This document shows positions 1-64,000 of a stretch of DNA of 64,000 nt, one piece after another. Source of the DNA: an uncultured beta proteobacterium (GTDB lineage Bacteria; Pseudomonadota; Gammaproteobacteria; Burkholderiales; Burkholderiaceae_B); contig CAIJKV010000339.1 in assembly GCA_903821335.1 (NCBI GenBank), positions 33,937-97,936 of the forward strand, in the 5' to 3' direction. Both the position numbers and the translations under genes were made by a program. The notes under the pieces were generated by a model. That model had not been told where the DNA came from, ran no database searches, and saw only the letters and a program-made list of their open reading frames with translations. The number at the start of each line of letters is the position of its first letter. The first letter of the stretch is position 1.

Positions 1-92
1 CGCAAGTCCTTGGGAGGCGTGCCGGCCTGGGCCAGCAGCGCACGCAATTTTTCGAAAGGATAGGGCTGCAAAGTGTCAAGTCTGGGATTCAT
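1..92 (-). CDS. dapC: N-succinyldiaminopimelate aminotransferase, N-terminal fragment
   Basis: This is the first 30 codons of a minus-strand gene that leaves the window; the reverse complement from base 92 reads MNPRLDTLQPYPFEKLRALL and onward. That opening (xLDxLxPYPFEKLxxLL) is typical of betaproteobacterial DapC, a PLP enzyme of the class I/II aminotransferase fold that makes succinyl-L,L-diaminopimelate in lysine and peptidoglycan synthesis. The ORF track omits it because it is truncated. It is divergent from the tRNA-Leu/tig side. The identification rests only on the N-terminus, so the catalytic part cannot be checked here. Confidence 0.75.
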   Translation of the reverse strand, partial: MNPRLDTLQPYPFEKLRALLAQAGTPPKDL

Positions 93-167
93 CCGGGTAT
101 TTTAACCAGTTGGTTGCGCCAGGGTGCGGAAAACCCCTCGGAGGGTGCGCTACAATGCTCGGTTACT

Positions 168-254
168 GCGAAGGTGGCGAAATTGGTAGACGCACCAGGT
201 TTAGGTCCTGACGCCGTAACAGGTGTGCGGGTTCGAGTCCCGCCCTTCGCACCA
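168..254 (+). tRNA. tRNA-Leu (anticodon UAG)
   Basis: An 87-nt cloverleaf with encoded CCA end. The acceptor arms GCGAAGG and CCTTCGC pair, the D arm is GGTGGCGAAATTGGTAGA, the anticodon loop TTTAGGT sits between CCAGG and CCTGA (anticodon TAG), there is a long variable arm as in class II tRNAs, and the T arm contains GGGTTCGAGTCCC. It reads CUN leucine codons. A TACAAT hexamer at 151-156 is a plausible -10 element, but no good -35 stands in front of it. The ORF-track frame starting at 223 begins inside this tRNA and is not the real start of tig. Confidence 0.97.
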
Positions 255-321
255 TTTTGTTCCCTTAATTCGGCGTGGGCTGTCTGGCGCGCCCTCCGTC
301 ATCCTGTTTGGTAGGTTTTTC

Positions 322-1632
322 ATGCAACCTGTGGTTGAAACCCTCTCCGGCCTTGAGCGCCGTGTTGAATTGTCTGTTTCCATGGCCGATGTCGAACGTG
401 CCGTTCAGGCCGAGCTCAAGCGCGTCGCGCGCACGGCAAAAGTCGCGGGCTTTCGCCCCGGCAAGGTCCCGATGGCCATGCTTGAACGCTCGCACGGCGC
501 GGGTATCCGTTACGACGCGATCAATGGCCAGGTCGGCCAGGCGTTTGAAAACGCCATCCAGGCCGCTGGCGTGCGTGTGGCCGGCGCACCCAAGCTCGAA
601 CCCAAAACCGAAGGAACCCCCGAGAACACGCTGGCGTTCTTCGCCACGTTCGAGGTCTATCCCACCGTTGACGTCCCTGACCTGACGACCCTCAAGATCA
701 AGCGTGCCGTGACAGCCGTCGGCGACGACGAGGTCCAGCGCACGGTCGACATCCTGCGCAAGCAACGTGCCGAATACACCGCCCGTGACGAACGTGCAGC
801 CGTGAATGAAGATCGGGTCACACTCGATTTCGCCGGCACGATCGATGGCGTGCCTTTCGAGGGTGGCAAGGCAGACGCCTTCCCCTTCGTGCTGGGCCAG
901 GGTCGTATGTTGCCCGAATTCGAAGCCGCCGTGGTTGGCATGAAAGTTGGCGACACCAAGGTGTTTCCAGTTCAATTTCCAGCTGATTACGGTGGCAAGG
1001 ACGTCGCAGGCAAGACCGCTGAATTCACGATTTCCCTCAAGGAAGTTGCTGAACCCGTTCTGCCCGCGCTTGACGCTGAATTTGCCAAGTCACTTGGCCA
1101 GGCCGAAGGTGATATTGAAAAACTGCTGGCCGACATTCGTGGCAACATCGAGCGCGAGATCAAGCAGCGCACAATGAGCCGCACCAAAGCGAGCGTGATG
1201 GACGCGCTGGTCGAAGCCGCCAAGTTTGATATTCCCAAGTCCCTGATCGAGAGCGAAAGCCAGGATCGTGTCGTCGCTGCCCGCGAAGAGCTCAAGCAGC
1301 GCGGCGTGCCAAATGCCGACACGATGCCGATTCCCGCCGACGCGTTCACCGCAGAAGCTGAGCGCCGTGTGCGTCTGGGTCTGCTGGTTGCCGAACTGGT
1401 CCAGCATGCACAATTGCAAGCCAAGCCCGAGCAGGTTCGCGCACGCATCGAAGAGTTCGCCGCCAATTACGAACAGCCCGCCCAGGTCATGAGCTATTAT
1501 CTTTCTGACCGTGCGCGGCGCGCTGAAGTCGAAGGCATCGTGCTCGAAGACAACCTCGTGCAGCACGTTCTGGCAACTGCTCAGGTTGAAGACGAGCAAG
1601 TGCCGTTTGACCAGATCATGGGGACTGCGTAA
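322..1632 (+). CDS. tig: trigger factor, ribosome-bound chaperone and prolyl isomerase
   Basis: A 436-residue protein of normal family length. It binds next to the ribosomal exit tunnel and shields nascent chains. The N-terminal ribosome-docking signature GFRPGKVP is at residues 43-50. The FKBP-type PPIase domain follows (DFAGTIDGVPFEGG through FPADYGG, about residues 160-245), then the helical C-terminal chaperone arms. The ORF track starts at 223 inside tRNA-Leu; ATG 322 (MQPVVETLSGLERR) matches known trigger factor starts and is preceded by only a weak purine stretch. The stop abuts the clpP start, so tig, clpP and probably clpX are co-transcribed. Confidence 0.97.
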   Translation: MQPVVETLSGLERRVELSVSMADVERAVQAELKRVARTAKVAGFRPGKVPMAMLERSHGAGIRYDAINGQVGQAFENAIQAAGVRVAGAPKLEPKTEGTPENTLAFFATFEVYPTVDVPDLTTLKIKRAVTAVGDDEVQRTVDILRKQRAEYTARDERAAVNEDRVTLDFAGTIDGVPFEGGKADAFPFVLGQGRMLPEFEAAVVGMKVGDTKVFPVQFPADYGGKDVAGKTAEFTISLKEVAEPVLPALDAEFAKSLGQAEGDIEKLLADIRGNIEREIKQRTMSRTKASVMDALVEAAKFDIPKSLIESESQDRVVAAREELKQRGVPNADTMPIPADAFTAEAERRVRLGLLVAELVQHAQLQAKPEQVRARIEEFAANYEQPAQVMSYYLSDRARRAEVEGIVLEDNLVQHVLATAQVEDEQVPFDQIMGTA

Positions 1633-2289
1633 ATGCAACGCTTTACCGATTTTTATGCATCCATGCACGGTGGTTCGTCACTGACACCTACCGGGCTTGG
1701 ATACATTCCGATGGTGGTTGAGCAGTCGGGTCGTGGAGAACGTTCCTACGATATTTATTCCCGCCTGCTTAAAGAGCGCGTGATCTTCCTGGTGGGTCCG
1801 GTCAACGACCAGTCCGCCAACCTGATCGTCGCACAGTTGCTGTTTCTCGAATCAGAGAACCCCGACAAGGACGTCGCACTCTATATCAACTCGCCCGGTG
1901 GATCGGTTTACGCAGGCATGGCAATCTACGACACCATGCACTTCATCAAGCCCGAGGTGTCCACGCTGTGCACGGGTCTTGCCGCCAGCATGGGTGCTTT
2001 CCTGTTGGCTGCCGGGAACAAGGGCAAGCGGTTTTCCCTGCCCAATTCGCGCATCATGATTCATCAGCCCTCGGGTGGCGCACAGGGTCAGGCAACCGAT
2101 ATCCAGATTCAGGCTCGCGAGATCCTGGACCTGCGTGAACGTCTGAACACCATGCTGGCCCAGAACACCGGGCAGACGGTCGAGCGTATCGCCGTGGACA
2201 CCGAGCGCGATAACTTCATGTCGGCTGCAGATGCAGTATCGTATGGCTTGATCGACAAGGTTCTGACCTCTCGCGCCGATCCGGCGTAA
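1633..2289 (+). CDS. clpP: ATP-dependent Clp protease proteolytic subunit
   Basis: A 218-residue serine peptidase that forms the tetradecameric barrel of ClpXP/ClpAP. The catalytic triad is visible: Ser119 in GLAASMGAF, His144 in MIHQPSG, and Asp193 in ERDNF. The start codon directly follows the tig stop (TAAATG), suggesting translational coupling. An internal ATG at codon 11 is the other start option; the true N-terminus is normally processed anyway. It lies between tig and its partner unfoldase clpX, the usual order. Confidence 0.97.
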
Positions 2290-2353
2290 GGGCAGGTTGT
2301 TACAGCGGTGGGCGTGCATTTTGCCTCACGCTGGTTATTTCTAATGGATCGTT

Positions 2354-3646
2354 ATGTCAGACAAGAAAGCGTCAGCTGGCAACAAAGTGCTGCATTGTTC
2401 GTTTTGTAACAAGACCCAGCATGAAGTGCGCAAACTGATTGCAGGGCCTTCTGTGTTCGTGTGCGATGAATGCATTGATCTGTGCAACGACATTATTCGT
2501 GAAGAGGCCGAGACGAACGCCCGTGCGTCCATTCGCACCGATCTGCCCACACCCGCGGAAATCAAGTCTTTTCTTGATCAGTATGTCATTGGGCAAAATG
2601 CACCCAAACGCGTGCTCGCTGTAGCGGTGTACAACCATTACAAACGTCTGCGTCATGGTGAAATCAAGGGCGACGGCGTCGAACTGTCCAAGAGCAACAT
2701 CCTGCTGATCGGTCCAACCGGCTCGGGCAAGACCTTGCTGGCTCAGACGCTGGCGCGTCAGCTTGATGTGCCTTTTGTCATGGCCGACGCCACCACACTG
2801 ACTGAAGCAGGTTATGTGGGTGAAGACGTTGAAAATATCATCCAGAAACTGTTGCAAAATTGCAATTACGATGTAGAAAAGGCGCAGCGCGCCATTGTCT
2901 ATATCGACGAAATCGACAAGATTTCGCGCAAGTCCGACAACCCGTCCATTACGCGTGATGTGTCCGGTGAAGGCGTGCAACAGGCGCTGCTCAAACTGAT
3001 CGAAGGCACCGTCGCCTCGGTTCCGCCACAGGGCGGACGCAAACACCCTAATCAGGATTTCGTTCAGGTCGACACGACCAACATTCTGTTTATTGTGGGG
3101 GGCGCGTTCGATGGACTTGAAAAAGTCATTCGTAACCGTACCGAGCGTTCGGGCATCGGTTTTGGCGCCTCTGTTGACTCCAAATCAGATCAGTCAACCG
3201 GCGATACCTTCCTCGAGGTCGAACCTGAAGATCTGGTCAAGTTTGGCTTGATTCCAGAACTTGTGGGTCGTTTGCCTGTTGTGGCGACCCTTCAGGAACT
3301 GGACGAAGCGACGTTGATCCAGATTCTGACAGAACCTAAAAATGCCGTGGTCAAGCAGTTTCAAAAATTGTTTTCCATGGAAGGCACCGAACTCGAGATT
3401 CGTCCTGCGGCCCTGAGCGCCATCGCACGCAAGGCGATCAAGCGGAAAACAGGTGCGCGTGGCTTGCGTTCGATCCTTGAGCAGGCACTGCTCGACACCA
3501 TGTATGAGTTACCCACTCAGGGCAACGTCAAGCGTGTGGTGCTCGACGAAGCCACCATCGAAGGCCATGGCAAACCGCTGCTGGTCTACAGTGACGACGT
3601 TGAGGCGGCCGCGCCCGCACGTCCGCTGCGCGACGCGGCGGCCTGA
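2354..3646 (+). CDS. clpX: Clp protease ATP-binding unfoldase ClpX
   Basis: A 430-residue AAA+ hexameric unfoldase that recognises tagged substrates and feeds them to ClpP. The N-terminal zinc finger has Cys15, Cys18, Cys37 and Cys40. Walker A GPTGSGKT is at 120-127, the pore loop GYVG at about 153-156, and Walker B with IDEID at about 184-188. The C-terminal small AAA domain is complete ([14 protein letters not shown]). It follows clpP by 64 bases. A factor-independent terminator at 3780-3806 probably ends the tig-clpPX message. Confidence 0.97.
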
Positions 3647-3779
3647 CTGACTGACTGACCGACCGTTCGAGGGCAGGGCCACCAAGGTCCTGCTCTGTCC
3701 GTGCTTGGCCTGAAGTGGTCGCTGGTGTTGTTTTTCAGACGCGGTTTCCAGCTTTCCGCACTGCGCTTTTCAAGTTCCC

Positions 3780-3806
3780 AGCCCCTTCGTAGGGGCTTTC
3801 TGTTTT
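3780..3806 (+). terminator. probable rho-independent terminator after clpX
   Basis: A perfect 6-bp stem AGCCCC/GGGGCT with loop TTCGTA is followed by TTCTGTTTT. It lies 134 bases after clpX and just before the candidate lon promoter. The stem is short and the T-tract interrupted, so strength is uncertain. A second imperfect hairpin (GGCAGGGCC/GGTCCTGCT) sits nearer clpX at about 3672-3694 but lacks a T-run. Confidence 0.6.
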
Positions 3807-3820
3807 GGGCTTAACAGGAA

Positions 3821-3848
3821 CTTGAATTTTCGGCTATTGTCCACATAA
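3821..3848 (+). promoter_or_regulatory. candidate heat-shock-type promoter of lon
   Basis: CTTGAAT, a 13-base gap, then CCACATAA resembles the sigma-32 pattern (CTTGAAA, 11-16 bases, CCCCATNT) with mismatches. The same bases also fit a housekeeping reading (TTGAAT, 17 bases, ATAACA). The site lies about 80 bases upstream of lon, which is sigma-32 dependent in well studied proteobacteria. Assignment between the two sigma factors cannot be made by eye. Confidence 0.4.
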
Positions 3849-3930
3849 CAGACATATTCGTATTGATACGGGCCTCGCGACGGCTGCTTTGCCCCGTTCA
3901 GATTTGCCGAGATTCTCTTAGGATAGCATC

Positions 3931-6378
3931 ATGTCTGGAAACCAGATTTTGCCCGCAGAACTACTAAGCCTGCCGCTGTTGCCCCTGCGCGACGTGGTGG
4001 TATTCCCCCATATGGTGATTCCGCTTTTTGTGGGGCGTCCGCGTTCCATCCGGGCCCTTGAAGCCGCAATGGAAGCTGGCAAGAGCATTATGCTTGCCGC
4101 CCAGAAGTCCGCTGGAAAAGACGATCCGACACCGGATGACGTTTACGAAATCGGCTGTATTGCAACCATCCTTCAGATGCTGAAACTCCCTGATGGGACT
4201 GTCAAGGTGTTGGTAGAGGGGGCGCAACGCGCGCGTGTCGCATCCATCCAGGACGCCGATACGCACTTCACCTCCGAAGTGATGCCGATTGAGCCCGACG
4301 CGTCCGTTGGTGCTGAGATCGAAGCCCTGCGTCGCGCGATCGTCAGTCAGTTTGAGCAGTACGTCAAACTCAACAAGAAAATTCCTCCGGAAATCCTGAC
4401 ATCGCTGGCTGGTATTGACGATGCCGGGCGCTTGGCTGACACGATCGCCGCGCACCTGCCGCTCAAGCTTGAGCAAAAGCAGAAAATGCTTGAAGTCTTC
4501 CCGACCTCTGGGCGTCTGGAGGCGCTGCTTTCGCAACTTGAGGCTGAAATCGACATTTTGCAAGTCGAAAAGCGGATTCGTGGTCGTGTCAAGAAACAGA
4601 TGGAAAAAAGTCAGCGTGACTACTATCTGAACGAACAGGTCAAGGCGATTCAAAAAGAACTCGGCGAAGGTGAAGAAGGCGCCGACATTGAAGAGCTCGA
4701 GAAAAAGATTATTGCCGCCCACCTGCCCAAGGATGCGCGCAAAAAGGTCGATGGCGAACTCAAGAAGCTCAAGCTGATGTCGCCCATGTCGGCCGAAGCG
4801 ACCGTCGTGCGCAACTACATCGACACCGTGATTGGTTTGCCGTGGCGCAAGAAGAGCAAGGTCAATAACTCGATCCCGAACGCCGAGTCGGTACTCGACA
4901 ATGACCATTATGGTCTGGACAAGGTCAAGGAACGCATTCTTGAGTACCTCGCGGTCCAGCAACGTGTTGACAAGGTCAAGTCGCCCATTTTGTGCCTGGT
5001 GGGCCCTCCCGGGGTCGGTAAGACCTCGCTTGGTCAGTCGATTGCCCGCGCAACCAACCGGAAATTCATCCGGATGGCGTTAGGTGGCGTGCGCGACGAA
5101 GCTGAGATCCGTGGTCATCGCCGCACCTACATTGGCTCGATGCCCGGCAAGATTTTGCAGAGTATGACCAAGATTGGTGTGCGTAACCCGTTATTCCTGC
5201 TCGACGAGATCGACAAGCTGGGCATGGACTTCCGTGGCGATCCAGCCTCGGCCCTGCTTGAGGTGCTTGACCCTGAACAGAACCACACCTTCCAGGATCA
5301 TTACGTCGAGGTCGATTTTGATCTGTCCGACGTCATGTTCGTCGCAACCAGCAATACCTTGAATATTCCGGCTGCGTTGCTTGACCGGATGGAAGTCATT
5401 CGCCTTTCTGGTTACACCGAAGAAGAAAAGATTCACATTGCCGAACGTCACTTGCTCGCTAAAGTGATGAAAAACAATGGTCTGAAGCCCGAAGAGCTCA
5501 CGATCGACCAGTCGGCGTTGCAGGACATCGTGCGTTACTACACACGCGAGGCCGGCGTGCGTTCGCTTGAGCGTGATATTGGCAAAATCTGCCGCAAGGT
5601 CGTCAAGAAGTTGCTGGCGGACGCCGAGGCCCGCAAAGCCGGCCAGTCGACTGAACCGCTGGTTCAGGTGTCAGTCAAGAGTGCAAACCTGAGTGACTAT
5701 CTTGGTGTGCGGCGCTTTAGTTTTGGTATGGCCGAGAAAGACAACCAGATCGGTCAGGTCAACGGCTTGGCCTGGACGGAAGTGGGCGGCGATCTGTTGA
5801 CGATTGAAGTGGCGGACATGCCAGGCAAAGGCCTGATCCAGCGCACAGGTTCGCTGGGCGACGTCATGAAAGAGTCGGTTGAAGCCGCGCGCAGTGTGGT
5901 GCGTGCCCGGGCGCGTCGCCTGGGTATTGCAGACTCAGTCTTTGAAAAACGTGATATTCACGTGCACTTTCCGGAAGGGGCAACCCCAAAGGACGGTCCT
6001 TCTGCCGGTGCTGCCATTACGACGGCGCTCGTGTCTGCCTTGACACGCATTCCGGTGCGTGCCGATGTGGCCATGACGGGTGAAATTACCCTGCGCGGTG
6101 AGGTGTTGGCCATTGGTGGACTGAAGGAAAAACTGCTTGCGGCGCACCGCGGTGGGATTAAAACCGTGTTGATTCCAGAAGAAAACGTCAAGGACTTGGC
6201 TGAGATCCCTGACGCGGTCAAAAATCAGCTTGAGATCGTACCCGTGCGCTGGATTGATAAAGTGCTGGAAACTGCGCTGGAACGTGTGCCACAACCCTTG
6301 CCGGAGGAAACTCCTGCAGAGGCGGTGGTGGCTGCCCCCGTTGCCCCGGCAGCAACCGACCCGGTGCTTAAACACTAA
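3931..6378 (+). CDS. lon: ATP-dependent Lon protease
   Basis: An 815-residue LonA. The order is an N-terminal substrate-recognition (LAN) domain from about residue 10, coiled-coil linker, AAA+ module and C-terminal protease. Walker A GPPGVGKT is at 358-365. The Ser-Lys catalytic dyad is Ser691 (DGPSAG) and Lys734 (GGLKEKL), with the same 43-residue spacing as in the E. coli enzyme. It degrades damaged and regulatory proteins. The C-terminal tail after the protease domain is Ala/Pro/Val-rich ([13 protein letters not shown]) and probably disordered. It has its own candidate promoter and a strong terminator. Confidence 0.97.
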
Positions 6379-6407
6379 TCGATTGCGATCAACGTAGTAA
6401 GAGAAGG

Positions 6408-6445
6408 GCGTCAGTGTCAATGAACTTGAGCTGACGCTTTTTTTT
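6408..6445 (+). terminator. rho-independent terminator after lon
   Basis: GCGTCAG (6408-6414) pairs perfectly with CTGACGC (6431-6437) across a 16-base loop and is followed by eight T residues. It starts 30 bases after the lon stop and separates lon from hslR, so hslR needs read-through or its own start. Confidence 0.85.
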
Positions 6446-6481
6446 GTGGTCAGGCGCCTGTCGCCCTTCATCGAGATTTGC

Positions 6482-6874
6482 ATGCATACAGCCGTTGAAT
6501 CGGTACGTCTGGACAAGTGGCTGTGGGCGGCGCGATTTTTTAAATCCCGGTCGTTGGCGACCACTGCGGTTGAGGCCGGTCGTGTGCTGTTGAATGGGGA
6601 ACGCGCCAAGCCGGCGCGTGCGCTCAAGCTTGCTGATCGCCTGGTGATTACGCGTGAGCAGGAACACATGGAATTGCTGGTTCGTGCATTGACCGAAACC
6701 AGACGCTCGGCACCGTTGGCACGCCTGCTATTTGAGGAAACTGCGCAAAGTATGCTTGCGCGGCAGACGGCGACAGAACAACGCCGACTGTATACCGAAC
6801 CGTCGAAAAATATTGAAGGCCGTCCGACCAAAAGAGACCGTCGGGCGCTGCAGCGATTGCGCGCTGAAGAATAA
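6482..6874 (+). CDS. hslR: ribosome-associated heat shock protein Hsp15 (S4-domain RNA-binding protein)
   Basis: A 130-residue protein. The S4 RNA-binding fold fills the N-terminal half: VRLDKWLWAARFFKSRSLA, then VEAGRVLLNGERAKPAR. Hsp15 binds free 50S subunits carrying a stalled nascent chain and helps recycle them. The C-terminus is basic (RPTKRDRRALQRLR). The ORF track begins at GTG 6446 inside the terminator; ATG 6482 is preferred because homology to the S4 domain begins soon after. It converges on lexA. Confidence 0.9.
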   Translation: MHTAVESVRLDKWLWAARFFKSRSLATTAVEAGRVLLNGERAKPARALKLADRLVITREQEHMELLVRALTETRRSAPLARLLFEETAQSMLARQTATEQRRLYTEPSKNIEGRPTKRDRRALQRLRAEE

Positions 6875-6950
6875 ACACCGCGACAAGAGACTGAGGACTG
6901 CGACGCGTTTGAAATAGGCGGTGTAGAGGAGAGGCTTGTTCAGCCCCGTC

Positions 6951-7637
6951 CTAGTGCAGCGGTGAAGTGCGAATCAGGCCTAAGGCAATACCTTCGAGCG
7001 AGAAGTCCTGGCCGGGCCGAATGACAATGGGTTCAAAATCTGGATTTTCAGGGTGCAGTTCGATCACCGAGCCGTGTTTGCTCAGGCGCTTAACGGTGAC
7101 CTCGCTGTCAATGCGGGCCACCACGATCTGACCGTTGCGCGCATCCGTTGTCTTCTTGATGGCGAGCAGATCGCCATCAAGGATGCCGGCGTCGCGCATA
7201 CTCAGGCCCTTGACCTTGAGCAGGTAATCAGGACGTTGCGTGAACATGTTGGGGTCCACGCTGAGCTCTTTTTCAATGTTTTCAGCGGCAAGTATCGGGT
7301 AGCCGGCTGCCACGCGCCCGATCAGCGGCAGCAGGATGTGGCCGATTCCTGATGCGGTGCGCACCCCGTAACGTTCAGGTCCGGACTCAGTACTGTCGAG
7401 CGTGTCGTCAATCCCGCGTGCGGCGTCGGTCAGGCGAATACCGCGTGATGCGCCAGCTGTCAGCTCAATCACACCCTTGCGCGCCAGTGCCCGCAGATGG
7501 TCTTCTGCGGCATTGGCTGAGCGAAACCCAAGGGACTGTGCAATTTCAGCGCGCGTGGGGGGAAACCCCGTGCTGGAGATGGCATGACGGATCAAATCCA
7601 GGATTTGCTGTTGCCGGTCAGTGAGTTTGATGGTCAT
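6951..7637 (-). CDS. lexA: SOS regulator LexA, self-cleaving repressor
   Basis: A 228-residue repressor. The N-terminal winged helix-turn-helix spans about residues 1-70 ([30 protein letters not shown]). The cleavage bond is Ala111-Gly112 in RVAAGYP. The catalytic dyad is Ser146 (KGLSMRD) and Lys183 (VTVKRL). RecA filaments on single-stranded DNA trigger self-cleavage and derepress DNA-repair genes. A palindromic SOS box lies just upstream of its start, indicating autoregulation. It is slightly longer than the 202-residue E. coli LexA because of a linker insertion around residues 72-98, common in this order. Confidence 0.97.
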
Positions 7638-7652
7638 GGTCTGGGCATTAAC

Positions 7653-7668
7653 CTGTATTTATATACAG
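7653..7668 (-). promoter_or_regulatory. LexA operator (SOS box) of lexA
   Basis: CTGTATTTATATACAG fits the CTGT-N8-ACAG consensus exactly and is nearly fully palindromic. It ends 15 bases before the lexA start codon on the minus strand, within the promoter-to-leader space. Only one box is seen, whereas E. coli lexA has two. Confidence 0.92.
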
Positions 7669-7705
7669 TGCAAATTGTGCGCCAATGTTTGAGAAAATGC
7701 AAACC

Positions 7706-8662
7706 CTAGGCGCCAGGCAGGCTATTGATCAACTCCACCATCTGTTTTCGCATGTTCTGGTCAGGCAGGCGCCCGATGCCACCCGCGATGTTGTCGACCA
7801 TGTTTGCTGGTTTGCTGGTAGCGGGTGTGATGCAGGTGATGTCAGGATGGCTGGCAACATACTTCAGGAAAAACTGCGCCCAGGTGGTCGCGTCGAACGC
7901 ACTGGCCCAGTCTGGCACCTTGCGCCCGGCGACGCGGCTCCATAGGCGGGATCGACCAAAGGGCGCGTAGGCCAGCACGGCAATACCATGCTCGCGTGCG
8001 AGCGGCAGGATGGCTTCCTCTGCGTATCGATCGTCGATGGCGTAGTTTGTGCCGATGAAGTCCGGCTTTTCGGTCCGCATGCTCTGGATCAGTTCTGCAT
8101 ATTGACTGTCAAAGGTCGTGGTGACGCCAATGTAGCGGATTCGGCCTGCCTGTTTATACTCGCGCAGGATGGGGAGCTGTGTCGCGATGTCGCCCATGTT
8201 GTGTACCTGGATGAGGTCGATGACGGGCTGCCCGATGCGCTGGAATGAGGTCTCGAGCTGCTTGCGTGCGGCAGCGGCGTCGGCTGGCCCGCCGCGTGCG
8301 ACATTGAGTTTGGTGGCCCAGAACAGCTTGTTCGCGATCTTCAGTTCCTGGGCAATTTTTCCTGCGACGTCTTCAGAGGCCCCGTAGCTCGGGGCCGTAT
8401 CAAACACGGAACCACCCAGCTCAACCATGGTGCGCATGACCGCCTTGAGCGCATCAATGTCCTCGGTGCGAGCAACCTGCGAAAAAGTGGCGGAACTCCC
8501 CAGGCCAATGATCGGCAGTTTCTCGCCGGTCGAAGGAATGGCGCGGGTGATCAGCCCCCCGCCCGACAGGGCTTGGGCGGCCCAGGTTAGTTTCGACCCC
8601 AGCGGCAGGACACTGGCTGCAGTCCAGGTCGTTTTTTTTAGCCAGTTGCGACGGTTCATCAT
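7706..8662 (-). CDS. aldo/keto reductase family protein with twin-arginine signal
   Basis: A 318-residue NAD(P)H-dependent oxidoreductase-like protein of the AKR barrel family. The N-terminus MMNRRNWLKKTTWTAASVLPL looks like a Tat signal (RRxxLK followed by a hydrophobic stretch), predicting export of a folded, cofactor-loaded enzyme. AKR features include GLGSSATF, FDTAPSYGASED (the catalytic Asp and Tyr) and FWATKLN (the Lys); a later segment (IDLIQVHNMGD) supplies the histidine. The ORF-track start at 8836 lies in the upstream gene; ATG 8662 has AGGAGA seven bases ahead. It is 10 bases behind the transporter gene and probably shares its message. The substrate is unknown. Confidence 0.85.
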   Translation of the reverse strand: MMNRRNWLKKTTWTAASVLPLGSKLTWAAQALSGGGLITRAIPSTGEKLPIIGLGSSATFSQVARTEDIDALKAVMRTMVELGGSVFDTAPSYGASEDVAGKIAQELKIANKLFWATKLNVARGGPADAAAARKQLETSFQRIGQPVIDLIQVHNMGDIATQLPILREYKQAGRIRYIGVTTTFDSQYAELIQSMRTEKPDFIGTNYAIDDRYAEEAILPLAREHGIAVLAYAPFGRSRLWSRVAGRKVPDWASAFDATTWAQFFLKYVASHPDITCITPATSKPANMVDNIAGGIGRLPDQNMRKQMVELINSLPGA

Positions 8663-8672
8663 CAAGATTCTC

Positions 8673-9977
8673 CTAGGGCTTGAGTCCAATGGCCACCTGG
8701 CGTCGCTGCGCGTAACCCAGCCACAAGCCCAGCACCATCCATAGTATTGCCAGCGGCACAGCAAACCAGGCGAGCCCGGCGAGTCCCATCCCCAGACGCC
8801 CGAGGAACCCTTCAGTTTGGGCACCGATGGCGTCACCGCCCCGGTAAACGAACGTATCGATAAATGCCTTGGCCTTATAGCGGTCTGCGCGCGCAGTGGT
8901 CGTGAACAGCGTTTCGCGAGCAGGGCGCATCACGCCACGCTGAACGGCCTTGAACGCCGCATCCAGTGCAATCAGGGCAGCCAGCGAACCCAGCATCGCC
9001 AGTCCGATAAATCCCAGCATCATGGTAATGGGCAGCAAGGCGAGCGTGATCGGCACACCGAGTCGTTTCATCAGGTGGCCGGTGACCAGGGCTTGCAGGA
9101 CAAACGTGGCGACTTGTGTGTAGAGGTCGATCCGCGCGAACGTCGCGGTGCGCGTGTCCATATCCAGGCCGAGCGCGGCGACCATTTGCAGGCGGGTAAA
9201 GTAGAGGATTGTTGCCATCACCGCCACGATCAGTACATAGGCTGAAATCCCGAGCAGGTACGGCGAGCGAAAGACTGCCCCAATGCCTTCCCAGGCGCTG
9301 CCTCCGATGACCGCATGTTCTGGCGTCTCGTGCGCCGGGCTGGCGGCGGTGTCGGCTGCGCTGCCACCGTTGTGGGTCTGCAGCGCTGCCAGCCACCAGG
9401 CCGCGCCAACTGCCAGTACCAGGAAGCCGGCGGCAACAAGTAGCAGAATGGGTGTTCCGAAGGGCCGGGCCAGCACACTGGCCACCCAGGGGCCGAACAT
9501 TGCACCCAGCGTGCCGCCCAGAGAAATCGCGCCAAACAGCCGCTCGCTTTGTTCCATGGAAAATCGGTCTGTCATGACCGCCCAGAACAGCATGGTTGCG
9601 AACAGGTTGAACACGCTGAACCAGACATAAAAAACCTGACCCGTTGTCTCGCCAATATGTTTGGGAGCCAGGACCAGCACCGTGTAGAAAGCCAGCAAAC
9701 CGAAGGCAAAGAACAAATAGGTCGTGGAAATGAAGGCCATGCGGCGGAATCGGCTGACGAGCAGACCGAAGACAGGATTGACCACCAGCGTGGTCACCAG
9801 CGTCGCCACGAAGAGCCAGCGAATGGCGTCGATCCCGCGCTGCATGCCCAGCGCCTCGCGTGCGGGACGCACCACCATCAAGGCGGTGAGTACGCAAAAA
9901 AAGAACAACCCTGCGACAAAGGTCGGGACGGCCTCGTGGCGGCGCACGTTGGTAAAGGTTTGAAGAACGCTCGTCAT
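8673..9977 (-). CDS. NTP/NDP exchange-like (MFS-fold) membrane transporter
   Basis: A 434-residue integral membrane protein with about 12 hydrophobic segments. Its opening (FFFCVLTALMVVRPAREALGMQRG) and internal arrangement (LGGTLGAMFGPWVASVLARPFGTP) resemble the bacterial branch often annotated as NTP/NDP exchange transporter or major facilitator. Free-living members are not shown to carry nucleotides, so substrate is unknown. The ORF-track start lies inside the aminotransferase gene; ATG 9977 (MTSVLQTFTNVRRHEA) has GAAGGA upstream, and GTG 9983 is an alternative. It lies between tyrB-like and the Tat reductase gene in a minus-strand run. Confidence 0.65.
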   Translation of the reverse strand: MTSVLQTFTNVRRHEAVPTFVAGLFFFCVLTALMVVRPAREALGMQRGIDAIRWLFVATLVTTLVVNPVFGLLVSRFRRMAFISTTYLFFAFGLLAFYTVLVLAPKHIGETTGQVFYVWFSVFNLFATMLFWAVMTDRFSMEQSERLFGAISLGGTLGAMFGPWVASVLARPFGTPILLLVAAGFLVLAVGAAWWLAALQTHNGGSAADTAASPAHETPEHAVIGGSAWEGIGAVFRSPYLLGISAYVLIVAVMATILYFTRLQMVAALGLDMDTRTATFARIDLYTQVATFVLQALVTGHLMKRLGVPITLALLPITMMLGFIGLAMLGSLAALIALDAAFKAVQRGVMRPARETLFTTTARADRYKAKAFIDTFVYRGGDAIGAQTEGFLGRLGMGLAGLAWFAVPLAILWMVLGLWLGYAQRRQVAIGLKP

Positions 9978-10008
9978 GTGCACCAGTCCTTCACGCTGGC
10001 AGGACTGT

Positions 10009-11214
10009 TTACGTATTGATGACGTCAGCCATCGCCTTGGCCACGGCGTCGATGTTGCCGCTGTTGAGTGCCGCGACACAAATGCGACCGGAGCTGACGG
10101 CATAAATGGCATGCTCTTCGCGCAGGCGCTCAACCTGGGCGGCGTTCAGGCCAGAATACGAAAACATGCCACGCTGCACCTTCACGAAACTGAAGTCGCC
10201 TTTGGCACCGTATTCCTTGAGCTTGTCGACCAGTTGGATGCGCATCAGGCGGATGCGATCACGCATGCCAGCCAGTTCGTTGTCCCATTGCGCAAACAGC
10301 TCGGGTGTGTTGAGCACGGTCGCCACGACGGTGCCCCCGTGTGTGGGCGGGTTGGAGTAGTTGGTGCGGATGATGCGCTTGACCTGGCTCAGGACCCGGC
10401 TGGATTCGTCCTTGCTGCTGGTGACGATGGTCAGGGCGCCGACGCGTTCGCCATACAGCGAGAAGGATTTGGAGAAGGACGAACTGATGAACAGGGTCAT
10501 GTCCATGTCGGCAAACAGGCGCACAGCCGTTGCGTCGGGTTCCAGTCCATCACCAAAGCCCTGATAGGCGATGTCGAGGAATGGAATCAGGTCGCCGGCC
10601 TTGACCACGCTGGCGATTTCGCGCCATTGTTCTGGCGTGGGGTCAACGCCGGTCGGATTGTGGCAGCAGGCGTGCAGCACCACCACGCTGTGGGCGGGCA
10701 GGGCGCGCAAGGAAGCGAGCATGCCCTGGAAATCGAGGCCATGCGTGGCGGCATCGTAATAGTCATAGTTCACGACCTCGAATCCTGCGCGCTCAAACAG
10801 TGCGCGATGGTTTTCCCAGCTGGGGTTGCTGATGGCCACCTTGGCGTCGGGGACCAGTTGCTTGAGGAAATCGGCACCCACTTTCAGCGCGCCCGTGCCA
10901 CCTAGCGCCTGCATGGTCACCACGCGACCCGCGGCAATCAGGGGTGAGTGCTTGCCGAGCACCAGTTCCTGTGCGGCCTTGTTGTAGGCGGCGATTCCTT
11001 CGATGGGCAAATAGCCGCGTGCGGCCGAGGCCTCGACGCGGGCCACCTCAGCCTGATGCACGGCTGCCAGCAGAGGAATACGACCCTTGTCGTCGTAGTA
11101 CACGCCAACGCCCAGGTTCACCTTGGTGACACGGGTATCGGCGTTGTACTGCTCGTTCAGGCCAAGGATGGGGTCGCGGGGGGCGAGTTCGACTGTTTGG
11201 AAGAGGGTGCTCAT
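10009..11214 (-). CDS. tyrB: aromatic amino acid / aspartate aminotransferase (class I)
   Basis: A 401-residue PLP enzyme. It opens MSTLFQTVELAPRDPILGLNEQY, typical of the TyrB/AspC subgroup. The PLP lysine is in SSSFSKSFSLYGERVG, the phosphate and ring contacts are in HACCHNPTGVDPT and DIAYQGFG, and the substrate carboxylate arginine is in YSGLNAAQVERLREE...YAVSSGRICVAAL. It interconverts aromatic amino acids or aspartate with their 2-oxo acids. It is divergent from uvrB. TyrB versus AspC specificity cannot be told from sequence by eye. Confidence 0.9.
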   Translation of the reverse strand: MSTLFQTVELAPRDPILGLNEQYNADTRVTKVNLGVGVYYDDKGRIPLLAAVHQAEVARVEASAARGYLPIEGIAAYNKAAQELVLGKHSPLIAAGRVVTMQALGGTGALKVGADFLKQLVPDAKVAISNPSWENHRALFERAGFEVVNYDYYDAATHGLDFQGMLASLRALPAHSVVVLHACCHNPTGVDPTPEQWREIASVVKAGDLIPFLDIAYQGFGDGLEPDATAVRLFADMDMTLFISSSFSKSFSLYGERVGALTIVTSSKDESSRVLSQVKRIIRTNYSNPPTHGGTVVATVLNTPELFAQWDNELAGMRDRIRLMRIQLVDKLKEYGAKGDFSFVKVQRGMFSYSGLNAAQVERLREEHAIYAVSSGRICVAALNSGNIDAVAKAMADVINT

Positions 11215-11330
11215 GATGGTTTGGCTTTAGGTTATGCGAACGTCACGATATTAAGGTGGACGCCTCGGTTGACGCAGGACATAATGACAGGTTGTCCCCG
11301 AAACCGAGGGGTTACCCGAATAAGTCTAGC

Positions 11331-13565
11331 ATGGCCGAGCCAAAAAATACGAAACCAATGGTTAACGCACCAATAGTCAATGCGGCACCAGTGAATGCGG
11401 CGCCAGTCAATCCAGCGCCAGTCAATCCAGCGCCAACGACTAGGGCGCCAGCGACTGGGGCGGTAAATATCCCTGCTGGCGGCCACGCCGGCGCAGGCGC
11501 GACAGCGTTCGTGGGGCCGGCAGACCCTGCGACCGGCCTGCTGGGGGCGCCGCGCTTCGTCGACTACCCGGATAGCCCGTTTCACCTCTATCAACCTTAT
11601 CCGCCAGCCGGAGACCAGCCCCGCGCAATCGACCTGCTCGAGCAGGGCGTGCGCGACGGGCTGATGACGCAAACCCTGCTGGGCGTGACCGGTTCGGGCA
11701 AAACGTTCACCATGGCCAACATGATTGCGCGCCTTGGGCGACCAGCGCTGGTACTGGCGCCCAACAAGACGCTGGCCGCGCAGTTATACGCCGAGATGCG
11801 CGAGTTTTTCCCGAAGAATGCAGTCGAGTACTTTGTCTCCTATTACGATTATTACCAGCCCGAGGCCTATGTGCCAACACGGGACCTGTTCATCGAGAAA
11901 GACTCCTCGATCAATGAGCACATCGAGCAAATGCGTCTGTCGGCGACCAAGAGCCTGCTCGAACGCCGCGACACGATCATTGTCGGTACGGTGTCCTGCA
12001 TCTACGGTATTGGTAACCCCGGCGATTATCACGCCATGGTGCTGACGCTGCGCACCGGTGATCGCATTCCCAGGCGCGAGATCCTGGCACGCCTGGTGGC
12101 AATGCAATACACGCGCAACGACACGGAGTTCACCCGTGGCACGTTTCGTGCCCGTGGCGAAACCATTGATGTTTTCCCGGCTGAAAGTGCCGAACTGGCG
12201 GTTCGCCTCTCGTTGTTCGACGACGAGGTCGAGAGTCTTGAACTGTTCGACCCCTTGACCGGACGTGTGCGCCAGAAAGTCCCTCGCTTTACCGTTTATC
12301 CCGGATCGCATTACGTGACCCCGCGCGAAACCGTGATGCGTGCCATAGAAACCATCAAGGTTGAACTGCGCGAGCGGGTCAAATTCTTTGTCGATTCCGG
12401 TCATTTGGTCGAGGCCCAGCGCATTGAACAGCGCACGCGTTTTGATCTGGAAATGCTCACCGAACTGGGATTTTGCAAGGGCATTGAAAACTATTCGCGC
12501 CACCTGTCTGGTGCGGCACCGGGTGAGCCGCCTCCCACGCTGATTGACTATCTGCCTAGCGATGCGCTGATGTTTCTCGACGAAAGCCACGTGCTGATCG
12601 GTCAGTTAACCGGCATGTACCGTGGCGACCGGGCGCGCAAGGAAACGCTGGTCAACTACGGCTTTCGCATGCCGTCGGCCATGGATAACCGGCCACTCAA
12701 GCTCGAAGAATTCGAGGCCCGCATGCGCCAGTGCGTATTTGTGTCGGCCACCCCAGGCAACTACGAGAAAGAGCATTCTGATCACGTCGTCGAGCAAGTG
12801 GTTCGTCCGACTGGCCTGGTGGATCCGATCGTCGAAGTGCGTCCCGCGCGCACCCAGGTCGACGACCTGTTGGGTGAAATCAAGTTGCGTGTCGCGGTGC
12901 AAGAGCGTGTGTTGGTCACGACGCTGACCAAGCGTATGGCCGAAGACCTGACCGACTACCTGAGCGAGAACGGTGTCCGGGTGCGCTACCTGCATTCCGA
13001 TATCGATACGGTTGAAAGGGTGGAAATCCTGCGTGACTTGCGCCTGGGAATTTTTGACGTGCTGGTCGGCATCAATCTGTTGCGTGAGGGTCTGGATATT
13101 CCCGAGGTGTCACTGGTGGCCATCCTTGACGCCGACAAAGAGGGCTTTTTACGTTCCGACCGCAGTCTGATCCAGACAATTGGCCGTGCCGCGCGTAACC
13201 TGAACGGACGCGCCATTCTCTATGCCGACCGCATCACGGACTCCATGACACGCGCGATGGGTGAGACTGAACGGCGTCGGGACAAACAGTTGGCGTTCAA
13301 CATCGAACATGGCATTGAAGCACGCAGCATACGCAAGGCCGTGCGCGAACTGATCGATGGGATCGTGGCGCCAGCATCGCATGAAGAGGCGTTGATGGAC
13401 TTTCCCCATGCGTTCCTGACCGACGAGAAAGCCTTGTCGCGCGAAATCAAGCGTCTGGAAAAAGCCATGCTGGACCATGCGCGCAATCTTGAATTCGAGC
13501 AGGCCGCAGCGGCTCGGGATGCCTTACGGTCGCTCAAGGACAAAGTGCTGCTTTTTGGTGCGTAA
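11331..13565 (+). CDS. uvrB: excinuclease ABC subunit B with repeat-bearing N-terminal extension
   Basis: A 744-residue DNA-repair helicase, against about 670 in E. coli. Canonical UvrB begins near [25 protein letters not shown] (about residue 80). Walker A GVTGSGKT, the beta-hairpin [16 protein letters not shown]-type [13 protein letters not shown], and the C-terminal UVR motif ([22 protein letters not shown]) are all present. The extra 75-80 residues are Pro/Ala/Val/Asn-rich 5-residue repeats. ATG 11331 is chosen over the ORF-track GTG 11256; a downstream ATG (11359) is also possible. No CTGT-N8-ACAG box is seen in the upstream 115 bases, although uvrB is SOS-controlled in E. coli. Confidence 0.95.
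11367..11456 (+). repeat. six 15-bp tandem repeats in the uvrB extension
   Basis: Six in-phase 15-base units encode [30 protein letters not shown]. The central units differ by one or two bases (for example CCAGCGCCAGTCAAT). The period is a multiple of three, so gain or loss of a unit would keep the reading frame. Codon use within the array (CCA, GTC, AAT) differs from the rest of uvrB. Confidence 0.85.
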
Positions 13566-13607
13566 AGGCCGCGCCAGACTGTTGTTGCGCTGCACAGTGG
13601 TGCGTGG

Positions 13608-13783
13608 GAAAAATGCAAATTTTTTGACTATTTTTTTACTAAACACCCTGCTGTAATTTTTAATTAATAACGTAACATATTGATAATAAATACTATTTGT
13701 TAAACATATTGTCCATCGATATTCATGGTAATTGGATAAAAAAAAGCTGGACAACTTACGGGTTTTCCCGCACACTACGCACC
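13608..13783. other. AT-rich island between uvrB and the phosphatase gene
   Basis: About 170 bases that are far richer in A/T than anything else in the window (for example TAATTTTTAATTAATAACG). It holds two direct copies of AACATATTG (13674-13682 and 13703-13711, 29 bases apart). No convincing gene lies inside. It ends at the start of the LMW-phosphatase gene, so it is probably a promoter/regulatory region, possibly bound by a nucleoid protein that favours AT-rich DNA. Confidence 0.6.
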
Positions 13784-14275
13784 ATGATGACAAAAGTTCT
13801 CTTCGTATGCATGGGCAATACTTGCCGGTCGCCCAGTGCTGAAGGCGTTTTCCGCCACCTTATCAATGACGCTGGGCTTTCTGACGTTGTTGGTATTGAC
13901 TCTGCCGGTACCCATAGCTTCCACGTTGGTGAGGCTCCTGATGTGCGCGCAGTCGCTGCGGCACGAAAGCGTGGCTACGAGATTACCCGTACCGAGGCAC
14001 GCCAGGTTGAGGCGGATGATTTCCGTGAATTTGACCTGATTCTGGCAATGGACTGGGAGAATCTTTCCGCCTTGCAGCAGCAATGTCCCAAGCCACATCA
14101 TCACAAACTGATGTTGCTGATGCGCTTTGCCAATGAATTCGAAGAAGCGACGGTTCCAGATCCTTATTATGGTGGTCCGGAAGGCTTCAGCAAGGTGCTG
14201 GACTACCTCGAAGATGCCTGCCAGGGTGTGCTTGAACTGGTTCGCAAGCGCGCCACACAGTATCAGGCCGCCTGA
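13784..14275 (+). CDS. low-molecular-weight protein-tyrosine phosphatase
   Basis: A 163-residue cytosolic phosphatase. The P-loop CMGNTCRS (Cys9-X5-Arg15-Ser) is at the N-terminus and the general acid Asp126 is in VPDPYYGG. It removes phosphate from tyrosine residues of protein targets that cannot be inferred here. ATG 13784 is preferred to the ORF-track start 13697, which runs through the AT-rich island. No tyrosine kinase or capsule genes are near; the position just upstream of iscR is conserved in many betaproteobacteria, so the association is positional rather than clearly functional. Confidence 0.92.
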   Translation: MMTKVLFVCMGNTCRSPSAEGVFRHLINDAGLSDVVGIDSAGTHSFHVGEAPDVRAVAAARKRGYEITRTEARQVEADDFREFDLILAMDWENLSALQQQCPKPHHHKLMLLMRFANEFEEATVPDPYYGGPEGFSKVLDYLEDACQGVLELVRKRATQYQAA

Positions 14276-14292
14276 TACGCTGTGATCTTGTT

Positions 14293-14321
14293 AAAAAAAC
14301 CGCGCCGGGCGCGGTTTTTTT
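14293..14321. terminator. bidirectional rho-independent terminator after the phosphatase gene
   Basis: ACCGCGC pairs with GCGCGGT across a CGG loop (14299-14315), flanked by an A-run upstream and a T-run downstream, so it can act on either strand. It insulates the phosphatase gene from the isc promoter. Confidence 0.9.
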
Positions 14322-14358
14322 ACGACCATTTGGTGGGGAATATAAAAATGCTTTGCTT

Positions 14359-14383
14359 TAACCCTAGCAATTTAGTCGGGAAT
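14359..14383 (+). promoter_or_regulatory. upstream IscR-type operator (weaker)
   Basis: The right half reads AGTCGGGAAT and the spacer CAATTT is A/T-rich as in type 1 IscR sites (consensus ATASYYGACTRWWWYAGTCRRSTAT). By my count 19 of 25 positions fit. The sequence TTTAGTCGGG is repeated 30 bases downstream in the second box. Confidence 0.55.
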
Positions 14384-14388
14384 TGTTT

Positions 14389-14413
14389 ATACTTGAGTCC
14401 TTTAGTCGGGTAA
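14389..14413 (+). promoter_or_regulatory. IscR-type operator of the isc operon
   Basis: The 25-base segment begins ATACTTGAGT and ends AGTCGGGTAA, matching 21 of 25 positions of the type 1 IscR consensus. It overlaps a TATACT hexamer at 14388-14393 that could be the -10 element. This fits feedback repression of isc by [2Fe-2S]-IscR when cluster supply is sufficient. Confidence 0.75.
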
Positions 14414-14444
14414 GTGTTTCCTTCATATTTAAAAGGACTCTGTC

Positions 14445-14978
14445 ATGCGGCTCACTACCAAGGGACGATTTGCGGTTACTGCCATGATCGATCTGGCTTT
14501 GCGCCAGCAAGGCGGTCCGGTCACGCTTTCAGCAATCAGTCAACGCCAAAGTATTTCTCTCTCGTATCTTGAACAGCTTTTCGGCAAGTTACGCCGACAT
14601 GAGCTAGTCGAAAGCGTGCGTGGGCCAGGTGGCGGCTACACGCTGGCGCGCCTGGCGCGCACGATCACGGTTGCTGACATCATTTTCGCCGTCGACGAAC
14701 CACTCGACGCCACGAACTGTGGTGGCAAGACGGACTGTGCCACCGGTACGGACGGCAGGCCCGGGGTCTGTATGACGCACGAACTGTGGTCTACGCTCAA
14801 TCGTAAAATGGTTGATTTCCTGGATTCTGTTTCCTTGCAGGATCTGGTTGATCAACAACGCATGCGTCAACTGCAGGAAGCGTCCCATGCCAATGGTGCG
14901 GGCGTTCGCGTCAATATCCCGGCCACTACGCCACCCGCTGTCGTGGGCTCCAAACAGCCTGCGCTGGCAACGATTTAA
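14445..14978 (+). CDS. iscR: iron-sulphur cluster assembly transcription factor IscR
   Basis: A 177-residue Rrf2-family winged-helix regulator. MRLTTKGRFAVTAMIDLA and SLSYLEQLFGKLR form the DNA-binding part. Candidate cluster ligands are Cys92, Cys98, Cys109 and His112. The gap between the second and third cysteines is ten residues, against five in E. coli IscR, because of an insertion (ATGTDGRPGV). AAGGA lies eight to nine bases ahead of ATG. It is the first gene of iscRSUA-hscBA-fdx and probably represses its own operon through the two boxes upstream. Confidence 0.96.
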   Translation: MRLTTKGRFAVTAMIDLALRQQGGPVTLSAISQRQSISLSYLEQLFGKLRRHELVESVRGPGGGYTLARLARTITVADIIFAVDEPLDATNCGGKTDCATGTDGRPGVCMTHELWSTLNRKMVDFLDSVSLQDLVDQQRMRQLQEASHANGAGVRVNIPATTPPAVVGSKQPALATI

Positions 14979-15005
14979 TTACTCAAGCTGTTTCAGGAGC
15001 CACAT

Positions 15006-16217
15006 ATGTCTTCGCGTCCCATTTATCTTGACTACTCGGCTACCACCCCTGTGGACCCGCGGGTCGTCGACAAGATGGTGCCTTGGTTGTACGAGCATGC
15101 GGGAAACCCGGCCTCGCGCAGCCACGCCTATGGCTGGGAAGCCGAAGAGGCCGTTGAACGCGCCCGCAAGCAGGTCGCCGACCTCGTCAATGCTGATCCC
15201 CGCGAAATTATCTGGACATCCGGCGCGACCGAGTCCAATAACCTGGCGATCAAGGGTGCAGCGGGTTTTTACGCCGAACGTGGCAAGCACATCATTACCG
15301 TCAAGACTGAGCATAAAGCTGTGCTCGATCCTTGTCGGGAACTCGAGCGTCAGGGTTTTGAGGTCACCTATCTTAATGTGCAGGAAAATGGCCTGATTGA
15401 TCTTGACGTGTTCAAGGCGGCGATCCGTCCTGATACGGTCCTGGTTTCTGTCATGTTCGTGAACAACGAAATCGGTGTGATCCAGGACATCGCCACACTG
15501 GGCGAAATCTGCCGCGAAAAGAACATCATTTTTCACGTCGATTCCGCCCAGGCGACCGGCAAGGTTGAGATTGACCTGAAAAAGCTGAAAGTAGACCTGA
15601 TGTCCTTTTCTGCCCATAAAACGTATGGCCCCAAGGGCATCGGCGCGCTGTATGTGTGCCGCAAGCCCCGCATCCGTATCGAGGCACAAATGCACGGTGG
15701 CGGACACGAGCGCGGCTTCCGGTCCGGCACGCTTGCCACCCACCAGATCGTTGGCATGGGCGAGGCCTTCCACTTGGCCAAACTTGAAATGGGCAAGGAA
15801 AATGAACGCATTCGCATGTTGCGTGATCGCCTCTGGGCGGGCCTCTCGCAGATTGAAGAGGTCTACCTCAATGGCGACATGGATCATCGTGTTCCCCATA
15901 ATCTGAACGTAAGCTTTAACTACGTTGAAGGCGAGTCCCTGATCATGGCGATCAAGGAACTTGCGGTGTCCAGTGGTTCGGCCTGTACCTCTGCCAGCCT
16001 TGAACCCTCGTATGTCCTGCGCGCACTTGGGCGTAATGACGAGCTTGCACATAGTTCCATCCGGTTCACGATCGGCCGCTTCACAACTGAGAAGGAAATC
16101 GACTTTGCGGTTGAGCTTCTCAAGGCACGCGTGGGCAAGTTGCGCGATATGTCGCCACTTTGGGAAATGGCCCAGGATGGCATCGATCTGAATTCAGTTC
16201 AGTGGGCTGCCCACTGA
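15006..16217 (+). CDS. iscS: cysteine desulfurase IscS
   Basis: A 403-residue PLP enzyme that takes sulphur from L-cysteine and passes it as persulphide to IscU and to tRNA thiolation factors. The PLP lysine is Lys205 ([10 protein letters not shown]), and the persulphide cysteine is Cys327 on the flexible loop [14 protein letters not shown]. The histidine that stacks on PLP is in [15 protein letters not shown] lies nine bases ahead of ATG. It is one base off the 404-residue length typical for the family and shows no anomalies. Confidence 0.97.
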
Positions 16218-16239
16218 ACGTACTGACTGGAGAATACGC

Positions 16240-16623
16240 ATGGCATACAGCGACAAAGTACTGGATCACTACGAAAATCCTCGCAACGTGGGCGCCTTCG
16301 ATCGTGGCGACGACCACGTCGGGACCGGTATGGTGGGTGCTCCCGCTTGCGGCGACGTGATGAAGTTGCAGATCCGGGTCAATGCATCCGGTATCATTGA
16401 AGACGCACGATTTAAAACCTATGGCTGTGGTTCCGCCATCGCTTCAAGCTCGCTTGTGACCGAATGGGTCAAGGGCAAGACACTCGACGAAGCGCTGACG
16501 ATCCGCAATGCGCAGATTGCCGAAGAACTCGCGTTGCCACCGGTCAAAATCCACTGTTCAATTTTGGCTGAAGACGCAATTAAGGCTGCGGTCAAAGACT
16601 ACAAAGACAAGCACCCAGGATAA
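16240..16623 (+). CDS. iscU: iron-sulphur cluster scaffold IscU
   Basis: A 127-residue scaffold on which [2Fe-2S] clusters are built. The conserved ligands are Cys37 and Asp39 (PACGD), Cys63 (YGCGSA), His105 and Cys106 ([10 protein letters not shown]). The LPPVK motif recognised by HscA is at about 99-103. It follows iscS by 22 bases and precedes iscA by 4, so all are co-translated. Confidence 0.98.
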
Positions 16624-16627
16624 CTTC

Positions 16628-16951
16628 ATGGCTGTCACACTTACTGCCCAGGCCGCCGACCATATCGGCAAGTACCTCCAGAAGCGCGGAAACGGTATCG
16701 GTTTGCGCCTGGGCGTACGCACCACCGGCTGTTCCGGAATGGCGTACAAGCTTGAATACGTCGATGCTGCTGATCTCGGTGATCAGGTATTTGAGAGCTT
16801 TGGTGTCAAGGTTTTCATTGACCCCAAGAGTCTGTCGTATCTGGATGGCACTGAGCTTGATTACGCACGCGAAGGGTTGAACGAGGGCTTCAAGTTCCGT
16901 AATCCGAACGAAAAGGCGACCTGCGGCTGCGGTGAGTCTTTCACGGTTTAA
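16628..16951 (+). CDS. iscA: A-type iron-sulphur carrier IscA
   Basis: A 107-residue carrier with the three invariant cysteines Cys35 (GCSGMAY), Cys99 and Cys101 (TCGCGESF). It helps deliver clusters, chiefly for [4Fe-4S] targets. The ORF-track frame starts at 16508 inside iscU; ATG 16628, four bases after the iscU stop, is the real start. Confidence 0.97.
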
Positions 16952-16956
16952 ATGCG

Positions 16957-17469
16957 GTGACCCAGACTGATCATTTTGCCCTGTTCGGGTTGCCACGTGC
17001 TTTTGCGCTAGATGCCACTGTGCTTGAACGCGCCTGGAAACGGGTGGCGCTGGCCGTACATCCGGATCGTTTTGCGACCGCTTCCGCTGCCGAGCGTCGC
17101 GTGGCCATGCAATGGAGCGCGCAGGCCAACGAGGCCTATCGCGTGCTCCGTGCGCCGCTGTTGCGGGCGCGCTACCTTTGCGAACTCGCCGGGGTAGACT
17201 TGCAGACCGAAACCAACACGGCAATGTCCGCGGCGTTCCTGATGCAACAGATGGAATGGCATGAGCACCTCGACGATCTGACCGATCGTGGGGATGTGGT
17301 GGCCAATCAAGTCTTTTCGTCTGAGCTTAACCAGTTCAGTCAGGCACTCATGGCAGAAGTCGGGCAGTTACTGGACGCGGGTGATTTTGTAATGGCTGCC
17401 GGGCGTATCCGCGAGTGGATGTTTCTTGATAAGCTCATTGCACAGTTAAACGCCATTGAATCGGCCTGA
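16957..17469 (+). CDS. hscB: Fe-S assembly co-chaperone HscB
   Basis: A 170-residue J-domain protein. The HPD tripeptide is at residues 35-37 (AVHPDRFA); the C-terminal three-helix domain that binds IscU follows. It brings IscU to HscA and stimulates its ATPase. It begins with GTG five bases after the iscA stop; an ATG at 16952 is out of frame, so GTG 16957 is the only sensible start and is probably translationally coupled. Confidence 0.95.
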   Translation: MTQTDHFALFGLPRAFALDATVLERAWKRVALAVHPDRFATASAAERRVAMQWSAQANEAYRVLRAPLLRARYLCELAGVDLQTETNTAMSAAFLMQQMEWHEHLDDLTDRGDVVANQVFSSELNQFSQALMAEVGQLLDAGDFVMAAGRIREWMFLDKLIAQLNAIESA

Positions 17470-17510
17470 TGGCCCTGACGCCGCACGTCGTGCGCATTTG
17501 AAAGTAATTT

Positions 17511-19373
17511 ATGGCCTTACTGCAAATTTCTGAACCCGGTGAGTCGCCGGCACCTCACCAGCGCCGGCTTGCCGTCGGGATTGACCTGGGTACCACGCAT
17601 TCACTGGTTGCCGCCGTGCGCAGTAGTGTCGCAGAAGTCTTGCCCGATGAGTTGGGACGTCCACTCGTCCCGTCAGCCGTGTATGTCGACGCTGCGGGTC
17701 AGACACAAGTCGGTTTTGACGCGCTCGAACACCTTTCGACGCAACCGCTGGACACCCTGCTCTCGATCAAGCGGCTAATGGGTCGCTCATACCAGGACGC
17801 GCTGTCCTGTGGCATGCCTTATCGGTTCGTGGCCGACGGGCAGTCCGTCAAGGTTCACACCAGTGGCGCCGATTTGTCGCCGGTCGAAGTCGCGGCCAAG
17901 ATTCTTGAAAAATTGAAAATCCTGGCGCAAGGCACGTTAGGCGCTGAGTTGGTGGGGGCCGTCATCACTGTGCCGGCGTACTTCGACGACGCGCAACGGC
18001 AGGCCACGCGCGACGCGGCACGCCTGGCTGGCCTGAATGTCTTGCGGTTGCTCAATGAGCCGACTGCGGCCGCCATCGCCTATGGCCTGGATCACCAGTC
18101 TGAGGGGGTCTACGCGGTCTACGACCTTGGGGGCGGCACATTCGACATGTCGTTGTTGCGCCTGGCGCGTGGCGTGTTCGAGGTTGTCGCGACCGGTGGC
18201 GATACCGCCTTGGGCGGCGATGACTTTGACGCCGTGATCGTGGCAGATGTCTGCCAAGCACAAAATGTTGGTGCAATCAGCCAGTCAGATCAGCGTGCGT
18301 TGTTAAGCGGGGCGCGCCGTCTACGTGAGGCCTTGACCGATCATGTCAACCACAGCGAACGTGTGACACTTGGTGCCGCTTGCGTGGACATGTCCATGAC
18401 CCGTGACCATTTCGACGGCCTTGCCCAAGAGCTGGTCGCCAGGACACTGGCTTGCGCGCGCCGGGCGCTCAAGGACGCGTTCCTGACCGTCAAGGATGTC
18501 AAGGGCGTTGTCATGGTTGGCGGTGCAACCCGCATGCCGGTCATCCGCCAGGCGGTGCATGTTTTTTTTGGGTCGACGCCGCTCACTGACCTGGATCCTG
18601 ACCAGGTGGTTGCGCTGGGTGCGGCCTTGCAAGCCAACTTGCTGGCTGGCAATCGTCATCCGGGTGAAGACTGGTTGCTGCTGGACGTGACGCCCCTGAC
18701 ACTGGGGCTTGAAACGATGGGTGGCCTGGTCGAACACATTATTCCCCGCAACAGCACGATTCCAGTGGCGCGCGCGCAGGAATTCACCACCTTCAAGGAT
18801 GGCCAGACCGCCCTGGTCGTGCATGTGGTGCAAGGCGAGCGTGACCTGGTGGCTGACTGTCGGTCTCTGGCGCGTTTTGAACTACGCGGGATCCCGCCGA
18901 TGGTGGCCGGTGCCGCGCGCATACGTGTGACCTTCCAGGTCGATGCAGACGGTTTGTTAAGCGTCACGGCGCGCGAGCAAGGCTCGGGTGTCGAGGCCTC
19001 GGTCACCGTCAAACCCTCGTATGGACTGACCGATGAGGACGTGGCCCGCATGCTGGCCGACAGTATCGCGCTGGCTGACCATGACGCGCGGGCACGCATG
19101 TTGCGCGAACAGCAGGTGGACGCCCAACAATTGATCGAGTCGGTGCAGGCCGCGCTCTTGGCCGACGCAGATTTGCTTGGTGCCGCCGAGCAGACTCGCA
19201 TCGAACAGCAACTTCAAGCCACGCAGCTTGCAGCGGCGGGACAAGACATCGAGGCTGTTCGCAAAGCGATCAAGGCTTTGTCCGCTGCCACCGATGACTT
19301 TGCTGCCAGCCGCATGGATCGTAGTATCCGCATGGCGCTTACCGGCAAGTCGCTCGATGACGTGGGTCGGTAA
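17511..19373 (+). CDS. hscA: Fe-S assembly Hsp70 chaperone HscA
   Basis: A 620-residue specialised Hsp70. The ATPase domain carries [10 protein letters not shown] (about residues 23-32), [11 protein letters not shown] and the phosphate-2 loop [11 protein letters not shown]; the substrate-binding domain follows from about residue 390. With HscB it promotes cluster release from the IscU LPPVK motif. The hscB-hscA gap is 41 bases and contains no terminator. Confidence 0.97.
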
Positions 19374-19398
19374 TCCTTAAACTGAACGGGTGCAATGT

Positions 19399-19740
19399 AT
19401 GCCTAAAATTACCGTTTTACCCCACCCGGATGTCTGTCCCGGTGGTGCCGTGATTGAGAACGCCGCCGAGGGTGTGTCGATTTGCCGCGTGTTGCTCGAC
19501 CATCACATTGAAATTGAACACGCCTGTGAGCTTTCCTGTGCCTGCACGACCTGCCACGTGATTGTCAGGCAAGGATTCAATTCACTTGCGCCGGCCACTG
19601 ATTCAGAAGAAGATTTGCTTGACCGTGCCTGGGGACTGTCCACCACATCACGGCTGTCTTGCCAGGCGAAAGTCGCCCGGGCAGATCTGACAATTGAAAT
19701 CCCGCGCTACACCGTCAATCACGCCAAAGAAAGTCACTAA
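19399..19740 (+). CDS. fdx: isc-type [2Fe-2S] ferredoxin
   Basis: A 113-residue adrenodoxin-type ferredoxin. Cluster ligands by alignment with E. coli Fdx are Cys43, Cys49, Cys52 and Cys88 (HACELSCACTTCH and LSCQAK). It supplies electrons for cluster formation on IscU. ATG 19399 is preferred to the GTG at 19390 given by the ORF track, since MPKITVLPHPDVCPGG matches the family start. It is the last isc gene: no iscX follows, unlike in E. coli. Confidence 0.95.
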   Translation: MPKITVLPHPDVCPGGAVIENAAEGVSICRVLLDHHIEIEHACELSCACTTCHVIVRQGFNSLAPATDSEEDLLDRAWGLSTTSRLSCQAKVARADLTIEIPRYTVNHAKESH

Positions 19741-19786
19741 TGACTTCTTAAGCGCAAACTGCAGGCCCCTGGTTAATCTGCTGTGT

Positions 19787-19829
19787 GTCGGGATCGTTTA
19801 CAGTGCTAAAAAGCACAACCATTCCCGAC
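19787..19829 (+). promoter_or_regulatory. nested stem-loop in the leader of the aldolase gene
   Basis: GTCGGGA (19787-19793) pairs with TCCCGAC (19823-19829), enclosing GTGCT/AGCAC with an AAAA loop (19803-19816). It ends 27 bases before the aldolase start. It lacks a T-run, so it is not a normal terminator of the isc operon; it may be an mRNA structure or a protein-binding palindrome. Confidence 0.45.
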
Positions 19830-19856
19830 TCGACACATTTCACGCAGAGACCATTC

Positions 19857-20651
19857 ATGAGAACAAACCAGATTCGTACCAAACTGGCCGCCGGTCAACC
19901 GGTCATCAATGGCTGGCTGGCCATTCCTTCGTCCTATAGCGCAGAGGTCATGGGGCATCAGGGTTTCGATTCAGTGACGATCGACCTGCAGCACGGGATG
20001 ATCGGGATCGATGCCGCGTTGTCGATGTTTCAGGCACTCTCGTCTACGCCTGCGGTACCGATGGCGCGTGTGCCATGGAATGATCCCGCCCAGATCATGC
20101 GGCTGCTTGACACCGGTGCTTACGGGATCATTTGTCCGATGATTTCAACCGTCGATGATGCAGTGAGCTTTGTGTCGTCGTGCCGCTACCCGCCCAAGGG
20201 ACAGCGATCGTTTGGCCCCGCGCGGGGGTTGCTGTATGGCGGCGCTGACTACTACCCACATGCTGACCGTGAAATCCTGACTTTTGGCATGATAGAAACA
20301 CGAGCCGGGCTCGATAATCTGGAAGCGATCCTTGCCGTGGAAGGGTTGGACGGGATTTATATCGGTCCCAACGACCTGGCGCTTGCGCTCGGGGCTGTTC
20401 CGCGCTCAGAGTCTGACGACCCGGTGGTCAAAGAGGCCGTCAAACACATTTGTGAACGAACCAAGGCGCATGGCAAGATCGCCGGCATTTTCTGTTCATC
20501 GGGCGAGGCAGCGGCTCGCCGTATCACTGAAGGATTCCAGATCGTGACCCCCGGCAATGAGGTCGCGCTGATGTCGATGGCCGCCAAAGCCGCCATCGCC
20601 GCGGCGCGCGGGGCGAAAGCCCCGATTGCCGCAGCTGGCAACGGTTATTGA
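19857..20651 (+). CDS. HpcH/HpaI-family class II aldolase
   Basis: A 264-residue TIM-barrel aldolase. The family cleaves 2-oxo-4-hydroxy acids into pyruvate and an aldehyde using a divalent metal. Visible elements are IDLQHG with the catalytic histidine, MARVPW, the metal ligand Glu in MIETRAGLDN, and the metal ligand Asp in IGPNDLA. GarL-type enzymes (2-dehydro-3-deoxyglucarate aldolase) and HpaI are both in this family, so the substrate is open. ATG 19857 is chosen over 19785, which would start inside the stem-loop. It leads a three-gene set with the isomerase-like and methylglyoxal-synthase-like genes. Confidence 0.88.
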   Translation: MRTNQIRTKLAAGQPVINGWLAIPSSYSAEVMGHQGFDSVTIDLQHGMIGIDAALSMFQALSSTPAVPMARVPWNDPAQIMRLLDTGAYGIICPMISTVDDAVSFVSSCRYPPKGQRSFGPARGLLYGGADYYPHADREILTFGMIETRAGLDNLEAILAVEGLDGIYIGPNDLALALGAVPRSESDDPVVKEAVKHICERTKAHGKIAGIFCSSGEAAARRITEGFQIVTPGNEVALMSMAAKAAIAAARGAKAPIAAAGNGY

Positions 20652-20700
20652 TCGACGCGGTCCATCGACACAATCAGGCGACCCATTCGGGAGAAGTGGC

Positions 20701-21471
20701 ATGGCACGGTTTTCTGCAAATCTGGGTTTTCTATGGGGCGAACTGCCGTTGCTCGAACGTATCGAGCGGGCGGCGCAAAATGGTTTCCAGGCGATCGAAT
20801 TGCACTGGCCCTACGACACGCCAGCCGAATCGGTGCGTGCCGCGTGCGCGCGCCTGGGGCTGACACTCCTCGCGGTCAATACGCCGCTCGGTAGCCGGGC
20901 GGGTGATTCCGGTTTGGCCGCCTTGCCCGGACGCGAAGAAGAGTTTCGGCAAGCTTTTGACACATCGCTGCAGTGGTGCCTGGGCAGTGGCGCGACCGCT
21001 ATTCACGTCATGCCGGGTGTGATAGAACCCGGGCAGCGTGCGCTGGCCACCGATACCATGGTGCGCAATCTCCGGTGGGCGGCCGACCAGGCTGGCGCAC
21101 ATGGTTTCACCCTCTTGCTCGAGGCCCTTAACCCGCGCGACAAACCTGGCTATCTGTATGCCACGCAAGAGGGTGCCAACGCCATCCGCGAAGCCGCGGA
21201 TCGCCCCAACGTCAAGTTGATGTTTGACGTTTATCACGTTGGGGTCGCCGAGGGCGACATTCTTACAAAACTGAAGTACTTCCTGCCGCACATCGGCCAT
21301 ATCCAGATCGCTGCGGTGCCCAGCCGTGCAGAGCCCGACGAAGGAGAGGTTCGCTATGAGGTGGTCATCCAGCAAATCGATGAACTCGGCTATTCTGGAT
21401 GGATCGGGTGTGAATATCGCCCACGCGCAACGGTTGAGGCGGGCTTGAAATGGTTGAAGGGGTATCAGTAG
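20701..21471 (+). CDS. hydroxypyruvate isomerase-like (Hyi/OtnI) sugar isomerase
   Basis: A 256-residue xylose-isomerase-type TIM barrel. It opens MARFSANLGFLWGELPLLERIERAAQNGFQAIE, as in Hyi/OtnI proteins. Metal-site residues are in LLLEALNPRD, MFDVYHVG, HIQIAAVPSRAEPDEGE and IGCEYRP. Family members convert hydroxypyruvate to tartronate semialdehyde, or isomerise 2-oxo-tetronates. GGGAGAAG stands about six bases before ATG 20701; the ORF-track start 20626 overlaps the aldolase. It overlaps the next gene by 22 bases, which suggests one operon and related chemistry. Confidence 0.85.
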   Translation: MARFSANLGFLWGELPLLERIERAAQNGFQAIELHWPYDTPAESVRAACARLGLTLLAVNTPLGSRAGDSGLAALPGREEEFRQAFDTSLQWCLGSGATAIHVMPGVIEPGQRALATDTMVRNLRWAADQAGAHGFTLLLEALNPRDKPGYLYATQEGANAIREAADRPNVKLMFDVYHVGVAEGDILTKLKYFLPHIGHIQIAAVPSRAEPDEGEVRYEVVIQQIDELGYSGWIGCEYRPRATVEAGLKWLKGYQ

Positions 21472-22379
21472 CAACGACGTTGCCACCTCGGGCAGGGGAG
21501 CCCCGGACGCTGCGGTTTGGGTTGGCTGCCAACCGGCTGCACCATGCCTCGGCGGACTCTGCCTGTTTTGACTGGCTACGCGTCAGTGCCTCAGGGATTG
21601 AGGCGCTGGAGATTGAGTTGCATGTGGTCGGACGGACCTACGATGCCATCGCGCGTGAAGGCCTGTTGCGTGGCTATGAAGGACTGATTCGCTATCCGTA
21701 TGGTCGCGAAGGCGGTCTGATGAAGCTTGTCGCACGGGTGACAGCGGCCCAGAACGACGCTGCGTCGCTCGACGGCGCCATCTACCTGGTGGATCCGGTT
21801 GATCCGTCGTCAATTTTTCCAGAGGCACTTGCGCTCAAGCGTCAGTGCATCACGCATGGCAGGCCGTTCATTTCAACCATGGCAGGCGCGATCGAGTGGA
21901 TTGAGGTCGAACGCATTCATGCGGGTCTGCGTCCCGACCGTCGCGTCGATAGCTTGTTTGATTGTGCTAACCAGTGTCTGGCACTGATTGCGCACGACGC
22001 ACTCAAAGACCAGATGCTTCAGTTCGTACACCATCATTTCGACTTGTTGTCGTCCTTTAACCGGCGCGTAGCGACCGGTACCACAGGCAAGTTGCTCAAT
22101 GAGATGGCAGTCCGTCTAGGCTGGCCTGCCGACAAGCCCTGGACCGACCGGTACCTGAGCGGCCCGATGGGCGGTGACGCACAGATTGCCGACCTGGTAC
22201 TGGACAGGCGTTGCCAGCGCGTGATCTTTTTTGAAGATCCGCATGTCGCCAGGCAGCATGAGGCCGATATTCAGTTGCTTGAGCGCGCAGTGCGTGTGGC
22301 GACGCGTGAGGCAACCTGCGCCACGTCACCGGTTGTCGCGCATCGCTGGGCCACTGCCGCAGTAAAACGCGGCAGGTAA
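21450..22379 (+). CDS. methylglyoxal synthase-like protein with duplicated domain
   Basis: A 309-residue protein, twice the usual MgsA length of about 150. The C-terminal half (about 175-305) retains MgsA active-site residues: His182 (ALIAHD), the phosphate loop TGTTG (209-213), Asp243 in SGPMGGD, FFEDP with Asp263, His270 and Asp273. These correspond to E. coli His19, the TGTTG loop, Asp71, Asp91, His98 and Asp101. MgsA turns dihydroxyacetone phosphate into methylglyoxal. The N-terminal half (about 22-160) has the same layout in degenerate form (YPYGREGG, IYLVDPVDP, FISTMAGAIEW). ATG 21450 overlaps the isomerase gene. The activity of the full protein is inferred, not shown. Confidence 0.75.
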   Translation: MVEGVSVATTLPPRAGEPRTLRFGLAANRLHHASADSACFDWLRVSASGIEALEIELHVVGRTYDAIAREGLLRGYEGLIRYPYGREGGLMKLVARVTAAQNDAASLDGAIYLVDPVDPSSIFPEALALKRQCITHGRPFISTMAGAIEWIEVERIHAGLRPDRRVDSLFDCANQCLALIAHDALKDQMLQFVHHHFDLLSSFNRRVATGTTGKLLNEMAVRLGWPADKPWTDRYLSGPMGGDAQIADLVLDRRCQRVIFFEDPHVARQHEADIQLLERAVRVATREATCATSPVVAHRWATAAVKRGR

Positions 22380-22389
22380 TGCCCGACGT

Positions 22390-23904
22390 TCAGTCTTCAG
22401 GACGCAGATGCGGGAAGAGGATCACGTCACGGATGCTCGGGCTGTCAGTCAACAGCATCACCAGTCGGTCGATGCCGATGCCGCATCCGCCAGTCGGAGG
22501 CATGCCGTACTCAAGCGCCCGGATGTAGTCGGCGTCGTAGTACATCGCTTCTTCGTCGCCTGCGTCCTTGGCCTCGACCTGAGCGCGAAAGCGCGCGGCC
22601 TGGTCTTCAGCGTCATTGAGCTCTGAAAAGCCATTGGCGATTTCACGACCCGTGATGAACAGTTCAAAACGCTCGGTAATGCCAGGACGCGTGTCCGATT
22701 CACGGGCAAGTGGCGAGACCTCAATCGGATAGTCGACGATGTAGGTCGGGTGCCATAGCTGCGATTCTGCGGTCTCTTCAAACAGTGCCAGTTGTAGCGC
22801 GCCCAGGCCGGCGCGTGCAAGGTTGGGGGCGTGCACATCAACCTTACGTTTGACCAGTTCGGCCCGTACGAATTCGAGGTCAGCAAGTTGCCCTTCAGTG
22901 AATTGTGGAGCGTGCTGCAGGATGGCCTGGACAATCGTCAGTCTGTGGAAGGGCTTGGACAGATCCAGTTCACGTTCCTGATAGGTCAGCGTGGCACTGC
23001 CCGTGGCACGGATGGCTGCCGTGCGAATCAAGGATTCGGTGTAGTCCATCAACCACTGGTAGTCGGTATAGGCCGCGTAGAACTCCATCATGGTGAATTC
23101 CGGATTGTGGCGCGGGCTCACACCCTCGTTGCGGAAGTTCCGGTTAATTTCAAACACGCGCTCAAAGCCACCCACGATCAGTCGCTTGAGATAGAGTTCA
23201 GGCGCGATGCGCAGCGACATGTCCATATCGAGCGCGTTGTGGTGGGTGTTGAATGGCTTGGCGGCTGCGCCCCCCGGGATAGGGTGCAACATGGGTGTTT
23301 CGACCTCAAGAAAGCCCGCATGAAGCATGAATTCGCGAATCGCACCAACCGTCTTGCTGCGCGCGAGGAACGTGTTGCGCGTCTGCTCGGTCATGATCAG
23401 GTCGACGTAGCGCTGGCGGTAGCGTAGTTCCTGGTCGGCAATACCGTGGAACTTGTCAGGCAACGGTCGCAAGGATTTGGTCAGCACGCGTGCGGCACTG
23501 GCATGTACCGAGAGTTCACCTTTGTTGGTCTTGAATACGGTGCCGGTCACCGAGATAATGTCGCCGATATCCCACTGCTTGAAAGCGTCGTAGGTTTCCT
23601 CGCCCAGCGTGTTGCGATCGAGGTAGATCTGGATGCGTCCGGTGGCGTCTTGCAGGGTGGCAAAGCTGGCCTTGCCCATGACCCGCTTGAGCATCATGCG
23701 CCCGGCGACCGACGCCGGGTGAGCGGCGGCGGCCAGGGTCGCCTGATCGTGTTCGTCGTAGGCCGTGTGTAGTGGCAGGGCGCGATCAGCCGGGACGCAG
23801 TCATTCGGGAATGCCACCCCCTTTTCACGCATGCCGGCAAGCTTGGCGCGGCGCTCGGCGATCAGGTGGTTTTCGTCGGTTCGGGGGGGGTGCGATTCAG
23901 TCAT
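22390..23904 (-). CDS. lysS: lysyl-tRNA synthetase, class II
   Basis: A 504-residue enzyme that charges tRNA-Lys. The N-terminal OB-fold anticodon-binding domain is around residues 60-150 ([29 protein letters not shown]). Class II motifs follow: motif 1 with [10 protein letters not shown], motif 2 with [11 protein letters not shown] and the [11 protein letters not shown] loop, and motif 3 [14 protein letters not shown]. It is the last gene of the recJ-prfB-SDR-lysS run; its ATG is two bases past the SDR stop. It converges on the methylglyoxal-synthase-like gene with ten bases between. Confidence 0.97.
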
Positions 23905-23906
23905 GA

Positions 23907-24683
23907 TCAGAAGGAGTGTTGACGAATATCGTCGATGATTTGGGCACCAAACTGATCACTGTCCAGGACCTGAAGCAGCCGTTGGGCCGTCAGCTCGGGT
24001 GATATCAGCTGGTGTAGCGTGTGCATATCCATGAAACGGTCGCGCGCAGGGAAATTGTCGGGATCCGATCCGCGTATTGTGGCCTGCATGTCGGTGTCCA
24101 CCACGCCCGGAGCGATCGAGGCCACCCGCACGCGTGTGTCGGACGATGCACCTTGTTCAAGCGCAATCACCTGCGCATAGCGATCCAATGCGGCCTTGGT
24201 GGCGCAGTAGACCCCCCAGCCAGCGGTCGGGCTGCGTCCGGCGCCTGACGAGATCAGCATGATGCGCAAGTCGGCGGCCAGACTGGCTGCCGTCAGGAGG
24301 TGCGCCGTGAGAAATATTGGCGCCGCGATATTGACCTGGAACGCCTGGTTGATCGCGTGCAGGTCGGTCAGTTGATGAGCCATCGCGATTGGTCCGACCA
24401 CACCGGCGTTGTGGATCACCCTGACGCGCGTGTGTCCGGCCGCAAGGTGGGCACGGGTCAGTGCGGCAAGTTCGATGGCCGCACGTTCGACCGCCCCGGC
24501 ATCCAGCAGGTCGATGAAGACGTGCGTCAGCGCGGTGCCACTGTCCTGCGCGAGCTGCGCCAGGGGTGCTGAGGCAGACCGGGCCACCGTCACCAGATGG
24601 CCGCCCTGTGACGCGAGTTGCGCAGCCATGGCGGCACCCAGTCCGCGCGTGGTACCCGTCAGGATGGTTAAGCGTGTATTCAC
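23907..24683 (-). CDS. short-chain dehydrogenase/reductase inserted between prfB and lysS
   Basis: A 258-residue Rossmann-fold oxidoreductase. The cofactor motif [12 protein letters not shown] is at the N-terminus, NAG follows (VIHNAGVVG), and the active site is Ser (LISSGAG) with YCATK (Tyr-X3-Lys). The spread resembles benzil reductase/sepiapterin reductase-like SDRs, but the substrate is not known. ATG is absent; GTG 24683 has AAGG eight bases ahead and starts one base after the prfB stop; GTG 24692 is the alternative. The ORF-track start at 24896 lies within prfB. The tight spacing means obligate co-transcription with RF2 and LysRS. Confidence 0.85.
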
Positions 24684-24684
24684 A

Positions 24685-25789
24685 TCAGACACCTTGTTTG
24701 AGGCTGGCCTGGATAAAGGGATCAAGATCGCCATCGAGCACTTTCTGTGTGTTCGAGATCTCGACACCTGTACGCAGGTCCTTGATCCGGCTGTTGTCGA
24801 GCACGTAGGAACGAATCTGGTGACCCCAGCCGACATCGGTCTTGGCGTCTTCCATTTTTTGCTGTGCGGCCATGCGGTTGCGCATTTCAAGTTCAAACAG
24901 TCGCGACTTCAGCATCTGCATGGCTTCGGCGCGGTTACGGTGCTGTGAACGGTCGTTCTGGCACTGCACGACAATGTTGGTCGGCAGGTGCGTGATCCGC
25001 ACCGCAGAGTCGGTTTTGTTGATGTGCTGGCCACCGGCGCCGCTGGCACGGTAAGTGTCGACGCGCAAGTCGGCCGGGTTGATGTCGATTTCAATCGAGT
25101 CATCGACCTCGGGGTAGACAAACACGCTGGCAAAGGAAGTGTGTCGACCCCCTGACGAATCGAACGGACTTTTGCGAACCAGGCGATGCACGCCGGATTC
25201 CGTACGCAGGAAGCCGAACGCGTAGTCGCCTTCGATCTTGATGGTGGCGGATTTGATGCCGGCGACTTCGCCTTCGGATTCTTCGAGCAGCTCGGTCTTG
25301 AAACCTTTGCGTTCGGCGTAGCGCAGGTATTGACGCAGCAGCATGGAGGCCCAGTCCTGAGCCTCGGTGCCACCAGCACCCGCCTGAATGTCAAGAAAGC
25401 AGTTCATCGGATCGGCCGGATTAGAGAACATCCGACGAAACTCCATGCCTTCCAGCAGGCCCTGGAACCCATCCGCATCGGTTTCGATGGCTTCAAGGGT
25501 GGCGTCGTCGCCATCGTCGGCGGCCATCTCAAACAGTTCACGCGAATCGGCGATGGACTGCGCCAACGACGTCAGCGTCACGACGACGTCTTCGATGCTC
25601 TTTTTTTCGCGCCCAAGATCCTGGGCGTGTTTAGGGTCGTCCCAGACTTTGGGGTCTTCAAGTTCGGCATTGACAACGTGCAAGCGCTCGGCTTTTACCT
25701 CGTAGTCAAAGATACCCCCGGAGAGCCGACTCGCGCGTGGCGTAGTCGGCGAGGCGGGACGATATCTGGTTCTGGCGTTCGGCTTCCAT
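24685..25789 (-). CDS. prfB: peptide chain release factor 2, expressed by programmed +1 frameshift
   Basis: RF2 ends translation at UGA and UAA. The gene is in two frames: ATG 25789 starts 27 codons ending ...CTT, followed by an in-frame TGA (25708-25706). A +1 shift then reads GAC and continues to the stop at 24685, giving 367 residues against 365 in E. coli. The ORF track shows only the second frame from an internal Met. SPF (tripeptide anticodon, KSPFDSSGG) and GGQ ([10 protein letters not shown]) are both present. The order recJ-prfB-lysS matches E. coli apart from the inserted SDR gene. Confidence 0.96.
25705..25719 (-). promoter_or_regulatory. RF2 autoregulatory +1 frameshift site
   Basis: On the minus strand the site reads GGGGGTATCTTTGAC: an internal Shine-Dalgarno-like GGGGG, then CTT TGA C. 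This is the classical prfB arrangement (E. coli AGGGGGTATCTTTGAC). When RF2 is scarce, the ribosome pauses at UGA and slips +1 on CUU to continue. Confidence 0.95.
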
Positions 25790-25833
25790 TTGGTTATGTC
25801 CGGTAAGTATTTAAGCTAACCCGCCATTTTAGC

Positions 25834-27546
25834 TTACGCCGGGCAAGCGTACTCGATGACGAGTTGAACCGAAACCCGACCATTCCAACTGTTTTGCTCA
25901 AGCCGGTAGGCCATGCGCACATGCTCGGGCAAACTGTCCGTGTGACCGAACCAGATCGCGTCAAACTGCTGGGCTCCACGTTCGACCGAAAGTTTCAGGT
26001 GTTTTTCGCCCACCAACTTCTGTCCGCGCACAAGAAATTCGTCCAGAAACAGCGGCGCGGCAAAACCCGCGCCCCACACTTGTTGTTGCAGCAGGCCAGC
26101 CACGTGCGCGTTGGCAAAGCCGGACTCAAGCGAACCGTCGGTCTCGATCACTGGCTCAAAGCTGCGACGCCCGGTCAGTTCGATGACGGCCTGCTCGAAG
26201 GCTGGCACGAACCGGTCGAAATCGTCGCGGCCCAGGGTCAGCCCGGCTGCCATGGCGTGCCCGCCGAATTTTCGGATCAGGCCCGGGTGGCGTTTGGATA
26301 CCAGGTCGAGTACATCGCGCAGATGGACGTCCGGAATCGACCGTCCTGAACCGCGCAGCTCGTCGTCACCGGCGGGTGCGAAGGCCAGGGTTGGCCTGAA
26401 AAATTTTTCTTTCAGGCGCGACGCGACCAGACCGACCACACCCTGGTGCCATTCGGGGTGGAATACACAGATCGAGGCACTGACGGATCCGGTCTGGATC
26501 TGGTCTGTGAACGCAAGCGCCTGGTCGCGCATGACGCCTTCGATCTCGCGACGCTGGCGATTGATGGTGTCGAGTTCGCGGGCCAGCTCCAGGGCCTGCA
26601 TATCGTCATCCGTGATCAGGCAACGGATGCCCAGACCCATGTCGGCCAGGCGCCCGGCGGCATTGATGCGCGGTCCCAGGGCGAAGCCCAGGTCAAAGCC
26701 GCTGGCAGCCTGAGGATCCCGGGACGCTACGGCGAACAGTGCGCGCAGGCCCGGTTGCATCAGGCCACGGCGCATGCGTTCGAGGCCACGTGTGACCAGC
26801 AGGCGGTTATTCGCGTCAAGGCGCACGACATCGGCGACTGTGCCCAGGGCGACCAGGTCAGCCAGCGCATCCAGGCGCGGCCCGCCGTCTTTCGGGTAGA
26901 CCCCGCGATGGCGTAATTCTGCCCGCAAGGCCAGCATCAGATAAAAGATGACGCCCACACCAGCCAGGTTCTTGGAAGGAAACCCGCAACCCGGCTGGTT
27001 GGGATTGACGATGGCGAGCGCGTGGGGCAGGGTCTCGCCAGGCAGGTGATGATCGGTGACGATGACGCCGATTCCCTGGGCGTTGGCCGCTGCCACCCCG
27101 TCGACACTGGCAATGCCGTTGTCTACGGTGATCAGCAGGTCGGGCTTGCCAGCTGGGTGCACGCAAGCCAGTTCAACGACCGCAGGTGACAACCCATAGC
27201 CGGTTTCAAATCGATTTGGAACCAGGAAATCGACCGTCGCGCCCATGGCGCGCAGAGCCCTGAGGCCCACGGCGCAGGCGGTCGCACCGTCGCAGTCGTA
27301 GTCTGCCACGATCAGCATGCGCTGCCCGGTGGCAATGGCGTCGGCCAGCAGCACGGCAGCGTGTTGGGCATGGGTCAACGCGCCAGGCGGCAACATGGCC
27401 GGCCATTCCAGGCGGATGTCCTCAATGCGGGTCACGCCGCGCGCGGCCCATAAACGGGCCAGCAAACTGTGCACGCCCGAGGCTTCAAGGCGCTGGCAGG
27501 TTGCCAGGTTGGCCTGACGGATCGTCAGCCGGGGAGATTCCACCAT
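25834..27546 (-). CDS. recJ: single-stranded-DNA-specific exonuclease RecJ
   Basis: A 570-residue 5'-3' exonuclease of the DHH superfamily, used in recombination, mismatch and base-excision repair. Metal-binding motifs are visible: VADYDCDGATA, the DNG motif in ITVDNGIAS, and DHH in IVTDHHLPG. Further motifs are VALGTVADVV and the DHHA1 motif GGHAMAAG. ATG 27546 (MVESPRLTIRQ) is preferred; the ORF-track ATG 27591 would overlap the upstream gene by 67 bases, against 22 here. Its stop is 44 bases before prfB. Confidence 0.96.
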   Translation of the reverse strand: MVESPRLTIRQANLATCQRLEASGVHSLLARLWAARGVTRIEDIRLEWPAMLPPGALTHAQHAAVLLADAIATGQRMLIVADYDCDGATACAVGLRALRAMGATVDFLVPNRFETGYGLSPAVVELACVHPAGKPDLLITVDNGIASVDGVAAANAQGIGVIVTDHHLPGETLPHALAIVNPNQPGCGFPSKNLAGVGVIFYLMLALRAELRHRGVYPKDGGPRLDALADLVALGTVADVVRLDANNRLLVTRGLERMRRGLMQPGLRALFAVASRDPQAASGFDLGFALGPRINAAGRLADMGLGIRCLITDDDMQALELARELDTINRQRREIEGVMRDQALAFTDQIQTGSVSASICVFHPEWHQGVVGLVASRLKEKFFRPTLAFAPAGDDELRGSGRSIPDVHLRDVLDLVSKRHPGLIRKFGGHAMAAGLTLGRDDFDRFVPAFEQAVIELTGRRSFEPVIETDGSLESGFANAHVAGLLQQQVWGAGFAAPLFLDEFLVRGQKLVGEKHLKLSVERGAQQFDAIWFGHTDSLPEHVRMAYRLEQNSWNGRVSVQLVIEYACPA

Positions 27547-28457
27547 GTTTTCCAGTGATGTGCCCGTGGCGGCAACAATCGCCGCCACCAAGGTCGTTGT
27601 GCCGGGGCAAGATCCACGGCACGCTGTGCGCCAAGCAACGTAATGAAAGCGTCGGCCGGTGCGTGGTTGAGCGCCTCGTTGACCCGGGGCAGCGCGTCGA
27701 TCCAGCGGGCCCAGTCCTGGGCGGCGTGGCTGGCGACCAGGTCATCGAGCAGCAGCGTGCTGTGGGCAACGGCGCTCGCCGCCGCGGTCGCGCGCCAACC
27801 CGGACTGCCGCCATAGAGCCACAGGCTGTTGATGGGATAGTGACCGTTTTGCGCACGGGTCGTATTGACCGGATGGTCGTGCCAGGCCATCTGTATTTCA
27901 TTGACCAGCCGGCGCCAGGCACGCATCGTGTCGCCTTGCGGCCACCAGTCTGCCAGGGCCATGCCGGCGACTGCCTGCGGACTGATGGACGGGGTCTGGG
28001 CTCCGGGGGGCAGCCAGATTCGCCAGCGCTGCGGACCGACCGGCAACGCCGAGATGCCGCTGCCATCCCACAGTGTGGCGACCGACTCAAACAGTGCGTC
28101 GGCCTCTGCTGGCCGGATCTCAAGTGCTTCGGGGTGCATCATCGTGGCGCCCTGGCTGCCGACTGCGATTGAGCTGAGTTCGGCCAGCCAAATGGGCTCG
28201 TCTGGATCGAAGACACCCGCTCGCAGGGGACCGAGCCCCGCGCCCAGCGTATGGCCGGGAGCCGGGGCGTAGCCAAGCTGCTGGAGCTCGAGGGCTTCGC
28301 GTGGCGTGCACCCGGTGTGCTCGGGGTCAAGTGCCCGTGCCGTCGCCGTCATGTGGTCGAGTCGCGCGCACAGTGCCGGGCAGGCCGAACGGATGTACTG
28401 GGCAAGCTCGCCGGCGATTGGAGCAGGGGGCAGGGCGCCGGGGATGATGATTCGCAT
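27525..28457 (-). CDS. conserved protein of unknown function, sometimes labelled phosphoglycerate mutase-like
   Basis: A 310-residue soluble protein. The pattern MRIIIPGALPPAP, LGAGLGPLRAGVFDPDEPIWLAE and NEIQMAWHDHPVNTTRAQNGHYPINSLWLYGGS occurs in betaproteobacterial proteins next to recJ that are often called phosphoglycerate mutase related. I see no clear catalytic signature of either phosphoglycerate mutase type and assign no function. ATG 28457 is chosen; the ORF-track start 28538 runs through the likely promoter. The 3' end overlaps recJ by 22 bases, and it is divergent from lolC. Confidence 0.6.
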   Translation of the reverse strand: MRIIIPGALPPAPIAGELAQYIRSACPALCARLDHMTATARALDPEHTGCTPREALELQQLGYAPAPGHTLGAGLGPLRAGVFDPDEPIWLAELSSIAVGSQGATMMHPEALEIRPAEADALFESVATLWDGSGISALPVGPQRWRIWLPPGAQTPSISPQAVAGMALADWWPQGDTMRAWRRLVNEIQMAWHDHPVNTTRAQNGHYPINSLWLYGGSPGWRATAAASAVAHSTLLLDDLVASHAAQDWARWIDALPRVNEALNHAPADAFITLLGAQRAVDLAPAQRPWWRRLLPPRAHHWKTWWNLPG

Positions 28458-28548
28458 GCTGGGGATTGTAGTGTGTGTGACGGGGTGCGAGTGGGTGGCA
28501 GGTGCAGGTGTCGACGGATGCGGCCACAGTTGATGCAATAATGCCGAT

Positions 28549-29829
28549 GTGCTGAAACTACCCTATGAACTCTGGATTGGAGCCCGCTATGCGGGCATGG
28601 CTCGTCTGCGCGGTCGTCGCGGCGGACGGGATCGCTTTGTTTCGTTCGTGGCGGCCACGTCGATGGCAGGCATTGCGCTGGGCGTGGCAGCCCTGATCGT
28701 GGTGTTATCGGTCATGAACGGTTTTCAGAAAGAGGTACGCGACCGGATGTTGTCGGTGCTGCCGCACGTTGAACTCTACGTGCCTGGAACGGATCCGGAA
28801 ACTGTCCTGGGCAAATGGACCGAGCTCGCCGACGCGGCACGCCAGTCGCCGTCGGTACTGGCTGCCGCACCGTTTGTCGCGGCGCAGGGCATGCTGATGC
28901 GTGGGCAGGCCATGCGTGGCGTACAGGTGCGCGGCATTGATCCGGCGGCTGAACGGGCGGTGTCGGACGTCGGCAAGCAAATGGTGACTGGCGCGCTGGC
29001 CGAGCTTAAACCTGGCGCCTTCGGTGTGGTCCTCGGCCAGGAACTCGCCGACATCCTCAAGGTGCGCATCGGCGACACGGTGATGATGCTGGCCCCGCAG
29101 GCCAATATCAGTCCGGTTGGTTTTTCGCCCCGGATGCGACAGCTGACGCTGGTCGGCACCTTCCGGTCCGGGCATTACGAATACGATTCTTCCCTGGTTT
29201 TCGTCGATGCCACGGATGCTGCCCGCGTCTTTCGAGATAGCGGCACCGCCGGGGTGAGGTTGCGGGTCAATGATATGTACCGGGCACCCGAGATCGCGTT
29301 GTCGCTCGCGCCGTTGTTGCCGCCCCGCGTGCTGGTGGCCGACTGGTCGCGTAACAACCGCACCTGGTTTGCCGCCGTGCAGACTGAAAAAAGGATGATG
29401 TTCCTGATCCTGGCACTGATTGTTGCCGTGGCCGCCTTCAATCTGCTGTCGTCTCTGGTGATGGCCGTCAAGGATAAACAGTCCGACATTGCCATTCTTC
29501 GAAGTTTTGGCTCGACACCGGGTGAGATCGCAAGAATATTCCTGGTCCAGGGCGCGCTGATCGGTGTGGTCGGCACCCTGCTGGGTGTGGCCGGCGGGAT
29601 CGCGATCGCCTACAACATCGACGTGCTGTTGCCCGCGATTGAACGCCTGGTCGGTGTACAGTTTCTACCCCGTGAGGTCTACTTCATCAGCGAGTTGCCG
29701 TCTGATCCCCGGGTGGACGATATCGTCACCATTGGCCTGACCTCGTTACTGATGTCGTTGCTGGCGACGCTTTACCCCAGCTGGCGCGCCTCGCGCCTGC
29801 AACCCGCACAGGTATTGCGACATGACTGA
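28549..29829 (+). CDS. lolC: lipoprotein-releasing system permease LolC/LolE
   Basis: A 426-residue inner-membrane subunit of the LolCDE-type transporter, which extracts outer-membrane lipoproteins from the inner membrane and hands them to LolA. An N-terminal membrane segment (ATSMAGIALGVAALIVVLSVMNGFQKEVRDRML) is followed by a large periplasmic domain (about 60-270) and three C-terminal membrane segments ending ASRLQPAQVLRHD. It starts with GTG 28549. Only one permease gene is present, so the complex is probably of the LolF homodimer-like type, as in other betaproteobacteria. It overlaps lolD by 8 bases. Confidence 0.93.
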   Translation: MLKLPYELWIGARYAGMARLRGRRGGRDRFVSFVAATSMAGIALGVAALIVVLSVMNGFQKEVRDRMLSVLPHVELYVPGTDPETVLGKWTELADAARQSPSVLAAAPFVAAQGMLMRGQAMRGVQVRGIDPAAERAVSDVGKQMVTGALAELKPGAFGVVLGQELADILKVRIGDTVMMLAPQANISPVGFSPRMRQLTLVGTFRSGHYEYDSSLVFVDATDAARVFRDSGTAGVRLRVNDMYRAPEIALSLAPLLPPRVLVADWSRNNRTWFAAVQTEKRMMFLILALIVAVAAFNLLSSLVMAVKDKQSDIAILRSFGSTPGEIARIFLVQGALIGVVGTLLGVAGGIAIAYNIDVLLPAIERLVGVQFLPREVYFISELPSDPRVDDIVTIGLTSLLMSLLATLYPSWRASRLQPAQVLRHD

Positions 29830-30586
29830 GTTCGCGCTGCAGGCCAGGCACCTGTTCAAACATTACGATGAGGGGGCGGCGCGCATTGACGTGTTGCGCG
29901 ACGTCAGCCTGGCCGTGATCCCCGGCGAAATGGTGGCCATCATTGGTGCTTCCGGTTCAGGTAAAAGCACCTTGCTCCATACGCTTGGGTTGCTGGACTT
30001 GCCCACCTCCGGTGAGGTGATCGTCGCGGGCACGTCCTCCAACGGCCTGAACGAGGCCACACGCAGTCGCCTGCGCAATCGCGCGCTTGGTTTTGTTTAC
30101 CAGTTTCATCACCTGTTGCCGGAGTTTTCAGCCCTCGATAATGTGGCCATGCCATTGATCGTGCGCCGGCAAACCCGGGATGCCGCGCGCCTTGAGGCGC
30201 AGCGTGTGCTCGAACTGGTGGGCCTCGCGGCTCGCGTCACGCACTTCCCGGGCCAGCTTTCGGGTGGTGAGCGTCAGCGCGTGGCGCTTGCCCGCGCATT
30301 GGTGGGGCGACCTGCCTGCGTGCTGGCTGACGAGCCCACTGGCAACCTCGATCGCCATACCGCGCACCAGATGTTCAGTCTGCTCAAGCAAGTCAATGCC
30401 CAGTCCGGTACGGCCTTTGTGATCGTGACACATGATCCGGAACTGGCTGCACTGGCTGACCGGCGTCTGCACATGGAGTCCGGTTGCCTGGTTCAAGCGC
30501 CACCACCTGAAACGCCGCAATCTGAAGTGCCACAACCTGATGCATCACAATCTGATGCGCAGCATCCGGTGCGCGCAAGGCCTTAG
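29822..30586 (+). CDS. lolD: lipoprotein-releasing system ATP-binding protein LolD
   Basis: A 254-residue ABC ATPase of the MacB/LolD group. Walker A GASGSGKST, the Q-loop FVYQFHHLLPEFSALDNV (the LolD motif region), signature LSGGERQRVALARAL, and Walker B VLADEPTGNLD are complete. The last 25 residues after the fold are an added tail (PQSEV PQPDA SQSDA repeats) not needed for the ATPase. The 8-base overlap with lolC implies coupled translation. tatD begins 2 bases after its stop. Confidence 0.95.
   Translation: MTEFALQARHLFKHYDEGAARIDVLRDVSLAVIPGEMVAIIGASGSGKSTLLHTLGLLDLPTSGEVIVAGTSSNGLNEATRSRLRNRALGFVYQFHHLLPEFSALDNVAMPLIVRRQTRDAARLEAQRVLELVGLAARVTHFPGQLSGGERQRVALARALVGRPACVLADEPTGNLDRHTAHQMFSLLKQVNAQSGTAFVIVTHDPELAALADRRLHMESGCLVQAPPPETPQSEVPQPDASQSDAQHPVRARP
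30515..30559 (+). repeat. three 15-bp repeats in the lolD C-terminal tail
   Basis: Units CCGCAATCTGAAGTG, CCACAACCTGATGCA and TCACAATCTGATGCG encode PQSEV, PQPDA and SQSDA, in frame. They resemble the 15-bp arrangement in uvrB, though the sequence is different. Confidence 0.7.
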
Positions 30587-30588
30587 CC

Positions 30589-31404
30589 ATGCTTTTTGAC
30601 ACGCATTGTCATCTCGACGCCACGGAATATGATCCCGATCGCGAGTGTGTGATTGCACGGGCGCAGGACGCGGGTGTCCGGGGCATCCTGATCCCGGCCG
30701 TGGATGTTGCAAGCTTTGAACGGGTGCGCGACCTGGCGCACGCGCATGCTTGGGGTGCTTACGCGCTGGGCATTCATCCCATGTACGTTGAGCAGGCGCA
30801 GCCTGATGCCCTGGATCAGTTGCATGCGGCGCTGATCAGGCACCGCGATGACCCCAAGCTGGTGGCAATCGGTGAGATTGGGCTTGATTTTTTTGTACCT
30901 GCGATTGCGCAGGGTGCACCGCGCGACAGGCAAGAACGGTTTTACGACGCGCAACTCGCGATGGCCGAAGAGTTTGCCTTGCCGGTGCTCCTGCACGTGC
31001 GGCGTTCACACGATACGCTGCTGAAATATCTTCGACGCCGGCAGGTTCCGGGTGGGTTTGCCCATGCCTTTAACGGCAGTTCGCAGCAGGCCAGCCAGTT
31101 TATTGCACTGGGCTTCGCACTCGGGATGGGCGGCGCCATGACTTATACGCGCGCGCTCCAGATACGCAGGCTTGCGCAAGAGATTTCACTGGACTCGCTG
31201 GTACTGGAAACGGATGGCCCCGATATTGCGCCGGCCTGGCTGACAGACACCCGGCGCAATGAACCCATGCAAGTCGCGCGGTTCGCGCAGGTGTTGGCCG
31301 CGCTGCGGCAATGCCCGGTCGAGGAGATCATCGCCGCAACGGGCAACACCGCCTTGCGTGTGTGCCCCAGGCTGATTGGCGCTTGGGGGCTTGGCACGCT
31401 CTGA
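30589..31404 (+). CDS. tatD: TatD-family metal-dependent hydrolase (DNase)
   Basis: A 271-residue TIM-barrel hydrolase. Metal-binding elements are DTHCHLD near the N-terminus, IGEIGLDFF with Glu, the histidine in LPVLLHVRRSHD, HAFNGS (HCFSG in many relatives), and ETDGPDIAP with Asp. TatD proteins act as 3'-5' exonucleases or tRNA/DNA hydrolases in repair and turnover. Among E. coli paralogues it is closer to YcfH/YjjV-type than assigned here with certainty. It is co-directional with lolCD and 90 bases before comEC. Confidence 0.88.
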   Translation: MLFDTHCHLDATEYDPDRECVIARAQDAGVRGILIPAVDVASFERVRDLAHAHAWGAYALGIHPMYVEQAQPDALDQLHAALIRHRDDPKLVAIGEIGLDFFVPAIAQGAPRDRQERFYDAQLAMAEEFALPVLLHVRRSHDTLLKYLRRRQVPGGFAHAFNGSSQQASQFIALGFALGMGGAMTYTRALQIRRLAQEISLDSLVLETDGPDIAPAWLTDTRRNEPMQVARFAQVLAALRQCPVEEIIAATGNTALRVCPRLIGAWGLGTL

Positions 31405-31493
31405 ATGCGATGGTGCGCTGGATAAGTTTGTCGCGCCCGGGGTTGTCATGGTGCTGATCAGTCGGCAGCATCTGACCCTTTGCGCGAGGCGGC

Positions 31494-34169
31494 ATGGGGC
31501 GACTGATAGCGGTGGGAATTGTGGTCGGTGCCGCGCTGACGCATACCCTGGGCCAGTTGCCCGCGCAGTCCCACCTGTGGTGGTCGTTAGGTGTCCTCGC
31601 ACTGGTCGGTGCCCCGTTATTTTATTTTTCATGGCGTGCCACCCTGCCGCGTGCAATATGGCTGGCCCTGGTCGCGGGCCTGCTCAGCATGTCGTGGACG
31701 ACCTGGCAGGCGCAGGGCAGGCTGGCCGACGCCCTCGCGTCCGAGCATGAAGGCGTCGTGACGCGCCTGACCTTTCGCGTCGTCACCATGGCTCAGGATC
31801 AGTCAGATAGTCAGCGCTTTGAAGCGCAAGTGCAGGATCCACGACCGGACGGCATCCCCCGCCATATTCAGGTGGTCTGGGCCCAACCCCAAACCCAACT
31901 AGGCGATCAAACCCGGGGCGCTTCTCCCGTCGTGATACCCGGACAGACATGGCGTGCGGCACTCGTGCTCAGACGTCCACATGGTGCGTCCAATCCGTTC
32001 GGCTTTGACTACGAGGGCTGGATGTTTCAGCGCAACGTCCGCGCCATTGGCAAAGTGCGCGGGAAGCCTGTTCTGATGGCCGATCAACCGCTGTCATCCT
32101 TTGGGATCGCCGTGGCACGGTCGCGACATAACATGCGCAGCAGCCTGCGCCGCGCCGTCGGGCACCTGCGTTACGGCGCTGTCCTGATTGCCCTCGCCAT
32201 CGGGGATCAGGACAGTGTTCGTGCCGAAGACTGGGTGGTTTTCAACCAGACTGGCATCACGCACCTGGTCTCGATCAGCGGTTCGCATGTCACGATGATT
32301 GCAGCGTTTGGCGGCCTGGCAATGGTGTGGCTGTGGAAAAAGCTGCGACTCTTCGGGCGACCCGTCTGTGAGCGCGTGCCATCTCGCGTGGCGGGTGCGC
32401 TGGCGGCCTTGGTGGTGGCCTGGTTGTATTGCCTGCTGGCCGGGTGGGGTGTGCCCGCGCGGCGAACCTTTTTCATGCTGGCAGTCGGTGCGCTGGCGGT
32501 TGCCGCACGCATGCCCCTTGCCCCGTCGCGCCTGTTGTGTGTCGCGGCCGCCATCGTGATCATTGCCGATCCCTGGTCGTCGCAGTCGACCGGTTTCTGG
32601 CTGTCGTTTGGCGCGGTAGCGGTCCTGTTTTGTGCCGGTGCACAGGCGGCAAAGGTGGTCGCGCAAGCGGGGCGCGCCCGACACCTGTGGACCATCCTCA
32701 AACAAGCCGCACGGCTCCAGTGGATCATCACGCTTGCCATGCTGCCCGTGCTCGCATTCATGTTTCAGCAGGCTAGCGCGAGTTCGCCCTTTGCCAACGC
32801 GATTGCCATTCCGGTCGTGACCTTCATCGTCACACCGCTTGCACTGATCACGGCTTGCCTGTGCGTGATTCCTGGTCTGGAGATTGTCGCGGCGGCAATC
32901 GGCTGGCTGGGTCACCTGGCCTTGCTTTGGACGATGGTGCCGGTGGTCTGGCTGGCCTCGGTGTCATGGTCGACGATTGATGTCGCTGCGGTACCGTGGT
33001 GGTGGTTATTGCTCGCACTGGCCGGTGTGGCCTGGGCGCTTGCACCGCCAGGCGTTCCGGTCAGGTGGGCGGGGTGGTGTCTGGTGGGACCCGCGCTGGC
33101 CTGGCAGCCAGGGCGACCAGCCGTGGGGGGGTGGAACCTGTGGGCACTGGATGTCGGACAAGGCAGTGCGATATTGATCAGTACCCGCCAGCACAATTTC
33201 CTGATTGATACCGGGCCAGCCCAGGGTGGCAGCGATGCCGGCCAGCGCGTGATCGTCCCGGTCCTGAGGGCGCTAGGCGTGGGGCGCCTGCACACACTGG
33301 TTGTGTCACATGCAGACCTGGATCATGCGGGCGGCCTGGCGAGTGTCTTGCGTGCCATGCCGGTTCAACGCGCGTATGCATCCTTTGACGTTGAGGCGCT
33401 GCTGCGCAAACGCGCCGCGATGGCGGGCACCAAGGATGATGTCGCGCGCCCCGGGCAAACCTTACGTTGCGAACTCGGGCAACAGTGGCAGGTCGATGGC
33501 GTGACGTTTTCGTTCCTGCATCCCCAGCCAGCCAGACAGCCTGGCCGTCAGCAAGAAGGCAACCACGCAGGCTACCAAGCAGGTGATCAAGCCAGTGATG
33601 AAGTAAGCAACACCAAAAGTGATACAGCAAGCAATACAAAAAGTGATACAGCAAGCAATACAAAAAGTGATACAGCAAGCAATACAGCAAGTGACAAAGC
33701 AAGCAGTAAAACAAGCAATAAAGCACGCCATCAAGCAAGTAATCAAGCAGGCAACAACGCACGCAGTTGTGTGTTGCACGTGGCTGGCCGGCATCATTCT
33801 GTGCTGTTGCCGGGCGATATTGGTGCCCGGGAGGAGCGTCTGGTTCTCGATAGCCGTGCAGTCACGGCTGACCAGGTGAGGGTCGACGGGTTCAAGGCAG
33901 ACGTGGTGTTGGTCGCCCATCATGGGTCGGCCACCTCGTCTTCGGCGCCGTTCGTCGGACAACTCGGTGCCCGACATGCTATCGCCCAGGTCGGCCACGC
34001 CAACCGCTTTGGTCACCCAGACCGCGCGGTCTCGCGTCGCTGGCAGCAGGGCGGGGCCAGTTTCTGGCGAACAGACCGTGATGGTGCCGTTCAAGTGACC
34101 TCCAGCGCCCAGGGGATGACCATTGTTTCGCACCGACGCGCGCAAGAGCGCTACTGGCACGGGCGCTAG
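31494..34169 (+). CDS. comEC: DNA uptake channel ComEC/Rec2 with repeat insertion
   Basis: An 891-residue inner-membrane protein that carries transforming DNA into the cytoplasm. An N-terminal OB-like domain (about 60-190), a competence membrane domain (GDQDSVRAEDWVVFNQTGITHLVSISGSHVTMIAAFGGL and several membrane segments to about 545), and a C-terminal metallo-beta-lactamase-like domain (DVGQGSAILI, DTGP, VSHADLDHAGGL, VLLVAHHGSATSS) are all present. Residues about 680-760 between two beta-lactamase strands are an inserted Ser/Asn/Thr/Lys/Asp/Ala repeat tract. GAGG lies ahead of ATG 31494. Competence machinery is otherwise not in this window. Confidence 0.93.
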   Translation: MGRLIAVGIVVGAALTHTLGQLPAQSHLWWSLGVLALVGAPLFYFSWRATLPRAIWLALVAGLLSMSWTTWQAQGRLADALASEHEGVVTRLTFRVVTMAQDQSDSQRFEAQVQDPRPDGIPRHIQVVWAQPQTQLGDQTRGASPVVIPGQTWRAALVLRRPHGASNPFGFDYEGWMFQRNVRAIGKVRGKPVLMADQPLSSFGIAVARSRHNMRSSLRRAVGHLRYGAVLIALAIGDQDSVRAEDWVVFNQTGITHLVSISGSHVTMIAAFGGLAMVWLWKKLRLFGRPVCERVPSRVAGALAALVVAWLYCLLAGWGVPARRTFFMLAVGALAVAARMPLAPSRLLCVAAAIVIIADPWSSQSTGFWLSFGAVAVLFCAGAQAAKVVAQAGRARHLWTILKQAARLQWIITLAMLPVLAFMFQQASASSPFANAIAIPVVTFIVTPLALITACLCVIPGLEIVAAAIGWLGHLALLWTMVPVVWLASVSWSTIDVAAVPWWWLLLALAGVAWALAPPGVPVRWAGWCLVGPALAWQPGRPAVGGWNLWALDVGQGSAILISTRQHNFLIDTGPAQGGSDAGQRVIVPVLRALGVGRLHTLVVSHADLDHAGGLASVLRAMPVQRAYASFDVEALLRKRAAMAGTKDDVARPGQTLRCELGQQWQVDGVTFSFLHPQPARQPGRQQEGNHAGYQAGDQASDEVSNTKSDTASNTKSDTASNTKSDTASNTASDKASSKTSNKARHQASNQAGNNARSCVLHVAGRHHSVLLPGDIGAREERLVLDSRAVTADQVRVDGFKADVVLVAHHGSATSSSAPFVGQLGARHAIAQVGHANRFGHPDRAVSRRWQQGGASFWRTDRDGAVQVTSSAQGMTIVSHRRAQERYWHGR
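33617..33688 (+). repeat. 24-bp tandem repeats inside comEC
   Basis: Two exact 24-base copies (33617-33640 and 33641-33664, beginning AAGTGATACAGCAAGCAATA) and a third with two changes at its end. Around them (about 33540-33765) lie many diverged copies of a 12-base CAAGCAAT-like element. The protein repeat is SDTASNTK. Period and copy changes keep the reading frame. The tract is visibly A/T- and CAA-rich against a GC-rich gene. Confidence 0.9.
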
Positions 34170-34237
34170 TCAGTTTCAGCATCCGGACGGTCAGACACCA
34201 CTACAATAGCGATAAGCATTATTTGGAGTTTGTCGAT

Positions 34238-35170
34238 ATGTTTTCGCCCCGTCTTCAGGCAGTCACTTGCAGTAGCCCAGCTGGTTTGCACCGTGTTGCC
34301 TATCACGAATGGGGTGCGCCCGACAATCCGGATGTCGTGCTCTGTGTGCATGGTTTGACACGCACCGGGCGCGACTTTGATGACCTCGCGATGCATCTGG
34401 CGAAAGATTTTCGCGTGGTATGCCCTGACGTCGTTGGCCGTGGGTTGTCTGACCGTCTGGCGAACCCGATGTTCTACGCCGTGCCGCAATATGTCGCCGA
34501 CATGGTGACCCTGCTGGCGCGCGTACAGCCCGCCCGACTGTACTGGGTGGGGACGTCCATGGGCGGATTGATTGGCCTGGGCTATGCGGCAGCCATGTCG
34601 CGGGCGCAGCTTGCCCAGCAAGTGCCCACGCCGGCCCAGGCGCACCGGTCGTTGCCCCAGACCGGTGTGCGCCTTGACAAGCTTGTGCTCAACGACGTTG
34701 GCCCCCACATCGAGCCCGTCTCGCTGGCGCGCATTGGTCAATACGTCAGCGAAAACTTCAGTTTTGATTCATTTGATGAGGCGGTGTCGTTCGTCAGCAA
34801 AAGCTCGACCTCGTTCGGACCGCACACCGATGCGCAGTGGCGTGCCTTTACCCGGTACACCTATATCGAACAGAACGGTAAATGGGTCAAGCACTATGAC
34901 CTGAACCTGGCCGTGCCGTTCCAGTCGATGGACCCCCAGTCGGCTGCCGCAGGCGAACAGTTCCTCTGGGCCGCCTACGCCGCGATCAAGGCACCTGTGC
35001 TAATTGTGCATGGTCAGGAATCGGACCTGTTGTCGGCCCAGACTGTGCAGCAGATGCTTGAGCGCAACCCGCGCGCGCGCGCCGTCGAGTTCGCCGGGGT
35101 CGGGCACGCGCCCACGCTCATGTCGGCCGACCAGATCGACGTGGTCGCTGGATTTTTATATGAGCCTTGA
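34238..35170 (+). CDS. alpha/beta-fold hydrolase
   Basis: A 310-residue hydrolase. The nucleophile elbow is GTSMGG (Ser), the acid is Asp in HGQESDLLS and the base is His in GVGHAPTLM; the oxyanion strand is LCVHGLTRTGRDF. It is related to proline iminopeptidase/esterase-type enzymes; substrate unknown. ATG 34238 has TTGGAG about nine bases ahead and is preferred to TTG 34223 of the ORF track. TACAAT at 34202-34207 may be its -10 element. It overlaps the next gene by 11 bases. Confidence 0.85.
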   Translation: MFSPRLQAVTCSSPAGLHRVAYHEWGAPDNPDVVLCVHGLTRTGRDFDDLAMHLAKDFRVVCPDVVGRGLSDRLANPMFYAVPQYVADMVTLLARVQPARLYWVGTSMGGLIGLGYAAAMSRAQLAQQVPTPAQAHRSLPQTGVRLDKLVLNDVGPHIEPVSLARIGQYVSENFSFDSFDEAVSFVSKSSTSFGPHTDAQWRAFTRYTYIEQNGKWVKHYDLNLAVPFQSMDPQSAAAGEQFLWAAYAAIKAPVLIVHGQESDLLSAQTVQQMLERNPRARAVEFAGVGHAPTLMSADQIDVVAGFLYEP

Positions 35171-36008
35171 ACCCACACCGTGCGCCGACCTGCATTGTCA
35201 TTCGACTGTGTCCGATGGCGTGCTGTCCCCGGATGCCCTGGCGCGTCGGGCCGCCGAGCGCGGCGTCACCATTTGGTCCCTGACCGACCATGATGAACTT
35301 GGCGGGCAATCCCTTGCTCGGCAGACCGCGCTGGAAGTCGGCATACGCTACCTGACAGGTGTTGAAATTTCGGTGACCTGGGCCAGGCAGACCGTGCATA
35401 TTGTCGGCCTGGGGTTTGATGCAGACAATGCCGTCCTGGCGGGCGGCCTGCGTGCCACCCGTGCCGGTCGTGCCGCGCGCGCCCAGCGCATGGGAGACAA
35501 ACTCGCCGCACTGGGCATGCCGGGCGCTTTCGAGGGTGCCTTGCCGTTCGTCGGCAATCCTGAGCTGATCAGCCGGACGCACTTTGCCCGGTACCTGGTC
35601 CAGGCCGGCTATTGTCCCGATATCCAGACTGTTTTTGACCGCTACCTGGGAGACGATGGTCCTGCCTACGATCCCATGCAGTGGGCAACGCTCGAATCGG
35701 CCATTCACTGGATCCACGGGGCCGGGGGGTTGGCGGTCATCGCGCATCCCGGTCGCTACCGCTATACCGTGCTTGAGCGCATGGCATTTCTCGATACGTT
35801 CAAGGAACTGGGTGGTGATGCCATCGAGGTCGTGACGGGCAGCCATTTTCCTGCCCAATACAGTGAGTTTGCCCAGATCGCGCGCAATTACGGGTTCATG
35901 GCCTCTTGTGGGTCTGATTTCCATAGTCCGACTGAAAGTCGCCACGACCTGGGCAGCCTGCCCCCGTTACCCGCAGACCTGAAACGGGTGTGGGAAGCAC
36001 TACTTTGA
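35160..36008 (+). CDS. PHP-domain phosphoesterase (RNase AM / YciV-like)
   Basis: A 282-residue PHP hydrolase. Metal ligands: DLHCHSTVSDG, SLTDHDELGG, GVEISVTW, IAHPGRY and CGSDFHSP. Characterised relatives hydrolyse 3',5'-nucleoside bisphosphates or remove 5' nucleotides from short RNA and 5S rRNA. The start ATG 35160 lies within the end of the alpha/beta hydrolase gene (11-base overlap), so the ORF-track start 35004 is too early. greB follows by 10 bases. Confidence 0.87.
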   Translation: MSLEPTPCADLHCHSTVSDGVLSPDALARRAAERGVTIWSLTDHDELGGQSLARQTALEVGIRYLTGVEISVTWARQTVHIVGLGFDADNAVLAGGLRATRAGRAARAQRMGDKLAALGMPGAFEGALPFVGNPELISRTHFARYLVQAGYCPDIQTVFDRYLGDDGPAYDPMQWATLESAIHWIHGAGGLAVIAHPGRYRYTVLERMAFLDTFKELGGDAIEVVTGSHFPAQYSEFAQIARNYGFMASCGSDFHSPTESRHDLGSLPPLPADLKRVWEALL

Positions 36009-36018
36009 CGGCGAACCC

Positions 36019-36573
36019 ATGAACAAAGCTTTTGTTAAGGAACAGGATGGCGAAGACGATGACGCGCTACCCGAGGCGCTTGCGCTGCCAGCCGGTACAC
36101 GCAATTACCTGACACCTGCCGGTTACGCGGGCTTGCGCAGTGAACTGGCGCAACTGATGACCGTTGAGCGTCCGGCCATGGTGCAGATTGTCTCGTGGGC
36201 AGCCTCTAATGGCGACCGTTCGGAAAACGGTGATTACCTGTACGGTAAAAAGCGATTGCGTGAAATTGATCGTCGTATGCGATTCCTGACCAAACGACTG
36301 GAACTCGCCGAGGTGGTTGATCCTGCTTTACAACCGAACCGTGACCAGGTTTTTTTTGGTGCGACCGTGGTGTATGCCGACCGCACGGGGCATGAGCAGT
36401 GCGTCACAATCGTGGGTGTAGACGAGGCCCAACCCCTGAAGGGCAAAATCAGTTGGGTGTCGCCGGTTGCGCGCGCGCTGACCAAGGCACGCGAGGGCGA
36501 CACCATTATGCTGCGCACCCCGGGCGGCATTGAAGAACTTGATGTCCTGGCGGTCAGCTACCCTGACGCCTGA
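36019..36573 (+). CDS. greB: transcription elongation factor GreB
   Basis: A 184-residue factor. The N-terminal coiled coil (LTPAGYAGLRSELAQLMTVERPAMVQIVSWAASNGDRSENGDYLYGKKRLREIDRRMRFLTKRLE, about 30-95) carries the acidic tip residues of Gre factors in GDRSENGDY. The FKBP-like C-terminal domain follows. It enters the RNA polymerase secondary channel and induces transcript cleavage in backtracked complexes. The first 25 residues are an acidic extension. Its 3' end overlaps the convergent epimerase gene by 16 bases. Confidence 0.92.
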   Translation: MNKAFVKEQDGEDDDALPEALALPAGTRNYLTPAGYAGLRSELAQLMTVERPAMVQIVSWAASNGDRSENGDYLYGKKRLREIDRRMRFLTKRLELAEVVDPALQPNRDQVFFGATVVYADRTGHEQCVTIVGVDEAQPLKGKISWVSPVARALTKAREGDTIMLRTPGGIEELDVLAVSYPDA

Positions 36574-37454
36574 TTGCCTGACTGCGGGGCGGCGGGTTGG
36601 TCGTCTGCCAAGATGAGTGCTGCGTGGCCGGCACGGCTGTCGGGCCAGCGCAGGTCCAAACCGGTGGCGCGCAGCCTGGCGTTGTTCAATCGCTTGCTGC
36701 TGACCGCTGCTGGCACCGGACCCAACGCAGGGACGGGCCCACCCGCCAGCCTCGCCAGAGCTTCATAGAGCGTTCGCATCGGCAGAGGCGTGTCGTCCGT
36801 GACGAGGTACAGTGTCTGCGGGCATGGCATGCGCAAAATATGCACGACCGCGGCCGCTGCATCGTCGATGTGTATCCGGTTGGCCCAGTGCACCCCCTCG
36901 GCAGGCGCGCGGGCCATGCCCCGGCGCAATCGGTCGAGCAAATAAGTGCGACCCGGGCCATAAATTCCAGATAGCCGCAGGCTGACTGTTGACATCGAAC
37001 CGGTTGAATCAAGTCCAGACTGTTCGAGCCATTGCTCGGCCTCGAGCATGACGCGACCATTAAAGCCAGAGGGTGCAGCAAGGGTGTTTTCGTCCACCCA
37101 TGCATCGCCATGATCACCGTAGACGGCGGTCGACGAGATGAACACCACACGTTCCAGCACAGGTGAGCGCACCGCCTGGACGAGGTGCTGCAACCCATGC
37201 AAATAGAGATCGCGATAGCCCTGCTCGTCGCGAGCGTCGGGTGTGGCGGCAAACAACACGTGCGTGATGTCTGGCGCAATGTTCTGTAACGTTTCTGGTC
37301 GCAACAAATCGGCAGTGACCCAGTGTATGCGATCCGGGTCCGCGTTCTGGACGGGGTGTCGCCGCAGCCCCCAGACCTGGTCGGCCGGGTGGTCGAGAAC
37401 ACCTTGTGCCACGCGCTGGCCCAAGTCGCCGCAGCCGGCAATCAATAGTCGCAT
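36558..37454 (-). CDS. NAD(P)-binding epimerase/SDR-like protein (YeeZ type)
   Basis: A 298-residue extended-SDR-like protein. It opens MRLLIAGCGDLGQRVAQ, a Rossmann GxGxxG motif (GCGDLG). VFISSTAVYGDHGD holds the Ser and Tyr of the SDR site, but the usual YxxxK lysine is not obvious (YGDHG). SLRLSGIYGPGR matches the epimerase sugar-binding loop. Homologous to E. coli YeeZ; function unknown. It is convergent with greB. Confidence 0.8.
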   Translation of the reverse strand: MRLLIAGCGDLGQRVAQGVLDHPADQVWGLRRHPVQNADPDRIHWVTADLLRPETLQNIAPDITHVLFAATPDARDEQGYRDLYLHGLQHLVQAVRSPVLERVVFISSTAVYGDHGDAWVDENTLAAPSGFNGRVMLEAEQWLEQSGLDSTGSMSTVSLRLSGIYGPGRTYLLDRLRRGMARAPAEGVHWANRIHIDDAAAAVVHILRMPCPQTLYLVTDDTPLPMRTLYEALARLAGGPVPALGPVPAAVSSKRLNNARLRATGLDLRWPDSRAGHAALILADDQPAAPQSGNQASG

Positions 37455-37484
37455 GTCACGATCCTGTGGGTTGAGCCTGGCTGG

Positions 37485-38330
37485 TTAAGCTGCCTGGATG
37501 GGCGGCAGTGGGGGGGCGAAAAATCGCGTGTGCAGCGCTTGTAAACCCAGTCGGTCAAGCAAGGCCAACAGGCGTTCAACTGCCTGGCGTTTGGGCGGGC
37601 CGATGCGCTGCGCGATGATCAGTTCATTTTTCATGGAATGTTCCCAGCCGACCAATTCCGTCACGGTCACGCGATAGCCATGTGCCTCGAGCTGCAGGCA
37701 GCGCAGGGCGTTGGTCACCTGGCTGCCGAACTCGCGCGTGTGCAGTGGGTGACGCCAGATTTCGGCAATGGGGTCCTTGAGTTGCGTGGACTTATGTTTG
37801 CGCAGCACCGACGCGACCTCGGCCTGGCAGCAGGGCACCAGCACCATGAAACGTGCATGTTTGGCCAGCCCGAACCGGATGGCATCGTCGGTGGCGGTAT
37901 TGCAGGCGTGCAGGGCAGTCACCATTTGCACCTGTGCGGGCAGTTCGGGCGACGTGATGGAATCGGCTGCGGACAAGTGCATGAACTTCATCTGTGAGAA
38001 ACCCAGTTCGCGGGCGAGTTGCTCGGAACGTTCCACCAGCTCGGCGCGTGTCTCGATTCCGATCATGGTGGCCAGCCTGGCATGGTGACGCAAAAACAGA
38101 TCCACCATAATAAATCCGAGATACGATTTGCCGGCACCGTGATCGACCACGGTGAAATCTGGATGGGTCTCAGCAATTTGTTTCAATAGTGGTTCGATAA
38201 ATTGAAACAAATGGTAAACCTGCTTCAGTTTCCGACGGCTGTCCTGATTCAACTTTCCGTCGCGCGTGAGGATATGCAACGCTTTAAGCAGATCGATGGA
38301 CTGACTGGGGTGGATCTCTGGGCTGGACAT
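37485..38330 (-). CDS. SAM-dependent methyltransferase (Methyltransf_32-like)
   Basis: A 281-residue protein. Motif I is VVDHGAGKSYLGFIMVDLF, the acidic motif is GIETRAELV, and ALHACNTATDDAIRFG plus VLVPCCQAEV match the family in which Cys-rich loops follow the SAM site. Members are found in eukaryotes (GSTCD-like) and bacteria, and are presumed RNA or protein methyltransferases; the target is unknown. It is upstream of the epimerase gene on the same strand and divergent from the transglutaminase-like gene. Confidence 0.78.
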   Translation of the reverse strand: MSSPEIHPSQSIDLLKALHILTRDGKLNQDSRRKLKQVYHLFQFIEPLLKQIAETHPDFTVVDHGAGKSYLGFIMVDLFLRHHARLATMIGIETRAELVERSEQLARELGFSQMKFMHLSAADSITSPELPAQVQMVTALHACNTATDDAIRFGLAKHARFMVLVPCCQAEVASVLRKHKSTQLKDPIAEIWRHPLHTREFGSQVTNALRCLQLEAHGYRVTVTELVGWEHSMKNELIIAQRIGPPKRQAVERLLALLDRLGLQALHTRFFAPPLPPIQAA

Positions 38331-38405
38331 TGGGCGTTTACTACAATAGACACTCGTTAAAGAAACTTGTTACAAAGAATTCTTGGCACTTTGAACCGAC
38401 TGGAC

Positions 38406-39566
38406 ATGTATTCTTCATTCACGCGGGAAATTGAGCATCTGGGCGGGGTTTTTCTGTCGTACGACAGCGAATCGGCACGCCTGCGAGGTGTGCAAGCCTT
38501 GCGTGGCTGGCTGGACGGTCTCAGCGTTCTAGCTTACCTGAATATTTCAGGGCATCAGGTGGGCGGGCAGTTGCTGTTGCAGGTATCGAGCGCTCCAAGT
38601 CTGGAGGCCTTGACGCCCGACCACGATACGACCGGACTGGCCGCAGCGTTCGGTCTTGACAGCAGGAATCGTGGTGTTGATCTCGACGCCGAAATTGTCC
38701 TGAGCATGTCCAGGTCCCCGACGGCCTTGACCTATCCCAGCGTAGACGAACTCCAGGCCAGTATCCGGATGCGTCGCTATACCGCGATGGCGGCACGTTA
38801 TGCCGAATTGTCTTTCAATACTGAAGGGCTTGAACGCCCCCAGGATTGCTGGGCCTATCATCCAGAAACCAGTTTTACACTCTTACCGGACGTGGCGCTG
38901 ATTGACGCGCTCGTCAAGACGACCCAGCCAGCGCTGTCTGGTCGTACCTATACCTTTTCCTGCTATCGCGCGTCCGAGTATGTGATGTTGCTCGCGCTCG
39001 CGCTTGAGTTGCGTGAACATCATCCGCAATTGCTTGCACAGATCGAGCAACGGTGGCGCAGCCACGCCATCATGTCCGAGGAGTTCCATCGCGTGTTCAC
39101 GCGCGAATATGGTTCGCCTGAACATCCCTTGCCACCCACATTTTACGTTCCGGGAGATCGTGTCTGGTTCAAGAATCCCGACGAACGGTCTTCCGATGTG
39201 AGGGGCTATGAGGGCTCTTGGGTTTACTACCTTGGCGCGGGGCAATTCAATAATTTCTGGAACAACCTGGCACCCTTTACGCTGGCGACCAAGTGCCTGG
39301 AAATCTATCACTGGCGTAATGCGTTGGTGCTTGACCCCGATGGCCGGCTCACCATCGACGAAGTGGCGGTCTCGCGCCATGTCAAGGCCACCCTGGACTG
39401 CCCGGAGGAACGCGCATGGATACTGGAAAAAATGATGCGCTTGCGTGATCCGTCCGGTATCTACGCCAACGGTGGTTGTATTGACCGCACCCGTGAATGT
39501 CTGAAGTGGGTAGGCAAAGAATCGGCGGATTTGGTGATTCCTCAGACGCATCACGCCGTCGGCTAA
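38406..39566 (+). CDS. Tgl-type protein-glutamine gamma-glutamyltransferase-like protein
   Basis: A 386-residue protein. Its second half lines up with Bacillus spore transglutaminase Tgl from memory: a conserved W...P...FTLLP segment, Cys186 in YTFSCYRASEYVMLLALALEL (Tgl FECATA...), and PGDRVWFKNPD (residue 250 onward; Tgl GDCLYFKNPE), then GYEGSWVYYLG (Tgl WRGENVILLG). Cys is kept, but the Glu before it, the Glu of GEN and the following His are replaced (Ser, Ser, and NNFW). The N-terminal 130 residues are unassigned. ATG 38406 is preferred over TTG 38367. No partner gene is evident. Transglutaminase activity is doubtful. Confidence 0.6.
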   Translation: MYSSFTREIEHLGGVFLSYDSESARLRGVQALRGWLDGLSVLAYLNISGHQVGGQLLLQVSSAPSLEALTPDHDTTGLAAAFGLDSRNRGVDLDAEIVLSMSRSPTALTYPSVDELQASIRMRRYTAMAARYAELSFNTEGLERPQDCWAYHPETSFTLLPDVALIDALVKTTQPALSGRTYTFSCYRASEYVMLLALALELREHHPQLLAQIEQRWRSHAIMSEEFHRVFTREYGSPEHPLPPTFYVPGDRVWFKNPDERSSDVRGYEGSWVYYLGAGQFNNFWNNLAPFTLATKCLEIYHWRNALVLDPDGRLTIDEVAVSRHVKATLDCPEERAWILEKMMRLRDPSGIYANGGCIDRTRECLKWVGKESADLVIPQTHHAVG

Positions 39567-39602
39567 ACTCAACGCGATGGTGTTGGTTTTTTTTGTATTC
39601 AA

Positions 39603-39618
39603 TTGCAATCGCTTGCAA
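39603..39618 (+). promoter_or_regulatory. candidate LacI/GalR-family operator before the HisD-like gene
   Basis: TTGCAATCGCTTGCAA: two TTGCAA arms around a CG centre. It fits the TGNAANCGNTTNCA operator type of LacI/GalR regulators. It lies 13 bases before ATG 39632, a repressor-like position. No LacI-family gene is in the window. Confidence 0.55.
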
Positions 39619-39631
39619 ACGGAGAAAGTGA

Positions 39632-40954
39632 ATGTCTGTACGCTATCTGAAACGCGGCAAGGATGCTGCGCAAGTCGCCCAAGCGGATGCAGTCGTTCGT
39701 GCGACAGTCGAGGCCCTGTTGCTTGATATAGAAAAGCGAGGCGATCAAGCCGTACGTGAGCTTTCAGCCAAGTTTGATCACTGGGAACCCAGCCAGTTTC
39801 GCCTGAGTCAGGCGGATATCGAACGCGCAGTCAAACAGTTGTCGCCGCGTGAAATCGAAGACATCAAGTTTGCGCAGAGTCAGATTCGCCGGTTTGCGCA
39901 AATCCAGCGTGCCTCCATGCAGGACGTCGAAGTCGAGACCCTGCCAGGTGTCGTGCTTGGACACAAACATATTCCCGTCAACGCCGTGGGGTGCTATGTG
40001 CCTGGCGGTAAGTATCCGATGATCGCCTCGGCGCATATGAGTGTGCTGACTGCCAAGGTCGCGGGCGTCAAGCGCATTGTGTCGACCGCGCCTCCTTATC
40101 AGGGTGCACCGCATCCTGCCATCGTCACGGCCATGCATTTTGCGGGTGCGGACGAAATCCTGGTGCTGGGCGGCATCCAGGCGGTCGGCGCCATGGCACT
40201 GGGCACAGAATCAATTCAGGCCGTCGACATGCTGGTAGGACCCGGCAACATGTTCGTGGCCGAGGCCAAGCGCCAACTGTTTGGTCGTGTGGGCATTGAT
40301 CTTTTTGCCGGGCCGACTGAAACGCTGATCATTGCCGATGATTCAGTCGATGCGGAAATGTGCGCGGTTGACCTGCTGGGCCAGGCTGAACATGGGCCGA
40401 CATCTCCGGCGATTTTGTTGACCAACAGCGAATCACTCGCGCGGGCCACCCTCGTTGAGCTCGAGCGTCAGCTGGCGATCTTGCCGACTGCCGAGATCGC
40501 ACGCGTCTCGTGGGCGGAACACGGTGAAATCATTGTGTGCGACACCATAGACGAGATGATTGCCACGGCCGACGCGCTGGCCTTTGAACACGTGCAAGTG
40601 CTGACACGCGATCCGGATGTGTTCCTGAATGGGCTGAGCAATTTTGGCGCGCTCTTTCTAGGCCCCCGGACCAACGTCAGTTTTGGCGACAAGGTAATCG
40701 GGACCAACCACACGTTGCCGACCAAGCGCAGTGCAAGATTTACAGGCGGGTTATGGGTCGGGAAATTTCTGAAAACCTGTACCTATCAGCGCGTAACCAC
40801 CGATGCGGCGTCGGCGATGATCGGCGAGTATTGTTCACGACTGTGCCATATGGAAAATTTTGCCGGACACGGCGAGCAGGCGAACTTGCGCGTGCGCCGC
40901 TACGGTGAACGCGGCGACGTGCCGTGGTATCAACCGGTTCCAGTGATCGAGTGA
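39632..40954 (+). CDS. histidinol dehydrogenase paralogue (HisD family, possibly HpsN-like)
   Basis: A 440-residue NAD-dependent dehydrogenase. HisD-fold elements are present: [58 protein letters not shown] and GTNHTLPT. The end ([21 protein letters not shown]) differs from biosynthetic HisD, which carries an EGLxAHA-type segment, and resembles HpsN sulphopropanediol dehydrogenase-like paralogues. No his gene is near; instead a Bug receptor follows and a LacI-type operator precedes. I therefore favour a catabolic alcohol-to-acid oxidation role. GGAG lies eight bases ahead of ATG. Confidence 0.72.
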
Positions 40955-41035
40955 CGTTGCGCTCGCCTTGGTGTTTTAGAAACAAATTTTAAAAAAATAT
41001 AGTTTGATGAAATATAAAAAAACATCAGGAGACAA

Positions 41036-42055
41036 ATGATGATGTCCATCAACAAAGGCTCGAAATTTCGACTGTGGCTACGAAATTCCGGCCTGTCCGG
41101 TATTGCCTTGGCGAGCGTGGTGCTGGTCGCCGGCCTGGGCAGCGCACAGGCCCAGGACGCCTACCCAGGCAAGGCGATACGTCTTGTCGTGCCATACCCC
41201 CCCGGTGGCGTCAGTGACAATTCAAGCCGGGCAATTGCCGAGCGGCTCGGTCGCGAACTGAATCAGACCATCATCATTGAAAACAAGGCAGGAGCAGCAT
41301 CCACATTGGCCAGCAACCTGGTCGCACGCGCGCCTGCCGATGGCTACACCCTATATGCCGCGCCTGTTTCAGTGGTGATCAATCCGACCTTGCAGGGAAA
41401 AGTCGAATACGACCCGCAGAGGGATTTTGCGCCGATCTCGATGATGATCACCTCTGCCTTTGTTCTGCAGACCAACAAGGAACTGAATGTAAACAACATG
41501 GCTGAATTGCTGGCGCGGGTTCGGGCCAATCCGGACAAGTTTGCCATCGGGACTTCGGGAATGGGCTCGATCAATCACCTGGCAGCCGAATATTTCATGA
41601 AGGCCTTTGACCTGAAAATGGCTGTCATTCATTACAAAGGTGGCTCACCAGCTGCCCAGGACCTGATAGGCGGGCGCATCCAGATGATGTTTTCAGCCAC
41701 CAACGAAGCCATGCCCTTTATCCAGGCTGGCAGGACGCAAGGCATTGCCGTGACCTCCGCCCAGCGGGTGAGCACGCTACCAGAGCTGCCAACGGTAGAC
41801 GAGGCGACAGGCACCCAGGGGTTTGACGCTGAATTCTGGCTGGCGTTGCTCGCACCTGCCAAAACTCCACCGACTGTGCTCAATACGCTACAGACGGCGA
41901 TGCAGAAAGTGGGGGCCGACCGCGTGCTGGCAGAAGATCTGGCCAAAAAGGGCGTGATGCTCAAGGTGTCGTCGCCTGCCGAGGTGCAGGGTTATATGGA
42001 CCGGGACGGCAAGAAATGGGGTCAGATCATCAAGGAGCTTGGCATCAAGGAATAA
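41036..42055 (+). CDS. Bug-family periplasmic solute-binding protein (tripartite tricarboxylate type)
   Basis: A 339-residue exported receptor. The signal peptide (MMMSINKGSKFRLWL... LASVVLVAGLGSAQAQ) is cut near AQA-QDAYPG. The Bug motifs DAYPGKAIRLVVPYPPGGVSDNSSRAI, GTSGMGSINHLAAE and HYKGGSPAAQDLIGGRIQMMF are clear. Bug receptors bind carboxylated metabolites and work with TctAB transporters or as sensors; no tctAB is here. CAGGAG precedes ATG 41036. It follows the HisD-like gene by 81 AT-rich bases and may serve the same substrate. Confidence 0.93.
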   Translation: MMMSINKGSKFRLWLRNSGLSGIALASVVLVAGLGSAQAQDAYPGKAIRLVVPYPPGGVSDNSSRAIAERLGRELNQTIIIENKAGAASTLASNLVARAPADGYTLYAAPVSVVINPTLQGKVEYDPQRDFAPISMMITSAFVLQTNKELNVNNMAELLARVRANPDKFAIGTSGMGSINHLAAEYFMKAFDLKMAVIHYKGGSPAAQDLIGGRIQMMFSATNEAMPFIQAGRTQGIAVTSAQRVSTLPELPTVDEATGTQGFDAEFWLALLAPAKTPPTVLNTLQTAMQKVGADRVLAEDLAKKGVMLKVSSPAEVQGYMDRDGKKWGQIIKELGIKE

Positions 42056-42106
42056 TGCCGGGATGGTCGCTACAATCTGGACATCCACAACAGGCGGGTT
42101 GACACG

Positions 42107-42952
42107 ATGTCCGATGTGATTGCCCTGGTATTTGACTTTGATGACACACTGGCCCCTGATAGCACCTCGGGCTTCCTGGAGAGTATCGGCGTTGATACGC
42201 ACGACTTCTGGACCAGGCGGGTTGACCCGCTGCTCAAGCAGGACTGGGATCCGGTCCCGGCGTACCTGCATGAAATGATCCAGCTTTCACGCGCGCGCGG
42301 GCGCGACGCGATCACCCAGGCGCAACTGATGAACTGGGGCGCGACGCTACCCCTGCATGCAGGGGTCGACACCTTGTTTGAACGCTTGCGCCAGCAGGTG
42401 CGCAAGGCACAGCCGCAGGTGCAGCTTGAGTTTTACCTGATTTCAAGCGGTATCGGCGATGTGGTTCGCCATACACGCATCGCACACGAATTCACCGATA
42501 TCTGGGCCTCGGAGTTTGTCTACGATGACACGGGCGGCATCACCTTCCCGCGTCGCATTGTCAGTTTTACCGACAAGACACGCTATCTGTTCCATATCCA
42601 GAAAGGTATTGTCGGGCCGGCGTACCAGGGCAAGCCCTTTGAGGTGAACCGCAAGGTTGCCGAGGACCGGCTGCGGGTACCGTTCGACCAGATGGTGTTC
42701 GTCGGGGACGGCTATACGGATATTCCATGTTTTTCACTGATTCGAAGCGCCGGCGGTTTTGCGTTCGGCGTCTGGGACCCCAAACATCGTGACAAACGCA
42801 GCCGCGCCTGGGGGTTCATCGAGGATGGACGGGTGTCGAACCTGAACCAGGCGCGCTATGACGATGACGCCGAGTTGTATCAATGGCTGGAAGAAGCGCT
42901 CACCAGCCTGGCGAGTCGCGTGGCCCTCAAATCGCGCGTGTACCGTGGATGA
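42107..42952 (+). CDS. HAD-superfamily phosphatase-like hydrolase
   Basis: A 281-residue HAD protein. Motif I is LVFDFDDTLAPDS with the nucleophile Asp, motif II is in LISSGIGD, motif III Lys is probably in EVNRKVAEDRL, and motif IV is FVGDGYTDIPCF. A long helical cap lies between motifs I and II. Likely a small-molecule phosphatase; substrate unknown. TACAAT at 42073 could be its -10. It overlaps tadA by 8 bases. Confidence 0.87.
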   Translation: MSDVIALVFDFDDTLAPDSTSGFLESIGVDTHDFWTRRVDPLLKQDWDPVPAYLHEMIQLSRARGRDAITQAQLMNWGATLPLHAGVDTLFERLRQQVRKAQPQVQLEFYLISSGIGDVVRHTRIAHEFTDIWASEFVYDDTGGITFPRRIVSFTDKTRYLFHIQKGIVGPAYQGKPFEVNRKVAEDRLRVPFDQMVFVGDGYTDIPCFSLIRSAGGFAFGVWDPKHRDKRSRAWGFIEDGRVSNLNQARYDDDAELYQWLEEALTSLASRVALKSRVYRG

Positions 42953-43418
42953 AGCCCTGATGCAGCTGGCGCTGGCACAGGCCGCGCTGGCTGAACAACT
43001 CGGAGAAGTGCCGGTCGGTGCGGTCGTGGTCGGGGCTGACGGCGCGGTGATCGCGACGGGCTTTAATCGCACCATTACCGATCATGATCCGACCGCGCAT
43101 GCCGAGATCGTCGCGCTGCGGCGCGCCGCACTGGCACTGGAAAATTACAGACTGCCCGGCGCCACGGTGTACGTGACGCTTGAGCCCTGCGTCATGTGCC
43201 TGGGCGCCATGCTACATGCAAGGCTGGCGCGTGTCGTGTTCGGGGCGTCTGACCCTAAAACAGGTGCCTGTGGAAGCGTGATCAATCTCGTCGACGAGCA
43301 TCGACTCAACCACCAGACCGTGGTATCGGGCGGCGTGCTGGAGCTGGCATGCGGCGATATCCTGCGTACATTTTTCAGACGACGTCGTCACAAGGATTCT
43401 CATCTTGACCAAGCATGA
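42945..43418 (+). CDS. tadA: tRNA-specific adenosine deaminase
   Basis: A 157-residue zinc deaminase that converts the wobble adenosine of tRNA-Arg(ACG) to inosine. The active site is HAEIVALR (His ligand and proton-shuttle Glu) and PCVMCLGAM (two Cys ligands). GTG 42945 (VDEALMQLALAQAALAE) matches the family start and overlaps the HAD gene; the ORF track begins upstream at 42858. Its 3' end overlaps the ldcA start by 14 bases. Confidence 0.94.
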   Translation: MDEALMQLALAQAALAEQLGEVPVGAVVVGADGAVIATGFNRTITDHDPTAHAEIVALRRAALALENYRLPGATVYVTLEPCVMCLGAMLHARLARVVFGASDPKTGACGSVINLVDEHRLNHQTVVSGGVLELACGDILRTFFRRRRHKDSHLDQA

Positions 43419-44334
43419 TCATCATCACTCAGTATTTCCCGATGCCAGCGGCATCTACATTTTCTCGCCTTCCAGCGCGGTCGCTGATCCCGAGTCCATC
43501 ACACGCGCCACGCAACGCCTGAACAAGATGGGGTTCAAGGTGGCGGTCGACCGCACGGCACTCGCCCAGTCGCAGCGCTTTGCCGGGACAGATGTGCAGC
43601 GCCTCGCCGCCTTTGGCCGCGCGATCAAACAGAAATTGCCGATTGTCATGGCCTCACGCGGGGGGTATGGGCTCACGCGCTTGTTGCCGCAGATTGACTG
43701 GAACGCCATGGCGGACTCTGGCAAGCGTTTCGTGGGCCAAAGCGACTTTACGGCTTTTAGCCTGGCGCTGCTCGCCAAGACCGGAGCAGTCAGCTATGCG
43801 GGCCCAACCGCCTGTTTTGACTTCGGTGGCAAGAAAGCCGAAATACTGACCGCTGAAATATTTGGCGAAAGTATGCGCGGTGAACTCGAAATATTGAGTT
43901 TCGAAACACAAGATGCTGATGCGGTGGATTGCCGCGGTGTGCTTTGGGGGGGCAACCTTACCATGATCACGTCGCTGATCGGTACCCCATACATGCCAGC
44001 CATCAAAGGCGGCATCCTCTTTGTGGAAGACGTGGGCGAGCACCCGTACCGTGTCGAGCGAATGCTCAGTCAACTCGCGCAGGCCGGCATCCTTGGCAAA
44101 CAGAAAGCGCTGCTGCTCGGCGGCTTTACCGAATATCGGTTGGCCGCGCACGATGCAGGCTACGACCTGTCTGCGGCCATCGCCTATATTCGCAAGTCAG
44201 TGGGCATTCCGGTCATCACGGGCTTGCCGTATGGGCATACCGTAATGAAAGCGACCCTGCCAGTCGGTGCGAAAATTGGTGTCGCGACCGAGAAGGGGAT
44301 GGCGCATCTGGTGCTGGATGAACATCAGCACTAA
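43405..44334 (+). CDS. ldcA: LD-carboxypeptidase (S66 family)
   Basis: A 309-residue cytosolic serine peptidase that trims the terminal D-Ala of tetrapeptides released in murein recycling. The nucleophile is in ASRGGYGLTRLL, Glu in EDVGEHPYRVERML, and His in GHTVMKATLPVG. It appears to use a TTG start (43405) with AAGGA nine bases ahead; no in-frame ATG is near. The 5' end overlaps tadA. The 3' end (DEHQH, GAACATCAGCAC) already resembles the 17-bp repeats that follow. Confidence 0.88.
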   Translation: MTKHDHHHSVFPDASGIYIFSPSSAVADPESITRATQRLNKMGFKVAVDRTALAQSQRFAGTDVQRLAAFGRAIKQKLPIVMASRGGYGLTRLLPQIDWNAMADSGKRFVGQSDFTAFSLALLAKTGAVSYAGPTACFDFGGKKAEILTAEIFGESMRGELEILSFETQDADAVDCRGVLWGGNLTMITSLIGTPYMPAIKGGILFVEDVGEHPYRVERMLSQLAQAGILGKQKALLLGGFTEYRLAAHDAGYDLSAAIAYIRKSVGIPVITGLPYGHTVMKATLPVGAKIGVATEKGMAHLVLDEHQH

Positions 44335-44433
44335 CTGAACAGCAGCACGAATGAAACATCAGCGCGAACGAAACATCAGCGCGAACGAAACATCAGCACG
44401 AACGATCAGTCAGCGCGAACGATCAGTCAGCAC
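44332..44433 (+). repeat. six 17-bp tandem repeats between ldcA and livF
   Basis: Six contiguous 17-base units: one diverged (TAACTGAACAGCAGCAC), three of the GAACGAAACATCAGCGC type and two of the GAACGATCAGTCAGCGC type. The array begins at the ldcA stop and fills the convergent gap. A perfect 11-base inverted repeat brackets it: AGCAGCACGAA (44341-44351) and TTCGTGCTGCT (44439-44449), the latter touching the livF stop. There are no spacers, so it is not a CRISPR. Confidence 0.9.
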
Positions 44434-44447
44434 TAACGTTCGTGCTG
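44428..44447. terminator. hairpin between convergent ldcA and livF
   Basis: CAGCAC pairs with GTGCTG across TAACGTTC, and the stem can be extended through the longer AGCAGCACGAA/TTCGTGCTGCT pairing. No T-run follows on either strand, so a termination role is only possible. Confidence 0.35.
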
Positions 44448-44448
44448 C

Positions 44449-45171
44449 TTAGTGACTGCCGCCCAGATACGCCGCCTTGACGGCGGGATCATTCTTGAGC
44501 TTTTCAGCGGGCCCGTGTGCGGTGATCCGGCCATTTTCCAGCACATAACCGTAGTCGGCCACGTTCAGGGCGGCGGCTGCAAACTGCTCGACCAGCAGCA
44601 TGGTCACCCCTTCGGACTTCAGGCGAGAGATAATCTTGAACACCTCTTCGACCAGTATGGGTGCCAGGCCCATCGAAGGTTCGTCGAGCAAGATGATTTC
44701 AGGATTCAACATGATGGCACGCGCCATGGCGAGCATCTGTTGCTCTCCACCTGACAACGTGCCGGCCAGTTGGTTGCGACGCTCCTTGAGTCGTGGGAAC
44801 AGTTCCATCGCGCGTTCAAGGTCGCCGCTGACGTCGCCGCGTGCCCGATGGTGCGTGAGGCGCGGGAAAGCACCCAGCAACAAGTTGTCGGTGACGGACA
44901 TGGTCGAGAACACCTTGCGGCCTTCCGGAGAGTGCGCCAGCCCCAGACGGGCAATGGCGTAAGAGTCCTGGCCATCAATGCGTTTGCCAGCCAGTGTCGT
45001 TTCGCCGGCAGTCGGCTTGATCATGCCCGTGACCGCGCGCATGGTGGTGGTTTTCCCCGCGCCATTCGAGCCGATCAACGTCACGACCTGACTTTTGGGA
45101 ACGTCAATACTGATCCCGTGAAGAACCTTGACTTTGCCGTACCCAGCTTCGAGATTTTTGATTGATAACAT
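44449..45171 (-). CDS. livF: branched-chain amino acid ABC transporter ATPase LivF
   Basis: A 240-residue ATPase. Walker A GSNGAGKTT, signature LSGGEQQMLAMARA, and Walker B EIILLDEPSMGLAPI are intact. LivF pairs with the LivG domain, here fused to LivM. It is the last gene of livK-livH-livMG-livF on the minus strand and begins 27 bases after livMG ends. Confidence 0.94.
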   Translation of the reverse strand: MLSIKNLEAGYGKVKVLHGISIDVPKSQVVTLIGSNGAGKTTTMRAVTGMIKPTAGETTLAGKRIDGQDSYAIARLGLAHSPEGRKVFSTMSVTDNLLLGAFPRLTHHRARGDVSGDLERAMELFPRLKERRNQLAGTLSGGEQQMLAMARAIMLNPEIILLDEPSMGLAPILVEEVFKIISRLKSEGVTMLLVEQFAAAALNVADYGYVLENGRITAHGPAEKLKNDPAVKAAYLGGSH

Positions 45172-45198
45172 GTTATTTCCTGATCTCGGCGCGCCGCA

Positions 45199-47142
45199 TC
45201 AAGCGGGCTGTCCGCCTAGGTAAGCTTCGATGACTTTTTCGTCAGCCTGGACTTGCGCGGGCTTGCCTTCGGCAATTTTCTGGCCAAAATCCAGTACCGA
45301 GACCGTGTCGCAGGCTGCCATCACGACATCCATGTGGTGTTCGATCAGGATGATGGTGATGCCATGCTCACGGATTTTCTGGATGATGACCAGCAGATCC
45401 TTGATGTCCGGGGCAGTCAGGCCGGCAGCGGGCTCATCAAGCAACAACAGGTTTGGATCAAGCGCCAGGGCGCGGGCAATTTCAAGCATGCGCTGTTTGC
45501 CATAGGGCAGGTTGCGTGCCTCTTCGTTGGCCAGTTTGTCCAGACCGACGAACCGCAGCAAACCGAGTGCGCGTTCACGTGCGCGCGCTTCCTCTTGTGT
45601 GTACTTGTGCAGGTGCAGCGACACATCCAGGAGATTGGACGCAAAGGCGTGATGCAGACCCACCAGAATGTTTTCCAGCGCAGTCATTTCACCAAACAAC
45701 TGGACGTTCTGGAACGTACGCGCAATGCCCGACAACGCGATCTCGGACGAGGTCTTGCCCACCACGCTTTTGTTGGCATAGACCACGTCGCCGGCGGTTG
45801 GCACGTAGATGCCGGTCAGCACGTTCATCATGGTGCTCTTGCCTGAACCGTTCGGACCAATCAGGCCATGGATCGTGCCACGTTCAATGACCAGATCGAC
45901 TTTGTTCAGTGCCTTCAAGCCACCGAATTGCATCAGGACCGACTTGACGTTGAGCAGCGTGCCTTCCTTTTGCTCGCGGTTGGCCAGGCTGATGACGTCT
46001 TCTCTGGTGGGTTTGATCTCAAGAAGCTCGGCGGCGGCCTGTGCTGCGGCTGCCGACTTGCCTGTCAGCGAGGCGTAGTAGTTGCGGACAAAGCCGACAA
46101 TGCCGTCCTGCAGGTAATAGACCACCAGCAGAATCATGAAGCCAAAAATCGTCAGGCGCCAGTCGGTAATGTTTTCGAGCCAGAAAGAAAATGCCGCCAG
46201 ACCGATGATCCCGGCCAGTGGCACGGACACCTTTTGCCAGGTCGTCAGTTTCTTGACCAGGGAGATGACCGACAGAATGATGAACACCACGGCCAGAATG
46301 ACCGCCACGGTGCGAAAGAGCTCAATGTCGTCGAGCAACTTGGGCAACATCACGATGATGGTTGAACCGAGGATTGCGCCAATGCGCGACTTGCGTCCGC
46401 CCATGATGATGGCCAGCAAGAACAGGATGCTGAGTTCGATCACATAGGTGTTAGGCGAAATATATTGCTCTGAGTAGGAATACATGCACCCCGCCAGACC
46501 GGCAAAACCGGCACTGATGACAAAGGCATAGACCTTGTAGCGGTAGACCGATACGCCCATGCAGTCGCAGGCGACGGGACTGTCGCGCAGTGCTTCGAAC
46601 GCGCGCCCAAGGTGTGACTTGAGAATGCGGTGGACCACCAGCAGGCTCAGCAGCATCAACACGCACACAATCCAGTAGTACTCATTCTCGTTGGTGACAT
46701 GACCAAAAAAGGAAGGCTTCGGTATTTTGATCCCGACCGGCCCTTCGGTCAGGAAGCTCATTTCGTTGATCAGGATCTGGATGATGGTGCCAAAGGCCAG
46801 CGTGACCATGGCCAGGTAAGGACCAATCACTTTGAGTGCCGGTAAGGCAAGTAAGCCGCCAAAGAGGGCGGTGACCGCGATGGAGGCGGGCACCGTTACC
46901 CAGAAGGGCATGCCGAGCTTCATGAACAGCACACCGGCCACATACGAGCCGATACCGAACAGACCCGCATGACCCAGGGAGACTTGCCCGGTATAGCCCA
47001 CGACAATATCCAGGCCGAACAGCAGCACGGCATAGATGAGGATCGTTTCAACAAGGTGGATGTAATAGGGGTTTTCAACGACGAGTGGGAATCCGAACAG
47101 CGCGATAATCGCGGCGATCAGCAGAATGGTTTTAGTTTTCAT
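45199..47142 (-). CDS. fused branched-chain amino acid permease LivM and ATPase LivG
   Basis: A 647-residue fusion. The permease half (about 1-365) has the LivM hallmarks VVGYTGQVSLGHAGLFGIGSYVAG and the EAA-like loop HLGRAFEALRDSPVACDCMGV. After a linker (SAAAAQAAAELLEIKPTRED) the LivG ATPase begins near residue 390: Walker A GPNGSGKST, Q-loop FQNVQLF, signature LPYGKQRMLEIARAL and Walker B LLLLDEPAAGL. Usually these are separate genes. ATG 47142 lies 4 bases past the livH stop; the ORF-track start 47175 is inside livH. The gene symbol is left blank because it spans livM and livG. Confidence 0.93.
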   Translation of the reverse strand: MKTKTILLIAAIIALFGFPLVVENPYYIHLVETILIYAVLLFGLDIVVGYTGQVSLGHAGLFGIGSYVAGVLFMKLGMPFWVTVPASIAVTALFGGLLALPALKVIGPYLAMVTLAFGTIIQILINEMSFLTEGPVGIKIPKPSFFGHVTNENEYYWIVCVLMLLSLLVVHRILKSHLGRAFEALRDSPVACDCMGVSVYRYKVYAFVISAGFAGLAGCMYSYSEQYISPNTYVIELSILFLLAIIMGGRKSRIGAILGSTIIVMLPKLLDDIELFRTVAVILAVVFIILSVISLVKKLTTWQKVSVPLAGIIGLAAFSFWLENITDWRLTIFGFMILLVVYYLQDGIVGFVRNYYASLTGKSAAAAQAAAELLEIKPTREDVISLANREQKEGTLLNVKSVLMQFGGLKALNKVDLVIERGTIHGLIGPNGSGKSTMMNVLTGIYVPTAGDVVYANKSVVGKTSSEIALSGIARTFQNVQLFGEMTALENILVGLHHAFASNLLDVSLHLHKYTQEEARARERALGLLRFVGLDKLANEEARNLPYGKQRMLEIARALALDPNLLLLDEPAAGLTAPDIKDLLVIIQKIREHGITIILIEHHMDVVMAACDTVSVLDFGQKIAEGKPAQVQADEKVIEAYLGGQPA

Positions 47143-47146
47143 GGGA

Positions 47147-48025
47147 TCAGACCTTCTTGATCGCTGTTTTGCCAAAGAGTCCGGCCGGCTTCATCGCCAG
47201 GACCAATAGCAAGAGAATCAGGCCAGGTACATCTTTGTAGCCAGTGGAAAGGTAGAAACCCGTCGTGGTTTCGGCAATACCCAGAATCAGGCCGCCCACG
47301 ATGATGCCCATGCCGCTCGACAGGCCGCCGATAATGGCCACGGCAAAGGCCTTGAGGCCAAGGGCCGAACCCATCGTGGCGCCAGTCAGCGTGAGTGGGG
47401 CAATCAGTACACCAGCAAACGCTGCCGTCAGCGACGAAAGTGCGTAGGAAAACGTGATCACCAGGCTGGTGTTGATACCCATCAGGCCCGCTGCGTCGCG
47501 ATCATTGGACGTGGCAACCACGGCTTTGCCGTAGATGCTCTTGCGGTTAAACAGTTCAACCAGCAACATCATCGCCAGCGCACCGGCCACCACAACGAGT
47601 TCCATGGGCAGCACATTGGCGCCCAGTAGTTTGATCGGGTCGTCGTCAATGGGGGATGGGAACTTCATGTCGTCGCGACCCCAGAGGTTTTCGGCGACGT
47701 TCTTGAAAATAATACCCAGCGCGATGGTGGACATGATCCAGCCAAATTCAGACTTGATCTTGATTGCCGGGCGCACGCCGATGAGTTCGACCAGGCCGCC
47801 TTGCAAGGCGCCAAACAGGCAGACGACCGGGATCATGAGCCAGTAGTTCAGACCGAAGGCGTCAACCAGCATCAGACCGACCATCGCACCGAGCATCAAG
47901 GCTTCGCCCTGACCAAAGTTCAGGGTGCCTGAGGTGGCAAAAGTCAGTTGGTAACCAAACGCGATCACCGCGTAAATCATCCCAAGCGAGATGCCACTAA
48001 AAACCAGTTGGAGCAGGATTTCCAT
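47147..48025 (-). CDS. livH: branched-chain amino acid permease LivH
   Basis: A 292-residue permease with about eight membrane segments (FSGISLGMIYAVIAFGYQLTFATSGTLNFGQGEALMLGA at the start). EAA-like loop: SNDRDAAGLMGINTSLVITFSY. It forms the channel with the LivM half of the fusion. A hairpin terminator between livK and livH probably lowers its expression relative to the receptor. Confidence 0.95.
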   Translation of the reverse strand: MEILLQLVFSGISLGMIYAVIAFGYQLTFATSGTLNFGQGEALMLGAMVGLMLVDAFGLNYWLMIPVVCLFGALQGGLVELIGVRPAIKIKSEFGWIMSTIALGIIFKNVAENLWGRDDMKFPSPIDDDPIKLLGANVLPMELVVVAGALAMMLLVELFNRKSIYGKAVVATSNDRDAAGLMGINTSLVITFSYALSSLTAAFAGVLIAPLTLTGATMGSALGLKAFAVAIIGGLSSGMGIIVGGLILGIAETTTGFYLSTGYKDVPGLILLLLVLAMKPAGLFGKTAIKKV

Positions 48026-48091
48026 AGGAAGGTCCCTAGGATAATTAAATTGTTACAGTGATTTCAGACAGCTGCTATCTGGCTGGCCATT

Positions 48092-48124
48092 AAAAAACGC
48101 CGCACTATTTCGCGCGGCGTTTTT
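48092..48124 (-). terminator. hairpin attenuating terminator between livK and livH
   Basis: ACGCCGC and GCGGCGT form a perfect 7-bp stem with a 10-base loop, flanked by an A-run and a T-run, so it functions on either strand. Placed after the receptor gene and before the permease genes, it fits the common way of making more receptor than channel. Confidence 0.85.
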
Positions 48125-48160
48125 GGTGAACCAGATACAGTCAATCTTCTCTTACATTGC

Positions 48161-49369
48161 TTACTGAGCCTTCTTGACACGCACTTGTGAAGCCGCTTTT
48201 GCATCGTCAGGATTGGCGTAGCCGACTTTGGCAGCCTTGACTTCGCCCATCACGGGGATGTTTGAAGTGATTGCCTCATGGTCGGTCTTGGTGAAGGGCT
48301 TGTCATAGACCGTGACGACTCCGTCAACCTTGGCATCCAGGTTTTCGAGTGCTTCGCGCACCTTGGGGCCGTCGGTCGTGCCAGCCTGCTTCATGGCAGC
48401 AGCAAGCAGGTAGATCGAGTCGTAACCTTGCGCAGCAGACACGGGCGAGTCGATACGACCGTTCTTGGGCTTGAACTGAGCCAGGTAGGCTTCGATGAAC
48501 GCCTTGCGCTTTGGCGTTGCAGGGTCTTGAATAAAGGTTTGTGGCATGGTGGCGCCATCACCGTTCTTGCCAGCCGTGTCAATGAAGTTAGCCATTGACA
48601 ACGTCCAGCTGCCGATCATGGGCTTTTTCCAGCCCAGTTTGGCCATACCGTTGGCAACCTGTGCGAGTTCAGGGCCGATGGCGTAGGTCAGGATCACGTC
48701 TGCGCCGGCTTCCTTGGCCTTGAGCAGTTGCGGCGTCATGTCCACATCCTTGATGTTGAACTTTTCATCGGCAACCGGTGTGATGCCTTTGGCTGCCAGT
48801 GCAGCGGTCAGGTCCTTGCGACCCAGGTCGCCATAGGCGGTTGAGTCGGCCAGAATGGCAACTTTCTTGAAGCCACGACGGGTCACGGCCTCTTCAACGA
48901 TCATGGGTGCCTGGATATTGTCGGCAGCGGCAGTCCGGAAAACGTAGTTTTCAGGTTCTTTCTCAAACTGGTGCGTGATCAGCGAGCCGGTGGCGACGTT
49001 GTTCATGACAGGAATCTTGGCTTCCTGGAAGAAACGCTGCGAAGCCAGTGCCACGCCGGTGTTGATGTAGCCGACTGCAGCGACCACCTTGGTCTTGTTG
49101 ATAAATTCCTGGGCGATTTGCACGCCGCGTTCATTTTTTGCTTCGTCATCACGTTCGACTAACTCGATTTTCTTACCGAGCACGCCACCGGAGGCATTGA
49201 TTTCCTTGGTGGCCAGACGCACGCCGTCGCGCATGCTGACGCCCATTGAGGACGAGCCACCTGTGAAGGGGCCAATCACGCCAATTTTGATCGTGTCCTG
49301 CGCATACGTAGCACCCGATGCCAGTGTGCAGGCCGCCACGACGGCTAAAAGTTTGTGGGTCATTGTCAT
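48161..49369 (-). CDS. livK: branched-chain amino acid periplasmic binding protein
   Basis: A 402-residue exported type I periplasmic-binding protein. The signal peptide MTMTHKLLAVVAACTLASGATYAQ precedes DTIKIGVIGPFTGGSSSMG. Ligand-lobe signatures GVQIAQEFINKTKVVAAVGYINTGVAL and AQGYDSIYLLAAAMKQAG fit the Leu/Ile/Val-binding group; exact ligand is uncertain. AGGAG is seven bases ahead of ATG 49369. It is the first gene of the operon. Confidence 0.93.
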   Translation of the reverse strand: MTMTHKLLAVVAACTLASGATYAQDTIKIGVIGPFTGGSSSMGVSMRDGVRLATKEINASGGVLGKKIELVERDDEAKNERGVQIAQEFINKTKVVAAVGYINTGVALASQRFFQEAKIPVMNNVATGSLITHQFEKEPENYVFRTAAADNIQAPMIVEEAVTRRGFKKVAILADSTAYGDLGRKDLTAALAAKGITPVADEKFNIKDVDMTPQLLKAKEAGADVILTYAIGPELAQVANGMAKLGWKKPMIGSWTLSMANFIDTAGKNGDGATMPQTFIQDPATPKRKAFIEAYLAQFKPKNGRIDSPVSAAQGYDSIYLLAAAMKQAGTTDGPKVREALENLDAKVDGVVTVYDKPFTKTDHEAITSNIPVMGEVKAAKVGYANPDDAKAASQVRVKKAQ

Positions 49370-49482
49370 GTTTGCTCCTGAGCCAACCTGTGTCAGTTGT
49401 GAGCCGCCATTCTAACGATATCGGCGCTGATTTCCCCGAGGGTTTACTCTATGTTTTGTCATCTAAATCAATGCACGTTAGC

Positions 49483-49544
49483 GATTTTTGTCAAAAGTTG
49501 AAGTCATGTGCCACCACAGGACATCGAATCTCCGGACAAAAATC
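49483..49544. promoter_or_regulatory. inverted repeat in the livK upstream region
   Basis: GATTTTTGTC (49483-49492) and GACAAAAATC (49535-49544) are perfect 10-base arms 42 bases apart. The first arm overlaps a perfect TTGACA on the minus strand (49494-49489) that could be the livK -35 element, though no good -10 follows. The region separates the symporter 3' end from livK. It could be a two-site operator. Confidence 0.4.
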
Positions 49545-49597
49545 ATGATCAACGGATAACCTGAAATAAAACAGGCCATCCGGTTGAAACACTGTTG

Positions 49598-50938
49598 TTA
49601 CAGGTCCGGATTCAGGCGGCGAGCCGCTCGAAAGGACTGCGTTTCGCTGATGACCACGCCCGACAGGAGCAGGATTCCGATCAGGTTGGGCAGCGCCATC
49701 ATGCCGTTGAACACATCAGACACGGCCCAGACGAGGTCCAGTGACGCAATCGTGCCCAGCATGACGAAGGCGATGTAAATGGTTCGGTACGGCGTGATGC
49801 TGCGTTTGCCGAACAGGTACTGGGCGCATTTCTCGCCGTAGTAGCTCCAGCCCAGGATCGTCGAGTAGGAAAAAAAGATCAGGCCGATGGTGACGATCCA
49901 GCCGCCCGGACCTGGCAGCAGTGCGTCGAAGGTCTGGGTCGTCAGGGCGGCCCCGGTGGTGCCATCTGTGTAGGACCCACCCATCACCAGTACCACGCCG
50001 GTAATGGTGCAGACGATGATCGTGTCGAGGAAGGTGCCTGTCATGGACACCAGCGCCTGTTTTGCCGGCACGCTGGTTTTCGCCGCCGCGGCGGCGATGG
50101 GTGCAGAGCCCAGTCCGGCTTCGTTGGAAAATACGCCGCGCGCCACGCCGAACCGGATCACCGTGCCGACTGCGCCACCGGCAACGGCCTGACCGGTGAA
50201 TGCATCGGTGAAGATCAGCGACAACGCGGGCAAGAGCAGATCCAGGTGGCTGAGGATGATGCCCAGTCCGCCGAGCACATAGAAGACGGCCATGATGGGT
50301 ACGATCACCGAGGCGGCACGGGCGATGCTTTTGATACCGCCAAGAACGACCAGGGCCGTGCCCGCAGTCAGCACCACGCCAGTGAGCCAGCCGGGCACGC
50401 CAAAACTCGTCGTCATCGAGTGCGCCACCGAATTGGATTGCACCGAGCAACCCGTGCCGAGCGCGGCGATCATGCCAAAAAAGGCGAAGGCGCAGGCCAG
50501 CCACTTCATGTTGAGGCCGCGTTCGATGTAGTACATCGGTCCGCCGGACATTTTGCCGTCTTCATCCGTGACACGATATTTGACGGCGAGCAGGCCTTCT
50601 GCATATTTAGTCATCATGCCGACGAAGGCCGTGATCCACATCCAGAAGATGGCGCCCGGGCCACCCAGCACGACCGCCGTGGCCACACCGGCGATATTGC
50701 CCGTGCCGATCGTGCCTGCCAGCGCGGTCATCAGGGCCTGGAACTGTGAGATGTCGCCAGGCGAGCTGTTGTCCTGTTTTCGGGAAAAGGCCAGCTTAAA
50801 CGCATAGGGCAGCAGGGAAAACTGCAGGAAGCCAAGGCGTACGGAGAGGTACACCCCCGTGCCGGCCAGTAGTGCAAGCATCACGGGCCCCCAGACATAA
50901 CCGCCCAGCGTATTGAATAAATGTGTCACTGTTTCCAA
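49598..50938 (-). CDS. alanine/glycine:cation symporter (AGCS family)
   Basis: A 446-residue sodium- or proton-coupled amino-acid symporter with about 11 membrane segments. Family signatures include ALMTALAGTIGTGNIAGVATAVVLGGPGAIFWMW and RFGVARGVFSNEAGLGSAPIAAAAA. I place the start at TTG 50938 (ETVTHLFNTLGGYVWGP), because GGAGG stands nine bases ahead and family starts read METLTHLFN-like; ATG 50962 would put that GGAGG inside the gene. It is divergent from the ABC-F gene. Confidence 0.92.
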   Translation of the reverse strand: METVTHLFNTLGGYVWGPVMLALLAGTGVYLSVRLGFLQFSLLPYAFKLAFSRKQDNSSPGDISQFQALMTALAGTIGTGNIAGVATAVVLGGPGAIFWMWITAFVGMMTKYAEGLLAVKYRVTDEDGKMSGGPMYYIERGLNMKWLACAFAFFGMIAALGTGCSVQSNSVAHSMTTSFGVPGWLTGVVLTAGTALVVLGGIKSIARAASVIVPIMAVFYVLGGLGIILSHLDLLLPALSLIFTDAFTGQAVAGGAVGTVIRFGVARGVFSNEAGLGSAPIAAAAAKTSVPAKQALVSMTGTFLDTIIVCTITGVVLVMGGSYTDGTTGAALTTQTFDALLPGPGGWIVTIGLIFFSYSTILGWSYYGEKCAQYLFGKRSITPYRTIYIAFVMLGTIASLDLVWAVSDVFNGMMALPNLIGILLLSGVVISETQSFRAARRLNPDL

Positions 50939-51026
50939 GATAATGTTCCTCCAAAAAATCATGGCGCCGTGAGATGTCCGGCGCCTGAAGAACATGATAG
51001 GGAGAGGGCATCGAAAAATATCGAAA

Positions 51027-51056
51027 TTGACCAGTTGTTACACTAAAAGCTTATCT
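51027..51056 (+). promoter_or_regulatory. candidate promoter of the ABC-F gene
   Basis: TTGACC, 18 bases, TTATCT in an AT-rich stretch 40 bases before GTG 51096. Spacing and -35 are good, -10 is moderate. Confidence 0.4.
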
Positions 51057-51095
51057 ATCTAGATGTAACCCCAGTATTTACACAATCGGCATACC

Positions 51096-52700
51096 GTGAT
51101 AACCGCATCAAACCTCACAATTCAGTTCGGACCCAAGCCTCTTTTTGAAAACGTCAACGTTAAATTCGGTGAAGGAAATCGCTACGGCCTGATCGGTGCC
51201 AATGGCTCGGGCAAGTCGACTCTGATGAAGATCATTGGTGGCGATCTTGACTCCACGGCGGGTAATGTTTTCCTCGAGCCGGGTCTGCGCATGGGTAAAT
51301 TGCGCCAGGATCAATTCGCGTTCGAGGACCTGCGGGTCCTTGATGTCGTGCTGATGGGCCACGAGGAAATGTGGGACGCCATGTCCACCCGCGACGCGAT
51401 CTACGCCAACCCGCAAGCCACGGATGAGGACTACATGGCGGCGGCCGACCTTGAGGCCAAGTTCGCCGAGTACGACGGCTACACCGCAGAGGCGCGCGCT
51501 GGCGAACTGTTGCTCGGGTTGGAATTTCCGGTCGAGCAGCACCAGTTGCCCATGCGTGAAATCGCCCCGGGCTGGAAGCTGCGCGTCTTGCTGGCACAGG
51601 CACTGTTTTCGAACCCGGACGTCCTGTTGCTTGACGAGCCCACCAACAACCTCGATATCAATACGATCCGTTGGCTGGAAACCGTGCTCAACGGTTATCA
51701 AAGCACCATGATCATCATCAGCCATGACCGGCACTTCCTCAACCAGGTCTGCACCCACATGGCTGACCTCGACTTTCGTGAGTTGCGCGTATACCCCGGC
51801 AATTACGATGACTACATGCTGGCGTCCACGCAGGCGCGCGAGCGCGTGTCGAATGCCAACAACAAGGCAAAAGAGCGTGTCACGGAGTTACAGGACTTTG
51901 TGCGACGCTTTTCGGCCAACAAATCGAAGGCGCGCCAAGCGACTTCGCGTCTTAAACAGATTGATCGCCTCAAGGCCAGCCAGGTCGAGGTCAAGCCGTC
52001 GTCGCGTCAGAACCCGTTTATCCGCTTTGAGCAGAACAAGGTCATGCACCGCCAGGCCGTCACGATCGAGCATATTCAGAAGGCCTTTGACGGACCGGTC
52101 ATCCGCCCATACTCCGCGATGGTCGAGGGGGGTGAAAAAATTGCCATCATCGGTGCCAACGGTGGCGGAAAGACGACACTGCTACGCATGCTGGCGGGTG
52201 ACCTGGCGCCCGATCGCGGCACCGTCAAGTGGTCCGAAAACGCCGACGCCGGCTATATGGCACAAGACGTGTCGGACCAGTTCACCCAGACTGACATCAA
52301 TCTGTTTGACTGGATGATTTCGTACCGGCAACAGGGCGACGATGACCAGTCGATCCGTTCCGTGCTCGGGCGTCTGCTTTTTTCCGCTGATGATTTGCCC
52401 AAGGCGCCTCCGGTTCTGTCGGGCGGTGAGAAAAACCGCATGACGTTTGGTCGCCTCATGCTGGGTCGGCACAACGTGATGTTGATGGATGAGCCGACCA
52501 ATCACCTGGACATGGAGTCGATTGAATCGCTGCAGCTGGCCCTCGAAAAATACGCCGGCACGCTGATCTTCGTCTCGCACGACCGTGAGTTCGTCTCGAC
52601 GCTGGCGACGCGCATCTGGGAAATCCAGGCGGGCGGCGAGGTCAATGACTATCGCGGAACGTATGAAGAGTACTTGTCATCGCGCGGGATCGACGCCTGA
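51096..52700 (+). CDS. ybiT: ABC-F family ATPase, YbiT-like translation factor
   Basis: A 534-residue cytosolic protein with two ABC domains and no membrane part. Walker A motifs GANGSGKST and GANGGGKTT, Walker [12 protein letters not shown] and [10 protein letters not shown]. The first signature is degenerate ([17 protein letters not shown]) as in YbiT; the second is [14 protein letters not shown]. The linker ([34 protein letters not shown]) inserts near the ribosomal tRNA sites. GTG start. ABC-F proteins relieve stalled or antibiotic-bound ribosomes; which applies here is not known. Confidence 0.92.
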
Positions 52701-52729
52701 AGCCGGACATGCCCGGGTAGAATCGCGCA

Positions 52730-53758
52730 ATGATCATCCTTGGTTTTGAAAGCTCGTGCGACGAAACGGGTGTCGCGGCGGTCTGCACCGAACGCGGCCT
52801 GCTCGCGCATAGCCTGCACACGCAAGTTGCCATGCACGCGGCCTACGGCGGTGTCGTGCCTGAACTCGCGTCGCGCGACCACGTGCGCCGGGTCATTCCG
52901 CTGACCAGGCAGGTACTTGCCCAGGCCGGACTCACGCTGAACGATATCGGGGCCATTGCCTATACAGCGGGTCCCGGTCTGGCGGGGGCGCTGCTGGTCG
53001 GGGCGAGTGTCGCCCAGTCGATGGCGTGGTCGCTTGAGCTGCCAGCCATTCCGATTCACCACCTCGAAGGTCACCTGCTGTCGCCGCGTCTGGCCACCCC
53101 ATGCCCGGAATTCCCCTTCGTGGCGCTGTTGGTGTCAGGCGGCCACACGCAGTTGATGCGTGTCGACGATGTCGGGCAGTACACGCTGCTGGGTGAGACG
53201 CTCGACGATGCGGCTGGTGAAGCGTTCGATAAGACTGCCAAGCTGTTGGGGCTGGGGTATCCCGGTGGCCCGGCCCTGGCAACACTTGCCCAACAGGGAG
53301 ACGCGCAGCGTATTGCGCTGCCGCGCCCCATGTTGCATAGTCATACGCTGGATTTCAGTTTCAGTGGTCTTAAGACCGCGGTGTTGACCCGTTTGCGTGA
53401 TGCCCTGGCACAACCGGTCGTGGCAGAAAACCTGCACGCTGACCTGGCGGCCGCGACGCAGGCGGCGATTGTGGATGTCCTGGTCGCCAAGTCCACCGCT
53501 GCGCTTGAGCAGACGGGACTCAAGCGGCTGGTGGTGGCCGGTGGCGTGGGCGCCAACCAGCGACTGCGTGAGAAACTGGCCGTGACGCTGCGCCGCCTGA
53601 ATGCCGAGGCGTTTTTTCCACCCTTGGAATTTTGTACCGATAATGGCGCCATGATCGCGTTCGCGGCCGCACAGCGCGTATCACGCGGGCTGGCCGACCT
53701 GACACCGAGTGGTCACGGGTTTAATGTGTTCCCGCGCTGGGACCTCGCGCAAGTGTGA
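52730..53758 (+). CDS. tsaD: tRNA threonylcarbamoyladenosine transferase TsaD
   Basis: A 342-residue metal-dependent ASKHA-fold protein. It makes the t6A37 modification of ANN-decoding tRNAs with TsaB, TsaC and TsaE. The metal-site HHLEGH is at about residues 110-115, and the N-terminus [14 protein letters not shown] and AGGVGAN are characteristic. It follows the ABC-F gene by 29 bases and converges on plsY. Confidence 0.97.
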
Positions 53759-53867
53759 CGGGCGGTCCTCTGGCACGGCGCCCTGAGTAGTCGCGCGCCA
53801 CGCCGCATGCTGAGTCGAGGCTCCGCATGGATAGAGGCTCCGCCCCCGCATGGATAGAGACGGATAC

Positions 53868-53893
53868 AGACCCGGCTCTAGCGGGTCTTTTTC
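53868..53893 (+). terminator. tsaD terminator overlapping the plsY 3' end
   Basis: AGACCCG and CGGGTCT form a perfect 7-bp stem with loop GCTCTAG, followed by TTTTTCTT. The right arm and T-run are the last codons of plsY (KKKTR, stop) read on the other strand. The 109 bases before it hold two direct copies of GCATGGATAGAG (53825-53836, 53848-53859). Confidence 0.75.
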
Positions 53894-54549
53894 TTGCTGC
53901 CGAGTCGTGGCTCGGTCCCTGCCAACAGGCGGCTGATGTTGGCGCGATGCCGGTAAAGCAGGAACAGGGCGATGATGACCAGCACGATCGTCAGAGGTGG
54001 GTAGGCTGTCCAGGCAAGATTGCCGCCAAAAACGTAGAAAAAGGGCGCAAAAATCGCACACACTATTGCCGCCAGTGACGAATACCGGAAAAAGACTGCG
54101 ATGATCAGCCAGGTGGCCATGGCCGCGATTGCCATCAGCGGCTCGATCGCAATCATCACGCCCAGTGCAGTCGCAACGCCCTTGCCACCCTTGAACTTCA
54201 GGAAAACAGGATAGAGGTGGCCCAGGAACACCGCGAGTGCCGCCACCGCGACCACCGGGACGCTTGCGCCCAGCTTGGCGACCAGCCAGACAGCGAACCA
54301 GCCTTTGGCGGCATCGCCCAGCAAGGTCAGCACGGCGGCAGACTTGTTGCCCGAGCGCAGCACGTTGGTGGCCCCGGGGTTGCCTGAGCCGTAGGAACGG
54401 GGATCCTGCAAACCATACAGCCTGCTGACCACCACAGCAAAAGGCACCGAACCAATCAGGTAGGCCAGCACGACGAGGGCCGGGTTCATGAGGAAGGGGG
54501 GCAAAAAGCTCATCGGTATGTTCAGCGGTGAAGGGGGAATGGCTGTCAT
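53878..54549 (-). CDS. plsY: glycerol-3-phosphate acyltransferase PlsY
   Basis: A 223-residue inner-membrane enzyme with about five membrane segments. It transfers acyl from acyl-phosphate to glycerol-3-phosphate, the first step of phospholipid synthesis. The three motifs are present: [22 protein letters not shown] and the later membrane region around FFRYSSLAA. The start is uncertain: ATG 54549, 54513 or 54489 ([17 protein letters not shown], closest to the usual length). It is divergent from surE, and plsY-tsaD convergence is common in this order. Confidence 0.94.
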
Positions 54550-54652
54550 TCTATCTCGCGCTGCCCATATTTGGCCGGAACTTCGGCGTTTGGCGACGAT
54601 CCTGCAGGTACAATCACGCTCAGCAATACATTGACTTTTTATAGCGTGGACG

Positions 54653-55408
54653 ATGCATATTCTGGTTTCAAACGACGATGGCTACAACGCTCCGGGCCTC
54701 GAAGCGCTGGTGGAAGCGTTGCGCGACCTGGCTGAAATCACCGTCGTGGCGCCCGAGGTGAACCATAGTGGCGCATCAAATTCCCTGACCCTCAGTCGCC
54801 CGCTGGCTGTCCGAAAGGCGCCTAACGGCTTTCTGTACGTCAATGGCACGCCCTCTGACTGCGTGCATGTCGCCATGACCGGCCTGCTCGACAAACGTCC
54901 GGACCTGATTGTGTCTGGTATCAACAACGGCGCCAATATGGGCGACGACACGCTGTATTCCGGTACGGTCGCCGCTGCGGCCGAAGGCTTCCTGTTTGGC
55001 GTGCCTTCCATGGCTTTTTCGCTGGTCGAAAAAGGGTGGGAAAATCTCGATAGCGCGGTGGACGGTGCCCGGCGCCTGATTGCCTTGCAACTGACCGCGC
55101 CGGTGGCCGAGCCGATCTTGCTCAATGTTAATTTCCCTAATCTTGCCGCCGCTGCAGTGCGTGGAATTGAAGTGACACGCCTGGGCAAACGCCATCCCTC
55201 TCAGCCTGTGGTGCGCTCGGCGACCCCCTATGGCGAGACGGTGTACTGGATCGGGCCCTCAGGCGAGGCCAACGACGCCTCGACTGGCACGGATTTTGAT
55301 GCGGTGACGCGTGGGTACGTGTCCGTGACGCCGTTGCGCCTTGACTTGACGAATCATGTCCAGCTTTCGCTGATTTCAGAATGGGTGCGTCCGCTATGTG
55401 GCCACTAA
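54653..55408 (+). CDS. surE: 5'/3'-nucleotidase SurE
   Basis: A 251-residue metal-dependent nucleotidase. The SurE acidic pair is at residues 8-9 ([11 protein letters not shown]), with further ligands in [14 protein letters not shown] (Ser) and [10 protein letters not shown] (Asn). It acts on nucleoside monophosphates and short polyphosphates. Its 3' end overlaps pcm by 28 bases, so surE-pcm-nlpD form one translation-coupled set. Confidence 0.96.
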
Positions 55409-56208
55409 AGCCGGTACGGCTGCTGTCACCGACGCGCGACCCACAAGGCAAGGTCGGACGCGGGTTGGCCGGTATCACTACGACCAACAGCAACACCCGT
55501 ATTTCAGCCTCGCGCTTGCCGCGCGCCACCGAGACCGTACCGGCCAGGCTGGGCGGCTCGGAAAACCTCGGCCTCAATTCCGAACGCCTGCGCGCCGCGA
55601 TGATCCAGCGGCTGCGTGACCAGGGCATCGTGGACGAACGTGTGCTCGCCGCCATGCAGATGATTCCCAGGCATGCGTTCGTCGACGAAGCGCTTGCCAG
55701 CCGCGCTTATGACGATGCGGCACTGCCAATCGGGCACGGGCAAACCATTTCACAGCCTTGGGTGGTCGCGCGTATGATCGCGGCGGTGTGTGAACAGGGG
55801 TTGCCCGCACGCGTGCTTGAGGTCGGCACCGGGTGTGGTTACCAGGCCGCCGTCATGGCACAAGTATTTTCGCAGGTCTATTCAATCGAACGCATTCGCG
55901 GGTTGTACGATATGGCTAAGGAACAGATGCGCGCGTTGCGCCTGACCAAGGTGCGGTTGACCTTTGGCGACGGCATGGCCGGGTTGCCGGGATCTGCCCC
56001 TTTTGACGCCATTGTGGTGGCAGCAGCCGGTATTCGCATTCCGCAGGCGCTGCTCGGGCAACTTTCGGTGGGTGGCATATTGATTGCACCCGAGGGTTCG
56101 ACTGCTCAGCGTCTGGTCCGCATTCAGCGCCTGGGCGCGGCAGCCTGGGACCGGCAAGAACTCGAGGCGGTAAGATTCGTTCCGCTCAAAGCAGGAGTAC
56201 AAGGATGA
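55381..56208 (+). CDS. pcm: protein-L-isoaspartate O-methyltransferase
   Basis: A 275-residue enzyme against about 210 in E. coli; the extra 60-70 residues at the N-terminus ([26 protein letters not shown]...) look disordered. The catalytic core starts near [24 protein letters not shown]. The SAM motif is [17 protein letters not shown]; the substrate loop is [11 protein letters not shown]. It repairs isoaspartyl sites in aged proteins. The start overlaps surE; ATG 55396 is also possible. Its stop overlaps the next ATG (ATGA). Confidence 0.94.
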
Positions 56209-57056
56209 GCAAACAGGAGAAAGTTATGCTCGTAGGGCAGGTTGCACAGCATCGTTCGGTGCATCATTCTGACGCCTCGCGGCGCATGATTTCCAACAGT
56301 TTAAGAGTCCTGGCGGTGGTGGCTTTCGCAGGACTTGTCACGGGTTGCGCAGGGACGTCGGGCAGCAAGGCGCCGGTCAATGACCTGAGCGGCGCCTCAA
56401 CGACCTCGGCGGGGCCCAGCATTCCTAGCTACACCGTCAAGCCGGGTGATACCCTGGTCAAGATCGCCCGCAGTACGGGTGTCGACGAAAATACGATCAA
56501 ACGGCTCAATAACCTGTCCAATCCGAACATGATCCGGGTGGGCCAGGTGCTCAAGATGTCCGATAAGGCCGATCAGTCGGTGGCAGGTGCCGCGCCCGTC
56601 GTGGCGTCTTCCAGGCCTGAAGCACGCCCGCTCGATCAGTCTGCCGGCTCGGCGCCACCTGACGCCAACCCGGCGCGCGCAGTCGATGCCAGCGTGATCA
56701 ACTGGGGTTGGCCGGCCAAGGGCAAGGTGATTCAAGGGTTTACCGCTGGCACCAAAGGCATCGACATCGCGGGTAATCCAGGCGACGCGATCGAAGCTGC
56801 TGCCAACGGCAAAGTCATGTACGCAGGAAACGGCGTGCGTGGCCTGGGCAACCTGGTGATTGTCAACCATGACAATGGGTTCATCACGGCCTACGCGCAC
56901 AACAAGATCCTGCTGGTTAAAACTGGACAGGATGTCAAGAAGGGCGCCAAAATCGCCGAAATGGGGCAGACCGACACGACTTCCACGCGGCTGCATTTCG
57001 AAGTCCGACGCCAGGGCACGCCGGTCGATCCTCTGCAATATCTGCCCGCCAAGTAA
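56205..57056 (+). CDS. nlpD: NlpD-type lipoprotein, LysM plus degenerate M23 domain
   Basis: A 283-residue outer-membrane lipoprotein candidate with lipobox LVTG-Cys48. A LysM domain (YTVKPGDTLVKIARSTGVDENTIKRLNNLSNPNMIRVGQVLKM) binds peptidoglycan. The C-terminal LytM/M23 domain has KGIDIAGNPGD where active enzymes have a metal-binding H-x3-D, so it lacks the histidine, as NlpD and EnvC do. NlpD activates the cell-separation amidase AmiC. ATG 56205 (AGGAG seven ahead, ATGA overlap) and ATG 56226 (AGGAG six ahead) are both plausible starts. rpoS does not follow. Confidence 0.93.
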   Translation: MSKQEKVMLVGQVAQHRSVHHSDASRRMISNSLRVLAVVAFAGLVTGCAGTSGSKAPVNDLSGASTTSAGPSIPSYTVKPGDTLVKIARSTGVDENTIKRLNNLSNPNMIRVGQVLKMSDKADQSVAGAAPVVASSRPEARPLDQSAGSAPPDANPARAVDASVINWGWPAKGKVIQGFTAGTKGIDIAGNPGDAIEAAANGKVMYAGNGVRGLGNLVIVNHDNGFITAYAHNKILLVKTGQDVKKGAKIAEMGQTDTTSTRLHFEVRRQGTPVDPLQYLPAK

Positions 57057-57060
57057 TTTA

Positions 57061-57144
57061 GCCTCGCGCGCGGCCTCACGCTGAGCCTTGCGCCCAGCCG
57101 CGCGTTCAGCGTGTCGCTTAGCCTCGCGCTCAGCCTCACGCACG
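57061..57144 (-). repeat. seven 12-bp imperfect repeats downstream of nlpD
   Basis: Seven units of 12 bases with consensus GCCTCGCGCTCA (for example GCCTCACGCTGA, GCCTTGCGCCCA, GCCTCGCGCTCA). On the minus strand they would encode EAER/EAKR/HAER-like tetrapeptides, but no gene there is supported. The array starts five bases past the nlpD stop. Confidence 0.85.
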
Positions 57145-57294
57145 GCGCGGTCGCCTGTTCACGTTCTCGTGCCGGTGCAAGCCTGGTCGCTGGGGCGAAA
57201 CGGCTTGAAACAACTGGATCGCCCCAGACCGCGCGGTGCCACCGTGATCACGTGCATAATTCAAACGCGTAAAGAAAAACAGGAGATTGAAGCA

Positions 57295-57837
57295 ATGAAT
57301 TTGAATCTGAGTCGTCCTTTGATTGCAGGACTGGGTTTCGTCCTGGCGATGTCCGCCGCCTTCGCGCAGGTTCCGGGCGCAGCAGGGACATCGGGCGGTG
57401 TGGCTGTTCCGGTGTTGCCGGGTCCAGGCGCGGGTCCTCGCCCAGCCGAACCGATTGGTGTGGTTGACCCCGCCACGGTTGGAATTTTCCCTGAATTGCT
57501 AATTCGGGAAATGGCGTTGTCCGCAGAGCAACAGACCCAACTCGACGCCGCGCAAAATTCCCGCAAGGCGATGTGGGCGGCCAACCGGGTCACCAAGCAG
57601 AATGAATACGATGCCCTGAGCAAGGAAATGGGCAAGGGCAATGCCTTTGACCCACGTGTGGTGATCGCCATGCGCAAGACCGCCCGCGCCGAAATGGAGA
57701 CACGCATGGACAACGTCCAGGCGCTTTGGCTACAGTTCTGGGACGCTCTGAACCCCAAGCAGCGTTCAACGCTGTTGAGCTACATGTTGGCCCAGCACGA
57801 GCGTCATGGCAAGTTGCGCCGCCCGCCACCAAAATAA
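57295..57837 (+). CDS. small periplasmic protein, Spy/CpxP-like (LTXXQ) features
   Basis: A 180-residue exported protein. The signal peptide MNLNLSRPLIAGLGFVLAMSAAFAQ is followed by a Pro/Gly-rich stretch (VPVLPGPGAGPRPAEP), then an alpha-helical part with repeated LSAEQQTQLDAAQ and LNPKQRSTLLSYMLAQH segments, like the LTXXQ motifs of Spy/CpxP proteins. That suggests periplasmic chaperone or stress-sensing work, but the match is by pattern only. ATG 57295 has CAGGAG upstream; the ORF-track start 57088 lies in the repeat array. It occupies the slot between nlpD and rlmD. Confidence 0.7.
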   Translation: MNLNLSRPLIAGLGFVLAMSAAFAQVPGAAGTSGGVAVPVLPGPGAGPRPAEPIGVVDPATVGIFPELLIREMALSAEQQTQLDAAQNSRKAMWAANRVTKQNEYDALSKEMGKGNAFDPRVVIAMRKTARAEMETRMDNVQALWLQFWDALNPKQRSTLLSYMLAQHERHGKLRRPPPK

Positions 57838-57872
57838 ATCTTACAATCCCATCCTTGTCGTAAGGATGGTTC

Positions 57873-59180
57873 ATGTCTGCTGAAATTCTTGAAGTGCAAT
57901 CGCTGGACCTCGAAGCGCGTGGAATTGCGCGCCGCGAGGGGAAAGTCGTTTTTATCGAAGGGGCGTTGCCCACTGAGCGCGTCACCGTGCGTACGCTCAG
58001 GCAAAAGCCCTCCTACGAGATTGCGCGGGTCGAGAACATCCTTCGGGAATCTTCCCAGCGCGTATCACCGCGTTGCGCGCATTTCGAGGTGTGTGGTGGC
58101 TGCCTCATGCAGCATCTTGAGCCCACCGCGCAGGTGGCCGTCAAGCAGCGCGCACTGGAAGACGCCCTGTCACATATCGGCTCGGTCAGACCCGAACGTG
58201 TGCTGCCACCCTTGCATGGCCCGTCATGGGGCTATCGTTACAGGGCACGCTTGTCGGTGCGCTGGGTCGCCAAGAAAGATGCAGTGCTGGTTGGCTTTCG
58301 CGAGCGCAAGACCAGCTATGTGGCTGACATACAGACCTGTCATGTCCTGCCACCGCATGTGGCGGCGCTGTTATTGCCGCTACGCACCCTGATCAAGAGC
58401 ATGTCGGGCCCCGATCGTGTGCCACAGATCGAGGTCGCGGTCGGCGACGCTGTGACGGCGCTGGTACTGCGTCACCTTGCACCGTTGACCGAACAAGATG
58501 AGGACCTGCTGCGCGCGTTCGCCACGCGTCACAACGTGCAGTGGTGGTTGCAGTCCAAGGGACCCGATACGGTTCATGCCATGGTGCCCGAACACGAGGA
58601 CCAACTCGCCTATACGTTGCCAGAGTTTGGCTTGCGCATGCCGTACCGGCCGACCGATTTCACCCAGGTCAACATGGCCATCAACCGGTCGCTGGTGTCG
58701 CGCGCGCTCAAGCTGCTGGGCGCGCAACCCGGTGACCGCGCGGCCGATCTGTTCTGTGGGCTGGGAAATTTTACGTTGCCCCTGGCGACACAGGCACGCG
58801 AGGTGGTCGGAATCGATGGCAGCGAGCCCCTGACTGCTCGTGCCCAACAAGCGGCTGAGCAGGCCAACATCCATCATGTGCAATTCCAGACACTCAATTT
58901 GTTTGAGGTTGATTTGCCATGGCTGCAAAGTCTGGGCAAGTTTGATCGCATCCTGATCGACCCGCCGCGCGAAGGCGCCCAGGCCGTTTCACAGGCGCTG
59001 GCGCAGTTGCCGGGCGACCAGCGACCTGCCCGCATTGTGTACGTGTCGTGTAGCCCCGCTACGCTCGCGAGAGACGCATCGATCCTGGTCAACGAAGGCG
59101 GATACACGCTTAAAGCGGCTGGCGTGATCAATATGTTCCCGCATACGGGTCACGTGGAATCGATTGCGGTATTTGAATAG
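57873..59180 (+). CDS. rlmD: 23S rRNA (uracil-1939-C5)-methyltransferase RlmD
   Basis: A 435-residue SAM enzyme. An N-terminal TRAM domain (about 1-55) precedes the [4Fe-4S] cysteines [10 protein letters not shown] with a fourth in QTCHVL. The catalytic domain has [14 protein letters not shown], the IDPPREGA loop, and nucleophile Cys in [12 protein letters not shown]. It methylates U1939 of 23S rRNA, and its cluster links it to the isc system. It converges on argH. Confidence 0.95.
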
Positions 59181-59204
59181 CGTGCTTGCTCCTTGCGTGC
59201 CGGT

Positions 59205-60623
59205 TCAGGCCGTTTGCGCAAGGATTTTCTGAGCGGCCTCTCGTACGCGTACGGGTGCAGTGCCACCAATATGCGCACGCGCAGCGACCGAGCCTTCCAG
59301 CGTCAAAACCGAATGCACATCGTCCTGGACGGCGGCGTGAAACTGCCGCAGCTCGGCGACACTCAAGTCGGCAAGGTCGCAACCCTTTAGTTCGCATTCG
59401 CGCACGGCGTGGGCCACGGCCTCGTGTGCGTCGCGAAAGGGCACGCCGCGCTTGACGAGGTAGTCGGCCAGATCCGTGGCGGTTGCAAACCCCTGGAGCG
59501 CGGCCGCACGCATGGCCTCGGGCTTGACGCGGATACCGCCCACCAGATCGACGAAAATGGTCAAGGTGTCGCGTACCGTGTCCGCGCTGTCAAAAAGGCC
59601 TTCCTTGTCTTCCTGGTTGTCCTTGTTGTACGCCAGCGGCTGGCCTTTCATCAGCGTGAGCAGGGCGACCAGGTTGCCGTTCACGCGCCCGGTTTTCCCG
59701 CGGGCGAGTTCAGGGACATCTGGATTTTTTTTCTGGGGCATGATCGAGCTGCCGGTGCAGAAACGATCCGCCAGGTCGATAAAGCCCACGCGTGGGCTCA
59801 TCCAGATCACCAGCTCCTCGGAAAGGCGGGAAATGTGGGTCATGATCAGCGCCGCCGCGGCGCAGAATTCGATCGCGAAGTCACGATCGGAGACCGCATC
59901 AAGGGAGTTGCGGCAGACATCGTCAAAACCAAGCAAGTCGGCGACTTGGGGGCGGTCAATTGGAAAACTCGTTCCGGCCAGTGCCGCAGCGCCCAGCGGA
60001 AGAACATTGACGCGCTTGCGGCAATCGGCCAGGCGATCGGCATCGCGGCCAAACATTTCGGCATACGCCAGCAGATGGTGCCCAAACGTCACGGGTTGTG
60101 CCACCTGCATGTGTGTGAAACCGGGTAGTATCGTCCCCGCTTCGGCCAGGGCGACGGTCGCCAGCGCATGGCGGAATTGTTGCAGCAACACGATCAGCGT
60201 GTCGATCTCGGTGCGCAGCCACAGGCGGATATCGGTCGCGACCTGATCGTTGCGTGAGCGACCCGTGTGCAGGCGTTTACCCGCGTCACCGACGAGTTCA
60301 ACCAGCCGTTTTTCGATATTGAGATGCACGTCTTCGAGGTCAATCAGCCACTGGAACTGGCCGGCCAGGATTTCGTCACGTATCTGGGCCATGCCGCGCC
60401 GGATATCGGCGAAATCCTGCGGGGTGATAACCTGAACAGTCGCCAGCATTTCTGCGTGCGCAAGCGACCCCTGGATGTCGAAGAGCGCCAGGCGCTTGTC
60501 GAAATCAACCGAAGCGGTGTAGCGTTTCACCAAGTCCGAGACGGGCTCTGAAAAGCGTGCCGACCAGGCCTGTGCCTTGTTGTCGAACTGGTTTTGGGTA
60601 GGGGCAGGGGGTTTTTTCATCAT
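59205..60623 (-). CDS. argH: argininosuccinate lyase
   Basis: A 472-residue fumarase/aspartase-superfamily lyase that makes arginine and fumarate, the last arginine step. [12 protein letters not shown] and the signature [12 protein letters not shown] are intact. ATG 60623 or 60620 (consecutive ATG codons, [24 protein letters not shown]); the ORF track starts upstream at 60683. It is divergent from nadE and stands apart from other arg genes. Confidence 0.97.
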
Positions 60624-60704
60624 CTTTAAATTATAGTTCGGAGCGCACGCCGGGCGGGCGTGCGATAATTTTTTTGATAACAACTTGATTCAAGCAGGAT
60701 GAAT

Positions 60705-62746
<2,042 letters not shown>

Positions 62747-62766
62747 TTCACAGGGTTTCCTGATCG

Positions 62767-62806
62767 GGCGCCGCACGTTGATCGTGTCGGCGCCATTTTC
62801 ACTTTT
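62767..62806 (+). terminator. rho-independent terminator after glnB
   Basis: GGCGCCGCACG pairs with CGTGTCGGCGCC (one bulged T) around TTGAT, then ATTTTCACTTTT. A strong GC stem starting 20 bases past the glnB stop. Confidence 0.8.
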
Positions 62807-62833
62807 ACGCACCTGTTTTGCATCCCTGAAAAT

Positions 62834-64000
62834 ATGAAAACCTTCAACTGGTCCAATCCCTATCCGAGCATCCGTATTCCGCTGTTCGCCCGTAATGTGG
62901 TGTCCACCTCGCATCCGCTTGCTGCGCAGGCGGGGTTGCGCATGCTCCTCAAGGGGGGCTGCGCAGTCGATGCCGCGATTGCCGCGGCTGCCACGATCAC
63001 GCTGGTCGAACCCGTATCCTGTGGCTTGGGCGGTGATGCGTTCGCCATCGTCTGGGATGGCACGCAGCTTCAGGGGCTCAATGCGTCGGGCTATGCCCCC
63101 GCAGCCTGGAACGTTGATTATTTCAAGAACAAATATGGTGTGAACGCCAAAGGGTTCGCCAACGCGCCCAAACGGGGCGTCGACGCCATCACCATCCCGG
63201 GCGTTGTCGCGGGTTGGGCGGCGTTGCATGCGCGCTATGGCAAGTTACCTTTTGCCGATTTGATGGAACCGGCGATTGAAATCGCCGAACGCGGGTATGC
63301 GGTGCCACCGGTGGTGGCTCAAAAATGGGCCGCTGCCGTGCCGGAGTTGAAAGACCAGCCCGGCTTTGCCCAAACCTTCATGCCCAACGGTCGCGCGCCG
63401 CATGTGGGCGAGCGCTTTGTCTTCAAGGACGCGGCCGACACGCTGCGACGCATCGGCGCGACCCTGGGCCGTGACCTCTATGAAGGCCAAACGGCCGAGA
63501 AGGTCATTGACTTCCTGCGGGCCAACGGTGGCGCGCATACGTTGGAAGACCTGCGCAACTACCGCCCGGACTGGGTGACACCCATCTCCAAGAACTATCG
63601 CGGTTACACGTTGCATGAAATTCCGCCGAACGGGCAGGGCATCTCGGCGCTGATGGCGCTTGGCATTCTTGAGCATTTTGATCTTGCCAGCCTGAAAGTC
63701 GATTCTGTCGCGTCGCAGCATATCCAGATCGAAGCCATGAAACTTGCCATGGCTGATCTCTATCGCTATGTGTCTGATCCGCGTTCGATGGAAGTCAACC
63801 CCACGCAGATGCTCGACGACGCCTACCTGGCCTCGCGCGCCAAGCTGATCGATCCGACTCGTGCCACGCACTTCGCACCGGGTCTTCCCGCCACGGGTGG
63901 CACGATTTATCTGACAGTCGCCGATGAAGACGGCATGATGATTTCTTTCATTCAGTCCAACTACATGGGGTTCGGCTCAGGGGTGGTGGTGCCCGGCACA
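62834..64000 (+). CDS. gamma-glutamyltransferase-family protein, C-terminus outside window
   Basis: The first 389 codons of a gene running off the window; the ORF track omits it. It opens MKTFNWSNPYPSIRIPLFARNVVSTSHPLAAQAG and has the Ggt elements GGCAVDAAIAAAATITLVEPVSCGLGGDAFA, IPGVVAGW and EIPPNGQGISALMALGILE. The autoprocessing site with nucleophile Thr is in ATGGTIYLTVADEDG, followed by FIQSNYMGFGSGVVVPGT. There is no signal peptide, so it belongs with the cytosolic YwrD-like branch and may be an acylase or amidase rather than a glutathione enzyme. The RBS is weak. Confidence 0.88.
   Translation, partial: MKTFNWSNPYPSIRIPLFARNVVSTSHPLAAQAGLRMLLKGGCAVDAAIAAAATITLVEPVSCGLGGDAFAIVWDGTQLQGLNASGYAPAAWNVDYFKNKYGVNAKGFANAPKRGVDAITIPGVVAGWAALHARYGKLPFADLMEPAIEIAERGYAVPPVVAQKWAAAVPELKDQPGFAQTFMPNGRAPHVGERFVFKDAADTLRRIGATLGRDLYEGQTAEKVIDFLRANGGAHTLEDLRNYRPDWVTPISKNYRGYTLHEIPPNGQGISALMALGILEHFDLASLKVDSVASQHIQIEAMKLAMADLYRYVSDPRSMEVNPTQMLDDAYLASRAKLIDPTRATHFAPGLPATGGTIYLTVADEDGMMISFIQSNYMGFGSGVVVPGT

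Follow-up and report, generated by a model that had tools for sequence, protein, structure and literature searches.

Methylglyoxal synthase (MGS; MgsA, described by the models NF003559 and TIGR00160) is the closest described system for the protein considered here. The known enzymes (E. coli 1B93, Thermus 1WO8, and B. subtilis 6F2C) consist of a single domain of about 125 to 160 residues and normally work as homohexamers. The switching of MGS has so far been studied in such single-domain enzymes, mainly as inhibition by phosphate. Because methylglyoxal is toxic, its synthesis must be controlled, and phosphate, ATP, 3-phosphoglycerate, and PEP have all been reported as MGS inhibitors (PMC8451662), which means that there is something to regulate. 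The fold also occurs outside MGS. In human CPS1, the activator NAG is bound by domain L4, whose fold is MGS-like (PMC4655335), and PurH (AICAR transformylase/IMP cyclohydrolase) contains an MGS-fold domain with the same superfamily fold.

The window, by which we mean the whole 64,000-nucleotide stretch of DNA that was analyzed, encodes a protein that differs from the known single-domain MGS in that it has two MGS-fold domains, arranged as follows:

21450..22379, + strand: two-domain MGS gene (P0001), starting with ATG and encoding 309 amino acids
21510..21899, + strand: N-terminal MGS-fold domain core, residues 21 to 150 (AlphaFold2, Foldseek, hhalign, and residue table)
21900..21968, + strand: linker, residues about 151 to 173, joining the N and C halves
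21969..22352, + strand: C-terminal MGS domain, residues 174 to 301 (NF003559, PDB matches, and catalytic residues)

The open reading frame (ORF) is present at the coordinates given in the sequence-only reading. A chance frame was considered and is ruled out by 80 named relatives; stops interrupt the exact reverse complement of 21450 to 22379 when it is read in frame. The relatives start nearer residue 17 to 20, so the true start may be slightly downstream of the ATG. Conservation is lower in the linker than in either half (mean majority share of 0.67 versus 0.87 to 0.88). A search of the window's genome recovered the two-domain gene as its only MGS, and triosephosphate isomerase and glyoxalase I are also encoded in that genome.

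The C half matches NF003559, the methylglyoxal synthase equivalog model, with an E value of 6.7e-27 and 94 bits, which passes the cut-off of 84, and it matches solved MGS structures with E values down to 2.6e-18 (PDB 2xw6). Its scores are below the TIGR00160 cut-off (83.3 of 146.9 bits) and below the PF02142 gathering cut-off (19.3 of 24.1 bits). Positions were matched to those of E. coli MgsA, and the residue alignment gives these equivalents:

21993..22007, + strand: His182-Asp183...Lys186, equivalent to E. coli H19, D20, and K23
22074..22085, + strand: Thr209-Gly-Thr-Thr212, the phosphate-binding loop, equivalent to E. coli T45 to T48
22158..22178, + strand: Ser237-Gly-Pro-Met-Gly-Gly-Asp243, equivalent to E. 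coli S65 to D71, including the base D71
22236..22268, + strand: Asp263...His270...Asp273, equivalent to E. coli D91, H98, and D101

The active-site residues that the sequence-only reading had named in this half (His182, TGTTG, Asp243, Asp263, His270, and Asp273) were correctly identified, and the equivalents of H19, D20, K23, T45, T47, T48, S65, G66, D71, D91, H98, and D101 are invariant in all 25 of the 25 C domains compared. From this residue set we infer that the C half is the catalyst of the MGS reaction and would convert dihydroxyacetone phosphate (DHAP) to methylglyoxal and phosphate.

For the N half (residues 21 to 165), Pfam gave no match and NCBIfam gave only one irrelevant match below threshold. 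With shallow alignments (21 sequences with 61 to 80% identity to the query in the N-half region), AlphaFold2 returned a model of the N half alone with a pLDDT of 87.2 and a pTM of 0.82, as well as a full-length model in which the order of elements is identical in the two halves. When the N-half model was used as the Foldseek query, the 23 best PDB matches were all MGS, with a best E value of 6.2e-5 and target-normalized TM scores against MGS of up to 0.78; the domains of this fold in CPS1 and PurH ranked below these 23 structures. Profile comparison points in the same direction. When a profile built from 25 diverse N halves was aligned by hhalign with one built from 16 single-domain MGS, the match spanned the whole domain, with a score of 65.6, a probability of 96.9%, and an E value of 1.3e-10; in comparison, no more than 18.7 was reached in 100 column shuffles and 16.4 with the reversed profile. 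Furthermore, an N half encoded on an Acidovorax plasmid, which has diverged strongly, matches NF003559 directly at 1.5e-5 over its residues 22 to 147.

This signal became clear only once diverged members were included. Among close relatives only, the hhalign comparison of N with C halves was nonsignificant (probability of 1%), and the N profile searched against the PDB had the MGS structure 1wo8 as its top match with a nonsignificant E value of 0.23. The N half has probably remained unannotated because the signal among close relatives is too weak. MAFFT and hhalign both recovered the pairings between the two halves that had been drawn earlier (YPYGREGG with SGPMGGD, IYLVDPVDP with IFFEDP, and FISTMAGAIEW near the end), and the fold predicted for residues 20 to 165 is that of MGS rather than an unrelated one, which could have overturned the two-domain interpretation. 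Structure prediction, profile comparison, and the NF003559 match of the diverged member together show that a second MGS-fold domain makes up the N half.

The residues at its catalytic positions have been replaced. The most informative position is that of the general base:

21717..21719, + strand: Leu90, aligned with the catalytic base Asp71 of E. coli (residue table)

All 25 N domains compared have Leu at the Asp71 position, and none has kept His98, its place being taken by Ile, Thr, Val, Leu, or Met. Thr45 is replaced by Val or Leu and Thr47 by Arg or Gly (Val and Arg in the window's protein), and Ser65 is mostly Tyr. In the first loop, the alignment of H19, D20, and K23 is uncertain due to a four-residue insertion. 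Other parts of the site are retained: Asp91 is kept as Asp115 and the Asp101 position is Glu or Asp in all 25 N domains, Gly66 and the Gly69-Gly70 pair are still present, and Arg131, the equivalent of E. coli R107, is conserved across N, C, and single-domain rows. The N domains also have invariant residues at Asp118, Ser121, and Lys130, and Thr63 is mostly kept. The conserved motifs of the N core are VGRT, RYPYGREGGLMKLV, and DPVDPSSIFPEALALKRQC, and the most conserved stretch, DPVDPSSIFPEALALKRQC, maps together with Arg62-Thr63 and Gly85 onto the MGS active-site pocket. Since the catalytic base is lost, normal MGS activity is not expected of the N half, which we consider to be a domain that probably lacks MGS catalysis.

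The N half had been described in the sequence-only reading as decayed, and this description does not hold, as its conservation equals that of the C half. The median dN/dS was 0.042 for the N half and 0.047 for the C half, as estimated with simple Nei-Gojobori counts from 513 pairs of close relatives that are not independent of each other. Over 81 sequences, 50 of the 130 columns of the N core are invariant, compared with 56 columns of the C core. Substitution patterns of this kind indicate that the N half is under strong purifying selection and has invariant residues of its own.

Searches of named genomes gave 80 loci with full-length relatives at 67 to 80% identity, and Burkholderiales (Alcaligenaceae, Comamonas, and others) account for almost all of them. 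In the window's own family, 49 of 121 genomes were positive, all 49 with the two-domain form and none with the N half lost. A sample of 250 genomes from the order contained the two-domain form in 13 genomes and a single-domain MGS in 21, and no genome in this sample had both forms intact. The two-domain form is also found in one family outside Burkholderiales within the same class; it is widespread in Burkholderiales and present in another order, too. A stand-alone N-type protein was not found in the class and phylum samples (369 and 399 genomes, respectively), where all N-half matches sit inside two-domain frames. A two-domain MGS with 52% identity (L091:7953-8885, + strand) is encoded on a 365-kb mobilizable Acidovorax plasmid and adjoins an IS30 transposase, which suggests that the two-domain gene may move between replicons. 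One member of the family (L151, in genome G1099) has a single in-frame TGA, which may reflect a pseudogene, a sequence error, or a run past the stop.

Targeted searches of the Burkholderiales relatives found hscA/fdx upstream of the MGS gene and lysS/SDR/prfB downstream. These neighbors are unrelated housekeeping genes, and so the context is silent on the function of the MGS protein there. In the window, two ORFs that, from their sequences, we take to encode an HpcH/HpaI-type aldolase and a hydroxypyruvate-isomerase-like protein separate the isc genes from the MGS gene (19785 to 21471, + strand), the latter being as follows:

20626..21471, + strand: upstream isomerase-like (presumably hyi-like) ORF, overlapping the MGS ORF by 22 bases and belonging to the gene context rather than to the enzyme

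Aldolase- and isomerase-like ORFs were found beside the MGS gene in none of the 80 named relatives. At 25683 to 25745 (− strand) of the window, the prfB ORF is without a normal start, and CGGGGGTATCTTTGAC lies upstream of it, a match to the classic site at which release factor 2 undergoes its programmed +1 frameshift.

A longer form with two MGS domains, from a deep branch, is present in two genomes that belong to another order:

L142, 4646-6664, − strand: relative with an N-terminal MGS domain, a C-terminal MGS domain, and a PF04198 sugar-binding domain
L143, 8605-10233, + strand: relative with two MGS domains and a C-terminal extension

The PF04198 match of the L142 protein has 33.7 bits against a cut-off of 27 and covers only the last third of that domain; the C-terminal extension of the L143 protein had no match in Pfam. 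The L143 protein is 44% identical to that of L142 over its residues 22 to 493. On the same strand as the L142 gene are a PfpI-family gene (TIGR01382), the gene for glycerol-3-phosphate dehydrogenase (glpD), and a GlpR-type regulator, and the gene for glycerol kinase (glpK) is on the opposite strand. Glycerol-3-phosphate dehydrogenase yields DHAP, the substrate of MGS. The L143 gene is near zwf, edd, a frame that we take from its sequence to be eda-like, and a PfpI gene. In P. aeruginosa, PfpI is a methylglyoxalase that destroys methylglyoxal (PMC11987610). The gene context of this deep branch supports MGS activity and metabolite-dependent control, and by analogy the same may apply to the window's protein.

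The reading that we favor, with a probability of roughly 0.7, is that the two-domain protein is the sole MGS of the cell, with the C half (residues 174 to 301) as the catalyst and the N half (residues 21 to 150) as a noncatalytic MGS fold serving it. Purifying selection constrains the N half just as tightly as the catalyst, and no genome sampled has an N half by itself; its most likely purpose is therefore to serve the C half, probably in a regulatory or assembly role. It could be an allosteric sensor of a small metabolite (probably a phosphorylated one), or it could take the place of half of the subunits of the MGS hexamer, and these roles are mutually compatible. The more specific proposal that the N half is a dead MGS whose altered pocket binds a phosphorylated metabolite, thereby setting the activity of the C half, is one to which we give slightly less than even odds. 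We regard it as rather unlikely that the N half is a structural partner only, with the protein forming a trimer in which catalytic and noncatalytic copies alternate and the N half being conserved for its interfaces. Such an arrangement would agree with the whole fold and element order being kept in both halves, with the constant co-occurrence of N and C in the genomes sampled, and with the structural appearance of several invariant N residues (the GG at a helix start and Arg131, the counterpart of R107). However, a mere filler would need none of the residues kept at the active-site pocket (DPVDPSSIFPEALALKRQC, Arg62-Thr63, and Gly85).

The N half could also be a new catalyst with a different activity, perhaps on a phosphorylated substrate, which would make the protein bifunctional. 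Asp115 (D91), the acid at the D101 position (25 of 25), the mostly retained Thr63, the invariant Asp118, Ser121, and Lys130, and a dN/dS as low as that of the catalytic domain are all consistent with this idea, but a general base is absent at the D71 and H98 positions, no consistent neighboring enzyme points to a second substrate, and a separate N-type protein did not appear in the samples of 369 and 399 genomes. We consider a second activity to be improbable. The loss of catalytic residues from the N half would fit a decaying, functionless duplicate as well, a reading to which we assign almost no weight; it was rejected because it is contradicted by the selection test (median dN/dS of 0.042 in 513 pairs), and the invariance of 50 of 130 columns over 81 sequences and the retention of the N half in 49 of 49 positive genomes of the family also stand against it.

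In the domain tree, which is based on few columns and has long branches, the N and C domains form one clade each, so a single origin of the two-domain architecture fits the data. The N clade is set off from the remaining domains by about 10 substitutions per column, and because of such long branches, the tree is uninformative with regard to duplication versus fusion. One possible origin, which we hold only tentatively and at clearly less than even odds, is that a single fusion joined an MGS to a member of its superfamily that had diverged beforehand. The separate clades and the distance of the N clade (about 10 changes per column) would fit this, as would the hhalign scores, in which the N profile scores higher against single-domain MGS (65.6) than against the C half of the two-domain protein (28.1), although no stand-alone N-type donor was present in the samples of 369 and 399 genomes. 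An origin by fusion would be compatible with the favored reading of the function, in which the N half serves the catalytic C half.

No paper on a two-domain or N-terminally extended MGS was found in the open literature, and Pfam and NCBIfam yielded no curated model for the N half or the two-domain form; an existing family that already describes this protein, raised earlier as a possible objection, did not turn up. One two-domain relative carries the public label "methylglyoxal synthase," by way of its C half. For annotation, this means that half of the protein goes unexplained in groups such as Alcaligenaceae and Comamonadaceae, among them the well-studied genera Bordetella and Achromobacter. 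If the N half is indeed a sensor, this would be, to the extent of our searches, the first MGS found to carry its own regulatory paralogue, and the deep branch would have gained a second sensor, a sugar-phosphate-binding domain, within a glycerol gene cluster. The built-in noncatalytic copy is also a natural test of how a subunit of an oligomeric enzyme can be turned into a regulator or scaffold.

Compared with MgsA, the fold is common to both halves, whereas the catalytic residues are all in the C half and lost from the N half; the C half itself differs from E. coli MgsA in having an insert and in being without the C-terminal extension. Domain L4 of CPS1 resembles the N half in being an MGS fold that is fused to an enzyme and is without MGS catalytic residues, and it provides an example of such a domain at work in allostery. 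However, the enzyme that carries L4 is not an MGS, and the N half is nearer to MGS itself in the Foldseek comparison. The PurH domain, which ranks below MGS in that comparison, belongs to a protein with other chemistry and is a weaker match to the N half. The SorC/CggR-type sugar-binding domain (PF04198), which normally belongs to transcription regulators, is the third domain of the L142 protein and is absent from the window's protein; its presence in L142 suggests sugar-phosphate sensing in the two-domain MGS family. The fold and the reaction are thus known, and the two-domain form with a putatively noncatalytic N half is, as far as we have found, a new variant.
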